Shown: piece by piece, positions 1 through 64,000 of the stretch
How positions within the stretch are numbered: position 1 is the first letter of the stretch
Layout of the letters: each line of letters opens with the position of its first letter
Origin: Rhizophagus irregularis
Lineage: Eukaryota > Glomeromycota > Glomeromycetes > Glomerales > Glomeraceae
Assembly: GCF_026210795.1 (NCBI RefSeq)
Contig: NC_089439.1
Location: forward strand, 4,340,001 to 4,404,000
DNA: 64,000 nucleotides
Reading direction: 5' to 3'
Made by a program: the position numbers and the translations under genes
Notes under the pieces: generated by a model
Database searches by the model: none
Seen by the model: the letters and a program-made list of their open reading frames with translations, nothing else
What the model was told of the DNA's origin: nothing

Positions 1-1387
1 CCTTAATCCTAAACCCTAACTCTAATAAATATTAGGGGATATTTCCCCGGTTAAACGTAGTTATTTTCTTTATATTATAATTTAAACTAACTAATTTTAT
101 TTATTTAAAAAATTATTTTGCAGCTGGTAAGTTATAAGTTATTCACTTCTATTACATATCATATTTATAAATTATTTGCATATAATTTAAACTAACTAAA
201 TTCTTTAATTAATTAATAATATAGCTCGTAAGTTATTTATTTAATTCTATTATTAAATATTTGTATAACATTTATAAATGATTTAAATTAACTAAATTTC
301 TTTATTTAAAAAATTATTTAATATAAATATAGTTCGTAAGTTATTTATTTAGTCTTATTATTGCTTACATATAACTTAGACTAATTGAATTCTTTATATT
401 CAAAAATTATTTAATAATATAGAGTGTAAGTTATTTATTTTAATTCTATTAGTATTTACATATAATTTAACTAACTAAATTCTTTATTTTCTAAATAATA
501 TAGTTCGTAAGTTATTTATTTAATTCTATTATTATTTACATATAATTTAAACTAACTAATTATTTATTTAAAAATTATTTCTTAATAATATAGAGTGTAA
601 GTTATTTAATTAATTCTATTATTACATATTTATATAATATTTGCATATAATTTAATTAACTAAATACTTTTTTAAAAAATTATTTTGTAATTTTTTTAGG
701 GCGTAAGCTATAAGTTATTTATTTAATTCTATTATATTTTATATAATTTAAACTAACTAATTTCTTTATTTAAAAAATTATTTAATAATATAGAGAGTAA
801 GTTATTTATTTAATTCCATTATTTACTTATTTACATAATAATTACATATAATTTAAACTAACTAAATTCTTTATTTAAAACTTATTTAATAATATAGAGA
901 GTAAGTTATTATTTATTAATTCTATTACTTACATATTTATATAATATTTGCATATAATTTAAACTAACTAAATTCTTTATTTAAAATTATTTAATAATAT
1001 AGATAGTAAGTTATTTACTTAATTCTATTATTACATATTTATATAATATTTGCATATAATTTAATCTAACTAAATTCTTTATTTAAAAAATTATTTATTA
1101 TATAGATTGTAAGTTTTATTGTTTCTATTATTATGATTATTATATTATTTATAATATTTATTTGTTAACCAAATTCTTTCATTTAAAAAAAATATCTGTT
1201 ACTTTAGTTGGTAAGTTGTGAATTATAGGTTTTTTTTATATACATTTGTACATTTATACAAAAACTAAGGCTTATATTGAATTTCTATTTAAATTTTAGA
1301 GTAAGTGATTTTAATTTTAATTTTAAATTTTAGTGTAAATTTTAATACATAACTTTTAAATATAATTTTAATTTTTTAAATTTATAG
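1..1387 (+). other. Array of 12 three-nucleotide microexons plus one 1-nt exon, leader of kinase 1
   Basis: Twelve successive ~80-108 bp units each read (A/T)AG, three bases, GTAAGT (GTAAGC once, at 703), followed by AT-rich sequence with a CTAAC-like branch site and the next TAG. The triplets start at: CTG 124, CTC 225, TTC 333, AGT 423, TTC 504, AGT 594, GGC 700, AGA 794, AGA 898, ATA 1003, ATT 1106, TTG 1208. A 1-nt exon (A, 1300) and then the kinase exon (1388) follow. Implied introns are 78-105 nt, normal for this genome. Intron lengths vary but the exon is always exactly 3 nt. The kinase phase makes each triplet give its last base to one codon and its first two to the previous codon. 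The result is open and ends NNFE, then FGKSGN. The genomic frame upstream of 1388 is closed (TAA at 1377), so the kinase exon must be spliced to something upstream. Bases 1-60 are not array-like, so the true 5' end is unknown. Exon use is inferred from sequence only. Confidence 0.75.
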
Positions 1388-2592
1388 ATTTGGAAAAAGT
1401 GGAAATACAGTTATAGATGAATTTATTTATGAAAAAAATTTAAGATGGATTCCTTATAATAAATTTAAAAATGTTAAATATTTTAATGAAGGAGGATTTG
1501 GTATTATATATAAATCTATTTGGTTAAATGATAGTGGAAATAAAGAAGTAATACTTAAATGTCACAGTGATTTAAATGAAAATTTAGATGAATTTTTAAA
1601 TGAGGTAGATAGTTATTATTTATTTTTTCAATTTAAATTATAATTTTATCTATACTAATATATTAATATATTATTATTTATAGTGGAAGTATCATGTAAG
1701 TTTTTTAAACTCATATGATATTATTAATTTTTATGGATTTACAAAAGATCCAGCTACTTCAAAATATATGGTAGTAATGGATTTTGCAAACAAAGGTAAT
1801 TTAAGAGAAAATTTAGCAAGAATAATCAAATTTACTTGGAAACAAAAATTATATATGTTGTATGAAATTATTACTGGACTTAAGGATATACATGAACAAA
1901 ATCTTATTCATTGTGATTTTCATGATGGAAATATTTTAAATCATGAAGATAAAAGTGAGGACAAACTTTATGTTTGTGATTTAGGATTGTGTCGACCTGT
2001 AAAATCATTTTTGAAAAAGGATGATATTTTTGGAGTTATATCATTTATGCCACCTGAAGTTTTTAGAGGCAAATCTTATACTCCAGCTAGTGATGTATAC
2101 AGTTTTTCTATGATTATGTGGGAATTTACATCTGGAGTACCACCATTTAATGACAGAGCACATGATCTTCAACTTAGTTTAAGTATTTGTGAAGGTGAAC
2201 GTCCAGAAATTATTGAAAATACTCCACAATGTTATGTAGAATTGATGAAAAAATGCTGGGATGGAGATCCATTGAAAAGACCATCTTCTAAAGAAGTGTT
2301 AAATATTATTGGAGAATGGATTTTTATTCCTAATGATAATGAATCTGTTAAGAATTTTGAAGATGATATTAATGAAGAATTAAAATGCAATATTATGGAA
2401 TTTATAAATGCACCAATTGGGCGTAACAATCTTACTATTGAATCTCACCCACAAGCACGTTGTACAAGTCGATTACTTGATTTTAATAGTAAAAAATTGA
2501 ATGAAATTCTTGAAAGTAATGATTTACAAGCTTATCATTCAAATTATCCTGCTGCTAGTGTGACTGAAGATTTGGATGATTGTATAATTTGA
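1388..2592 (+). CDS. TKL-type protein kinase 1 (kinase-domain exons)
   Basis: Two exons, 1388-1604 and 1684-2592, are joined across a 79-nt GT-AG intron. The first exon enters with one base of a split codon. It carries FGKSGNTVIDEFI, then the glycine loop EGGFGIIYK and the beta-3 lysine in VILK. Exon 2 holds the catalytic loop HCDFHDGN (HRD replaced by HCD), the metal-binding DLG in CDLGLC, and the C-lobe motifs SDVYSFSMIMWE and KRPS. The activation segment ends MPPEV instead of the usual APE. There is no in-frame ATG before MVVMDF at 1768, which lies beyond the glycine loop, so the start must come from upstream exons. The tail ends DLDDCII, resembling the ECLDC tails of related fungal kinases. 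It is a paralogue of the gene at 60193. Substrate and pathway are unknown. Cytosolic signalling is inferred, with no signal peptide or membrane segment seen. Confidence 0.85.
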
Positions 2593-3330
2593 AGATTAGA
2601 AGTCATTAGGTATGTAATATAGGATATAAAAAAATTAATCTTGCAAATTGTTTATGTGAAATTTATTTTATTTATTTAATCAATTTTAAATATTAAAACA
2701 GATGAAAATTAAAAAAGATTTATAGTTTTCTTTCAAATGATATTTGAATACTATGCATTCAACAAGAAACAGAAATTGTTTTTTATTTTTATTCTTTTTA
2801 GGTTTATTTAAACACTAAAGTTAGAGTAGTAAAATATTTTACAAGGATTCTTAGTTTGTAATTTGAATAATTCACTTTATTTTTTTTTTATATTTTATTT
2901 AAATATTAAATATATGTATTCTCTTTTTAGAATTATTTAAACACTAGGACTAGAGTAGTAAATATTTTACAAATTTCTTAGTTTGTAATTTAAATAAATC
3001 TTTTTTTTTTATACCTTTTCCAGTTATTAAATATAATATAAGTCATATAAAATTATTTAATTGTGTAAAATTAAGTAAATCATATATTCATTTCAAGAGC
3101 TAATAATACCAATATTAAATTCACATATAATATTAACAGATGTTTGATTAATATGAGTTGATTTTTATAATAAAAATTATCATTTTTTAACTTTAGAGAC
3201 TTTAAACATTCTGTGATTTTTTTAGTAAAGTTCAAGAGTTTTATAAATAATACAAATTATATTACATAATATATATAATAATTATTACGTTCAATAATAA
3301 TTTATTTGAACTACAATAGGTCATTAGTTT
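2593..3330. repeat. 3' flank of kinase 1, duplicated at 61395-62120
   Basis: AT-rich non-coding flank that aligns by eye with the flank of kinase 2, so the duplication includes array, gene and downstream DNA. Inside it, a ~130-bp unit (CTTTTTAG, TTATTTAAACACTA, GAGTAGTAAA, TTTTACAA, CTTAGTTTGTAATTT) occurs twice in tandem, near 2800-2885 and 2930-3000. No gene seen. Confidence 0.6.
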
Positions 3331-3781
3331 GTAAGCCTTGAAGTCATTTTCTTGCAAATATTTCAAAAAATATATATTTTATACTGAATTGTGTATTTTC
3401 TTGTCTGGAACTTCAACAATAAGAAAAAAAATCGTTCCATGGTGATATTGGAGCACAAATAGATCAAATACAAAAAAATTCCAAAAAGCATTTGGTCTAA
3501 TTTAGACTAACATAAAAATTTTGTGATATAGGAAATTTCGGTCAACGAGGTGATAGAAAAATTACTTGATATAGACAGTACATAGGTTTTATTGCACAGA
3601 AAAAATAGAATGTAACAGATTTTATCCCATATTTACTAATGGTCGCCCATGATTTTTCATAGTGATATTTTTATAATGAAAATATTAACATTAAACGCAG
3701 CTCATTTTAATATTTTATTATTACCGCAGAATTAATCATTTGTTTATGTTACAAATAAAAAGGATGATTTTGTATTTTATT
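3331..3781. other. No gene recognised
   Basis: AT-rich sequence with scattered stops in all frames. I see no domain, repeat end or RNA gene. Confidence 0.5.
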
Positions 3782-4190
3782 TTAAAGTTTAAAAGTTACA
3801 TTATTAAAATGACAATTATTAAAAATAAGAAATTTTTTATCATCATCAAAGGAAAATTCAACAGGTGTATTAGTAGTATTTGTTGAATCACCAAGAATTG
3901 AAGATCTTGATGGTTCTATAGCGTAAATTACATTTACTTCTGCATGAATACCTTGAAGTCTTGAACACTTTCGTGACATGTTACTCCCATTATAGCATCT
4001 TCCAGCACATCAGCATCCTGAAGAATCTGTGCAACAGTTTTGCGACCAGAGTGATTCGTTAGAATGCCAGGCAGAAGATCTACTTTTACTGATTTTCCAA
4101 TATCTTTCATAAAATTTTCTACTCATCTATTAACTCCACAGTGTGTTTTCTTGTATTAAATACCACTTTTACGCCAAAGTGGGTTAACTT
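3782..4190 (-). pseudogene. C-terminal remnant of a Crypton-like tyrosine recombinase
   Basis: On the minus strand from about 4190, frames read KKTHCGVNR, a TGA, then VENFMKDIGKSV and LTNHSGRKTVAQILQDADV followed by EDAIMGVTCHESVQ. The motif NHSGR is the H-x-x-R of the tyrosine recombinase catalytic site. CHES sits where GHKS with its second catalytic histidine region is usual. A frameshift near 3955 moves the reading into a tail ending FNNCHFNNVTFKL, typical of the C-terminus of these fungal proteins. The arginine-containing N-terminal half is absent. Stops and the frameshift show it is dead. Family assignment is by motif recall, hence moderate confidence. Confidence 0.6.
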
Positions 4191-4194
4191 GTAA

Positions 4195-4366
4195 GTAAAA
4201 TTTTTAGGAGCACCACTAGTAATAATAGGTGGAACAACTGGTGGTATTGCAACTATAATAATTATTATATCTTTTAGTTACTTATTGTATCGTAGAAAGA
4301 AACTGTTATATATACTTCCCAAGCTAAACATGCAATTAACTGTTAAGTTTTATAGAATGTTAGATG
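4195..4366 (+). pseudogene. Truncated 3' fragment of the kelch gene (copy of 19390-19547)
   Basis: Reads IIGGTTGGIATIIII, SFSYLLYRRKK and KLNMQLTVKFYRMLD, nearly identical to the transmembrane and tail region of the kelch protein at 17981-19600. The match stops at GTTAGAT (4366), exactly where a MITE-like sequence begins. No kelch repeats precede it. The terminal KLNMQLTV... part may itself come from a LINE fused before the copy was made. Confidence 0.75.
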
Positions 4367-4515
4367 CAAATTCCATATCCAAATCATATTTTTAGTGATA
4401 CGGAATTGTGCATTTTCCGTATCCTTTCAACGGACTATTATGATATGTTATTTCTAAGGAAAAAAATCGTATAAAAACTTTATAAAAAACGTATCCAATT
4501 TTTTTTATAGGGTTG
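4367..4515. mobile_element. Short MITE-like element ending in CCCTAT
   Basis: The first 38 bp match 50448-50485 with about two differences (shared core CATATTTTTAGTGATACGG). The right end is TTTTTTTTATAGGG, the reverse complement of CCCTATAAAAAAAA, which also starts the elements at 49201 and 62326. Non-autonomous, with no coding capacity. Boundaries are approximate. Confidence 0.5.
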
Positions 4516-4701
4516 GTATAATAGATTCATTTCTTTTAATAATAAAAATGCGATATTAAAACCCATTTTAAAATTATAATATCATGAAATAATTTACCAT
4601 GTTTCCGTATATTGATTTCGACAAATGCAATAGTAACGAACCTTGACATCATATAAAATGATTAAATTGTTATTAAAATATTTCTAATTATTATACAACA
4701 A

Positions 4702-4835
4702 CTTTACAGAAACTTCAAGATCGTAGCGATGGCTTAATGCGCAGTAACTGCATGTATGTAATTTCTTTACGATTACATAAATAACGCAGTTACTGCGCAT
4801 TAAGCCATCGCTACGATCTTGAAGTTTCTGTAAAG
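4702..4835. repeat. Perfect 50-bp inverted repeat (hairpin) with nested stem in the loop
   Basis: The left arm 4702-4751 starts CTTTACAGAAACTTC. It is the exact reverse complement of 4786-4835, which ends GAAGTTTCTGTAAAG. The 34-bp loop contains a second perfect stem, TATGTAAT/ATTACATA. The arms are less AT-rich than the surroundings. It could be a tiny fold-back MITE or an extruding cruciform. Confidence 0.9.
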
Positions 4836-7330
4836 AATTTTTTAAATACTGTATTACACTTTATTTCAAGTTGTAATATTGAATTTATATTTAAAAATAT
4901 TTTTTATTTTGTGTTCATTATGTGTCTATAATAAACAGCTTTTTTTTCCATTTCAATCGATTGAAAATAATTTTTTTTTTTATAAAATTAAATAGTAACG
5001 TTCAGTTTGTATTAAATTAACAATCAACAAACATTCTTATCCTGTTTGTAGTTAGTTTTAGTCTGGTATTTCGTGAATAACGTAATTACTTTACTTCCGT
5101 CAGTAAACTGGTTAATTAATAATCAATTAAGTTTGGCGCCAGAGAATTTGAAACTGAATTTCGGTTAATTTGTTATTTTAGTCCTTTAAGATTGTGAATA
5201 TATATTTTATTAAACTTATTGTATTAGAATGAAACAAAAAAAAATTATATGATAAATGAGCCAATAATTTCTGGGTGAGTACTACTACAGAAACAATTGC
5301 AGTTGCTGCTCCACGAAAGAAATAACTCGATTTTTTTTTTACCTCACCTCTGAAATAATTAGGACGGGCCAATTAAATTCTTAGGTAACTTCTTAAAAGA
5401 AAAAAAATTATTTTAAATTTATTCAAGATAAAAAAAAAGCTAAGAATAAATGTAATACAGTAATAAAATCGCTTTTAATAATAACCGATTTAAAAATTAT
5501 TTGCTTGTTTGAAATGCTTAATAGATTTGTTAAGTATTTTGCTTTCTAACGTTTTATAATCAAAGTTAAACGCCTCTTTTTAACACAAAACCCTCTCAAT
5601 AAATAATGTATTTTTAATATATTTTTGCATATTTGACCAACCATAATAATTTCCACTAAGATATAATATAAAGTAAATAAAAAATAAACTAAGTTAATAA
5701 AAATTTTTAAAGCGCTAACTTTAAATTTATTAATAACATTCTGGATATTACCAAAAAAACCTACTATAATTTAGAGATTCATCATTCAAATTGTCTACTC
5801 AAATAATTTCATTGAAATATATTGTTAAAATATATCATGTACGGTGACTAATACATAATATATACTATGATACTTGTATCCAATGTAATGTTCTTAATTT
5901 TCACATCAACTGAATTTAGTAAACCCTATGATCTTGTTATACATATATATATATATCACACTTTTCCTCTGATAAAGAATTATTTATTATAAATGATGAT
6001 GATTATTGTATTAATGTATAAAAGTATAAATAGTAATATTGCTGTAATTACAGATTAAAGAATATCCGTTTTCTAAATGCCTATCTCTATTCAAAAAAAA
6101 TTCTTTTTAGGATAATGAATAAAATAAAGTTGGATATCTACAGTACCTTTATTATGTTTAACGTGATGGAATGATTTGAATGGAGGCAGATAGAATAAGG
6201 TGAATTAACCGTAAATTCATTAAACTATCATGAAGATTAAGATTTATATATATTACGAGATAAAAATCAATTAGGCTAATTGCGTAAAATAAAGTGAAGA
6301 AAAAATAACATGATATTATTGCTTATATAATTTAATGGAGCATCATGTGATTAATTACAGTCCTTTTCATCTCAAAAAAAAAATGAATTTAGTTAACTTG
6401 ATCTAACTACCTTAAATTCCTCATTAATAGGTTGTGTTATAAATAGTTTCTCATTATTATTTTTACAATCTGTTACAATTAGCACTGTTTTTAGATTATA
6501 GCTTTGTCCAAGTACACATTGTATGTTCAATATTAAAATGAAGACTTAATAATTGTATGGCTAATAATTAACTATGAAATTATTGAATTTGAATCCATTA
6601 TAACATTCCAAACTATAATATATGCAATATTGCATCAAAGTCTCCTCGTCTTATTATTTATTAATTTCACTTCAGAAGGGCTATTGGTTATATTAACAAT
6701 CAAATTTAATATAAATGGCCTTTTCTTCCTTTAAATTTAACTATTAGAGTTAAACTCACTGTTTAAATTAACCAACAAGTGATATTAAAAATTTTAAATA
6801 TAAATAATAAATAAAAAGGTATTAAAATAAATTCATTGATTATTTAAATACTTTAGGACAAATCAACCAAACATTTATTGCGCATAATAATTTAATATGA
6901 TTTTATAAATGCATCAAGCGGAATATTGGCAGTTGCAAATATATCACAGTTTTACATTCAAATGATAAAGATAATAATCATCAAATAAGTATAATAAAAA
7001 ATTTAAATTCTTTATTTATATAGAATATTCATAAATATAAAATCCAATAAATTTATATGTATTATATAATATACTATGTAAATAAAAAACTAAGATAAAA
7101 AATTTATAAAGTATAAATGAAAGAAAAATAGAAGTGGAACTAAACTTTAACACTCAAACTAGTAATTTAAACTATTTGACTCTAATTTTCACATAAAAGA
7201 AAACTTCATTCAATATTATGTTCACTATCTTGACAAATTTCATTTAGTTCTATAAAAAAAAAAATAGATTATATAAATTAGAAAGGAAATATTAGTAAAA
7301 TTACAAATAAATAATAACTTACCCAATTCA
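4836..7330. other. AT-rich intergenic region
   Basis: About 2.5 kb with short dispersed simple sequence (for example a TA run near 5942-5956) and no open frame that resembles a protein. The ORF-like stretch on the minus strand near 5178-5372 has no recognisable content. The 3' untranslated region of kinase 3 must lie at the right end. Confidence 0.5.
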
Positions 7331-9213
7331 CTAAATTGAACAATCTAAGCATTCTGAAACTGTATATTATGTATTCAAAGTATTCAAATGTTAACAAATG
7401 TAAAAATAAAAAAATTATATAATAATAATAATAAAGAGAATACTTACTTGGATTTGTTGACGTTGATTGAGCAGTATAATTAGTATCTATTAAAAGAATA
7501 AAATAACATTAATAATGTAAAATAGACTATATGATAAAGCAAAATTAAATTTAATTACCTGAACTGAATTGAAAAGATGATAAATCTGAAGAATTTACTG
7601 GTTTTGGAAGATTTTTGAAATTTAAAAGTCTACTAGTATAAATTGCTTGTGGATGTGTTTTGAAGTTTTTGGATTTATCATCATTTGATCTCTTTTTGAA
7701 TTTTTCTTTACTAATTTTATCACATTCTTTTATTTGAAAATATATTTCACTATTTTGACTATTGTCAACATTTTCACTATCTTTAACATTTTCACTATCT
7801 TTAACATCTTTACCATCTTTAACATCTTTACCATCTTCACCATCTTCACCATCTTCACCATCTTCATTATCTTTACTATATTCAATCTCATCATACCATT
7901 TCTTCAATAGTTGATGCAATTCTTTAGTGGTTGGTCTATTTTTTATTTCAGCATCCCAACATTTTATTATCAAATCTGCAAGTAATTTTGGTATATCTTT
8001 AGAAATTGTTGGTCTAAGTCCTTTACAAATTTTAAAAGCTAAAAAATCCTCATGAGGAATATCATTAAAAGGAATTTTTTCAGAAAGAAATTCGTTCATT
8101 ATTATTCCAAATGAGTAAATATCTGCTGCTTTTGTATATTGGTATCCACGTAAAACTTCTGGTGCTATATATGGTAATACTCCATAAATTCCTTCTTCTT
8201 TAACTTTTTGCTTACTTGCTGGTTGACACATTCCTAAATCACTTATATATGTAAGAGAATCTAACCCATGCAATATATTACCTGAATGAAAATCTTTGTG
8301 AACTTTTTCAGCATTATGAATATTTAAAAGTCCTCTTGCAATTTGTTGTAATTGATCAATTTTTGATTTATAATTAATATAATTATTTGATTTATTTAAA
8401 TAATTTCTCAAATTTCCATTTTCACAATATAATAAAACCATCATATACTCTTTATTATTTGGATCTTGAGTAATTCCAAAACATCGAACAATATCTCTAT
8501 TAAAAATCTGAAGATGAGATTTAACCTAATTATCATCAAAAAAGAAAAATTTTATTAATAAATAAATGTAAATAACTTATATATAAGAGTTTAAATTACC
8601 TCTTTTAAAAAATCTGAACATATATCAGAAGAATTATTCAAACTTTTTAATGCATATTTAATATCTTTTTTATTGTATCTAAACCATTTTTGATTTTCAA
8701 TATCCCAATATACAATAAATCCTTCAGGCCATTCTGCTGAATGAATCTTACCAAAACCACCTTCTGCAATATAAGTGATATTTTGAAATTTTTCAAAAGG
8801 TATCCATTCAAGATATCTATGATTATGTACAGCATTAAGATGTGATTGTTGTATAAATTCATCAATATTTTTATTTCCACTAGTCCAACTTTTAAAGTTA
8901 TCCTTAAATCTTTTAGCATTACAAGGTTGACACCATCTAGATCCTGTACCAGGTTCTTTACATTCTCCACATATTCCATATGCTTGTTTTCTTTTTTCTA
9001 AATCTTCTATATAAACTACTCTTTCATCTACATTTTCTGATTTAATAGTTGAAGAAATTGTAACATGTCTCTTTTAATAGACAAAAAATTATTAATATTT
9101 TTAATTACAAAAATTCAATAAAATAATTATAATTATCAAAAATATTAAATTGCTATTACCTTATATTTATTATAATCAGTATTCTCCCATAAATTTTTTG
9201 GCTTTTCATCCAT
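7331..9213 (-). CDS. TKL-type protein kinase 3 with N-terminal zinc-ribbon-like segment
   Basis: Five exons read cleanly on the minus strand: 9213-9160, 9070-8600, 8525-7559, 7486-7448 and 7359-7331, giving 519 residues, all with GT-AG introns. The start is the ATG at 9213 (MDEKPKNLW). Residues ~50-75 hold CGEC...WCQPCNAKRF, a probable zinc ribbon, directly followed by FKSWTSGNKNIDEFI. The kinase domain has the glycine loop EGGFGKIH, ALK lysine, HKDFHSGN catalytic loop, DLG and APE. A low-complexity acidic run of EDG, KDV and SEN repeats follows the domain. The C-terminus SECLDCSI matches the family tail. Here the region before SGN is encoded in one normal exon, the key contrast with kinases 1 and 2. 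No frameshift seen. Targets unknown. Confidence 0.9.
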
Positions 9214-10195
9214 ATTAATTAATTTGAGTTGTGGATTATAATTTTAGTTATATAAACAAATAACTACGTTACTCAAAATAAATTCCAGAATTATTATAAG
9301 CAAAAAAATTATTAATTGAACGAAGTTCAATAAATTGCGTTTACTTATTTGTATTACTGTTTGTACTACTATTGTATACAAAAATTTACTATTTTTGTGA
9401 CAGAGAAAATTCGTAAGCAGCTGCTGATCATCATAAAAAGAAAGAGAACTAATCTGGAAATGATGGTTACATAAGGTACATACATAAGGGATCTACATTT
9501 TGTAAATACTTAATAGTATGCGAATTAAAATTATTTTTTATCTGAACTTAATTTTTTTTTAGTAATGTACATCTTTTTTCTGTATTTTCAAAAAATAAAA
9601 ATAGTATTAATCTTACTAATCTTTGATGAGGCATAAAAAATTAAGAACGAATAAAGTGTAAAAATTATATTCAATTAGTAAATGGCTCTTGTATTAACAA
9701 ATCCATTTCTATAATAAAAATATTAACAAATATTTTTAAAAAGACAATCTAAACGTTCTGAAATTATAAATAACATAATTTGTACATATACTGTATATTC
9801 CATACATTATCATAATTTGTATTCTCCTAATATAGTATGTCATTTGTTTACGGTTTTACCGATATATAAAAAGATCGAATGTACGCAGAGATTGTAGGAG
9901 AATAAGAGTATTACCAATTAATTAATATTTTGTATAATAGATGTGAGATTATTATACACAGCTATACATTTTAAGAAAGTAAATTATTTCCACAAGGCAT
10001 ATTTTTATCAAAATTTTAAAATTATTAGAATTTTATATTTTTAACAAAAGAAGCTCGTTAACTGTTTCATTTTTTTTTCTGCATATATATTCTTTGCTGA
10101 AGCCTCTGAATTAGCCACCTTAACGACACTACCATGTGGCTATCACATGACTATATGATAGTTTATATTGCTACTTTATATTGGCTATATGGACT
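9214..10195. other. Upstream region of kinase 3, no gene recognised
   Basis: AT-rich, with stops in all frames. It should contain the kinase 3 promoter on the minus strand, but I cannot point to a specific element. Confidence 0.4.
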
Positions 10196-10565
10196 ATGGA
10201 GGAAATATGACGTATGGCGCGTGGTCAACCAATTTAATCCTTACACAGGTAGGGGTGGGCATAGTGCTGAGGTGTTGCTAAGGTGGTCAATGGGGAGTGT
10301 GTTTGGTTGTGTTCGCCTCCCCCTGATACGCTGCAGTTGGCCCCAAATACCAAAAAATACCTACCGATGTAGGTGGTCCGGGGTGGGTTTAGGGTGGCCC
10401 TAGTTGGGTCACCCTAAATCTCTTTAGAAGTAAAGGTTCGTCCTGGTGGTAACCTTGACGGATGACAGGTTCTATGTAGATTAGTAACTTTCTTTGATTG
10501 TTCATGTCTTTTTGTTTACCTTGCCAACTTCACATAAAATAAATAAATAAATGGAGGAAATATGA
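10196..10565 (+). mobile_element. Retroposon insertion (SINE or LINE 3' fragment) with 15-bp target duplication
   Basis: ATGGAGGAAATATGA occurs at 10196-10210 and again at 10551-10565. It brackets a 340-bp, GC-richer body that ends in an (AAAT)n-like tail (AAATAAATAAATAA). Flanking duplication plus a 3' A-rich tail is the signature of target-primed reverse transcription. The body holds GGTTCGTCCTGG near 10434, loosely like a polymerase III B box, and no long frame. The reading frame at 10134-10403 crosses the insertion border and is spurious. Confidence 0.85.
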
Positions 10566-10654
10566 AATCTTAATTCAATATTTTAAAATAAGTATTTTTT
10601 CGAAAAAAAAAAAAATTATAAATTATATCTTTTTACTTTATTTCAGCTACGTAG

Positions 10655-10886
10655 AGGCAATAATAGGACTCCGAAAAATACATAAAAAGGTCACATTTGA
10701 GTTTGCTTAAAAAGAACCAAAATTTTCATGAAAATCTTGCCTTTTTTAGATAGTGCCGGCCTAAATTTTATTGTCCGTTTTGATACTGGCCAGCATTATC
10801 ATAATTCCGGCCCTGAAAAGTTGCTTATTTTAGGCCAAAATCTTGCCGATCATTTATGACCATTTTTCGGGGTTCTGCAATAATAT
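10655..10886. mobile_element. Possible MITE with CCGAAAAAT inverted ends
   Basis: AATAATAGGACTCCGAAAAAT on the left faces ATTTTTCGGGGTTCTGCAAT on the right. The ends are inverted and imperfect. The interior is rich in GGCC-containing words unlike the flanks. No target duplication is clear. Confidence 0.35.
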
Positions 10887-11017
10887 GACGATTTTTAAAT
10901 GAAAAAAGAAAGTTTTTATTGTAAATTTTAATTTGTTAACATTGTTAACATTCAATTTATCTAATTAAATTTTCATATATTTTTTATCTTAATTTTTTAT
11001 TTTGTATCTATAATCGC

Positions 11018-11134
11018 ATGGGCAATATTAATAAAAATGATAAAATAGTTAATAATGCTTGGAGGAATAATGTAGATCAGTTTATTGAGAAGGCTTTTAA
11101 ATCATTTAGATTGAGAGACTTCAGACGGCCATTG
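11018..11134 (+). CDS. Possible single exon, unknown protein
   Basis: ATG at 11018 opens 39 codons (MGNINKNDKIVNNAW then RNNVDQFIEKAFKSF) ending at a GTAATA donor. Composition is protein-like, but I find no following exon and do not recognise it. It may be a gene fragment. Confidence 0.25.
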
Positions 11135-12902
11135 GTAATATATTTGATTTTTATATTTATATACTGTACCTAATAAAGATTAAATACTTAATCTATAATA
11201 GTGAATCATTTTATGTGAAAAGCCAATCCTAAAATTTGTTTGATCATTAAATAAAAGTTTATAAATAGTTAGTATAATCAAAGAATCAAGTTTATGTATA
11301 GTAATTCGTGGTGCATGACAAATTTTCTTAGGCTATAATTATACATGATTACACTATTATAACTAAAAATCTATACATCCAAATATTACTAATTAAAGAC
11401 TTATTCATTCTTCACTTTTGGCCTCTAAAAATATGTGAGGTAAAGGTTAAAATATGTTAAATACTGGAATATAATAACAATTAAGGATAGGGAAGTAGGC
11501 AACAGTTAGCTCATCGAGATTTAGTGATCGTCAATTCAATTTACTTTTTGAAAATTTGTGTAACTTCATGTGACATAACAGAATTAACGAACCCTCTCAA
11601 ATGTCGCTTGAATGTCTGCTTCAAATTGGAGTTTGGAACCGGTCCTATCGGTTAGGCTCACTTAGACTTGGTTTGCATCGCAGAACTAAAACAGGAACAA
11701 CAGAGTCATTTCCATCCCTATAGGGAAGATAAAGAAGTGGAAAGTTTCGCTTTTGTATTAGATGTTTTACCTTATATTTCTACCAAAATTTTAAAAGAGC
11801 AAAATTATACTAAAATTATAGTTTTGGTATAATTACTGTATAAGTAAAGTAATAACTGGATTACCTCCATATCATTATGATTTAAACCATGATAAAAGAA
11901 CTTAGCCTTAAACTAAAATTTGAATACAAATAACAACAATACATATGCGCGGATATTTATTTTGGGCCTTTTTTATGGTCATTAATTGTTAATTTCTGCA
12001 ACTGTGATTTGCTATCAACCTATCAGCTGATGCAAGGCCAACAAACTTAATATAGTCTTAATACACGCGAAGAAAAAAAAAGTAGTTTTTTTATCAATAG
12101 TTCTAACGCCTCAACAATCGTTTCAACGTCAAACCAATCGTTCCAGCACCTAACCAATCGTTCTAACCTTTGGCCAAGTCTATTTGACAAGTAAGAACTT
12201 TGAAATTGCTAAAAGTTTACGCTACTTTCCGATATAATTTCTTAAATATATTTTGCCTTTATTAATGTCTTTAAGACTTCTATTAAACAAATTTTACATT
12301 CACCTTTCCTCTTTCATTTTACAATACCATGTTAACCTTAGTTTTCTTTATTTTTGTGGGTTCTTAAATTATGAAATTTAAAACTGGTACTTTCATTCAT
12401 CTAATTATATCTGAAAAAAAGAAAAAGGAACATTAGTTATATTACAAATTTAAAGAAAACATGTTAGTTTCGTTCCTAAAACTGATAAACACATAACACC
12501 CTCTTTTTACTTATCACTTCAGGAACCCAAAAATCCGGAAGAAGCTGTCGTTAGAGAGAAAGCGAGAAAGGGATGTCAGTTATATCCTATAATCAAAAAA
12601 AAAATACGCGATATCACTTTTACTTACTACACGAAGATCATGACAAGATCTAAAATTTGTTCTTAGCCTGAAGACAATATTTTCTATATTTGTTTATTAG
12701 TTTTGGACTGAAATTTTCAGTATTTAGTACAAAAAATTTTTATTTTCATACAATAATAAAAATAACTGTTTAGCAAAAAATTTTATTAAATATACGTCAA
12801 TTAAAACGACCGTGACACTACAAAAATTTGTGGTAAGCCCTAAAAAAATTGAGTATGTTATATTAACATAATCAGAAATATATATAGATACCGATGAAAC
12901 CA
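11135..12902. other. AT-rich intergenic region
   Basis: No protein-like frame. The only structure noted is a three-copy 20-bp repeat at 12105-12170, listed separately. Confidence 0.45.
12105..12170. repeat. Three imperfect 20-bp tandem repeats (core CCAATCGTTC)
   Basis: Units ACGCCTCAACAATCGTTTCA, ACGTCAAACCAATCGTTCCA and GCACCTAACCAATCGTTCTA follow each other without gaps. They are short and degenerate, with no known role. Confidence 0.7.
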
Positions 12903-13335
12903 ATGAAAATAATGAAAATTTCCCATCGGTTACGATTACGTGAAGTAACTAGAGGTTTATTTAATAATGAGCTTTATAAAATATGTACTGTATGTCCAAA
13001 GTAGAACGTCAAATATTAGAAAAAATTTGGGAACAGTGTTATTTAAATATGAGGACGGGGATTTGGTTAGAACGATGCAGTAAAATTAATGAATTAGAGA
13101 AAAGATCAGGTAACAAAGGCTGATAAAAAACGTAAACGTACAATTAATACAACTGATTTAGAAGCGGAGGTAGCTGAAAACAATGAAGAAAAATTAAAAA
13201 AAAATATAAAAACAGTACAAAAAGAATAAAAAAAGAAATTAAAACGGATAATATAGTTAGTAATAGTTTATTAGTTAATCGCCCTTATCAAAGTATATGG
13301 GGTTTTACACATAGACCAGATTTATATAGTTTATA
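12903..13335 (+). pseudogene. Decayed gene remnant, unknown family
   Basis: Broken frames give protein-like fragments: HRLRLREVTRGLFNNELY, then a lysine-rich stretch with NTTDLEAEVAENNEEKLKK, and a terminal YQSIWGFTHRPDLYSL before TAA. Frameshifts and stops separate them. It lies just outside the left end of the Mutator-like element. I do not recognise the family. Confidence 0.35.
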
Positions 13336-13449
13336 ATTAATTTACATAGTATATAGTTTATAGATAGTATAGTTTTATTTAGTATTAATTTTATTAATAC
13401 ATCCATAATTGATATGGAGTTAGTAATACTATGTATTTTTTTTTTATAT

Positions 13450-16400
13450 ATTATAAATTGTAGGGTGTTACGATAACATGGATACCTATGTATGGGGTAT
13501 ATAGCAAACATGTATTGTATGGTTAGCTTTGTATGTATTGTATTATTAAAACTTTTTAATGTATGTAATGTATGGTTTTTTCTAATTATGTATGTATTGT
13601 ATGATAAATATGGTAATTTTGATTTAATGCCACACATTTTATTTCCAAATTTAACTATTTACACATTTTTCATAATGATTGTGTACTGGCTAATACAATT
13701 CAACGCGTATTACTATAATCTTTCTTTTCTTTTTATTAAAAAATAAATATTTTTACGTCTATTACTACTTTTTCATTTAAAAATAAATATTGCTATCGCG
13801 TTTTTATTACCTTTACTTTCATTTAAAAATATTTCTATTACATTTATAACTATGTCTAAAGTAAATCCTGTTATTCTTTCAGATATTGAGACTATATCTG
13901 ATGACGAAACTATATCTGAAAATGAATATTCTGAATTAATGGATGAACAGGTTTGCTCTTTTATTATGTTTTTATTTTATATTAAATAAAGTCAAGTTTA
14001 GTATGACTATTTGAATATGATTTCTGGTTTCTGAAATTTTAATATCTGTTTAGGATGCTAATGAAGATGCAGAACAGATAGCATTCTTCACAAAATACCT
14101 TTCAGTTTCAGAGGTTATACATTCAGCCTTTCCTATTGAATATCCTAAAACTTCACCACAAGGAATAGCCACAGTATTTAATGTTACTGGCTGGGCAAAC
14201 CCAATGGCTTGTTTCAATGATGTAAGTATTTTTCACTATTAAAAATTTTCGCCATTAATTAATAACTTTGCTGCTTGTATTTTTGTTATTTATTAGATCC
14301 AATATTCTAATAATGGAGCGGGAGGATCAATTTCAATCCAAAATTGTCCTTATTTTGGAGTACCAGTAAAGAAAGATGTGCGAAAATGTCAAGGTATCAA
14401 ACATTGTTCCTTTGCAGATCCAGATTTTATTAATGAGCAGCATAACGAAGTTGATATGGAATCAGAAATGTTTATCAAATTAAACCAACATCAGCACAAT
14501 AAAAAGACTAAAACCTACACGTAAGTTTATATAATTATTTGTTTTTTAAAAAAAATTTAACATTTTTATTGCATATTATTAGATTTTTTCTTGCTGCAAA
14601 ATCAACAGCTTGTAAATATAAATCTAACAATCAACTTTGCGATGGCCAAGCAAAATTAAGAAGAATTATTAAAAATGGAGGTGAAGAGTATATTATTGGA
14701 TGTGACAAATGGGTTAGAGGGGAAAAATGGCATCGCTATATTAAAGTTCCAGGGGAGATTGACTTGGAATTATTACGAGATATTTTTCAAGGACGAGTTG
14801 TAAGTATTTTATATGTTTTATTATTAATTTATGTGATACTATTAATTGTAATAATAAATTTAGATTGACGAGAATAATAATGAAAATCAATGCTGCACCA
14901 TAGTTTCACGTGCTTCAAGCATAAGTTTATGTGGTAAAATTAATTTTAATTAATTAATATATAAAAAAATATATATAATTATATAATGAATTTAACTAAT
15001 TTATTTTATCAAGAATTTCCACATATTCAAGATGGTCAAGTTATGCGAGGAACTATAATTGAGCGAAAATGCAATGTGCAGTTCATTAAATTTATTCCAT
15101 ATGATTTGGCTGCATGTCCCTATATTGCATTAGTATGTATAGGTACGCACAATCATCCACCACCACCACCAGAACGCACACCAGTGGGTATTAAGGATGA
15201 GCTGCAAGCAATGATCCAAAACATTATTGCTTCGGATGATAGTGTAACTTCACGCTCAATAATAGCAGGTGATTTTCTTTAATATTTTTTATTTATATTA
15301 ATAATAATTTATAACATATATTTCATTTCATTTTAAATAGGAAATAGTAGCATTAAAGCAACTTTTGATAAAGATACTTTATCAGAAGTACTGTACATGC
15401 ATCACTAAACAATGTGGATAAACTTAGATCTCTTGTTGCTAAATGCTATAAAAATATGCATCCCTATGGGCAGGGAAACTTAGGAGTTATGTATAGTGTT
15501 CAGTGTAAAAAATTTGATATGCATAACTATGTGCGTCGTATAGGTAAGTATTAGTATATGTTGTACTTTACTGGAATTTTTTACATACTGTATAATTATA
15601 ATTTATTATTAATTATTTTTTATAGAGCAATTTGAAGATGGCCAAACTTTAATTTTATGCATGCTTGATTTCCAAGCAAAAGCATTGCAAAATTTAAAGT
15701 GTTTTCAAATTGATTTAACATTCAAGAGAGTGCATGGGGATATTAACGAATTTGAAATCAATTCATATGATGAAACTCATAAATTAAGTAAATATTTTAA
15801 TTATAAATTCGTTACTTATCTTTCTATTACAAAAAATTAACTTTATACTTTTTTAGTTTTATCCTATTGTCGTATTTATACCAATATATTTACAGCTGAT
15901 GCATACCAACGCCTATTCACTCAACTTTTTGAGGTGGTTGAAAATTTAAGTGAAATACCAGTAAAATTTTATCACATTGATGGTACAGGTTGGGAATGCA
16001 TTCTTAGAGACCTTGACGCAGGTCAAGCAAAAGGATTAGGATTGGCTTTAGCAAAAAGAGATCCTAGCAAAAACTGGGAAGAACATCTAACATACATTTT
16101 TAAATCATGCTTGGTCCATTTTAATCGGTAAAAAATTTTTAAATTATAAACTTTGATATATAAAAATTTAACATATTAATACATTTTATTTTTAGTAATT
16201 TGATAGCTAAAAAATTTGATAATGAAGTATATCTATTAGCAAAATCCATTTCAACTAAATCTAGTGCTGAAGAAGTTTATGGATGTTTTGAAAAATTAGA
16301 ATCATATAATAATCAACGTATAATGGGTAAATAATATTAATATAATTCATAAAAATTTAATTTTTTTAGTTTCATAATTTAATAATATTAAATACTCATA

Positions 16401-17600
16401 TAATAGATTGGACTCAATATTATCGTCAACCCTATGTTTTGGCATCTTTAAATAAGCACATCTCAAATATGGAAAATGAAATTTGGGATCACCATGGAAA
16501 TAATACTAATGTAGCTGAAGCAGCGCATGCTCAAGCCAACCGTGAGGGAAAGCAATTGAAACTTATTACAGCAATTATGAGGTTAGTGTTAATTATTATT
16601 ATATATTTCAACTAGCATATTTTTTTAATTTTTAAATTCTTTTTAGAGGCAGACGGCTTGATGAAAGAGTCTTTAAGACAGCTGAAATTAATGACAAATT
16701 TGGGATTCCATATACTAGAAGGGATAAAAGTGAGATTAAACGGAAGGCAAAAGCTATGACACGAAAAGGTAAATAATAATAATAAATATAATTTAACCAT
16801 TTATTCTAAAAATTAATATTAATTCAATAGATACTAATAAAAGAAGTCAAAAGGAGACTTCTAATAAGGAATTAAAAAGTAAGCTTATCAATATAATATT
16901 CTTGTTTATTTATTAATTAATCATTTAATTTCTTTTAATTATATTAGAAAAAGTACCATTACAGGATGTAACTAATAGAGAGAAGCTGGAAAAAAACGGA
17001 AAAAGAAAGGCGTCCACAAGTGAAAACACCTCAAAAGCCAAAAGAAGTAGAATTGATATTAATGAAAGTGATAGTGAACGAGAAATTTCAAAATTAGAAA
17101 TAGAAGAACGTAAGATGAAATTGGCAGAAAGACGTACAGCAGATCGTAAAGCCCAAGCAGAGATCGAAAAACTAGAATTGGAAAATCTTAAATTGCGCAA
17201 AGAACTTAATCTTGACTAATCTAATATTGAATATTACTAGGCTTTTTTATCATATCTATATAATCTATATAAATAAATTTAATTCCTTATGAGTGAATAT
17301 TGTCATATCTTTTTAAATGTTTGTGTTATCACTAGAATTACATTAAAAAATATTAATTTTATTTATAATACTTCAAAATTTTTTTTTTTGCAAATCCTAA
17401 TCTTATGTATGGCGAAAATAAGTATGCCATACATAGCATACGTTCATTTTTAATATCCATACATGTATGGATACAATAAAAGCATACATAAGCATACAAT
17501 ACATACAACGTCAAGCATACACTACATGTTTTATAATCACCTCTATGTATGCTACATACATAGCCAACCATGAACCATACACTACATATTTACTATGCTA
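13450..17600 (+). mobile_element. Mutator-like DNA transposon with TATGTATNG-rich terminal regions
   Basis: A transposase gene is flanked by inverted terminal regions. 13506-13543 (AAACATGTATTGTATGG...) pairs with the reverse complement of 17494-17531 over 38 bp with few mismatches. Multiple TATGTATNG words occur on the left and CATACATA words on the right. Outer borders and target duplication are not resolved, so limits are approximate. Confidence 0.7.
13852..17219 (+). CDS. Mutator-like (MULE) transposase, 14 exons, one frameshift
   Basis: Exons follow GT-AG introns at 13852-13950, 14054-14221, 14297-14520, 14583-14799, 14864-14933, 15014-15268, 15341-15543, 15626-15787, 15857-16127, 16196-16326, 16407-16581, 16647-16768, 16831-16878 and 16948-17219. 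The N-terminal half has paired cysteines and an HNHPPPPPE segment like WRKY/FLYWCH DNA-binding fingers of MULEs. FQIDLTFKRV and FYHIDGTGW give the first two candidate acidic residues of a DDE catalytic site, followed by CLVHFNR. The C-terminus is a charged coiled coil ending LRKELNLD. A reading-frame break lies near 15380-15400 (after DTLSEV), so this copy may be inactive unless the base count is wrong. The dense short introns are typical of host genes here. Confidence 0.75.
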
Positions 17601-17980
17601 TCTTCTTATTATCTTTTAAAAGCTAAATGTGTAACAAAACCAGGCTAAATAATTCTCCATTTAATTAGGAAACATATAAGGTTTTTATTTACATTCAGTT
17701 TCGCCATTTTGTCCATTTCACATCTCACCTATTTCCCTATTTTCGTCATATCGTATATTGTATTTTGATTTTTCCTTTATATCTAGTAGTGCGGTGACTT
17801 ATTTTAAGGTTTCGCGAAACCTTTTAGTATTGTTTGCGTCATTAATCTATACTCTTTGTCGCTCATAATAAATAAAAATTTTTTTTCACTGTTGTGGACT
17901 TGTGGCATATTACTAAATGAATGCGTTTGATTTGTTATTTTAAACATATTAAATGTCAGTATTTGTGACATTTTAATCAA
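17601..17980. other. Region between transposon and kelch gene
   Basis: No gene. Contains the presumed kelch promoter. There is a small inverted pair, AAGGTTTCGCGAAACCTT, at about 17806-17823, an 18-bp perfect palindrome. Nothing else is recognised. Confidence 0.5.
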
Positions 17981-19600
17981 ATGTCTCGATATTCTATATT
18001 CTTTTTTGTTTTTTTTTTACAATTAATTATTACTAGTCCTTATACACTTGTTGGACGTAGTGGTCATACCGCAAGTTATATGGACAATAAAATTTATTTT
18101 CTTGGCGGAAGAACAAAAATTTATCGTGATGGTACCAATGATTTTTTTTGTTTAGACGTTTCAAAACCTTTTAATTTGGATTCTACTTTACCAATAGTAG
18201 TTGATTTAAGTAACGATGCTCGTCAAATTTATCCTCATAAAAATGGGGCGTCAGCTATTTGTGGTCCTAACAAAGATACGATCTATCTAATTTGTAGAGC
18301 TTCTATGAGTTATTCTTATAGATTTATTAATAATAAAGAGTGGGTTCCGGGTACAATATTCATTCCTGAATGGTCATCAACCGTCTGTAATAAAAATGGA
18401 TCATATATATATACATATGGTAGTTATCATTATGATGTTAAAAAACATGCGATGTATACGATGTCTATTACAGATACTACCAGCTGGAATTCAGGATTGT
18501 CTGATTTGGATATAACGAATAATCTTGGTCTGTCGATCTTATTACCAGATGAAAGAATTGCTTATATCGGTTATAGCGGCGAAAGAATAGATGATTTTGT
18601 GGATTTTAATGTACGATTATTTGATTTATTTTTATCATTATTATATACGTAATGATTTTAATTGACTGCATGTTTATTATATTAACACAGTTTCGGAATA
18701 CTTATATATATGATACCAATTATGGAACATGGGAAAATATGGTAAATAATTTTGTAAAGGAGAAGGGTATTTATGCAAATTCTTTATTCTCTGCTACTTA
18801 ATGCACAAAATTTATTACAACACAATTATTCATAGAGTACAAGTGGAATTGAACCATCACCTAGAATATCATACACAGCGGTCTTAAGTGTGTATCAATT
18901 TTAAAAAATACATATATTAGATTAAATAAAATATTTTTAATAAAATGGGTTAAATAATTTTCTAGCACAGGATGGTCTTATTATTATTTATGGAGGAGCA
19001 AACTTTATGACTCCTGTTCCTGATCAAATCTTAGTTTTAGATACCAAAGTAGACCATTTTAATTGGTCCACTCCTAATATCAATCCTGCACCTAGCTCTG
19101 CACCATTCCGTGGACATACGGCTACTCTTGTTGAAAATTATATGATTATTGCATTTGGTATGAAAGGTTATATTGATGAAATCTTGCTTTTACTTGAATT
19201 AAGTTTATTTAATTTTTCTTCAAATTATTATATTATTTAGGATCATATTACAGTAGTACTACTCATGATGATGTTTTTAGTGATCAAATTCATAATGATT
19301 GATGTGAACGAAAAAAATAATTACAAGTGGGTTAAAAGTTTTACTCCAACACTTGCAACTACTCCAAATATTACAAAAACAGCTTATCCAACTAAATCAG
19401 CAATAATAGGTGGAACAACTGGTGGTATTGCAACTATAATAATTATTATGTCTGTTAGTTACTTATTATATCGTAGAAAGAGAGAACTGTTATATATGCT
19501 CCCCAAGCTAAACATGCAATTAACTGTTAAGTTTTATAGAATGTTAGATAGGCGACAAAAATTATATTATGTTGCCAAATGGCTTATCCCAACCATATAA
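17981..19600 (+). CDS. Secreted/membrane kelch-repeat protein, one frameshift, fused tail
   Basis: Five exons: 17981-18610, 18691-18741, 18836-18887, 18966-19157 and 19241-19600. A hydrophobic signal peptide (residues 1-19) precedes kelch blades with RSGHTASYMDNKIYFLGG, DGLIIIYGG and RGHTATLVENYMIIAFG. A single transmembrane helix follows a GGTTGG stretch, then basic YRRKRE. This order is the usual architecture of the large fungal family of membrane kelch proteins. A one-base shift at about 19282-19300 separates the last kelch strand (FSDQI) from IMIDVNEKNNYKW. From about 19496 the tail appears to be LINE-derived sequence, so the native C-terminus is lost. Ligand and role unknown. It could be a recent pseudogene. 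Confidence 0.75.
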
Positions 19601-19682
19601 GATTCTCCAGGGAATTGACCAAGGAGAAGTGGTCTCCCCTCTTCTATGGAATATCTATTATGACCCGATGTTCCGATGTTAA
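19496..19682 (+). pseudogene. LINE reverse transcriptase fragment fused to the kelch 3' end
   Basis: One frame gives NYIMLPNGLSQPYKILQ and then GIDQGEVVSPLLWNIYYDPM. The G-x-DQG-x-x-SP-LW core is a conserved reverse transcriptase block of non-LTR retrotransposons. It is in a different frame from the kelch tail and ends at TAA 19680-19682. Only about 60 residues remain. The shared segment 19496-19547 is also present at 4315-4366, implying that fusion preceded duplication of the kelch 3' end. Confidence 0.75.
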
Positions 19683-19718
19683 ATCTAGATATTTATATTA
19701 ATGATTTGACGTTTGAAT

Positions 19719-19942
19719 TAGTGCTTCGATCCGTAGCGGTTTTATCCGGATTTTCATCCGGATTGAATTTCATTAAATTTCGCTAGCACTATGAGTTTGG
19801 CCAGAATTAGTATAAATTTTTGGGATAATAATACTTTAATGTTGGTTTAAATTATAGTCTGTTTAAATCTGAAATTCATAATCTTTCTCAGCCATAATCG
19901 TCACATGAAAATATTCAAGTTTTCATCCGGATCGAAGCACTA
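19719..19942. mobile_element. hAT-type MITE with 8-bp target duplication
   Basis: Perfect 15-bp inverted ends TAGTGCTTCGATCCG (19719-19733) and CGGATCGAAGCACTA (19928-19942). The flanks are identical 8-mers GTTTGAAT at 19711-19718 and 19943-19950. Internal TTCATCCGGAT words repeat near both ends. The 8-bp duplication is characteristic of hAT elements. It is 224 bp with no coding capacity. Confidence 0.9.
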
Positions 19943-20099
19943 GTTTGAATGTAGAATAAAATTCGGATTAATTAAGGAATTGTGAAATAATAATTGTCAA
20001 TAAAAATTGATTATTTTTTAGAAGTATTTTCGAAAAAACTCTGATATTATGAAAATACTACAAATATTTTTATTAATTAATTATATATTTTATATTATT

Positions 20100-21000
20100 T
20101 TATATTACGTCAATCTTAAACTTATAAGAATATGGTAAAAAAGAAAAATATAAACCAAATTCCTCATTCCACAAACACTTGATCTCGACTTCATAAGAAG
20201 TAGCGTTCCTTCCAAGCTGAGACATAAAGACTACGCACTTCTCAATTAATACGCTATCTACCAACTCATACACCTTCCCATCTCCTTTAACTGCAAATAT
20301 ACCAAATAAAAATCCTCGTTGCACACCAAACACCTTTGATCTCAACTTCATAAGAATTTAACGTTCCTTCCAAGCCAAGACACTAATACTAAATTACTAA
20401 TTACAACACTATCCGTCAACTATAACCTTCCCATCTTTTAACCGCAAATACATCAAATAATAAATCTCGTTGCGCATCAAACTCAACTTCATCAATAAGG
20501 AATTTAACGTTCCTTCTACACCACAAGACAAAGAAAATAATAGAACACTTCCAATTATACATTATCCATCATCTCATATTTTTCTTCATCTTCTCTAACT
20601 ATACAAGATAAAAAAGAAAAATACATCGAATAATAATCCATGTTGCACATCAAACACTCCTGATCTCGTTTCTCCCACATCATATAAAGGGATAAATAGA
20701 ACACACTCTATTATATGTTACCCATCAACTCGTACACTCTCCCATCTCTTTAACTACAAATACATCAAAATGGTAATCCTCGTCCTACACTAAACACTTG
20801 ATAACAATTTCATATAAAATTTAACATTCCTCACAAGCTAAGACATAAATACTACACATTCAATTATACGCTACTATCAACTTCCCTAACTACACAATAT
20901 AAGAAAGAAAAAATACATCAAATTATATTTCTCATTACACGCAAAATACTCTTGATCACAACTTCATCAATAAGGTATTAAACCTCCATTACTATAACCA
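20100..21000. repeat. Degenerate ~160-170 bp tandem repeat inside the large duplicated block
   Basis: Successive units share words GATCTCAACTTCATAAG, AATTTAACGTTCCTTC, AAGACATAAATACTACAC, CAATTATACGCTATC, CTCATACACCTTCCCATC and AAATACATCAAATAATAATC. About five units are recognisable, with many indels. The same array is at 36108-36900. No coding potential. Confidence 0.7.
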
Positions 21001-24000
21001 TGCAGGCACGGAAGATATTGCATCAGCAGCTTTTACAAAAGATCCTACAGTTGCAAATTTTCCTAAAATAACTTTTTGGTAACGACTAACGAGTTAAAGA
21101 CAATGGATTTCATAGTTGGCTTCTCCAATGAGTTTGTTAATTGAATTTGTAAATTCTCCCTTCTTGCAATTGTCATAATTCTTGATCTGGCTTGTTCATT
21201 TGAGGTATTCTGAACCGAAAGTTCGTTAGAACTAGTTAGAACCAGTTAGAACTGGTTAAACTCCCAAGACTCAATGATCAAAAGCCTCTAAATCTAAAGC
21301 TTCTATTAAGAAACTTTCTAATGCAATCCCCTGCCTCATCAAGACCGCACAATAATTGACAGAACATATCACAAAGATCTCAGAGATTTCGTGTAATTAA
21401 AATCTCTTGAAAGATTTGAAAAAAATAGACATTATCAAATACGAAAATATGTTGTTCGACATTTTTCGTCAAGTCAAATTTATTAAATCTGAAAGTATTT
21501 CAGTCATAGTACAGTCAGACCTCCATATAATCAAAGACCACACACGAACGTGCATCGTTCAATACAATTTATTGTGTTAGATTTATTAAATCCAAAAGCA
21601 TGAATACAGTCAAACCTCCACATAATCACTCTATATATATAAGAACGCCTCCTTATAAGACAATCGAGTTTCATGATATTCGGACAAAATTTAAAACTTA
21701 ATTTCTTAATTGAAGTATTCGAACACTTGAGCTCGATAAGACTATCGACTTTTAATTCAGTTAATTCTGTTAACTCTGGACAATCACAAACAGATAAACT
21801 CTTAAGTTTAGACATAATTGGGAATAATTGGAATTCTGTTATTAATCGCTTAAGTTTTCACACTGCTGAACAATCAATCTAGTTTGAACAAGAGCGTCAA
21901 CTACGAAATTATAGAAATTTTTTTTGTTCATTAGAAGGTGAAAACAACGTGAAGAAAGTTATCAAATTAGTACGCGACTACGTGAATTTCTATTCATGCA
22001 CGATGCCTAAACTGTATAGATAAATTTCACGTGATCATATAAACCGTGCCTACAATCAGGTGCTAGCCAAATTAACACAAGAACTTACATAATACGATGT
22101 ATGCAAAAATCATAGCTTTCACACTTTTTTAACTGCAACTCTTAAAAAATTCACACAATTAACATGGAGTAAGTTTTTTTTAGGTCTATTTTAAAAGAAA
22201 TTTTTATATGTATTTAGCATTTTCTAACCTTTAGTGATTTTTTTTAGTGAAATTCTTTTAAGCTTTGATTTAGCAAAATAGTTCTCTGATTTCTCTTTGC
22301 TATAATGATACCAGCAATATCTGCATTCACAAGTTCCAATAATATAACTTTTGACCGACTATTTGACATTATCTCTATTCATAATAGAAAAACTATTAGT
22401 CCCTTTTAACAATGACATAATTAATGTAATTAATGTAATCACATATTTTTTATTGATCAAAATTTTTTTCTCAACCATTAATATGTTCGTTCATATCATG
22501 ACAAGAGAAGGAAATAGTCACTTACCGATAGTGTGATTTCAATCCAAAACAATAAAATAATTTTGAGGGAAAGGTATTTGGTATTCGGTAACGAGCTACA
22601 AGGCTGTGAGCGAAAATCTGATGGAACATTCGCAAAGACAGCATGCTATTTTTTATATAGAATTATGTTCTATCCATCTTTAGACCAGGAAATAAAGAAC
22701 ATATCTGCGAGAAAAGTTACTTTTTAGCCTTTTATTGCTATCACGAAAGGATAATGACGTGAAGATACCATTACCTAAACGCCTCTAAGTCGGCCTCCTT
22801 GCTATGAAGATTTTTTTTTTACCTGACTTATTACTAGTTGTATAAAAATAGAGTTTTTCTTTACGTTGTCACATATTCCTTATTAAGCCTTATTATTAAA
22901 TTGGACGAAAATATGATGAAACAAATAATGTTGATGACATAAAGTAGATCAATGATGAATATTTATAATTTGAGGCCTCGTTGGTATTTACAAGTAAGTC
23001 AAATTTTTAATTGATACTTGCTGGATTATTGTACAAAATTCCTCTGCGTTAGTAGTAATTTCTCTCATTGACAAATTACACTTTATTCATTTGGATCGGA
23101 TAGTACTATTGTTGAATATCAATTACAGCAACAAATACGTTTAAGTAGAACAACTTTCAATGACCGGTTACCAATTTGTGGAAACTCAACCGCTACGTGT
23201 CTTACAGCAATTTCAAAATGGAAAGCATGAACTTAGTGAAATCAATAATAAGACGTGATGGCCATATGATTTCATAAGCTCTAAGATATGACGGTCTAAA
23301 ACTCACTTCTATAGATCTTGATCAAGCATTTTACCATGTATCTTCATGAAAATAATTTAAATATTTTATGCTAAACCTTTGAACAATTGGTTTAGTAATA
23401 CGTGTTCAGGATCCTAATCATGCTAGGAAATTTCTGTTAAGACTGATCCTTATTTAGCGCAACATCAGTTCGATATTTAGTTTTCTTTAACTAATTAATC
23501 ACCGCTTAAGAATGATGGATGATATTGCAGCATATAGAACTTTTCTTCAAGAGAGAATCAATAAAGAATTGTAGCAAGTTAATCACCAGCCCCCAAACTA
23601 GAGCACAATAATAAGTGTTATCAAAGATGTCTCACCATCCTTCCCTAGCTCCTCTATTTTAAACTACTAGCTAAAAGATAGAATGTGCCCTCTGTCTGTA
23701 TTCCCATCACACTGAAAACAATGTTTAAATAATAATAAAGAAATTCAATCAGGTATCGAAACGAACTCTTGATTTATCTTTTTAGTGAGCAATTTATTTT
23801 TATTAGAACTAAATATAATTTGATTTATTAATATTATTATATTTATATTATTAGGTAACTACGATTATAGTCAGAAACGAATTGGTGGATCCTCCTTTCT
23901 CATTCCACCTTCTATTAATCCTTAATCTTCTACCTCAATACTAACTTCTTTATCGTCATACCAACTACAACTCATATCACACACATTTCTTGTAATCCTT

Positions 24001-24146
24001 TTATACTTTATTAAATTTTATTACATATATTCTTATATTCCTATAAAACTTTTTCACTCCTTTTTAATATTTGACGCCTCTAAAAATTTTTAAAACAAGT
24101 AGAAATTGAAGAAAATAAAGTAGAAATTTTAAGAAGAGGATCAATA
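20178..24146. repeat. Large duplicated block, copy A (matches 36108-39953)
   Basis: About 3.9 kb aligns collinearly with copy B, with scattered substitutions and small indels and mostly no open frames. Copy A carries ~130 bp (about 21660-21805, an LRR fragment) that copy B lacks. Shared landmarks include the GTTAGAACTAGTTAGAACC run at about 21225 and CAGCATGCTATTTTTTATAT near 22639. It continues directly into the sequence shared with 48552-49200. Old transposon or dispersed genomic repeat; I recognise no reverse transcriptase or transposase in it. Confidence 0.8.
21651..21815 (-). pseudogene. Leucine-rich repeat fragment
   Basis: The minus strand reads KLKSLSVCDCPELTELTELK, then SLIELKCSNTS and FCPNIMKLDC. 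These fit the short LxxLxxxxCPxLxxL repeats of fungal LRR proteins. About 50 residues only. It lies inside duplicated block A and is absent from block B. There is no start, no neighbouring domain, and it is followed by unrelated residues. Confidence 0.5.
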
Positions 24147-24860
24147 TTTTTTTTTAGTATAAATGTGTCCTGACATCAATGTTCGCATCAGGTTATGTGG
24201 TGTAACTAACTTTAATTATCAGTAGCTGTTTAACATTATTCAAGCATGTTGGCTACGTACAAGAAATATTCTTCTTGATGCATGATACTCATTAAGGATA
24301 GGAAGAGAAGGGGAATTTTAAGTTATTAAGACTGAGGAGAAAGAAATTAAAGTTAAAAGGGAATTTGTAGAGAATGAATTTGAAGATATTAAGACTGAAG
24401 AAAAGAAATTAAAGTTGAGAGGGAATTTAGTGAGGAAATTAAAAAGAAAATAAAAGATAACGTATGAAAACGATTAATGATAAAAATTATAAAGGAATCA
24501 AGCGTGAAAAAAAATGATATGAAAGATTTGCCAAGATAAAACAAAGAAGGTTGGAAACGAGTTGTTTAATAAATTATTTAAATTCAATTAATTTTTAAAC
24601 AGCCTATTAATACAAGTTATTGTTTCTTGATCATAATTGTCGAATTGTTCAACGTTATCATCGTAATTTGTAAGTCATATGATAATATAAATAATTTTTA
24701 TATATTCCACGATCGTTTATAATTAAATAAAAAATTTTTAACGAAACGATAAACGAAAGCGACAAAGTACAATCAAATGTATCGATTTATTTAATATTAA
24801 ATCAATTAATTTACAAAAAGTACAATAAAGAAATGTTTTAATAATTCCAAATTAAAATAA
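24147..24860. repeat. Duplicated block matching 48552-49200
   Basis: Starts at TTTTTTTTTAGTATAAATGTGTCC and runs ~0.65-0.7 kb in near identity with the second site. It includes a Lys/Glu-rich coding-like stretch (KTEEKEIKVKREF twice). That stretch is open at 48675-48815 but frameshifted here by a missing A near 24391-24395. Copy A plus this block is contiguous here, so 20178-24860 may be the fullest copy of one repeat. Confidence 0.75.
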
Positions 24861-25144
24861 ATGAGGTAAGTTATCAATATATGATTATTTCTCCAAAGAA
24901 ATTTAAAGTACAAGCTGCAAGTCTATTTCTAAAATATCTTCGATGTTGTCTTATTAATATATTTTCATAATGTTCATTTTTCAATTTTTTCAATAAATTT
25001 GGCCAAGGATCAGTATCCATAAAAGGAGTATTTAATGTAGATTGAGCTTTTTTATATGTAGGTTGGGCTAAAATATGCTTATTAATATAAATTTTTTTAC
25101 CAGTATCATCTCTAATACTTTCAAGTGTTTAGCTATTTGGTCTA

Positions 25145-25423
25145 AATCATCTTTTTCTTTTTAAACAACCAATTTAATCTATTCTCATCATTTTTCCTAT
25201 GTTTTATAGCATCTTCAATCTTATTATTTGCGATGGTTTGTTTATGAAAAATCCAATTCCCAAGTTCTTCGTCTGGAATTTAAAGGCATTCATAAAGAGT
25301 TGAAATTAATTCAAAACTCCAATATACACGCTTTTTAATGTTACGTGATGTAACTAAATATTCATAAGGTAAAATCAGCGATAAATCAACCGCATCCCTT
25401 GGCCACACGGGAATAGTAATGCT
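25145..25423 (-). pseudogene. Decayed gene remnant, unknown
   Basis: The minus strand gives SITIPVWPRDAVDLSLILPY and RVYWSFELISTLYECL, then a stop. It continues IPDEELGNWIFHKQTIANNK and NDENRLNWLFKKKK before the frame breaks. Amino-acid use is protein-like, but the family is not recognised. Further fragments may continue to about 24900. Confidence 0.4.
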
Positions 25424-26410
25424 CTAAGTAAATAGAATTTGATTGGACGGTTTTTTTGTTTGTTAACAAGTTAACATTAAACATGGCAGGGAGCTATAGT
25501 CATAGTATAATTAGAACTGTAATAATTCTGACTTTTTTTTTAATTAAGTTGGTTTATACTACCATACAGTATCATAATTATTATGATAAATAGTTTTTAA
25601 GATTTAAAGAGAATTTCTAAATTTTAACTGGTGGAAAAATTACTGGTAGATCATGTGATTGTGTATTAAATATTCATGTGATTTATTATGATGATGCAAT
25701 TTCATTTGGCTCGCTTCGCTCGCCGGGCTTTTCTAGCCAAACCATAACTTTCACTTTATTTGCAAAATTTTTGATTATATTTAACATATCTATAAAAAAA
25801 AATGAGAAATTACTCTTAACTAGCTATTAACATAATTTTTTTCTCATTTGGTAAAGGATGATCATTTTCGGTTTATTTTGCTTGTTAATCATTTTTGGCT
25901 TAGTTATTTCACTTGTTAATCATTTTAAGGTTAATTATCTTGATTGTTGTTTATTTTTTGGTTTAAAAATAAAAAAATATATATATCAGAATATGTGATT
26001 AACTTTAAATAACAATACAGAAAGATTGTTTATTACTTGATAAAGCATTTATTTAATATTTACTATCATCATTTTTGGAATTACGGCTCTGGAAAAAAAT
26101 TTTTCATGATTATATTGTAATAAAACAATTCTACTATCCGATTGTTGATCATTTTTAGTTCTGGAAAATTATGATAACTGAATATCATAATAATAAGACA
26201 ATGATAATGAAATTTTACCATTTAGTTGTTGTTTATTGTTTTGTTTCAAAATAAAAAATTACTTGATATAACATTTATTTAATTTTATCATCCAATTGTT
26301 GAGAAAAAAAATTTTATGATAACATTATAATAAAACAACAATCTTATTATCTGATTGTTAATCATTTTTAGAATTACTACCCTGAAAAAATTTTCATGAT
26401 AGCATTATAA

Positions 26411-27671
26411 CTAAAGTTGCCTGCCAAAACTCTACAGGCTATTGTCGAAATGTCGAAACTAAAACCTGTAGAAATGCCGAAATGCCGAAATAGTTTCGAC
26501 ATGTCAAAATTGTCAAAACCTAAAAATATTACGTTTCACGTAATAACTCGGCGTCCAATGATCGTAGAAAGATGCACCATAGCTCGTTGGAATCGTCTCA
26601 TAACGACGAGTCGAATGGTGGGTAGATCGTCTTTCTACGATCACTGGATGCCGAGATATTGAGCGAAACGTCAAAAATCAGCATTTTGTATTTTGCGATA
26701 CTGCGCCATTTGACGTTTCACTTAATAACTCGGCATCCAATGATCGTAGAAAGATGCACCATAGCTCGTTGGAATCGTCTCATATCGACGAGTCGAATGG
26801 TGGTTAAATCATCTTTCTACGATCATTGGATGCCGAGATAATAGACGAAACGTCAAACGGCGCAGTAGCGCAAAATACAAAATGCCGATTTTTGACGTTT
26901 CGCTCAATATCTCGGCATCCAGTGATCGTAGAAAGACGATTAGCAACCATTCGACTCGTCGTTATGAGACGATTCCAACGAGCTATGGTGCATCTTTCTA
27001 CGATCACTGGATGCCGAGTTATTAAGTGAAACGTCAAATGGCGCAGTATCGCAAAATACAAAATGCCGATTTTTGACGTTTCGCTTAATATCTCGGCATC
27101 CAGTGATCGTAGAAAGACGATTTAGCCACCATTCGACTCGTCGTTATGAGACGATTCCAACGAGCTATGGTGCATCTTTCTACGATCATTGGATGCCGAG
27201 TTATTAAGTGAAACGTCAAATGGCGCAGTATCGCAAAATACAAAATGCCGATTTTTGACGTTTCGCTTAATATCTCGGCATCCAGTGATCGTAGAAAGAC
27301 GATTTAGCCACCATTCGACTCGTCGTTATGAGACGATTCCAACGAGCTATGGTGCATCTTTCTACGATCATTGGATGCCGAGTTATTAAGTGAAACGTCA
27401 AATGGCGCAGTATCGCAAAATACAAAATGCCGATTTTTGACGTTTCGCTTAATATCTCGGCATCCAGTGATCGTAGAAAGACGATTTAGCCACCATTCGA
27501 CTCGTCGTTATGAGACGATTCCAACGAGCTATAGTGCATCTTTCTATGATCATTGGACGCGGAGTTATTACGTGAAATGTAATATTTTTAGGTTTCGACA
27601 ATTTTGACATGTCAAAATAGTTTTGACAATTTTGACATGCCGAAACTCCCTAATTTCGGCAGGGAACTTTA
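26411..27671. mobile_element. Fold-back element made of ~181-bp palindromic tandem units
   Basis: Inverted ends CTAAAGTTGCCTGCC (26411) and GGCAGGGAACTTTA (to 27671) are flanked by the 7-bp repeat ATTATAA (26404-26410 and 27672-27678). Inside, two units in one orientation (from ~26535 and ~26715) meet at least four in the other (starts near 26910, 27091, 27271, 27452; spacing 180-181 bp). Each unit is itself a palindrome: CTCGGCATCCAGTGATCGTA faces TACGATCATTGGATGCCGAG. Subterminal TTTCGACATGTCAAAA-type words also mirror each other. Open frames here are repeat artefacts. It resembles fold-back transposons with satellite-like arms. Confidence 0.85.
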
Positions 27672-28287
27672 ATTATAATGATAATGTAATGACGACGATA
27701 ATGAAAATTTACCATTTGATTATTGTTTATTTTTTGGTTCAAAATAAAAAAAAAATGTATCTATATTTAAATAAGTAATACAAACAAATTGTTTATTTAC
27801 ATAATATTAAAATTTGTCATCCGGTTGTTGATCATTTTTGGCTAACAAAAAAATTATTCAGTTTTCACATGATTTGCTAAAAATTTTATCCCATAATTTT
27901 TAAGCAAGAAAGATCATTCTATATAAGTGCAATATCACCCTATGGGTGGGTGGGTGGCGCGTCACGTTATTGTTATGACTTGAAATGATTGACATGTCAT
28001 GATAGGTTAACGTTAACTTAACGTTAACATAAGATTAGTTTTTGAGTGATTTCCATTTTAAGATGCTGATCCCCCATCTTTGGTATTGATTTGCTGATTA
28101 TATAAATACATTTCAAATCAAGCTTTTCTATTTTAGTACGATCGGCAACCAACAAATCTTTTAGTGTTTTAATTATATATAATATAAATAATATGAATCC
28201 ACTTACATCTTAACTCTACCTTGTAAAACATTTAGTACAAAGCCTAACCCGAAAACCGATAAAATTTTGGTATCTCCTGATCACTTT
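27672..28287. other. AT-rich flank of the fold-back element
   Basis: Words such as ATTTACCATTTGATTATTG, GTTCAAAATAAAAAA and CCGGTTGTTGATCATTTTTGG also occur at 25925-26400. The fold-back element therefore sits within an older degenerate repeat. No gene seen. Confidence 0.5.
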
Positions 28288-28540
28288 TTACAAATTTGAC
28301 ATCTTTTTTTCAATCAAGGCTAATTTAATAAAAGAAATTTCATCCATTCCTTCGGGTGGATCTAACTTCATATGTTCATCAAGATTCAACCTCGAATTAT
28401 GCCAAATATCCCGTGTAATATAAGAAGTTGTTGAATTTGACCAAATAATGAAATTGTCTAATACGTACGTTAAAGTGTGTAAATCATAAGGTGGTAAATT
28501 ATTACATAAGGTTTTTGAGAAGGAGCGGAGGAAATGTTTT
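28288..28540 (-). pseudogene. Protein-like open stretch of unknown family
   Basis: An 83-codon minus-strand frame begins directly after a TGA (28541-28543) with HFLRSFSKTLCNNLPPYDLH, then TYVLDNFIIWSNSTTSYITR and DIWHNSRLNLDEHMKLDPPE, ending KKMSNL. Balanced amino-acid use suggests a real exon or gene fragment. No start codon near the beginning, no recognised domain, and no neighbouring exon found. Confidence 0.4.
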
Positions 28541-29936
28541 CATGTGAAGAAATAATTAGGGGAACAATTTTATGTTTATGGTATATACAATATGTTTGTT
28601 AAAACCTTGTAGGAAAATAAATCAACAACAGAACAACAAATATATCTCGTACTATCTTTCGTTTTAATTAAGATAATTAAGGAGAAAGTTATGAAAAAAT
28701 AATTTTTGAAAAAAGAAAAATAATTTTCACTATATATATAGTGATCATTGCAGAAGTGTAAATGGCTGAGTTATACTTTTTATATAATGGTGTTTTTTTT
28801 CAAGAGTGGTTATACGTAAAGTAGCGGTATGTAAATCTCCGCGAAGAAAACAATATTCATATTAATAATCTAATTCCGAATAAAAAACAATATTCATATT
28901 GATTTAATTCCGCTGAAGATTCAATGGAAATAATAGGAATAATAGAAAAACTGAGCGTAATAGTCGAGGAAGAAGACAGGTGATTGCTGATTGCTGATCT
29001 GCTTTCAATAAAATCCCATTTTAGAGGTTTCGCAGATTTCAAGACCATTAAAGGATATTGCATTGATTACTGAACCAAGAATTAAAACAATTAAAACAGG
29101 AAATCATAAATAATTATCGTTTAGCCTAATAAGATCATATGGATTTTCATTGACCGATATTTTTAAGGATTCTGATATGCGGACTGTGTTGCCAGTTACA
29201 ACAGCATCAAAATGGTAATGGATAAACGAAACCATATTCTAGGTGGTCATCATAACTTTATTACTTACCAGCTGATAGTGCCGCAACATCACGCTAAATT
29301 TAATCCGAACTAAAAAAATAAATTTTTTTAGGTTCAAAAAATCGAAAGGGAATAAATATTTAAACATGACAGTTCAATAAACCGAAAAAAATACTAGTTT
29401 GAATAATAGAAAATAATAAAAGAAAGTAATAATTATCAGGATAATCAAAAAAAAAAATAATATATTTGAATTTACAAAATTTCTTTGTTTTCTGTTCAAC
29501 ATATTGGATGTCCATGTGGTTTAATTTTAATTATAACTTTTAAGAGCAAAGAAAATTAAAAGTCGCATAATCATATTATTTATGTTTTACTAGTTGACCA
29601 CCCAAATTCGTATAATCTTTAATGTGATTTACGTTAAAAGAAGCTACAAAATAAATTGAATTATTAAATGATCCAAAATTTAAAAATAATTCAGTTTTTG
29701 TACAACTGTAGCAATATACTAAGAAGCTTGGACTAAAGTCACTATTTCTAAGAACCCGTGAAAGTACAAGGTACAATGTGAGTAGTCTTATTGACGAGAA
29801 AAATTACTTCAAATGAGAACAAACAGCAGAAACCTTTCTTTCCCAAATACAGATTACTGCAATACTACCATGATGTTTACTAAAGTGTCCACTTCTACAT
29901 TGCGAAATAATGCCCTTCAAATATTTTGACACAACT
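28541..29936. other. AT-rich intergenic region
   Basis: No convincing coding frame, repeat end or RNA gene. The right part lies downstream of the LRR gene (minus strand) and should hold its 3' end. Confidence 0.45.
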
Positions 29937-31204
29937 CTAACTCATCTCGTATAGAGTATATGTCCCATGATTTAGAGATCCATATTCCTGGGAACGTTTC
30001 ATCAAATGAGGAGCAAGTTTGGATACTAACTTGTCTATATCTGAATTTAGTGCAACGTTTTCCGGTAAAGCCAAACGACCTCGAATCGTACAACCTCTAA
30101 GTAATGTTCCTATCGAGTCTACACTTAATTCCTGGTCACATTCCACGTCAAGTAAACGCAAAACAGGACAATTTTGCGCAATGGTATTTATGACAGAAGT
30201 AGTCATATTGCGATAATGAAGTACTAAGTCTTCTACCTTTCTGCATGACTCGATAAGAGCGATAACAGGCTCATCGGTTAGAATTTTACTACAAACATCT
30301 AGAGCTCTCAATTGTGGACAAGATTCAGTGATAACAGACATAGTCTTGTCACTAACATTGCATTCTGGTATCAGGAGGGTCTCAATTTGTGTACAACACC
30401 GAAGTAGAGCAACAATCGCATTTTCGGTGATGGTGTTGCAGCAAATCAATCCTAACTTTTTTAGGTTTGGACAAGAGTTTGCTATGTATTCTATGGACTT
30501 GTTTGTTATATACTCGCAGTTATCGAGATCAATGGCTTGTGCTCGGTACACGATTGTGTTAATGATTTGATGCCTGCATCTGAAATGGGACAGCTATCAC
30601 CACCCAAGTCTAATGACAGAAGATGAGGATATGTTTTCGCAATCAATTCTAGTGAATCATCAGTTACGCCATCACACGAGGATAATCTTATGCAACGAAG
30701 GGAGGGACACGAGATTGTTATAATTTTGACCAGTTCATCGTCCACTATATCGCTTATAGCCAATACCCTTAAGCTGTGGCACGCACTAATGAGCAACTTT
30801 AAGCTGGCAATACCATATGAAGTAAAAAGAGCGGCCGTTTGAATGTTAAGAGAATAGAGATAAGAAGGAAAAACCGCCTTTTGCTGACAAAATTGTTTCG
30901 TTAAAATACGGTAGGATAGTGCATTTACCATCCATGCATGATTCTTATCTGTGAGTCGAAGATGAATCTTGGCGTGAGGTGCGTTAATGATAGGACAATC
31001 ACTTGCATGAAAGTGTTTCATTCCACAAAGAATCGCTATTCTAGCGACATAAAACGTATCATTTTCTTCCACCGGAACTTCTACATCATTATACCATGAG
31101 TTGATTACCGTTTCATCGAAATCCCATGCCTTTAAAATTTTTCTCACATTCTCTGCGGATATAATCCGAACTGTAGCTGAATCGTGAAGGCTTTGTATAA
31201 TGAT
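29937..31204 (-). pseudogene. AMN1/F-box-type leucine-rich repeat protein, frameshifted
   Basis: The minus strand is open from the codon after TGA near 31205 (IIIQSLHDSATVRIISAEN...) to about 30510. It resumes one frame over from 30551 to the stop at 29937. Cysteine-containing LRRs of the AMN1/FBXL type repeat throughout: CPSLRCIRLSSCDGVTDDSL, TYPHLLSLDLGGDSC, DLDNCEYITNKSIEYIANSC, CPNLKKLGLICCNTITENAI, CPQLRALDVC. The break sits at TQSCTEHK/AIDLDNC, so a 1-2 nt error or mutation disrupts an otherwise complete solenoid. No F-box or initiating ATG is visible, and the start may lie in an unseen exon. Such proteins usually recruit ubiquitylation substrates. Confidence 0.75.
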
Positions 31205-31217
31205 GTCGTCTCATTAT

Positions 31218-31468
31218 TATAATTGCTGGCCTTGTTTTTCTTTGAGTTTTCCCACTAATTTCATGATACTCGTCGCATGTCCCATTTTTATTTTAATCGG
31301 ATCGCTAATACGCTCCATTCTAGTTAACAAAAGAAAAGACACCATCAATTTCTTGATCATAAATTTTTCTAATCTCCTCGTATATTGAACAGCTTATATA
31401 CTTCTCAAGATATTGTTTAACATGATCAGGAGACCACTCCTTAACGTCGTTGGGAGTTCATCGGTCAT
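31218..31468 (-). pseudogene. SAM (sterile alpha motif) domain protein fragment, two frameshifts
   Basis: The minus strand starts at ATG 31468 (MTDELP). It shifts into NDVKEWSPDHVKQYLEKYIS, continues EEIRKIYDQEIDGVFSF, and shifts again into LLLTRMERISDPIKIKMGHA and SIMKLVGKLKEKQ before TAA at 31218. W-S-x-x-x-V-x-x-Y/F-L, the central DGxxFL-like turn and the G-H-x-x-x-I-x-K-L helix define a SAM fold. Two frame breaks make it inactive as sequenced. It sits head to tail with the LRR gene, but I see no functional link. Confidence 0.7.
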
Positions 31469-33225
31469 CATTAGGCATCCTATTTTTTTGGCTTTAGCCT
31501 TCCTTTGGAATAAAATAACTGTCTACTAATTATATTCGAAAAAATAATCGTAACCGAAATTAATTTATATAGACAAGCTGTTCCTCCTTATCATTATATT
31601 AATAATAAACTGAGTCCAATGAAAACGAAACGGACCCAAAAATTGATTGATGAAATTTTATTACGGTGTTTAAGAATCTAATATACACTTTATTGTTACT
31701 CATATCTTAACCAGTGATGGTACGGTCCATTGACTTAAGAGGAGAGATCAAAACAAAAAATAATGCTATCCTTTCTTCGTTTGCACCTTTGGATAGCAAT
31801 ATCGTCAACGATGATGAGGTTATTTTTAAAATCCTATTCTGAGTGAAAATAACGATTAACGAATGTTGAGATGAGCCGACATACCCAGAGGAGGCTTTTA
31901 CTCATCTTATTGTTTCTATACTACTTCTATCCATATATAAAAAATTAGTAATCGTAAGCAGTTGGAGATAACCGGAGCAGTTAATCAGAGGCATAACAGG
32001 GTCGACAATCAAGAGGCGATCCGTTATTCACTTTTTGCTATCGAAATCTACTAAAAGAAATTAACAGGTGGTGTTAATTAACGTGACCAAATAGTTAGTT
32101 TATAGTGAAATGACGAAATATTAACAGAGTTCACCTGCGCTTTATGTTAGTGCATCCAATAATCCTAAAAATTTCAGGTTCGTTTTTTAGAAACATTCAA
32201 TGATCTCAATAAGTGATGTATTCTCACCCGAATTTATTTTTTGTTACAATCTCATTATCATAGGGACTTCTCGACCACCCCAGACCACATACTCTAATAG
32301 TATGATAGTTAAGATATAATTACTAAAAAATATCGAAAAAGGGTCAAATGCCTATTATATTGAGAATCTTTGGTTTCTTTTATCTCGTTATACGCCTAGT
32401 CCGCTTGTTCCTCACTGTAGACGAATTAGAGAGTATTGAAATTATTAAAACCTCTCATTTCACAGATACATTTCCTGAGAAGTAAAACTGTGAATATGTT
32501 TAAGTTGATCAAACTTGACGCCTTTGAAAATAATACATAATTACGAGAGCTTTATCAAATCAAATAAATCAACCATATCTGTAACATAATAATATAGATT
32601 TTATCCAAATTATCTATGAATTGAATTTTTTTTACGCCATGCTGTAATTGCTGCATATACAATAAAAAAAAAGCAAATTTTTTTTATAGATATATTATTT
32701 ACATCATCAAAATAAAGAAAAAATTGACGTAACGACCTTTTCCGAAATCATATTTTTTGATTGTATTAAAATTATTCGTTCGTGAGAATTGGTTTCAATA
32801 AAAAATTTTTTCGTTGGCCCAGAAATGCTGTATAAGGAATAGAAACTAAAAAATATTTTCTTATAAGAAAGTAATTTTAAATATTCTTAAAATAATAACT
32901 AATGTTTTTTATTTGATCAAATCAAATAAATGAAATAATTCAAATAATACAATTGTTTTTTTTTCGGAAATATTGCTAAATCAGTTAAAATGATGTAATG
33001 CATATTAATGAAATTTTTTTATAAGGTATCACATTCGGCGGATATTATTAATAATGATGGTGTTATTATTATAGAATTTAATAATTGTAAATAATAAGTG
33101 CGAGTAATGAGTAATTCCCCTGTACTGATCATATTAATTTTATCGAAGTATATATTGTATTCCGTCATCCAGTTAAGAGTCTATGATCAAGAGTCTATTT
33201 AAAAAGGTATATATATAACCTTTTT
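31469..33225. other. Intergenic region
   Basis: No protein-like frame recognised in either strand. AT-rich, with A/T homopolymers near 32670 and 32960. Confidence 0.45.
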
Positions 33226-33338
33226 TTTACGGAAATATTTTACATTTTTTACGGAAATATTTTACAAAATTTTTCAAAATTTACATTTTTCAGTTTACGG
33301 AAATATTTTTACAACTTTTTAAGGAAATAATTTTACAA
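33226..33338. repeat. Four imperfect repeats of TTTACGGAAATATTTTAC upstream of the small gene
   Basis: TACGGAAATATTTTAC occurs twice in a row, then TTTACGGAAATATTTTTACAA and TTTAAGGAAATAATTTTACAA. The series ends 11 bp before the ATG at 33349, so it occupies the promoter/5' leader. It could be a regulatory cluster or simple-sequence expansion. Confidence 0.7.
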
Positions 33339-33348
33339 CCTCTACAAC

Positions 33349-33878
33349 ATGTACAGAATTGCTCAACTTGCATCTAAGATACCCAAGACCGAATGTATCA
33401 GAAAATTCTCCAGTAACTCCACGACTAATGTAGCTGGTAAGGGATAATGATGTTTTAGTTAGTAAGTTTATTAAGGGTATATAACTTATTTTTTACTATG
33501 ATATATAAAAATTGAAGAGGTTAAACCTATTCGAGATTTTATCAAATCTGAAGATTTTAAGGCTTTTACCCGCGTTACTGGAGTTGCAACGTTTACTGCT
33601 GGTGTTATTTTCGTTAATAGTGCGATGATAAACCACTCAGTTGCTCCTATTGAGAAGGTGAAAAAGTTTTAGCGATTATTATCTCAATAAATCTCATAAA
33701 TGCAAAGTCACTAAATTTAAATATTTTCATTTAAATCTAGAAAATCGATGGTCTCAGCAAGGAGGTTAACGAAGTCAAAAACGAGGTTAACAAAGTCAAA
33801 AACGAAGTTAACTACATTAAAGGGTTCCTCAAAACCGATTATAACAAGATCAGCGATAAAGGTGATAAAGAAAAATAA
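33349..33878 (+). CDS. Small predicted mitochondrial membrane protein with coiled-coil tail
   Basis: Three exons (33349-33436, 33518-33657, 33741-33878) with GT-AG introns give 121 residues with no breaks. Residues 1-29 (MYRIAQLASKIPKTECIRKF...) are basic and free of acids apart from one E, like a mitochondrial presequence. Residues ~45-65 (TRVTGVATFTAGVIFVNSAM) form a probable membrane helix. The end is an amphipathic coiled coil built on the repeat EVNEVKNEVNKVKNEVN. The start is the first ATG, and the frame is closed upstream. Small inner-membrane proteins of this layout are common in fungi, but I do not recognise a named one. Location is inferred. Confidence 0.7.
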
Positions 33879-35756
33879 AAAAAGAACACCACCTACTCCC
33901 ATTTCCGCATGTTTTAATAAAAAACAAATGTGATTAAAAATAAGAAATATTTTGTACCAGCAACATAAAGAAAATTTAAATAAAATAATAATGATAATGA
34001 AATAGGATCGTAGTTTCATTCTTATAAAATTTATGTATCTCTCTCTTTTGCTAAAATAATCGTAATAAAAAATCAGAAATCTCAGTTTGTCAAAAATACA
34101 TATTTTGCAGTATAAAGATGGCATTTTTACTTCTCAGTCATAAAGAGAGTTTCTTTGCTCACTAAAATATTTATAGCTAACTTGCTCCTATCACTATTTC
34201 TAACTACGAGAATTTTCGAAATAAGACATTATTACAGTAAACATTCCTTAAATTTTTAAACATATGAATTTATTCATTAAGCCATTAATAAAATCTCGTA
34301 ATTTGTTCAATTTAACAATAAAACTCCTTATTTTTTTATTAATTATTTAATAATAAAACATTATACGCAGTATATTCGGTTATGTGGGGGTATGTAAAAA
34401 TCTTAGGTTACACATATTTTAAAGAATATAATTGGTTGCACGTGATCAAAATAGGGTAAGTGTCTATAATAAAAAAATATTAGCTAATATATGTCACTGC
34501 CCTAATAAATTTCCATACCCACAGCAATTTCCCTCACTTATTGATTCACCATGTCGCGATTAAATTTGTGATGATCGTGATTTCTGAATACTTTCTTACT
34601 TTAAGACAACTAAAGAAAGTTTATCTAAATTATCACCACTGATAATCGTACAAGATGGGTTTGCAAAATGTTTGTAGAATAAAATCCTGATAAATACGCT
34701 AGATTACAGGTTTGCTCACATTCCTGAAGAAACTCGTAAACATATTTATAATCTTCTAGTAAAATCATTAATGCCTAAAATTCTAACAGAAAGAGGCAGG
34801 TGAACCTATACAAGTTGAAAATATTAATTGCCACAATTGATGTTTTACTCTGGACGAATTCAACAAATAAAGTAATATAATTACATAAAAAAAAAATAAA
34901 ATTCGTCAAACCTGAACGAGTTCATCAGTCATAATAACCGGTGGTACGTTTTTAGTGTCCAAATTATTCAGCACCAAGAACCCATTTTCCAGCATGAAGC
35001 GTGTTTAAATTATTCTTTTCTCATTCCAGCCCATAAATCCATAACGCCATAAATGAAACACATCTCCAATTCAACATTTCATCGTATCTTAGCTTTTAAA
35101 ATTTCATTTTCATTTCACTGACATGAATGATGGATGAATTTACAATTCCAAAGCAAGCCATGAAGTAGCTGAAGTTTAAGAATCAGTAGTAATAACTGAC
35201 CCTTGCACCGAACTTGATTTGGTTTAAAGATAAGACAACTTCATTGTACTTTGTCTGATGCAGTCAGAAATCTTTAATTGATCCTTCCCAAATGAAATCT
35301 GAAGTTACAAGATTGGTTTCCCACCATTTATCGTATCGCTGCTCTCTTGGCTACCTCTTTTTTAGGATAATCTTTGCTAAGATCGTAATAGAAAGAATCA
35401 TTCTTTTAACAATCATATTACTTCTTGCATACCAAAAGAGGCCTATGATTTACGATGGAAATTTCTTCACTTCTCACGTATGGTTCAGCAACAAGTTTGA
35501 GCACAAGAATATGTTATTGATCGCTACATTCGAAAAATTTTGCTGGACCCTTATTTGGGATAAATAATACAGTAAAATAAAATTAAATTAAAACAGCGTA
35601 CTTTTTAATGCCGATCACTTGTCCATAAATTCAACAGAACAAAATATACTTTTTTCTCAACATTTTGCTTAACTATATCATAAATTTTATTAAAAAAAAT
35701 AGACTCCCCGGCATTCAAGTACATATTCTACTATATACTTACATAGCACTTTCGTC
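33879..35756. other. Intergenic DNA with short gene remnants
   Basis: Two protein-like fragments stand out on the plus strand. One near 34702-34800 reads RFAHIPEETRKHIYNLLVKS. One near 35439-35570 reads IPKEAYDLRWKFLHFSRMVQ, has one TGA, then continues AQEYVIDRYIRKILLDPYLG. They are not recognised and lack starts. The longer open frame at 35292-35567 is in another phase and looks like a shadow. The rest is non-coding. Confidence 0.4.
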
Positions 35757-36113
35757 ATGACTACAAGAAGAGGAAACACAAAAAGAAACCCCAGTCAAAA
35801 TCGCGTCCACAGCTTCGGACACTTCAACAATACACAAACGAACAAATAGCTAAAGACACTTACGCCTCTGATGAAAATTCAGATCACCCTCAAATTAAGC
35901 AACGTAAAACAGAAGACACTACAGAGCTTACGGAACATATTCTTCCTTCGCACCCGTTATCTTCAGAAAATGCGATACTACTCAAATATCAAATTGATCA
36001 CGTGATCAACCGATCAAATAATCCTCAAACACCAGAAGTTACGAAAACTTTCATTACAAAAACAGAAAGACACACAAACAAATTACAAGAACTTATAAGA
36101 ATGGTAAAAACTT
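35757..36113 (+). pseudogene. Truncated hydrophilic ORF, unknown, cut by duplicated block B
   Basis: 118 open codons (KKRKHKKKPQSKSRPQLRTL..., ending TERHTNKLQELIRMVKT) with balanced, charged composition. An ATG at 35758 lies one frame off (MTTRRGNTKRNPSQNR), suggesting an early frameshift. The frame ends at the junction where block B begins (~36108), so the original 3' part was lost or displaced. It could be the N-terminal part of a retrotransposon protein, but no diagnostic motif is visible. Confidence 0.45.
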
Positions 36114-39100
36114 GATCTCGACTTCATAAGAAGTAGCGTTCCTTTCAAGCTGAGACATAAGACTACACACTTCTCAATTATACGCTATCTACCAACTCAT
36201 ACACCTTCCCATCTCCTTTAACTGCAAATACACCAAATAAAAATCCTCGTTGCACACCAAACACCTTTGATCTCAACTTCATAAGAATTTAACGTTCCTT
36301 CCAAGCCAAGACACTAATACTAATTATAACGCTATCCGTCAACTATAACCTTCCCCATCTTTAACCACAAATACATCAAATAATAAATCTCGTTGCACAT
36401 CAAACTCAACTTCATCAATAAGGAATTTAACGTTCCTTCTACACCACAAGGCAGAGAAATAATAGAACACATTCAATTATACATTTATCCATCAACTCAT
36501 ATTTTTCCTCATTTTCCCTAACTATACAAGATAAAAAAGAAAAATACATCGAATAATAATCCATGTTACACATCAAACACTCCTGATCTCGTTTCTCCAC
36601 ATCATATAACCAAGGAATAAATAGAACATACTCTATTATATGTTACTCATCAACTCGTACACTTTCCCATCACTTTTAACTACAAATACATCAAATGGTG
36701 ATCCTCGTCCTACACTAAACACTTGATAACAATTTCATAGAAAATTTAACATTCCTTCCAAGCTAAGACATAAATACTACACATTCAATTATACGCTACT
36801 ATCAACTACCCTAACTACGCAATATAAGAAAGAAAAAATACATCAGATTATATTTCTCATTACACACAAAACACTCTTGATCACAATAAGGTATTAAACC
36901 TTCATTACTATAACAATGAAGGCACGGAAGATATTGCATCAGCAGCTTTTATAAAAGAACCTACAGTTGCAAATTTCCTTAAAATAACTTTTTGGTAACG
37001 ACTAGCGAGTTCAAGACGATGAGTTTCACAATTGGCTTCTCCAATGAGTTCATTCACGCTTGTTAATTGAATTTATAAATTCTCCCTTCTTGCAATTGTC
37101 ATAATTCTTGATCTGGCTTGTTCATTTGAGATATTCCGAACTGAAAGTTCGTTAGAACTAGTTAGAACCAGTTAGAACTGGTTAAACTCCCAAGACTCAA
37201 TAATCAAAAGCCTCTAAATCTAAAACTTCTATTAAGAAACTTTCTAATGCAATCCCCTGCCTCATCAAAGACCGCACAATAATTGACAGAACATATCACA
37301 AAGATCTCAGAGATTTCGTGTAATTAAAATCTCTTGAAAGATTTGGAAAAAATAGACATCATCAAATACGAAAATATGTTGTTCGACATATTTCGTCAAG
37401 TCAAATTTATTAAATCTGAAAGTATTTCAGTAATAGTACAGTCAGACCTCCATATATCAAAGACCACACAGAGCGTGCATCGTTCAATACAATTTATTGT
37501 GTTAGATTTATTAAATCCAAAAGCATGAATACAGTCAAACCTCCACATAATCACTCTATATAAGAACGCCTCCTTATAAGCACTTAATTTTAATAATTGG
37601 GAATAATTGGGATTCTGTTATTAATCACTTAAGTTTTCACACTGCTGAACAATCAACCTAGTTAGAATAAGAGCGTCAACTACGAAATTATAGAAATTTT
37701 TTTTGTTCATTAGAAGGTGAAAACAACGTGAAGAAAGTTATCAAATTAAGTACGCGACTACGTGAATTTCTATTCATGCACGATGCCTAAACTGTATAGA
37801 TAAATTTCACGTGATCATATAAACCGTGCCTACAATCAGGTGCTAGCCAAATTAACACAAGAACTTACATAATACGATGTATGCAAAAATCATAGCTTTC
37901 ACACTTTTTTAACTGCAACTCTTAAAAAATTCACACAATTAACATGGAGTAAGTTTTTTTTAGGTCTATTTTAAAAGAAATTTTTATATGTATTTAGCAT
38001 TTTCTAACCTTTAGTGATTTTTTTTAGTGAAATTCTTTTAAGCTTTGATTTAGCAAAAATAGTTCTCTGATTTCTCTTTGCTATAATGATACCAGCAATA
38101 TCTGCATTCACAAGTTCCAATAATATAACTTTTGACCGACTATTTGACATTATCTCTATTCATAATAGAAAAACTTAGTCCCTTTTAACAATGACATAAT
38201 TAATGTAATTAATATGTAATCACATATTTTTTATTGATCAAAATGTAAAGAAATTCAATTGAAACTTTTTTCTCAACCATTAATATGTTCGCTCATATCA
38301 TGACAAGAGAATGAAATAGTCAACTTACCGATAGTGTGATTTCAATCCAAAACAATATATAATTTTGAGGGAAAGGTATTTGGTATTTGGTAACGAGCTA
38401 CTAGGCTGTGAGCGAAAATCTGATGGAACATTCGCAAAGACAGCATGCTATTTTTTATATAGAATTATGTTCTATCCATATTTAGACCAGGAAATAAAGA
38501 ATATATCTGCGAGAAAAGTTACTTTTTAGCCTTTTATTGCTATCACGAAAGGATAATGACGTGAAGATACCATTACTTAAACGCCTCTAAGTCGGCCTCC
38601 TTGCTATGAAGATTTTTTTTTTACCTGACTTATTACTAGTTGTATAAAAATAGAGTTTTTCTTTACGTTGTCACATATTCCTTATTAAGCCTTATTATTA
38701 AATTGGACGAAAATATGATGAAACAAATAATGGTGATGACATAAAGTAGATCAATGATGAATATTTATAATTTGAGGCCTCGTTGAGTATTTACAAGTAA
38801 GTCAAATTTTTAATTGATACTTGCTGGATTATTGTACAAAATTCCTCTGCGTTAGTAGTAATTTCTCTCATTGACAAATCACACTTTATTCATTTGGATC
38901 GGATAGTAACATTGTTGAATATCAATTACAGCAACAAATACGTTTAAGTAGAACAACTTTCAATGACCGGTTACCAATTTGTGAAAACTCAACCGCTACG
39001 TGTCTTACAGCCATTTCAAAATGGAAAGCATGAACTTAGTGAAATCAATAATAAGACGTAATGACCATATGATTTCATAAGCTCTAAGATATGATGGTCT

Positions 39101-39953
39101 AAAACTCACTTCTACAGATCTTGATCAAGCATTTTACCATGTATCTTCATGAAGATAATTTAAATATTTATTTTATGCTAAACCTTTGGACAATTGATTC
39201 AGTAATACGTGTTCAGGATCCTAATCATGCTAGGAAATTGCTGTTAAGACTGATCCTTATTTAGCGCAACATCAGTTCGATATTAGTTTTCTTTAACTAA
39301 TTAATCACCGTTTAAGAATGATGGATGATATTGCAGCATATAGAACTTTTCTTCAAGAGAGAATCAATAAAGATTTGTAGCAAGTTAATCACCAGCCCTC
39401 CCAAACTAGAGCACAATAATAAGTGTTATCAAAGATGTCTCACCATCCTTCCCTAGCTCCCTCTATTTTAAACTATTAGCTAAAAGATAGAATGTACCCT
39501 CTGTCTGTATTCCCATCACACTGAAAACAATGTTTAAATAATAATAAAGAAATTCAATCAGGTATCGAAACGAACTCTTGATTTATCTTTTTAGTGAGCA
39601 ATTTATTTTTATTAGAACTAAATAGAATTTGATTTATTAATATTATTATATTTATATTATTAGGTAACTACGATTATAGTCAGAAACGAATTGGTGGATC
39701 CTCCTTTCTCATTCCACCTTCTATTAATCCTTAATCTTCTACCTCAATACTAACTTCTTTATCGTCATACCAACTACAACTCATATCACACACATTTCTT
39801 GTAATCCTTTTATACTTTTTTAAATTTTATTACATATATTTTTATATTCCTATAAAACTTTTTCACTCCTTTTTAATATTTGACGCCTCTAACAATTTCT
39901 AAAACAAGTAGAAATTGAAGAAAATAAAGTAGAAATTTTAAGAAGAGGATCAA
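36108..39953. repeat. Large duplicated block, copy B (matches 20178-24146)
   Basis: Collinear with copy A from ACTTGATCTCGACTTCATAAG to AGAAGAGGATCAA. It includes the degenerate ~165-bp tandem array at its left end. It lacks the LRR fragment of copy A. After 39953 the two copies diverge completely. Confidence 0.8.
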
Positions 39954-40093
39954 GTATTAAAAACACATCGGAAAAAAATCAAATATCAGATGAAAGTGAG
40001 ACACCTGAAAAAGTACCAAGTTCTGAAATACTAAATGAGAAGGAAGAAATTGAAGTCGAGTTTAGACTAATTTTGAAGATCTGGGATAAATAG
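39893..40093 (+). CDS. C-terminal coding-like stretch, charged, unknown
   Basis: An open frame of 66 codons reads KQVEIEENKVEILRRGSS, IKNTSEKNQISDESETPEK and EILNEKEEIEVEF to TAG at 40091-40093. It starts inside block B and runs past its end. It is acidic and disordered in character, probably the last exon of a decayed gene. No ATG. Confidence 0.35.
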   Translation, partial: QFLKQVEIEENKVEILRRGSSIKNTSEKNQISDESETPEKVPSSEILNEKEEIEVEFRLILKIWDK

Positions 40094-42290
40094 TGATGAG
40101 GAGAAAGACATAAATATAGAGGGGTTTACGACTTCATCTGGTAATAACAATGTGTATCGATAATTTAACGTGTTTCAAATTACGCAAAAATTTATTTCAA
40201 ATGATATTCAATTGGAATTAATTAATCTATACTATAACCTTATACAAATTATGGTAATTCAAAATTATCGTAAAATTTTAGTCAAATATGTGGTGCGTTC
40301 TTACCTTATTGAAAAATATTTGGTTGTACATTATTTGAATTTTTTTATTATTACAATTTATATGATATTAATTGTCAAGCAAGCATTTAAAATGATTATA
40401 TTCAACTTGTATTATTACCACTTGGATTTTTGGTTCTCGATGATGGATTTTGGAATTAGCCATTTCATTCCTTTTTACATTCCTTTATATTTCCTTATAT
40501 TTATACACAATTTATGTATCCAAATATCATTTGCAATATTGTATGGCGCTTTCTTGATCAATATGCCTCCACGGAGAGTTTTGTTAAACGAAAATTTTTT
40601 ATTCGGATATAAGTTTGGAGCTGATGGCTCATGTTTTTTCAAATACCGTATGTTGTCAATACTCAATAGCATTCAAATCATGTATACTGAAAATATTATT
40701 ATAAAAAATTATTTATTAATATAATCTTTTAAATTTTATTACAGACTATCTTGACATGACTGATGTCTGCTACAGCGACAACTGCTGTTATATTTTAGTT
40801 AAATTTCGGATCATTGGGCACATTTCAATAGGCCATTTAGGAAAGATTGTTGATATTTGATATCTACTGGTGAATTGTCAACCATCAAATTTCGGTGTAG
40901 TGTGTGCAATTTGAAAGTTTCATTTATCTTACAATGGAATAAGATCCAGTTTGGTTTTTTTAATTGCCGATGTGTAAATCCTTATTTTCTGGAGCGAAGA
41001 GAAGGGCTATCTCTGGAGACAAGTTTGTTTATCCCCTGCAATGCGTCCTTTCACAAAAATCATCACTATTTCCTTTTTTTTAAATCCTCAAATCATGTTA
41101 TTTCCTTTTTTTTTTATAACGAACATGCATATCGATGGACTTTGATGGTTTCCCATTTTCCTAGTTTCTATTTCGGCTTACTAGAAAAAAAAATTTTGAT
41201 ACGTGATGTAATTTTCGACATAGACTTGTGTACATTAATATCACTTAAAACAATTTTTGTACTTTGAGGATATATTATAATTCTTAGGACTGAGGTTGAA
41301 AAACTTGTGAGTTTGGGAGATGTGTCGAGTGGACATTTGAGAATTTTATGTAGAAGGCTGTTAGAAACAAATTACCAATCCTTTGAAATCAAAGTAAAGT
41401 CGGTACGAATTGCATTTAAATATTTTTATTTGATATTATTATAGAATATTCTAATTACTACTTTTAAAAAGTATTTTGGAGAGTAGTCCTTCGTTATCAA
41501 AATTACTCCCAACACTACATGAATTGCAAAAAAAATAATTGTAATGGAAAAAAAGAAAAGGATAAAGCAAAATCTTAAGATCACGATATACACGTTCTCA
41601 AACGAGATATATTGGGGATCATAAAGCAATAATAGAACTAACACACACAAATCTTTAGAAGTACAGATGGATGTGGGAGAAATTAAATGTTTATTGTCCA
41701 ATCTATAAAAGATTTAAGAGTCAAAGTTTGAATATTAAGGATGAATAGATATAAGATGTACTTAGTTAAATTTCCATTTGATTCATTGGTTGTGTATCGT
41801 AGAATATGAAGATTAGTGAATAAATTGATTTATTATTTACTTACTGTATATATCGCCTAATTACTAGAACAAAATTTTATTTTCAAAATTTTTTTGTTAT
41901 CTTATGCAGTAGATGTTTATATAATGTTAAAAAATCATTAATCGAGCGCATACTATTTTTTTTAAAAAAAAATTCAATATATTTAATATATTGCAAATTA
42001 ATAAATTAATTAAATTAATGCATAAATACTATCCATAATATTCGAACGGTAAAACCTTAGAAAATAAACTAATTAATTTTTGAAGGCTTACTTTTTATTG
42101 GTTGATTTTCATTGTTAGATTTGTATATAATAGGTATATAAAAAAATTGTATTTCATTTATTAACTGTTTTAAATAAAATGTACATTTATTCTGCTCTCT
42201 TATTTATAAAAAAAAGAATTTAACCAACATATTTTAATAAAAATAAAATAAAATAAAAAATCAATTATAAAAAAAAAATAAATCATTATA
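40094..42290. other. Intergenic or strongly decayed DNA
   Basis: The plus-strand frame 40170-40724 is hydrophobic and AT-driven. 40740-41000 contains short protein-like pieces (DYLDMTDVCYSDNCCYILVK) broken by stops. I cannot name a gene. 41800-42290 is almost pure A/T. Confidence 0.4.
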
Positions 42291-42725
42291 TTAATTTAAT
42301 AAAAAGTAAATTTTGCTCCTATTTAAATCCTTTTTATGATTTGTTGCAGATGGAGGACGTGGAGGCGGTTCTTTTGGAAAGGGGATGTTCAATTTAAAGT
42401 TAAATGTACCACTTCTCAATAAATAAATTTCATAAACGCGATCAGCTATCTCTTTATATACATTCTTTTCCTCAAGTGTTGCATTGTTCCATAATATACT
42501 TGCTGCTTTGCAAATTACACGCATATTATGGTTTCCTTTACAATTTGATTCTTTGTATACATTCCTTCTGCATATCAGAAATGAATTAAAAGGCTTTTTT
42601 TTGGAATCAATTGGAGGAACGAATGACTCTGGATTATTAAATAATGGCGGGAAAATGTTTCTTCTGTTCAATTTGTTCATTAATGTAACGGCCAAATTTT
42701 CCACCGGAATTACACCTTTTGACAT
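42291..42725 (-). CDS. MATA-type HMG-box protein
   Basis: A single exon of 144 residues from the ATG at 42725 (MSKGVIPVENLAVTL). An upstream in-frame ATG at 42818 would add 31 lysine-rich residues encoded by very AT-rich DNA and is less likely. An HMG box spans about residues 40-105: KKPFNSFLICRRNVYKESNC, then MRVICKAASILWNNATLEEK and NVYKEIADRVYEIYLLRS. The usual N-P-F-I/FMIYR start of MATA-HMG boxes is recognisable as KPFNSFLICR, and W-x-x-(A/T)xEEK is conserved. The tail is proline-rich. DNA-binding nuclear protein by family. AM fungi carry dozens of such genes, so a mating role should not be assumed. Intact. Confidence 0.85.
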   Translation of the reverse strand: MSKGVIPVENLAVTLMNKLNRRNIFPPLFNNPESFVPPIDSKKKPFNSFLICRRNVYKESNCKGNHNMRVICKAASILWNNATLEEKNVYKEIADRVYEIYLLRSGTFNFKLNIPFPKEPPPRPPSATNHKKDLNRSKIYFLLN

Positions 42726-44902
42726 GTTTATTAAAATTAGAGAAAATGTTTTTGAAATTTTAATTTTTTTTCTTTTTTGGATAAAAAAAAAAGAGGTAAT
42801 ATTTCTTTTTTTTTGCAAAACATGAAATAAATTTAAGCGCTTATATATGTTTTTTTTTACATTAAATGATTTGTAGGATTTATAACTCCGTCTACGTGTA
42901 TTATGATTTGGCTGATTTTGATTAGATGAAAAATTGCATGATTATAAACTTTAAACAGTAACCAAAAATGGTTATTCATTCCAAAAACAAAAAATTCTTT
43001 TGTTGCCGATCCTAAAGAAATATAGAAAATACTTTTTTAAAAGTTACAATTCTAGATTTATTTAACGTAGCTGTTGTTATTGCATGATGCATTCATAAAA
43101 TGTCCTCACCTCATTTGTGAATATTGAATCCTTTCATAAAATCACCCTATAATATTAGAGATTTATGAGATACCTTTCCTAATTGTTGATATACATTCAA
43201 ATTTCAAAAACAATTGATAAGCTCTGCAGATCCTGCGTAACATGATCTTTGGTTGAGACCAATCACTTGACATTTCCTTTTTCGCGTTTTTAACAAACTT
43301 GATGGAAAAAAAGGTTCCATAAGTTTGTTCCAAACATCTAAACAATTACGCAACAAAAAAATGCAGTGAAACAATATGACTATTGGGGGCTTATTTAATG
43401 AGACTTTTTTAAGATATGAAATTCTGTAAAAAGAACGTTAAAAAAACAAATATTCTTTTTTTTTTCTTTCGTTATTGTTGTTATTGTTAAAAAATATGTT
43501 ATTTAATTAAATGAGTAGATGTGATTTATTAAAAAATATTCCATTTTAATGCATGTTGGCGTTTTAAAATAAAAATAAATATTTTTAAAATATTTTTATT
43601 AAAAGAAAATATTAAAAATGGTCAATATGAACAAATTTAGATAAATTATTTCTTTTTATTTCCTTAAAAAAATTTAAATACTGTAAAAATAGCTCGAGTA
43701 GATAGTTAAGTAATATGATCATGGTCACGAAATCAAGCCGGAGTTTATGACAATTTTAAAAAATATGATTTAAATAAACTCTATTATAATTATAGCTTAT
43801 GCAGTTATAACGAAATTTGTATTTATTTTATTTATTTTGTATTTTGAAATTATATAATATACTGTATATAACTGCTGATCCATGAGATATGTGGTCAATA
43901 ATTTCTGTCATCTATCAAACAAATAAATATACGAGTTTCGCATGATATGATCAATTCAAAATTTTTGATACATTAACGAAAGAAAGATTTGGGTATAAAA
44001 GAATTTAAAAAAGTTAGAAAGTAACTATAGAAGAAAAAATTGCCGTACTTAAACCGTCTGTATTTTGACATTATATGAAATTCTTATGAATAGTTGCTTT
44101 CTTTAATTGAAGATTTAACATTTTAAAAAGAATCGTATGTTACATATATATGAACTTTTTATCGCTTAGTTTTAAAATTTATTTAAATAATGATTATAGG
44201 TGACTACAGAACATTCGTATATACTCGATATAAAACAGGTATATACAGTACAGTATTTTGCGATTTAAAAGGATACAAATAAAATATTTCATATACTTTC
44301 GGCATAATAATAATTACTTTTGAAACTTTGGTAATTGGTACAGCGATAAAATTTATTACGCAGCTGTTAAAGAACTTGGAACGAATTATGCTGCGCTCTG
44401 TACATTATGAAATCAGCTGTAAAGACTCCGGTCTCACTGGATATCAGTGTAGGACCGCAGTCTTCAGGTCCTTTTATCACATAATGGTTTAAACCGTGTT
44501 TAAATGCCAAAATTGTTTTAGACCTAAATTCTCCCTTCCCACACTTAGTCAAATATGGTCAACCTGTACGACCGAAAAATTGTTTAACAGTAATTCACGA
44601 TATGATGAATACTCATCATATTAATCATTTCTTTTGCATAAATTTTTTACTAATAATTCTATTTTTTCGAAGTACCTATATCGTCATTATATGCCACTGA
44701 TCAAATCGATCATACAATTATGTAATAGCTGATCACACGGCAGGTCTGTGTGATGTGATGGGGATTTTCTCACATGTACTAGGTATACTAGGCTTTGGTA
44801 TTTTTTTCCCAAATAAGGCTTTGGTTTTTGCTCTTGTCCTCACTTACACCAGTTTCACCAGTTTGCACCAATAAAATTTCGCAAAAGTACTATATAAGAA
44901 AT
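42726..44902. other. Intergenic region
   Basis: No recognised gene. Minus-strand frames at 43163-43345 and 44367-44552 are short and anonymous. GTACAGTATTTTGCGATTT near 44247-44265 resembles the end of the small MITE at 52502 and may be a fragment of it. Confidence 0.4.
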
Positions 44903-46353
44903 ATGTCTATCACTTTACTCTGTCTCGTCAAAGGAAATACACTCGCGAACGCCTTTCCTGTTGATATATTATTAAGGCAGAAAACAAAATGACTTTGCTT
45001 GTGACGCAGACAAGCTCAAGCTATGGAAAAAGGAAATTCGTGACGATCAGGACGATCTTTTAAGTAATCTCTCACTACAAAACTCCTTGCAACAAGAGAA
45101 ATAGGAGACTACTGGATTGAGAAACCGTCTAAGAGGCATATTCACGTCATAGTTGAGTCACCCGGAATTTTTGACCAGATTCGCGAAAGATTCAAGAAGG
45201 TTGTCATTTCAACTATCTACAAGGTTATTATTTTTGATCTTTTATTTACTTATTTCTTTTAAATAAGGTTATGCTAAGATGGTTAATATATGTGAAAAGG
45301 CATGTGGTCCATCGACTGGAGGCGTTCCTTCTGTCTTTGCGGAAAATCAAAGAATAAACTCCACAATATTTATGGGCAGACCCATTGATCAAACCGGTCC
45401 TCCTATTGTTCTCTTCCATGATGACTTTGGCCAATTTATTAACGATTTTGCAATTTAATAATCCAACATAATGTGTTTTCAATCGCTCAGAAACTAATGG
45501 CCACTGCATCACAATTTTTCAACGATGAAAATGCTCGTAATCAAACTATGAAAACGGAGCTGGGAAGTCTCTTTGGAGAACCCTTAGTGTCTGACATATG
45601 GCATAGATAAAAATAAAAAATCTAGTGATGGCGTCTTGGTAACTTATGACGGGGTTCAAATTTGCTGTCGGTTAATATTTGAAGGGAAAAAAGGAACTGT
45701 GTGCGACTAATACTGAGCAGACTAGCTTATATTATCACGGTTATTGGTCCCAGATCGATGTATGTGATTTTTCAATGGTTTGTTATTACTTATTATCTTA
45801 TTATTCCGTTAAACTTACATCTTTTTTTTTTGTGGCATTTTCTTTAATGCTTGCTAATAAACAGTCCAAAAAGATCGGAGACCAGTGCTGTTGTCCCTCA
45901 TATATGTTGGTCGTTGCAGGGCCTTGGATATTTGGATTTGCCTTTTCGGAGGTATCTATATCGAGTAATAATAGATGTCATATGATGTTGACCTTCTAAA
46001 CGGATTCACTATGATTGTTATGGATTATATTGATGAAGACCCGTTAGCAAAACAAAAAATCACCAGTATGTCATATAACGCTCGCAAAACCATCATGAAG
46101 AATGTGGGACAACACGGCCTTGCATGAACAAAATATTGTGTTTGGTGATCTTCATCGCCCGAATATTATAGTCACCCCAAAAGGAGCGATTCTTGTAGAT
46201 TTTGAATTGTGCGAAAGATATGATATTGATCGTTACCCTGTTACAATGAGTACTGAAATATCTTGGCCCCAAGGTGCAAATCCTGGTGCTTTACTCATGC
46301 AAGTGCATGATGGTAATTGGCTTCAGGTGTTAAAGCATGATCTAAATTTATAA
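44903..46353 (+). pseudogene. Crinkler (CRN)-type protein with C-terminal kinase-like domain, multiply broken
   Basis: ATG 44903 opens MSITLLCLVKGNTLANAF, the N-terminal Crinkler ubiquitin-like header, stopped by TGA at 44990. Shifted frames continue with ADKLKLWKKEIRDDQDD, GDYWIEKPSKRHIHVIVESP, GPPIVLFHDDFGQFINDF and finally LHEQNIVFGDLHRPNIIV, VDFELCERYDIDRYPVTMS and ISWPQGANPG to the stop at 46351-46353. GDLHRPNI replaces the HRDxxxxN catalytic loop and VDFE the DFG, as in CRN-associated kinases. At least four stops or frame changes are present, so it is a pseudogene. Crinklers act as nuclear effectors or REase/kinase fusions in other eukaryotes; no activity is expected here. Confidence 0.8.
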
Positions 46354-46968
46354 TTAGGAAAAAAAATCAATCTATTGAAAGTTTTTATTTATATTAGCAT
46401 CTATGAAGGTATAGCAAACAATGTAATTAATAAATTTCGGCTATTGGTTATGTTGCATTTGATGCGCTCATATGAAGTAAAATTATGAAGATATGTATTG
46501 CTGTTGTATTAAATAAAGTTTTCTAGACGCTAAATAGACGCTTATAGTTTATTGTGATTTTTTACTGTATGCAGTGCAACTGATCTGAAATTAATGTTCG
46601 GTTCATTATTCGTGCTGAAATGATTACCGTATGATTCAGAGGATTAAATCCTTTTCCGCGATGATATCAAAATTAAGCCAAGATGTATACTGTAAATATT
46701 TTACTGCGCCACTCACATGACATTGTGACGCACATTCTCTAATAATAAAATTTATAGCTGTATATTCATTTAATAAAGTTCTGCCTGATATAAGGACTTT
46801 ATTTTAAAAATATATTTATGAAAATAAACTTTATAAACCGTAATCTGCATACATTTCTTTGCACTTACAAACATTAATGTATACTAACCCACAGATCGAT
46901 AACTGATTGCATTTCAGGGATGTTGCAATTGAACAAATTGAACATTATATTGAGATTAAGTGTACTAA
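46354..46968. other. Intergenic region
   Basis: AT-rich, no protein-like frame or repeat end recognised. Confidence 0.4.
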
Positions 46969-47518
46969 ATGGCAGACATTGAAGAGATCATTAATTTATA
47001 TGTGGAAATCCCTTCTCATGAGAAATATTCAGGTCTTCTTAAACAACTGCCCAATCAATAATAAATGAGACATGGAAATGTTTAACAACCGAAAGCGCAA
47101 TCCACTCTCCGCTATTGATGCCAGCTATGAAGATCATGTAGAGGCAATAGATACTATAAGAAAAAAGATCGAAGCAAATACCATCTCCGAAGGAACTAAT
47201 ACCTTGTCTCGGCTAGATGGATTTGAGAAGCAGTTAGAGGAACGTGAAGCTTTACTTAAACAGAAGGAAAATAATATTAAGAATACTATTGAGGCCCAGG
47301 TTGGTGAGGAATGCAAACGTCTAAAAGATGAATAGGATGCTCTTAAGGTTCGCCTAGAGAGTGAATATATTAAATGCTTTGTAGATATGAAACAAACGAC
47401 ATATTCATTTAAGCATCAACTAGAAGACCAGCATAATTCTCGCTCTGCTGACTTGGAGAGGCAATACAAATCTAGGATTTCCACTTTAGAAAAAGCCCTT
47501 CTTGAAATAAATGGATAA
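46969..47518 (+). pseudogene. Coiled-coil protein remnant
   Basis: A first frame from ATG 46969 reads MADIEEIINLYVEIPSHEKY and stops at 47061. A second, from about 47072, reads AIDASYEDHVEAIDTIRKKI, then GFEKQLEEREALLKQKENN. It meets a TAG at 47333 and continues in the same frame as DALKVRLESEYIKCF and DLERQYKSRISTLEKALLEI to a stop at ~47518. Heptad-rich, with no catalytic motif. A premature stop and a frame change mark it as decayed. It lies just downstream of the Crinkler remnant and may derive from the same mobile or expanded locus. Confidence 0.5.
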
Positions 47519-48551
47519 TCCCCAGAAACGTATCACTTTATGATCAAATAGGAGTTGTATTAAAATAAAATTTTATGCGCTTTTGCTGTAATGCAAACAT
47601 TTTGAAAATGCTCATTGAACTAGAATTTCCTGAATTCCTGGTTATAGATAAATAATTAATCCTTTCAAAGCAATTAAATGAAAGGCTCCTTTGATTGACT
47701 TATTGAGAGTAAGAAGTGTATTTTAATTAAATTTTACGAGAGTAATAAAAAGAATGGCCTAATAGAGTTCAAAGGATTTTTTTTTTTTTAATTGGTTAAA
47801 ACTTTCATTAAGATACGGTGTAGGATAACATCTGCAAGTTTTTAATAAGTACCTTCAAGAATAAATCTTGAATAGAATCGAAAAATAATTAGAAATATAA
47901 TCATTTACTAGGAGAAGTAAAAAATTGTTATCGGATAATAAAATATACTATATCATTTTTATATGGTTATCTGTTATCATGAAATCTAATCCTCTTTTCA
48001 TATTAATCATTTCAATCATCTTTAGCCTAATAGCTCTTATATCGCTTATAATTCTCTCAATATTATTATGTATTGATTAGATGTAATATATTGTATATAT
48101 AGGTAAAACAGTATGGATGCAAAACAAATTGGACAGAGGTACAATTGGAATGGACTCAATTATACGAGCCATAGCAATTTAACTGGAGTGAATGCGACGA
48201 AGGTTATTTTGATTGGAATGGAACAAGTGCTCATCGGGGCTTCTCTTTGAATTTACCTGATGATAAAAATATAACAACTTTTTACCTTACTTTTTACCTC
48301 GTTTTTTAAGATAAATGACGCGGATCATTTGATAATACTCAGGATATCTGTTGACACTCTCATGGTCACCTTGGTGACTGGACAGTATACCCTTGTCGGC
48401 TTGTCCTTAATTTTTCAATTTATTCATGGATATACAAAAGTGTGACGTCTTATATAAATGTCATTTTTAAATCATCGCATAATTAAATTTTATAACTTTA
48501 TGAAATTTATAATAAACTTGACATACAGTATATCATTCATTTTTTATATTT
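47519..48551. other. Intergenic region
   Basis: A short stretch near 48150-48270 reads FNWSECDEGYFDWNGTSAHR in one frame but has no continuation I can follow. Otherwise non-coding. Confidence 0.35.
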
Positions 48552-49200
48552 ATTTTTTTTTAGTATAAATGTGTCCTAACATTATTCAAGCATGTTGGCT
48601 ACGTACAAGAAATATTCTTCTTATGCATGATACTCCATTAAGGATAGGAAAAGAAGGGGAATTTTTAAGTTATTAAGACTGAGGAGAAAGAAATTAAAGT
48701 TAAAAGGGAATTTGTAGAGAATGAATTTGAAGATATTAAGACTGAAGAAAAAGAAATTAAAGTTAAAAGGGAATTTGGTGAGGAAATTAAAAAGAAAATA
48801 AAAGATAACGTATGAAAACGATTAATGATAAAAATTATGAAGGAATCAAGCGTGAAAAAAAATGATATGAAAGATTTGCCAAGATAAAACAAAGAAGGTT
48901 GGAAACGAGTTGTTTAATAAATTATTTAAATTCAAGTAATTTTTAAACAGCCTATTAATACAAGATATTGTTTCTTGTTCATAATTGTCGAATTGTTCAT
49001 CAACGTTATCATCGTAATTTGTAAGTCATGTGATAATATAAATAATTTTTATATATTCCACGATCGTTTATAATTAAATAAAAAATTTTTAACGAAACGA
49101 TAAACAAAAGCGACAAAGTACAATCAAATGCATCGATTTATTTAATATTAAATCAATTAATTTACAAAAAGTACAATAAAGAAATGTTTTAATAATTCCA
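48552..49200. repeat. Duplicated block C (matches 24147-24860) with Lys/Glu repeat ORF tail
   Basis: Nearly identical to the second half of the composite repeat at 20178-24860. On the plus strand 48675-48815 is open: KTEEKEIKVKREFVENEFED followed by a second KTEEKEIKVKREF unit and KIKDNV. It is a two-copy charged repeat ending in TGA. The match stops at AATTCCA where the CCCTATAA element starts at 49201. Confidence 0.75.
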
Positions 49201-50486
49201 CCCTATAAGAAATATGTATACGGAAAGGATACATTTTGTGTACGTTTCTATAGATTCCGTATACAATTCATTTTTGAAACTTAATATTTTAGAAGATAAT
49301 TTTACAAAAATCCCGTATCATAACACGAGATTACGTGATTGTTATTGTTTTGTTATGAACTTATGATACGTTTTTTATACAAACCCTTACTTTGATGAGT
49401 TTGATCTTCCGATCTTCCTTTCTGTCTTTTCTTTCCTTTCTCTTTTCTCTTGTCTTATTTTTGTTATTTTTTCTAATCTTCTTTCTTCGTCACCCCCCTT
49501 TTAAAAAAAAATTTTTTCTTGTACCTCACTTTAAAAAAATTTTTTTTTCGTCACTCCTTTAAAAAAAAAATTTTTTTGATTTATTCTTTTATTCCCACTC
49601 TTCTTTTTTTTAAAAAAAATTTTCTTCTTTCTATTTCTATTTCCTTTTCATAAAAAATTTTTTATTTTTCTAACTTTGACGTCCTCCCTTTAAAAAAAAA
49701 AATTTTTTTAACTTTCCTAACTTCGTTCCCCTCTTTTTAAAAAAATTTTTTTTTTGATTTATTCTTTATTCCCCTTTCTTTTTTATTTGTATTTATCCCT
49801 TTTTTTATTTCATAGGCCAGCCGATTTTTTTTATGAGAAGATTCAGTTTCTTTTTTCTTTTTTGTAGATCAGTTTGGGAGTCTTTCCTTTTTGTTTCTTT
49901 TTTTTTGTAAGTTGGGTTTAGATTCTTTTCTTTTTGTAGGTTGTTTCAGTTTTGTTGCTTCAGAGTCTTCTTTTTTTGTAGGTCAGTTTTGGATTTATTT
50001 TGTTGTTCTGGTTTCTTTTTCATCAGACGCTTCATAATTCTTTTCATTTATGTAGGTCAGACATTCTGGAGTTCTCTTTCTTTTTTTGTAGGAATGCTGA
50101 CCTTTGGTGACTTGGACGATTGCAGATATTATATGAAGGGGGGTTTTGTTTCCAATTAAGTTAGACGTTCTTATGTTTCTTTTTTTTTGTTTTTTTAGGT
50201 TGTTTGACTCCAAATGAACCTGAACTTATAGATAATTTTGGTTGCAATAGGTGGTTTTAATAAGGAGGGATTTTTCATAATGTATTTGTATTTTGTTTAT
50301 TTTTTATTTAATTTAATAAAGTAAAATTAGATTTATGTAAATACAATTATAGTAAACTGTAGTACAAGTTGTAAATTCAGTGACCAAATCGTATAAATTT
50401 CGTGATAAAATCAGTGATCAAATCATGTAAATTCCATATGAATCCCGTGCAAATTCCGTATCCAAACCATATTTTTAGTGATACGG
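49201..50486. mobile_element. CCCTAT-ended element with pyrimidine-rich interior
   Basis: Left end CCCTATAAGAAATATG. Right end CATATTTTTAGTGATACGGG, shared with 4367-4405. The interior is strongly strand-biased (T/C on plus) and has two repeat zones. 49490-49770 has repeated blocks of TTTTAAAAAAAATTTTTT. 49860-50110 has five or so repeats of TTCTTTTTTTGTAGGTCAG. Terminal inversion is imperfect (CCC, ATATG and GGATACGG words in both ends). Open frames inside are low-complexity artefacts. Confidence 0.5.
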
Positions 50487-51952
50487 GGTCTCTACAATGA
50501 TTGCTAGAATGTTGATCAAAGTTTCATCATTTTGGATTATAAGAATATAACTCTTTTGCTACGAGATTGATGAAAAAGTTTCAATCTATAAGAACCAAAA
50601 ATAAATTAAAAAATTTAGCCAGATAGACTTTGGCAATGGCTGAAAATAAAATATGATTAATAAGACATATTAAACTTTTTCATCAATTAGCAAAAAAAAA
50701 TTATTTAACCGGATTACCGGAACTGGGTTAGAAAAAATTTTGAAAAAAAATTTCGGTTTAAAAAAAAAGCCAAACTGATAAAAGATGAGTGAAAAAAAAC
50801 TCAAACCAATTATAAAGGGGTTTGGTTTTAAAAAACCAAACTGAAAAAGGAATGTATGAAAAAAAAGAAAATAATTTTTTTTGTTTTAAAAACAAAGCCA
50901 AAAAAAAGGGCTAAAAAAACAGGATGATTCAAGATGTGAGATCGTCGGTTAGATAATAATAACTGCATGTAATTTTTATTACTCAATATTAAAGGATTTC
51001 AAATTAAGTAATGTGAAAAAATTAATAAAAATGAAATAATTGATTTATTTATTACCGGTAAAAATAAATCATTTAATAATAGAGGTTGAAGTAAATGTAG
51101 TTAAGCAGCACATGTTTTTTAATATTCTATTATAACTCTGATCTTATAAATAACGTTAGCTGTATTGCGAAACTTCAGTATAACAAATTATAAATAAAGT
51201 CAAAAATAAATTTAACCATAAAATAATTTATTTGGGATCCTTTGTTTGTCAGCGTTTTTGATAATTATTCGATAATCCTTCATATAACAGGATTAAATTT
51301 ATCAGATTCTTCTCAATAATCATCATTATTAAATGATTTGTTAGCTTATACTCCCGGTAAAAAGTATCCGATCACCCGTAAACCAATGATATGTTACGCA
51401 AACATACTTTGCCTTTATATTAAATTTGATCCTCAAGTTGAATTACATTTACTCAAAATTATTTAAACAAAAGAAGGTGGAGCTTGATAATAATTACAAA
51501 AAAAGGATTAGCACTTTGTAAAAAAGTAATAATTTTCGTGACGTATGTACTTAAGATAAAGTCTTTTTAATAGAGCCCGTAAGTTACATTTAAAATCACA
51601 TGATTTAAAGCATGTGATATTTGCATTTGTGCTGATACTTTTACGTTGAAATTTAAAAAAATATTAACTGTAATTTATAAAAAAATGATGCCGCGAAAAT
51701 TAAAATTTTTCTTTTTTAGAATGAAGATATACCCAAATTTTTAAAGTGATGGGATACTTTATTGTATTACTGTAAATTAAAAACTTTCAAGCAAAAATAA
51801 AAAAAATATTTTTAATCCCGTTATACTACAAACCCGATGTTCACAATTATAATTCCGAGTTTCCGACACTTATTTTTTAGATGTAATAATTTGTAATACT
51901 TTGTAATTATTACTGTAATATTTTTATTGATATGCAATGGAGAACTAATGTT
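50487..51952. other. Intergenic region with A-rich repeats
   Basis: 50700-50910 holds repeated words AAACCAAACTGA, TTTGGTTT and AAAAAAGCCAAA in both orientations within purine-rich DNA. No gene seen up to 51950. Confidence 0.45.
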
Positions 51953-52131
51953 ACCGACAATCATTTCACCGACAAATTATCTCACCGACAAGGAATTTCG
52001 GATTTAGAGTGGGTTAGGATAAGGTTAGAGGATTTCAAAACTGTCGGTGAAATTACTGTCGGTGAAATGGTTGTCGGTGAAACGTCTGTCGGTGAGATAA
52101 TTGTCGGTGAAATGATTGTCGGTGAAATGAG
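51953..52131. repeat. Six 15-bp tandem repeats TGTCGGTGAAATNNT with an inverted counterpart
   Basis: TGTCGGTGA(A/G)AT starts at 52042, 52057, 52072, 52087, 52102 and 52117, exactly 15 bp apart. The reverse complement ACCGACA occurs at 51953, 51969 and 51985, 16 bp apart. The outer parts can pair as a hairpin (CATTTCACCGACAATTATCT-like). Because 15 is a multiple of 3, an open frame results, but it is a repeat artefact unless proven otherwise. Confidence 0.85.
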
Positions 52132-52501
52132 CAAGATCCGTTGTTTTATTTAAAAGTTAATAATGATTAAAATTCTGATATTCAGGATTTCGTAGTAAAT
52201 CCTTTTTAAATAATTAAATAATTGAATTCTTTAAGAAACGAAAGTAAAATATAATATAAAAAGTCCAAGAATTCAATAAAATGTAGTAGTACATGAAAAT
52301 TATAAAATAATAATTGAAAGTAATATATAAATTTGACATTAGTTAGAATATACTTTAACAAATGAATTTTATTTTTATTGAAAGAGAATTTTGTATTGAC
52401 AAGGAACATGATTCTATTTTTGTAATTACTGTATTAACATTATAGTAGTTATTTATGGGTTTCAAAATACAGAACCAATTGTCAAATATCATAGTTGATT
52501 G

Positions 52502-52605
52502 TTACTGTATTTTGCGGTAAGCAAGCACCCCTGGCCAAAATTATGAGGATCTTGGCCGGAATCAAGTGCAAAAAAGGTGTGCTTATATACCGCAAAATAC
52601 AGTAA
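52502..52605. mobile_element. Small Tc1/mariner-like MITE
   Basis: TTACTGTATTTTGCGGTA at 52502-52519 is exactly inverted at 52588-52605. If the TA inside each end is the target site, the element is 104 bp or slightly less with CTGTATTTTGCGGTA ends. The interior has GGCCAAAATTATGAGGATCT and no coding. Confidence 0.75.
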
Positions 52606-53348
52606 TAACCGGCGACGTGATTTTTCATCGATTTTTTATAGATTTGGTTATTGTTGCTTAATTTCTTATTTTATTTTATTTTTTTTATGTACACAGTGTA
52701 TATTAATATTTTTTATTGTATTATTTTAATAAATTTTATTGTACATTTATTGTTAAATTGGATTGAGAATTTCAGCCGGGTTGTAATACAAATTTGGCTG
52801 GTTACTTTTTAGGCCTATTTGTATAACAACGTAACCTTAATTGGCAAGTATATGTTGATCAAACTTGTGATATTGATATTTGACGATGCAAATTTATCAC
52901 GGATCATTATTATATAACACTTAAAAATCAAAAGCCGTTTAAGGGATAATTAATTTGTAAAACCAATTCCCCGAAATTTATTAGTGGTTCGGAGACGGAT
53001 CACGAATTAATTAACCTCGGGAAAAGGTATATTCGGGAAAATGCCATTCATTGCTATTATTATCTAATTGATGATCAATCAAATCATGAGGATACCATGA
53101 TTGTATAAAGATCAGCAAAGGTAATAAAAAAATTAATTACCACATGCAATTGACGATCGCACATCTTGAATCAAATTAGTTCTGATCATAAAGATTTGCA
53201 GGTTACTAAAAAATATAAATATACCCGAAAAAAAAAATGGAGCTGAACAATAAAAAAAAGTATACATACCGTAACGCGGCAGCGTCTACAAAAAACAAAC
53301 ACTAATCTAAGCCTAAGCTAAATATAACTTTGTATAATTAGAAACAAT
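52606..53348. other. Upstream region of the P450 gene
   Basis: No gene. AT-rich, presumed promoter of the P450. No specific element identified. Confidence 0.4.
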
Positions 53349-55048
53349 ATGATGATTTTTAAACTACTTGAAAATTTTGATTTTGGTTTATTGTTAATTA
53401 CGATATTAATAACGTGTGTGGCACATTATTATTACAAATACTTTACCCGTGTCAATCCTTTACCTGATCCATTTCCATTCCCATTCATTGGATATTTTCC
53501 TTACATTTATTGGTTTAATAGAGATTACAATAAGTTTTACAGTTATTGTAACAAGAAATATGGTGACTTATATGAGATTTATGGTAGTATGCGACCTATA
53601 GTTTTATGTCGAGGGGAATATCTTAATGATTTTTTATCAAAAAATACACATGAGATAAGATTTCGCAATTGCAAAGGAGCAGAAGAATTGGGATTTGCAG
53701 GAAAAGGATTAATGTTAAATAGTGATTATAAATCATGGACGTTTAACCATCATCTTTTTAATCAAGCTATTTTGTCACCGAAATTTACTGATGAAGCTAT
53801 TGATCATACAAACAAACTTTTCAATGAATTAGAAATTTATTGGAGTAAGTTATTTCTTAAAGAAGAAATTATTAAAGAAAATAGAAATAAGTTAAATTTT
53901 TCTGAATGGTTTTATCATTACACAAATGATATTGTTATTAACTTGTTAACAGGCAAAAGATCTTATTCAATGGCAGCTTATTTTGATACTCTCAGTAATG
54001 AAAAATCTGATCATCAATCTGCAAGAGTCATAAATTCTGTGAAATTATTTCAAGCACTTCGTAAGCTTTCTTATGTAATATTCAATATTTTTCGTAACTT
54101 CTCCTATCATACAACATTATGTTCCATTTGTTAAAAAGAAAGCAAATGATGTACTTCAAGGCATGGAATTTATTAATCAAAAACTGAATGCAATTATTAA
54201 GAGTCGTAGACAAGAAATTGAAGAGAAACCATTGGATGAACACTTACCGCATGATATGTTGACATCAATGATTATCAAAAATACACTTCGTGATGATAAT
54301 TATATTGAAACTGGTGAAGCGACGAGACCTATGACTGATACCGAAATTCGTGTTAATATACTTGATGGAATTTTTACTGGAACTTATAAAGTAAGTAAAC
54401 CTTTAGAGAAATTTTATGTTTAGGTTTAATTTTAATCATTAAATGCAATGTGCCTTAACTTGAAATTAATTTCAAATATAGATTGGGAATATGCTTTCAT
54501 TCATTGTCTATTATATTGCACATAATCCAGATGTAAAAAAGAAAATGCTAAAAGAAATTGATAGTATATTTCAAGACGATAAAATGCGACCAATTACTAA
54601 AGATGATTTTTATAGTTTAAGTTACTGTGAAGCAATTGTAAAGGAAGTAGCTCGCATTCATCCAGTAATACACTTACTTACAAGATATATTGATAAACCT
54701 AACAAAGTAGCAGAATATCATTGGCCAGCTGATTCATTGTTTCTAATTAATGTTAAATCTGTTCATAATAATGATGATTATTGGGAAGAGCCTAATAAAT
54801 TTAACCCTGATAGATGGATAGTTAAAAATTTTGAGCCAAAGAAGGGTTCTTTTCTTATGTTTGGTGGAGGATTAAGATTATGTCCAGGAAGAAAGTTGGC
54901 AACAATTGAATTAGTTTGTTTGATAGCTTTATTGTTTAGAAAATATGAAATCGATTTAGTAGATATGAATACTCCTATCAAAACTACAAACAGTGGTACT
55001 ATGGTTCTATGTGTCGATTTATTAGTTGAAATTAAACCAAGAAATTGA
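53349..55048 (+). CDS. Microsomal cytochrome P450, one frameshift
   Basis: Exon 1 is 53349-54390 and exon 2 is 54482-55048, with a 91-nt GT-AG intron. Residues ~10-30 form an N-terminal membrane anchor, followed by a proline-rich hinge (NPLPDPFPFPFIGYFP). The K-helix ExxR is in KEVARIHP. The haem loop FGGGLRLCPGRKLATIEL contains the axial cysteine in the canonical FxxGxRxCxG. PDRW precedes it. The frame shifts by one base in the run near 54084-54099 (YVIFNIF to VTSPIIQHYVPF). The I-helix, normally AGxDTT, reads TGTYK-IGNML around the intron and lacks the acid/threonine pair. Redox role inferred as an ER monooxygenase; substrate unknown. Possibly a young pseudogene. Confidence 0.8.
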
Positions 55049-55920
55049 TTTCTTATATTTAAGGATATAATATATTTATAATTTATTTGATGGGAAATAG
55101 AGATATCAGTCAAAGACCGATGGATATCCCCAACTAATAAGTAAGATCATTAGGAGTACTGCAATATCCAATAGGATTAATGCTACTAATACTGATTTTA
55201 ATATTGGTGGATATCTCATTCGGAATATTTTATATTGAATATTTTATTGAAATTCATTAAATAATCAAGCATAGACTAAATAACTAAAAATAATATAGTG
55301 TTTAAAGTATATTCATAAGTCAGAAATTATAAACTAATAAAATTATGATATATTAATAAATTTATCAAGATTTGTCTACTTTGCAGAAATAAAAAGTTGT
55401 TTTAATGGCTCCCTTTCTAAATTTTTTAATGAATTTTAATTCTTCTTTTTTATATCAAATTTATTCTCTTGCTTAAAAAAAAAAAATTTTTTTCTTTGAT
55501 CTAAATTGAATACTAGACAGTAGTCATCTTTATTACTAATTTAAAGAAAAAATTATTGAATATTCATTTTCCGCCTAATGATTTTTAGAAGTTCATATAC
55601 CTATTATATATTCTGATTTGTAATTTTGCTGTGCAACAATGAGGCTTGATGATCGACATAAATTCCGGACATGCAGCCAAAATTATGTGCAGATCGGCAT
55701 ATATTCATGCAATGCATGACATATATATCCGTTAATGAAAAAAAAAGAAAAAAAAAGATATTTGCATTATCTTTTCAGTTAGAGAGAATTTTGACCTAAT
55801 TGGATAATAATGTCCTATAAAGGTAAAAATCATATATAGCATGAACATTTAATATAATTAGTATTCTTAAACTTATAAACAACTTGCAATAAGTTTCAAG
55901 TAGCACCAAGGAATCTGAAG
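55049..55920. other. Region between P450 and the second microexon array
   Basis: AT-rich, no gene. The last bases before 55921 (CACCAAGGAATCTGAAG followed by GTAAAT) make a plausible exon end feeding the array. Its frame (STKESE) is open only back to a TAA at 55890 and has no ATG. Confidence 0.4.
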
Positions 55921-58036
55921 GTAAATATAATATATTAAACGAGCTGAGACATCAAAAATTTTTATTTAATTATTAAATAAAAATTATTTGTAAATAATTT
56001 AAATAGTAATATACATATACAATTTAAACTAACTATATTGTGTAAATAATTTAGCTCGTAAGTTTATTAATAGATATATAATTGAATAACAATGGAGTTA
56101 CTTATTTTTGTTATACCCATATAACTAAATAATTCGTTATTAATACTATAGTTTGTAAGTTAAATAGTTCTTTACTTAATTATTTTACTTAATATTCAAA
56201 TAACTGACTAAATTCTTTGTTTAAATAACTATTTAATAATTAATTATATTACAGACAGTAAGTTTCAATATTTAAAAATTATATTTATTTGTTTAATAAT
56301 TTATAATAACTCAGCTAATTATATTCTTAATTTAAATAATTAGATTGTAAGTGTTTTATTTAATTAACAGTAAATACTTTTGTATTATATTTATATCTAA
56401 CCAATTAATAATTAATACAGGGTGTAAGTTATATGCATGAATTTATATTTCTATTATTTATATAAGCTAACTAAACTATATTTACAAAATTATTGGTAAT
56501 CTCTTTTAGTTAGTAAGTTATAAGTTATTTATTGATTCTTCTATACTTATTTATATGATATTTGCATAATTTAAACTAACTAATTCTATGTATTTAATAA
56601 TGTAGAGCGTAAGTTAATTATTTAACTCTACATATAATTTAAACTAACTAAATTATTAATTAAAAAATTATTTATAATATAGGAAGTGAGTTATTTATTA
56701 TTCTATTATACATATTTATATAATATTTACATATAACTTAAACTAACTAACTTCTTTATTTAAAAAATTATTATGTAATTTCTTTTAGCTGGTAAGTTAT
56801 GAGTTATTTGATCCACGTTTATATAATACTTACTTGTAATTTAAACTAACTAAATTCTTTATTTAATAATAATATAGAGAGTACGTCATTATTTATTCTA
56901 TTGTTACATATTTATATAATATTCACATATAATTAAGCTAACTAAATTCTCTTAAAAAAATTACTTAATAATAGAGAGTAAGTTGTTTATTTAATTCTAT
57001 TACATATTTTATATAACATTTACTTATAATTTAAACTAACTAAATTCTTTATTTTAATATATAGAGTGTAAGTTTTTTATTTAATTCTATTATTATGTAT
57101 TTGTATAATCTTTACATATAATATAAACTAATTAAATTCTTTATTTAAAAAATATAGTTCGTAAGTTATTCATTTAGTTCTGATATTATTTACATATGAT
57201 TTAAACTAATTAAATTCTTCATTTAAAATTATTTAATAATATAGAGAGTAAGTATTTAATCCTATTATTACTTATTTATTTAATATTTATAATAATTTAA
57301 ACTAATTAAATTCTTTATTTAACAAAATATATAATATTATAGATAGTAAGTTATTTATTTAATTCTATTATTATTTATATAATATTTACTTATAATTTAA
57401 ACTAACTAAATCCTTTATTTAAAAATAATTAAATAATATAGTTCGTAAGTTATTTATTTAATTCTATTATTACATATTTATATAATATTTAAGCTAACTA
57501 ATTCTTTATTCTTATTAAAATAGGGAGTAAGTTATTTATTTAATTCTATTATTATATGGTTATATAATATTTACATATAATTTGAACTAACTAATTCTTT
57601 ATTAAAAAAATGATATAATAATAGAGAGTAAGTTATTTAATTCATTCTATTATTACATATTTATATAATATTTACATATAATTAAACTAACTAAATTTTT
57701 TATTTTTTAATAATATAGCATGTAAATTATTTATTTAATTCTATTATTGCTTATTTATGTAATATTTACTTATAATTTAAACTAACTTTTATTAAAATTA
57801 TTTAATAATATAGGGAGTAAGCTATTTCATTCTATTACAAGTATAACATATTTATATAATAATATTTAAGTATAATTTAAACTAACTAAATTCTTTATTT
57901 AAAAAATTGGTTAATAATATAGATAGTAAGTTATTTATTTAATTCTATTATTATTACATCTTATATAATATTTACATGTAATTTATACTAACTAAATTCT
58001 TTAATTAAACAATATAGAGTGTAAGTTATTTAATTA

Positions 58037-58300
58037 AGGGTTTGAAATTTATACGCAGGTGCGTAGCAACGCACCTCCTTATATTATATGTAAAAGTCAA
58101 AATTTGTATTCTAACCCTTTTTAGTCTTATAAGTAAAATTGTAGAGCAGGCAAAAATACATATGGGGATGTGTACTTTAAAAGTTTTATAATAAGTACAT
58201 AAGGTTTGCGCTGCATTTATTCAAAAAAAACGGAATTTATGATATCACGTGATCTTTAATTATTGGTGCAACGGCTTGCGTAAAATTATTATTTCCTTTA
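58037..58300. mobile_element. ~260-bp insertion in a micro-intron of array 2
   Basis: The intron between AGT 58018 and CTG 58371 is interrupted by unrelated sequence starting AGGGTTTGAAATTTATACGC. It contains the hairpin AGGTGCGTAGCAACGCACCT and ends near TTATTTCCTT. Array-type sequence resumes at about 58300. Probably a small mobile element; borders are approximate. Confidence 0.55.
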
Positions 58301-58596
58301 ATTAATTCTATTACATATTTATATAATATTTGCTTATAACCTATCTATTTATTAAAAAATTATTTTGTAGCTGGTAAGTTATAAGCTATTTAATTGATTC
58401 TATTATTACATATCATATTCATATATAATTTAAACTAACTAAATTCTTTAATTAATAATATAGCTCGTAAGTTATTTATTTAATTCTATTATTAAATATT
58501 TATATAACATTTATAAATAATTTAAATTAACTAAATTTCTTTATTTCTTTATTTAAAAAATTATTTAATATAAATAGTTCGTAAGTTATTCATTTA

Positions 58597-59201
58597 ATTG
58601 CCGGTCCGTCACTCAACGGTACAAAATTAATTTGTAGATCCGGCGCAGATTTTATATGAATTACGTTAATTGGCATATTTTGATGTCGATTTTGTCCCAC
58701 AAGGTCACGTTTAAATGTAACGATGACTCACCAATCAATAACATTAAACGTGAATAAGCCACAAAAAAAATTTTTTTATCGTTCGATATAGAATTTAACA
58801 AGTTTACCTTGGAGGAAGTCACCATTCCACCTTATATTTTAGCTAAGATAAGATTTTTTATACACGAATTTTGCAAATTTTACGAGGTTTTTTTTTACAC
58901 TATTGAAAAATATATATTATTTTTTTACCAAATTAACAAAATAACAAAAAAAAAATATATTTTTTTATTTTTCTTTTTTAGTTTTTTTTTGGCACACCTT
59001 GATCCTACCGGTTTTGGAAAACACACCCAGGTAATGTAATACCTTTTTCTAGCAAATTTTTGAAGTATTTATGTTGTTGTGACGTGTTTTTAAGATAGTG
59101 CAAACACCATTCTAGAGCAATAGTATTTAATATATAAAAGTCCGTCGAAATTAATTATAGATTGCCGATCATTTTGTACCGTTGAGTGGTGGACCGGCAA
59201 T
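58597..59201. mobile_element. 605-bp TA-flanked MITE inside a micro-intron
   Basis: 31-bp inverted ends (ATTGCCGGTCCGTCACTCAA... at 58597-58627 versus the complement of 59171-59201) with two mismatches. Both are flanked by TA. It lies between donor 58581 and acceptor 59276. The corresponding intron of array 1 (336-422) is an empty site, giving a clean presence/absence comparison. The ORF at 58809-59039 within it is anonymous. A Tc1/mariner-type origin is inferred from the TA duplication. Confidence 0.85.
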
Positions 59202-60192
59202 TAATTCTATATTACTTACGTATAATTTAAACTAACTAAATTCTTTATATTCAAAAATTATTATTTAATAATATAGAGTGTAAGTTATTTATTTAATTCT
59301 ATTGGTATTTGCATATAATTTAACTAACTAAATTCTTTATTTTCTACATAATATAGTTCGTAAGTTATTTATTTAATTCTATTATTATTTAAATATAATT
59401 TCAACTAACTAAATTCTTTATTTAAAAAATTATTTAATAATATAGAGTGTAAGTTATTTTAATTTATTCTATTATTACACATAAGTATTTGCATATAATC
59501 TAATTAACTAAATTCTTTATTTAAAAAATTATTTTATAATTTCTTTTAGGGCGTAAGTTATAAGTTATTTATTCAATTTTTATTATAATACTTGCAACTA
59601 ACTAAATTCTTTATTTAAAAAATTATTTAATAATATAGAGAGTAAGTTATTTATTTAATTCTATTATTACTTATTGTGATAATTATATATAATTTAAACT
59701 AACTAATTTCTTTATTTAAAAATCATTTAATAATATAGAGAGTAAGTTAATTTATTTAATTCATTGACTTATAATTTAAACTAATTAAATTCTTTATTTT
59801 AAAAATTATTTAATAATATAGATAGTAAGTTATTTAAATTACATATTTATATATATTTATATAATATTTGCATATAATTTAATTTAACAAAATTCTTTAT
59901 TTATAAAAATCATCTAATGATATAGATTGTAAGTTATTTATTGTTTCTATTATTATATTATATATATAATATTTGTTTGTTAACTAAATTCTTTATTTAA
60001 ATAATTATCTTTTACTTTAGTTGGTAAGTTTGTGAATTATAGGTTTTTATATATATTTATACAAAAAACTAAGACTTATATTATATTAAATTTCTATTTG
60101 AATTTTAGAGTAAGTGTTTTTAATTTTAATTTTAAATTTTAGCATAAATTTTAATATATACTTTATTAATATTTAATTGTTTAAATTCATAG

Positions 60193-61394
60193 ATTTGGAA
60201 AAAGTGGAAATACAACTATAGATGAATTTATTTATGAAAAAAATTTAAGATGGATTCCTTATAATAAATTTAAAAATGTTGAATATTTTAGTAAAGGAGG
60301 ATTTGGTGTTATATATAAAGCTATTTGGTTAAATAATAGTGGTAATAAAGAAGTAATTCTTAAATGTCATAATAATTTAAATGAAAATTTAGATGAATTT
60401 TTAAATGAGGTATGAAAAGTTTATTATTTATTTTTTAATATAAATTATAATTTTATCTATACTAATATATTTATATATATTTTATTATTTATAGTGGAAG
60501 TGTCATGTAAGTTTTTTAAACTCATATGATATTATTAATTTTTATGGATTTACAGAAAATCCAGATACTTTAAAATATATGGTAGTAATGGATTATGCAA
60601 GCAAAGGTAATTTAAGAGAAAATTTAATAAGAGTAATCAACTATAATTGGAAACAAAAATTATATATGTTGTATGAAATTATTACCGGACTTAGTGATAT
60701 ACATGAACAACATCTTATTCATTGTGATTTTCATGATGGAAATATTTTAAATCATGAAGATAAAAGTGAGGATAAACTTTATGTTTGTGATTTAGGATTA
60801 TGTCAACCTGTAAAATCATTATTGAAGGAACATAGTATTTATGGTGTTGTACCATTTATGGCACCTGAAGTATTAAGAGGCAAATCTTATACTCCAGCTA
60901 GTGATGTATACAGTTTTTCTATGATTATGTGGGAATTTACATCTGGAGTACCACCGTTTAATGACAGAGCACATGATTTTAAACTTAGTTTAAGTATTTG
61001 TGAAGGTGAGCGTCCTGAAATTATTGAAAATACCCCACAATGCTATGTTGATTTGATGAAAAAATGTTGGGATGGAGATCCGTTAAAAAGACCATCTTCT
61101 AAAGAAGTCTTAAATATTATTGGAGAATGGATTTTTCTTCCTTATGATAAGAAACTTGAAGACATTAATGAAGAATTAAAATGCAAGATTATGAAATTTA
61201 TAAATGCACCAATTGGGTATAACAATCTTACTACTGAATCTCATCCACAAGCATGTTGTACAAGTCGCTTACTTGATTTTAATAGTAAAAAATTGAATGA
61301 AATTCTTGAAAGTAAAAATTCACAAGCTAGTGTACAAGTGAGTGAAATGCTTGTAAGTGAAGATTTGAATGAATTTATGGTTAATTTGAAGTAA
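60193..61394 (+). CDS. TKL-type protein kinase 2 (kinase-domain exons)
   Basis: Exons 60193-60409 and 60495-61394 flank an 85-nt intron and have the same phase structure as kinase 1. FGKSGNTTIDEFI is followed by the glycine loop KGGFGVIYK, VILK lysine, HCDFHDGN loop, DLG and a normal MAPEV, so unlike kinase 1 its activation segment is canonical. The C-lobe has SDVYSFSMIMWE and KRPS. The tail differs, ending VSEDLNEFMVNLK. The first in-frame ATG (60579) lies after the glycine loop, so translation must start upstream through the microexon array or an unseen exon. Protein identity to kinase 1 is high by eye. Function unknown; signalling inferred from the family. Confidence 0.88.
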
Positions 61395-62120
61395 TTAGGT
61401 ATGTGAAGTATATATAATATAGCCAATATGATATAAAATAAATTAATTTACAAATTATTTACATGAGATTAATTTTATTCATTTAATATTTAGATATTAA
61501 AACAAATGAAAATTAAACTAATTATTTGAGTTTTAAAAAGATATTAGTTTTTTTTTTTGTAATATTTGATGTCATGCATTTAAAATTGTTCTTTATTTTA
61601 TTCTTTTTAGATTTATTTAAATACTAAGGCTAGAGTAGCAAAATATTTTACAAGATTCTTAGTTTGTAATTTGAATAATTCCTTTTTTTTATATATATTT
61701 CATCCAAATATTAAATATATGTATTCTCTTTTTAGAATTATTTAAAACATTAGGATTAGAGTAGTAAATATTTTACAAATTTCTTAGTTTGTAATTTAAA
61801 TAAATCTTTTTTTTATACCTTTTCATTTATTTAAATATAATATAAAGCATATAAAATTATTTTCATTGTGTAAAATTAAATAAATATATTCATTTCAAGA
61901 GCTAATAATACCAATAATAAATTCACATATAATAATATAAACAGATGTTTGATTCATATGAGTTGATTTTTATAATAAAAATTATCTTCTACATAGAATT
62001 TTTTAACTTTACTAAAAAAACCATATAGAATGTTTAATGTCTCTAAAATTCAAGAGTTTTATGAATACAAATTACATTACTATAATATAATAATTATTAT
62101 GTTCAATAATACAACATTAT
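61395..62120. repeat. 3' flank of kinase 2, duplicate of 2593-3330
   Basis: Same two-unit tandem sequence (GAGTAGCAAAATATTTTACA, CTTAGTTTGTAATTT) as downstream of kinase 1. It shows the duplicated segment spans array, gene and ~0.7 kb of 3' DNA in direct orientation. Confidence 0.6.
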
Positions 62121-62325
62121 TTCTGTAAAAAAGTTGATCCGTTTTTTATATTCCATCTTTTTTCCGTAAAAGACTCATATTTCCTGAATTAATAACCTTA
62201 TATCATGGAATTTATCTACATTTTTTGTGAGTAGATCCGTAAGAGGCTCATTTTTATGGAGTTTTTACAGAAATAATGGATAAAATCTTTTATAGGGACG
62301 ACGAACACAAATAATAATTTATTTG

Positions 62326-62582
62326 CCCTATAAAAAAAAAATTCTTTAAAATGTACTTAAAATATACTTATGTATTTTTTAAAATATACTTAAAATATAC
62401 TTATATATTTTAAAATATACCTAAAATATACTTAACATTTTAAAATATACTTAAAATATACTTAAAATTGCAATTTTAAGTATATTATAAGTACATTTAA
62501 AAATTTTAAGTACATTTTAGATATATTTTAAAATATTTAAGTACATTTTAAGTATATTTTAAAGAAATTTTTTTTCATAGGG
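62326..62582. mobile_element. 257-bp palindromic MITE with AAAATATACTT repeats
   Basis: CCCTATAAAAAAAAAATTCT at 62326 faces the complement of AGAAATTTTTTTTCATAGGG ending 62582. The arms are filled with tandem TTAAAATATAC words and their complements, so nearly the whole element can fold on itself. It shares the CCCTAT ends with 4367-4515 and 49201. Confidence 0.8.
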
Positions 62583-62744
62583 ATTGTACTACAATGATTA
62601 TAATCTAGTCCTATACTGTTTTATTTATCCAATTATACCATTAAAAATAATAAGAATAAATGAATTATTGCAGAAAGACATTTGATATTAAACGAAATAT
62701 TTCATAAATTGCTTGTTTTTATATAAATATATACCGTATAACGG

Positions 62745-62957
62745 GGGCCATAGTACCCCGGGTATGATACAGATTTCAGAGGTTTTGACCTTATACCCGT
62801 GAGTTTTTATTATTAGTAGATATGTATAAAACTTATATAATATTTGGGTATTTATCATGCGTAATACCTAGGTATTTATTAATTATTTTAAATAATAAAA
62901 TCGGTAGAAAATGGGAGTTCTATTTTGTAGGGTACTGTGCATGGGGTACTGTGGCCC
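62745..62957. mobile_element. Small MITE with GGGCCATAGTACCCC ends
   Basis: GGGCCATAGTACCCC (62745-62759) and GGGGTACTGTGGCCC (62943-62957) are inverted with one mismatch. Interior AT-rich, no coding. Target duplication not resolved. Confidence 0.65.
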
Positions 62958-64000
62958 GCAAAATCTGGTAATTAAGGAAGCATTAAGGTTAGAATGCCTT
63001 CACTATCACCACCTCATACATAATACGGTCAACTCTCTTTAAGTGCACCTCCATTGGAACCATAGTGAAACTTTGAAAAAATGTGCATTTAGAAATGGTT
63101 TGCATTTAGAGAAAGGAATTGTTCAAGGCCATCCCATTAAAAAGAGAAAAGATGAAACATTAATAAAACATTTAGTTAAGTGAATAATTAAAAAGAAAAA
63201 AGACAAACTGTTAGTAAAGTTCGTTGAAATAAAATAAATAAAAATTTTTAAATTTGAAAAACTTAACAAAATTTCGCGTTCAAGAAGACTGAAAAAACGG
63301 CCTAAAAAGTTTCGTTTAGGAATTTTTTTTCAACAGAAAGTACGAAGTGGGAAAGGGGAAAGAAAGACGAAGAAAAGGGAATGGTAGGGAAAGGACAAAG
63401 GAAGGGGAAAGAGGACGAAGGGAAGGAAAAGAAAAATGAAGAAGAGTTTAATAAAAAAGTAAAAAGTGTTTTAGGAACCTAATTGCTGATCATTATCGTT
63501 ACTAATTGAGTCGATAGAGAAGGTTACACCTTATTGAAATATATTGTTAATAAAAATATTTTAAATAATCGGAATATAATCAATTTGAATACAAAATCGG
63601 ATTATCTTCAAAATTTTTTCAGAGTATTTCCCAAAAAACTTTTGAAATATAATCGGAATGTTATCAGTATAATCGGAGTATTTTCATAAATTCAGGAAAA
63701 AATTGGTGTGTATCCGACAAAAATTTTTTATAGGATCTTTACGATATTAAAATGATATCAAAATGATGTCCTAAAAAAATGATATTATTAACGATATTAT
63801 TTGATATCTTTACCGATATTATACTAGGAAACGGGAACCGTTGTAAGTCCGGAACGAAAAACTAAAATTTGCCGATTTCATTGGGTGACGATCACGTGGC
63901 GGACAGAGAAACTCACGTGATCGATTTTTTTTTCATTCGCTTCGCTCCGGACAATTAATTATATTAATTATAATATCGTAATAAATATCAAATGATCAAT
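62958..64000. other. Intergenic region to the window end
   Basis: No gene seen. 63339-63455 is a polypurine tract (GGGAAAGGGGAAAG-like). 63550-63680 repeats ATAATCGGAAT-like words. GATCACGTG and CACGTGATC near 63890 and 63915 form a short inverted pair. Confidence 0.5.

Follow-up and report, generated by a model that had tools for sequence, protein, structure and literature searches.

How should 34 tandem intron-like units upstream of a kinase exon be read: as repetitive DNA, or as a coding leader broken into exons of a single codon each? This question arose from an earlier note on a 64,000-nt window of DNA from the root-symbiotic fungus Rhizophagus irregularis (contig NC_089439.1, positions 4,340,001 to 4,404,000 of the forward strand; positions below are those of the window). 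On our analysis of the sequence, the array is very probably the coding leader of the kinase gene, with one codon per exon and with all exons constitutive and ordered.

Anatomy of the kinase gene and its paralogue

The window sequence contains, on the forward strand at 55,810–61,394, a putative 39-exon kinase gene that is open from ATG to stop and comprises two 5' exons, 34 exons of 3 nt, one exon of 1 nt, and two kinase exons. Exon 1 (55810–55822; ATGTCCTATAAAG), whose start codon is predicted and which is similar to the ATG exons in other arrays, and the likewise predicted exon 2 (55894–55920; V-S-S-S-T-K-E-S-E plus 1 nt) both end in phase 1; because these two exons provide the ATG, the open frame of the leader is complete. 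The array itself spans 56055–60023, its 3-nt exons beginning at 56055, 56152, 56255, 56344, 56421, 56510, 56606, 56683, 56789, 56878, 56975, 57065, 57158, 57245, 57343, 57442, 57524, 57625, 57719, 57814, 57923, 58018, 58371, 58464, 58578, 59277, 59357, 59446, 59550, 59639, 59739, 59822, 59926, and 60021. All 34 units claimed in the earlier note were recovered (34/34), with a YAG-NNN-GT spacing of exactly 3 nt. Among the 33 introns of the array, 31 measure 74–111 nt and two are enlarged by insertions, which were delimited by eye and assigned no strand. The 696-nt intron (58581–59276) contains an element at 58600–59198 bounded by terminal inverted repeats of ~28 nt (2 mismatches), the splice sites of the intron being undamaged, and the 350-nt intron (58021–58370) contains a second insertion at approximately 58035–58300.

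Downstream of the array, a 1-nt exon, A, at 60109 links the leader frame to the frame of kinase exon 1 (60193–60409; A|FGKSGNTTIDEFI...FLNE), which is followed by kinase exon 2 (60495–61394), ending at the stop TAA and carrying the protein kinase domain (PF07714/PF00069). The predicted kinase scores 138.2 bits against the PF07714 (PK_Tyr_Ser-Thr) profile (cut-off 23.1; residues 79–327), and inspection of its translation by eye located EVILKC, HCDFHDGN, and DLG, which correspond to the catalytic Lys, HxD, and DxG motifs. The cross-intron codons read LYNWFKRTEKKFQNIRKTWNKSALQFQWQKNNF-E-FGKSGN without a stop, bearing out the earlier claim that none of the 34 codons is a stop in the kinase phase; the claimed run-in to FEFGK also stands, but that reading needs the 1-nt exon, which was absent from the note. 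The 1-nt exon, the 5' exons, and the recurrence across the family reported below all go beyond that note.

In the layout that we propose, each unit (~98 nt) would consist of a short intron, with a 5' splice site GTAAGT, a CTAAC-like branch site, and a 3' splice site TAG, plus a 3-nt exon. These exons would be in phase 1 on both sides, such that each codon would take its first base from the end of one exon and its second and third bases from the start of the following exon, and the final 1-nt exon would connect the leader to the kinase frame.

A paralogue on the forward strand at the start of the window has the same arrangement. Its last 12 3-nt exons (124–1210; CTG CTC TTC AGT TTC AGT GGC AGA AGA ATA ATT TTG) and a 1-nt exon, A, at 1300 agree, triplet for triplet, with the last 12 exons of the 34-exon array and its 1-nt exon, and are followed by kinase exon 1 (1388–1604) and kinase exon 2 (1684–2592, up to the stop, from the translation and with coordinates counted by hand). 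The array of this paralogue (locus L025) extends upstream of the window, with 35 triplets recognized. Across 19 matched units the exons are identical (57/57), whereas alignment of the 18 introns gives 82 mismatches and 190 gap columns, a substitution contrast that is marginal when taken alone (p about 0.05) and that comes from units selected by matching triplets. The paralogue kinases are fast-evolving (dN/dS 0.66), and, given this ratio, some kinase copies may be decaying.

Exon length and recurrence across the genome

Over the whole genome, exact matches to AATATAG-Nk-GTAAGTTATTT number 1,389 at k=3 (1 in a reversed-pattern control), 10 at k=0–2 (control, 0), and 17 at k=4–33 (control, 9), and we estimate that there are ~6,000 single-codon exons of 3 nt genome-wide. 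A path search over splice sites that did not favor any exon length, and whose input contained the paralogue tail in both the window and L025, returned 937 exons of ≤54 nt, of which 921 were 3 nt long and 16 had other lengths (four of 1 nt, two of 4 nt, four of 6 nt, and six single lengths). The same search gave 53 "exons" of 80–263 nt, many about one unit long, which we interpret as insertions or as weak introns that the search missed. Spacings inside the introns drift: for three pairs of motifs, the modal value covers only 26%, 48%, and 52% of cases, and only 7% of introns have the modal length. The earlier proposal that exon length is fixed while the intron varies is upheld. A few arrays depart from the rule, namely L045, with two 2-nt exons and one 0-nt exon (AG|GTAAGT), and L031, with two 4-nt exons, and both were counted against the single-codon model.

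A genome search gave at least 150 relatives of the kinase exon, and array matches lie upstream of the kinase exon in 11/11 of the relatives listed on contigs 1–2. Moreover, L043, a locus chosen from the kinase list alone, carries 26 triplets and a 1-nt A. We recognized 1,171 units (two being overlapping artefacts) in 30 arrays, the longest of which, L033, has up to 82; two of the 17 candidate regions, L011 and L022, hold no array by rule and were left out. A 1-nt exon occurs at the end of 23/30 arrays, and its base is A in 23/23. Two loci count against the model: L020, which has a broken kinase exon and is without a recognized 1-nt exon, and C2:331217, a weaker kinase relative (51% identity) that has no exact array match nearby.

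Reading frame and exon order

Codons formed by neighboring triplets in the kinase phase contained 1 stop in 1,023 across 28 arrays, as against 51.2 expected (2,000 shuffles, minimum 36). Comparable deficits were seen for the 398 distinct neighbor pairs (1 stop versus 21.8 expected; shuffle minimum 9) and relative to within-array shuffles (47.7 expected, minimum 29), and stops were absent in 17/17 arrays in which at least 1 was expected. No avoidance was seen in the other cross-junction phase (148 stops versus 131 expected), nor for pairs at lag 2 (48/924 versus 44.9), lag 4 (35/747 versus 37.5), or lag 5 (37/676 versus 35.2), and lag-3 pairs lay above the chance mean (53/830 versus 39.5). These lag tests covered neighbors separated by an intron of 60–125 nt, with 53 gaps of 130–250 nt and 26 longer ones excluded. 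Since stops are avoided at lag 1 but not at lags 2–5, selection appears to see each triplet joined to the next, with all exons included in order. Stop-freedom over 34 codons is, as the earlier note had cautioned, weak evidence when taken alone; with 28 arrays it becomes decisive. In the leader translations, which exclude by rule two unit types that we judged to be spurious, the lone stop (L015) falls at a 198-nt gap holding a further weak AG-N3-GT unit.

The same tests bear on the idea of a combinatorial generator, in which symmetric exons would be freely skipped to yield many leader variants per gene. All 3-nt exons are symmetric, any skip would keep the frame, and schistosome micro-exon genes are said, in the passages considered, to vary in this way (PMC5825161); further, the database protein P0005 matches a locus with an identical kinase exon only partly, as if exons had been omitted, which also speaks against our main model. 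Common useful skipping, however, predicts stop avoidance at lags 2–5, and none was seen; we regard this alternative as unlikely, and on the strength of the lag test we reject combinatorial skipping as the main mode, the stop pattern favoring full inclusion.

Phase at the two ends of the arrays agrees with the kinase frame. In 14 arrays, 8 of them parsed automatically and 6 by hand, exons 1 and 2 have a summed length of 1 mod 3. Automatic parsing of the 5' ends of 28 arrays gave 8 clean results, phase 0 in L028, and no resolution in 19, of which 6 were read by hand, with boundaries set by eye and hence less independent, and the other 13 are not included in the 14. L028 also stands outside the 14: its automatic parse has the wrong phase, and a second ATG, found by eye, gives phase 1. 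At the other end, the last triplet ends in T in 0/19 arrays where it directly adjoins the 1-nt exon. The frame in the earlier note is the one that matches the phase of the 5' ATG exons.

Alternatively, the triplets might be intact phase-0 codons, with a 5-nt exon AGTAA in place of the 1-nt exon and a hydrophobic, L/I/G-rich leader as the product, or the frames might differ by isoform. Only 3 of 1,023 triplets are stops in that frame, and the leaders of P0005 and P0006, which end SK-FGK, resemble the triplets as read in this alternative open frame; this again counts against the main model. Order-based stop avoidance nevertheless belongs to the phase-1 frame, the ATG exons run into that frame, and, in the other frame, stop triplets occur no less often than the remaining triplets that begin with TA or TG (3 in 3 types versus 6 in 5 types), all of which makes a phase-0 leader very unlikely. 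TA- and TG-start triplets show a joint depletion, for which a plausible reason is that AG|TA and AG|TG create false 5' splice sites. Dual-frame coding was also considered and rejected, as this depletion accounts for the rarity of other-frame stops without coding.

A third alternative is a non-coding satellite of intron-like units, situated in a large intron or upstream region of a kinase that starts at its own exon, with motifs kept by unit homogenization. The units are indeed tandem, AT-rich, and multiplied by block duplication, and the NCBI models P0007 and P0008 start exactly at FGKSGN. Against this stand (i) the neighbor- and phase-specific avoidance of stops, (ii) the fixed exon length in the face of drifting intron-internal spacings, (iii) the identical order of 12 exons between paralogues, and (iv) the 5' ATG exons in matching phase. 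We consider a satellite highly improbable, in agreement with the earlier note, since the spacing and the neighbor-codon constraints both contradict what a plain satellite would lead one to expect.

Further searches concerned copies and proteins. With one pattern and up to 2 mismatches, an intronless retrocopy of the joined leader had no exact match and six two-mismatch matches; three of the six read TTAGATTTGG and were taken as the genomic acceptor adjoining a kinase exon, and a further one of the six, the retrocopy candidate at L044, proved on inspection to be a chance match. A contiguous ALxDWF pattern had 0 matches in DNA, a protein search with the phase-1 leader matched 11 Rhizophagus kinases, with the leader in 0/11, and nothing scored in a search with the other-frame leader.

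Splicing mode, leader evolution, and known short-exon systems

We infer that present-day RNA is spliced in the pattern described and that introns are removed in order. Simultaneous use of a 3' splice site and the following 5' splice site would hardly be possible at a distance of 3 nt, and because of this proximity the introns would most likely be recognized by intron definition and removed successively. Each removal would add one codon and leave the growing exon with a usable 5' splice site at its end, much like a recursive-splicing ratchet that deposits codons. Array size would change by duplication or loss of intron-plus-codon cassettes with the frame kept, and selection would hold the joined frame stop-free.

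The leaders have a recurrent start, A-L-x-D/N-W, and their phase-1 reading is rich in W, R, and D; their middle is hypervariable in length and sequence, and both ends are alike between loci. The leader may be translated, yielding a hydrophilic segment that is rich in tryptophan and acts as a spacer or in interactions. The hypervariable middle and similar ends would also suit a neutral ratchet, in which intron-plus-codon units duplicate and are tolerated as an unconstrained spacer, with selection acting only on stop-freedom and splicing, although the recurrent start and the W, R, and D content hint at some constraint. We put the chances of such neutrality at about even; this reading addresses purpose rather than mechanism and can stand beside our main explanation.

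Searches of an open-licence literature collection gave no description of single-codon exon arrays. The nearest known systems, above all schistosome micro-exon genes and aphid bicycle genes, are compared here as far as the passages considered from each cited paper describe them. In schistosome micro-exon genes (MEGs), about 80% of the coding region lies in exons of 6–36 bp (PMC5825161). The kinase arrays share with MEGs the family-wide runs of very short symmetric exons, but differ in that nearly all exons are 3 nt, arrays reach 82 units, the array is joined to a kinase domain, and the organism is another; further, the variable splicing of MEGs contrasts with an apparent footprint of constitutive inclusion. 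Short symmetric exons, by which MEGs are defined when they form most of a coding segment, make up most of the leader but not most of the whole protein, and 921/937 exons of ≤54 nt are 3 nt rather than 6–36 bp, so we do not file the family as schistosome-type MEGs.

Aphid bicycle/megacycle genes form a large family in which the unusually small internal exons share a single phase almost without exception, and one gene has >100 microexons; they encode putative gall effectors, unlike the kinase genes, and the passages considered do not mention single-codon exons (PMC9168663). Family size and the many small exons, nearly all of one phase, are points of likeness. Bicycle exons are longer than 3 nt.

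Spliceosomes include isolated 1-nt or 3-nt exons in Arabidopsis APC11, Drosophila homothorax, and Fusarium CYP621A (PMC4674806, PMC7392893, PMC12940212), each reported as an individual exon, in contrast to the dozens in a row seen here. At recursive-splicing ratchet points, a 3' and a 5' splice site are juxtaposed and removal is ordered and stepwise (PMC13149111, PMC8605326). The arrays resemble such points in this juxtaposition, L045 even having its 0-nt unit, but at ratchet points no nucleotides are retained in the mRNA, and these points occur in long introns, whereas the arrays would keep 3 nt per step between introns of ~95 nt.

We lean towards regarding the whole as an unrecognized architecture and splicing regime, comprising several thousand single-codon exons, arrays of up to about 80, a kinase family of at least 150 genes, constitutive stepwise inclusion, and an N-terminus that evolves by intron-plus-codon cassettes, one residue at a time without frameshift. 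If confirmed in RNA, the arrays would be, to our knowledge, the most extreme exon fragmentation known. Spliceosomes would then process dozens of serial 3-nt exons without an evolutionary sign of skipping, which would challenge ideas on minimum spliceable exon size and make these genes a natural setting in which to study intron definition, ordered splicing, and 1-nt exons. Annotation of a large fungal kinase family would, moreover, have lost or misread the N-termini, as is the case for a few of the database models considered here, and a way would be suggested in which proteins can lengthen codon by codon. Nanopore RNA reads (PRJNA885267) are contained in a published resource for DAOM197198, according to the part of its description considered here (PMC10234402).

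Gene anatomy and the fixed exon length

Scanning the window at 56055-60023 revealed exactly 34 YAG-NNN-GT junctions with a spacing of 3 nt in all of them, and the 34 consecutive 3-nt exons that the earlier note had described ahead of the kinase exon are thereby borne out. A 1-nt exon (A, at 60109) follows triplet 34 and precedes the kinase exon, which starts at 60193. Comparison between loci indicates two further exons upstream, namely exon 1 (ATGTCCTATAAAG, 55810-55822) and a 27-nt exon 2 (55894-55920), and on the same basis suggests where the start codon would lie. As had been claimed, the triplets are open in the kinase phase, in which a codon combines the last base of one triplet with the first two of the next: the 39 exons, once joined, form an open frame of 419 residues up to a TAA at 61394, and the product matches the protein kinase profile PF07714 (138.2 bits versus a cut-off of 23.1).

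One array intron contains an element (58600-59198) with terminal inverted repeats of ∼28 nt (GCCGGTCC...GGACCGGC), the splice sites being intact. Elsewhere in the window, a 182-bp tandem repeat occupies 26709-27577 (4.8 copies, 92% matches), and a 10-bp tandem repeat (GTTAGAACTA, 3.9 copies) occurs at 21225-21262 and again, 16 kb away, at 37151-37188; this identity suggests that the two sites are copies of one longer repeat.

Genome-wide, the exact pattern AATATAG-Nk-GTAAGTTATTT gave 1,389 matches at k=3 (control, 1), compared with 10 at k=0-2 (control, 0) and 17 at k=4-33 (control, 9), where lengths taken from coordinates place 10 at k=6 and one at k=9. When splice-site paths were searched with no exon length favoured, 921 exons of 3 nt emerged versus 16 others of up to 54 nt, as well as 53 longer "exons" (80-263 nt), which we interpret as weak introns that went unrecognised or as insertions. 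Recognised units are separated by 130-250 nt in 53 cases: 30 of these gaps contain a weak-context AG-N3-GT/GC, 6 another donor, and 17 none; a further 26 gaps exceed 250 nt. Within introns, the modal distance between motifs accounts for only 26%, 48%, and 52% of cases in three motif pairs, and just 7% of introns have the modal length. Because the exon is almost always 3 nt long, unit length drifts far more in the intron than in the exon, in agreement with the earlier note. Exceptional exon lengths occur in two array regions, L045 (2 nt and 0 nt) and L031 (4 nt), and the genes behind them may be decaying. The 0-nt exon (L045, C4:4735600-4738400, unit at 762) has AG directly followed by GTAAGT, a ratchet-like site within a single-codon array, and is flanked by two 2-nt exons in apparently recently duplicated blocks.

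Reading frame across the junctions

If triplets are joined after splicing, the codons that span introns must avoid stops. We examined this in 28 arrays (15 from regions L009-L025, 12 from L026-L037, and the window). Direct neighbours in the kinase phase form a single stop in 1,023 pairs, located in a fragment of 6 units (L036), whereas shuffled partners gave a mean of 51.2 and a minimum of 36 in 2,000 shuffles. The deficit persists (i) among the 398 distinct pairs, which discount recent duplications (1 stop versus 21.8 expected; minimum, 9), (ii) under within-array shuffling (mean, 47.7; minimum, 29), and (iii) in every one of the 17 arrays whose expected count reaches 1 or more, none of which has a neighbour stop. 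In the other cross-junction phase, stops are not depleted (148 versus 131 expected), and the same holds for pairs of triplets two to five units apart: stops number 48/924 at lag 2 (mean, 44.9), 53/830 at lag 3 (39.5), 35/747 at lag 4 (37.5), and 37/676 at lag 5 (35.2), the lag-3 excess being level with the maximum of 1,000 shuffles and shrinking to 28 versus 26.1 in distinct pairs. Since avoidance is confined to lag 1, the simplest reading of these sequences would be constitutive, in-order inclusion of every triplet exon; a non-coding repeat should not produce such neighbour-only avoidance, and frequent exon skipping would not leave lags 2-5 without it.

Both ends of the arrays bear on the frame. 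Exons 1 and 2 sum to 1 mod 3 in 14 arrays (8 parsed automatically, 6 by hand) despite exon 2 lengths of 24 to 138 nt; therefore, the ATG leads into the frame set by the kinase exon, which is the frame used in the earlier note. This count covers 14 of 28 rows, with 13 lying outside it and L028 apart, where the automatic parse is discordant and agrees only with a second ATG. In 21 of 29 rows the first units include ATT followed by a GG-triplet, which gives the tryptophan of A-L-x-D/N-W; several of the other 8 rows start inside an array. At the 3' end, a 1-nt exon was found in 23 of 30 arrays, always A; our pattern search did not find it in the other 7, and L020, whose kinase exon is present but broken, has no recognised one. 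In the 19 arrays where a triplet directly precedes this exon, the last base of that triplet is always G or A; a T there would give TAA with the 1-nt A.

Alternatively, each exon could be read as one intact codon. The leaders of two database models, P0005 and P0006, which are L/I/G-rich and end in SK-FGK, resemble triplets joined in this way and count against the kinase-phase reading; they would need a 5-nt exon, AGTAA, in place of the 1-nt A. At L046, where the kinase exon matches that of P0005 (100% over 73 residues), the triplets read in this way resemble the end of P0005's leader only if some exons are omitted, and differ farther upstream. Only 3 of 1,023 triplets are stops in this frame, but triplets starting with TA or TG are scarce whether stop or not (3 among the 3 stop types, 6 among the 5 others), as are those starting with GT (6). 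This strong depletion of TA, TG, and GT starts across the 28 arrays would be explained by a false 5' splice site beside the acceptor. Two "partial" public models, P0007 and P0008, start exactly at FGKSGN.

Proposed splicing and nearest known kinds

Short length and strong GTAAGT donors characterise the introns, 853 of 1,023 of which carry CTAAC, TTAAC, or CTAAT 12-75 nt before the acceptor. These features fit recognition by intron definition, the usual mode in fungi, by which the array introns would be recognised. Neighbouring introns could probably not sit in active spliceosomes together, and one-by-one removal, in either direction, is likely because only 3 nt separate an acceptor from the next donor. 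Such removal would resemble recursive splicing in being stepwise, but would differ in leaving one codon at every step.

In the open-licence literature searched, by title or abstract start and in several cases among the best 10-20 of many matches, no description of single-codon exon arrays was found. The main text of the Rhizophagus genome paper (PMC10234402) does not contain microexon, micro-exon, short exon, or small exon, and the parts consulted of two other Glomeromycotina papers (PMC8786786, PMC11333574) hold nothing resembling such arrays. The nearest kinds, as described in excerpts of their sources, are schistosome MEGs (PMC5825161), aphid bicycle genes (PMC9168663), isolated 1-nt and 3-nt exons (PMC4674806), and ratchet points (PMC13149111). 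We therefore call the arrays a new, extreme form of the micro-exon gene kind, and their splicing regime may prove categorically new.

The array family and its paralogues

In the 146.7-Mb genome (32 contigs), relatives of the kinase exon number at least 150, and the named database relatives are proteins of Rhizophagus irregularis and R. diaphanus. At 448 of 491 GTAAGT sites in 15 of the initial 17 regions, the nearest YAG lies exactly 3 nt upstream, and 13 of these 15 regions have one 1-nt exon. The pattern recognised 1,171 units over 30 arrays, two being overlapping artefacts. Of the listed kinase exons, all 11 from contigs 1 and 2 have array matches upstream, and L043, picked from the kinase list with its array not viewed beforehand, holds 26 triplets and the 1-nt A; the genome-wide match list has no exact-pattern array match near a weaker relative at C2:331217 (51% identity). 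Because the exact pattern detects 261 of 1,159 known units yet yields 1,389 matches genome-wide, the total suggested is ∼6,000 3-nt exons. Repeated blocks of triplets in L014 and L018 are the visible trace of array growth by block duplication.

The kinase gene at the window start has an array (35 recognised triplets, read in L025) whose final 12 triplets and 1-nt A are those of the 34-triplet array. Over 19 matched units of the two genes, 57/57 exon bases are identical, and 18 introns share 1,475 of 1,557 aligned bases with 190 gap columns. This substitution contrast is marginal by itself, and it covers units on either side of the array middles, where turnover has made the two genes differ. 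Constraint on the protein appears moderate, since the dN/dS of the two kinases is 0.66. Read in the kinase phase, the leader is rich in tryptophan and hydrophilic overall (R 11.6%, D 8.5%, W 7.7%); a tether, spacer, or recognition segment are candidate roles, and a neutral ratchet is a possible origin of the leader arrays. Kinase-phase NNY codons end nearly only in T in the 28 arrays (AAT 75 versus AAC 2; GAT 86 versus GAC 1).
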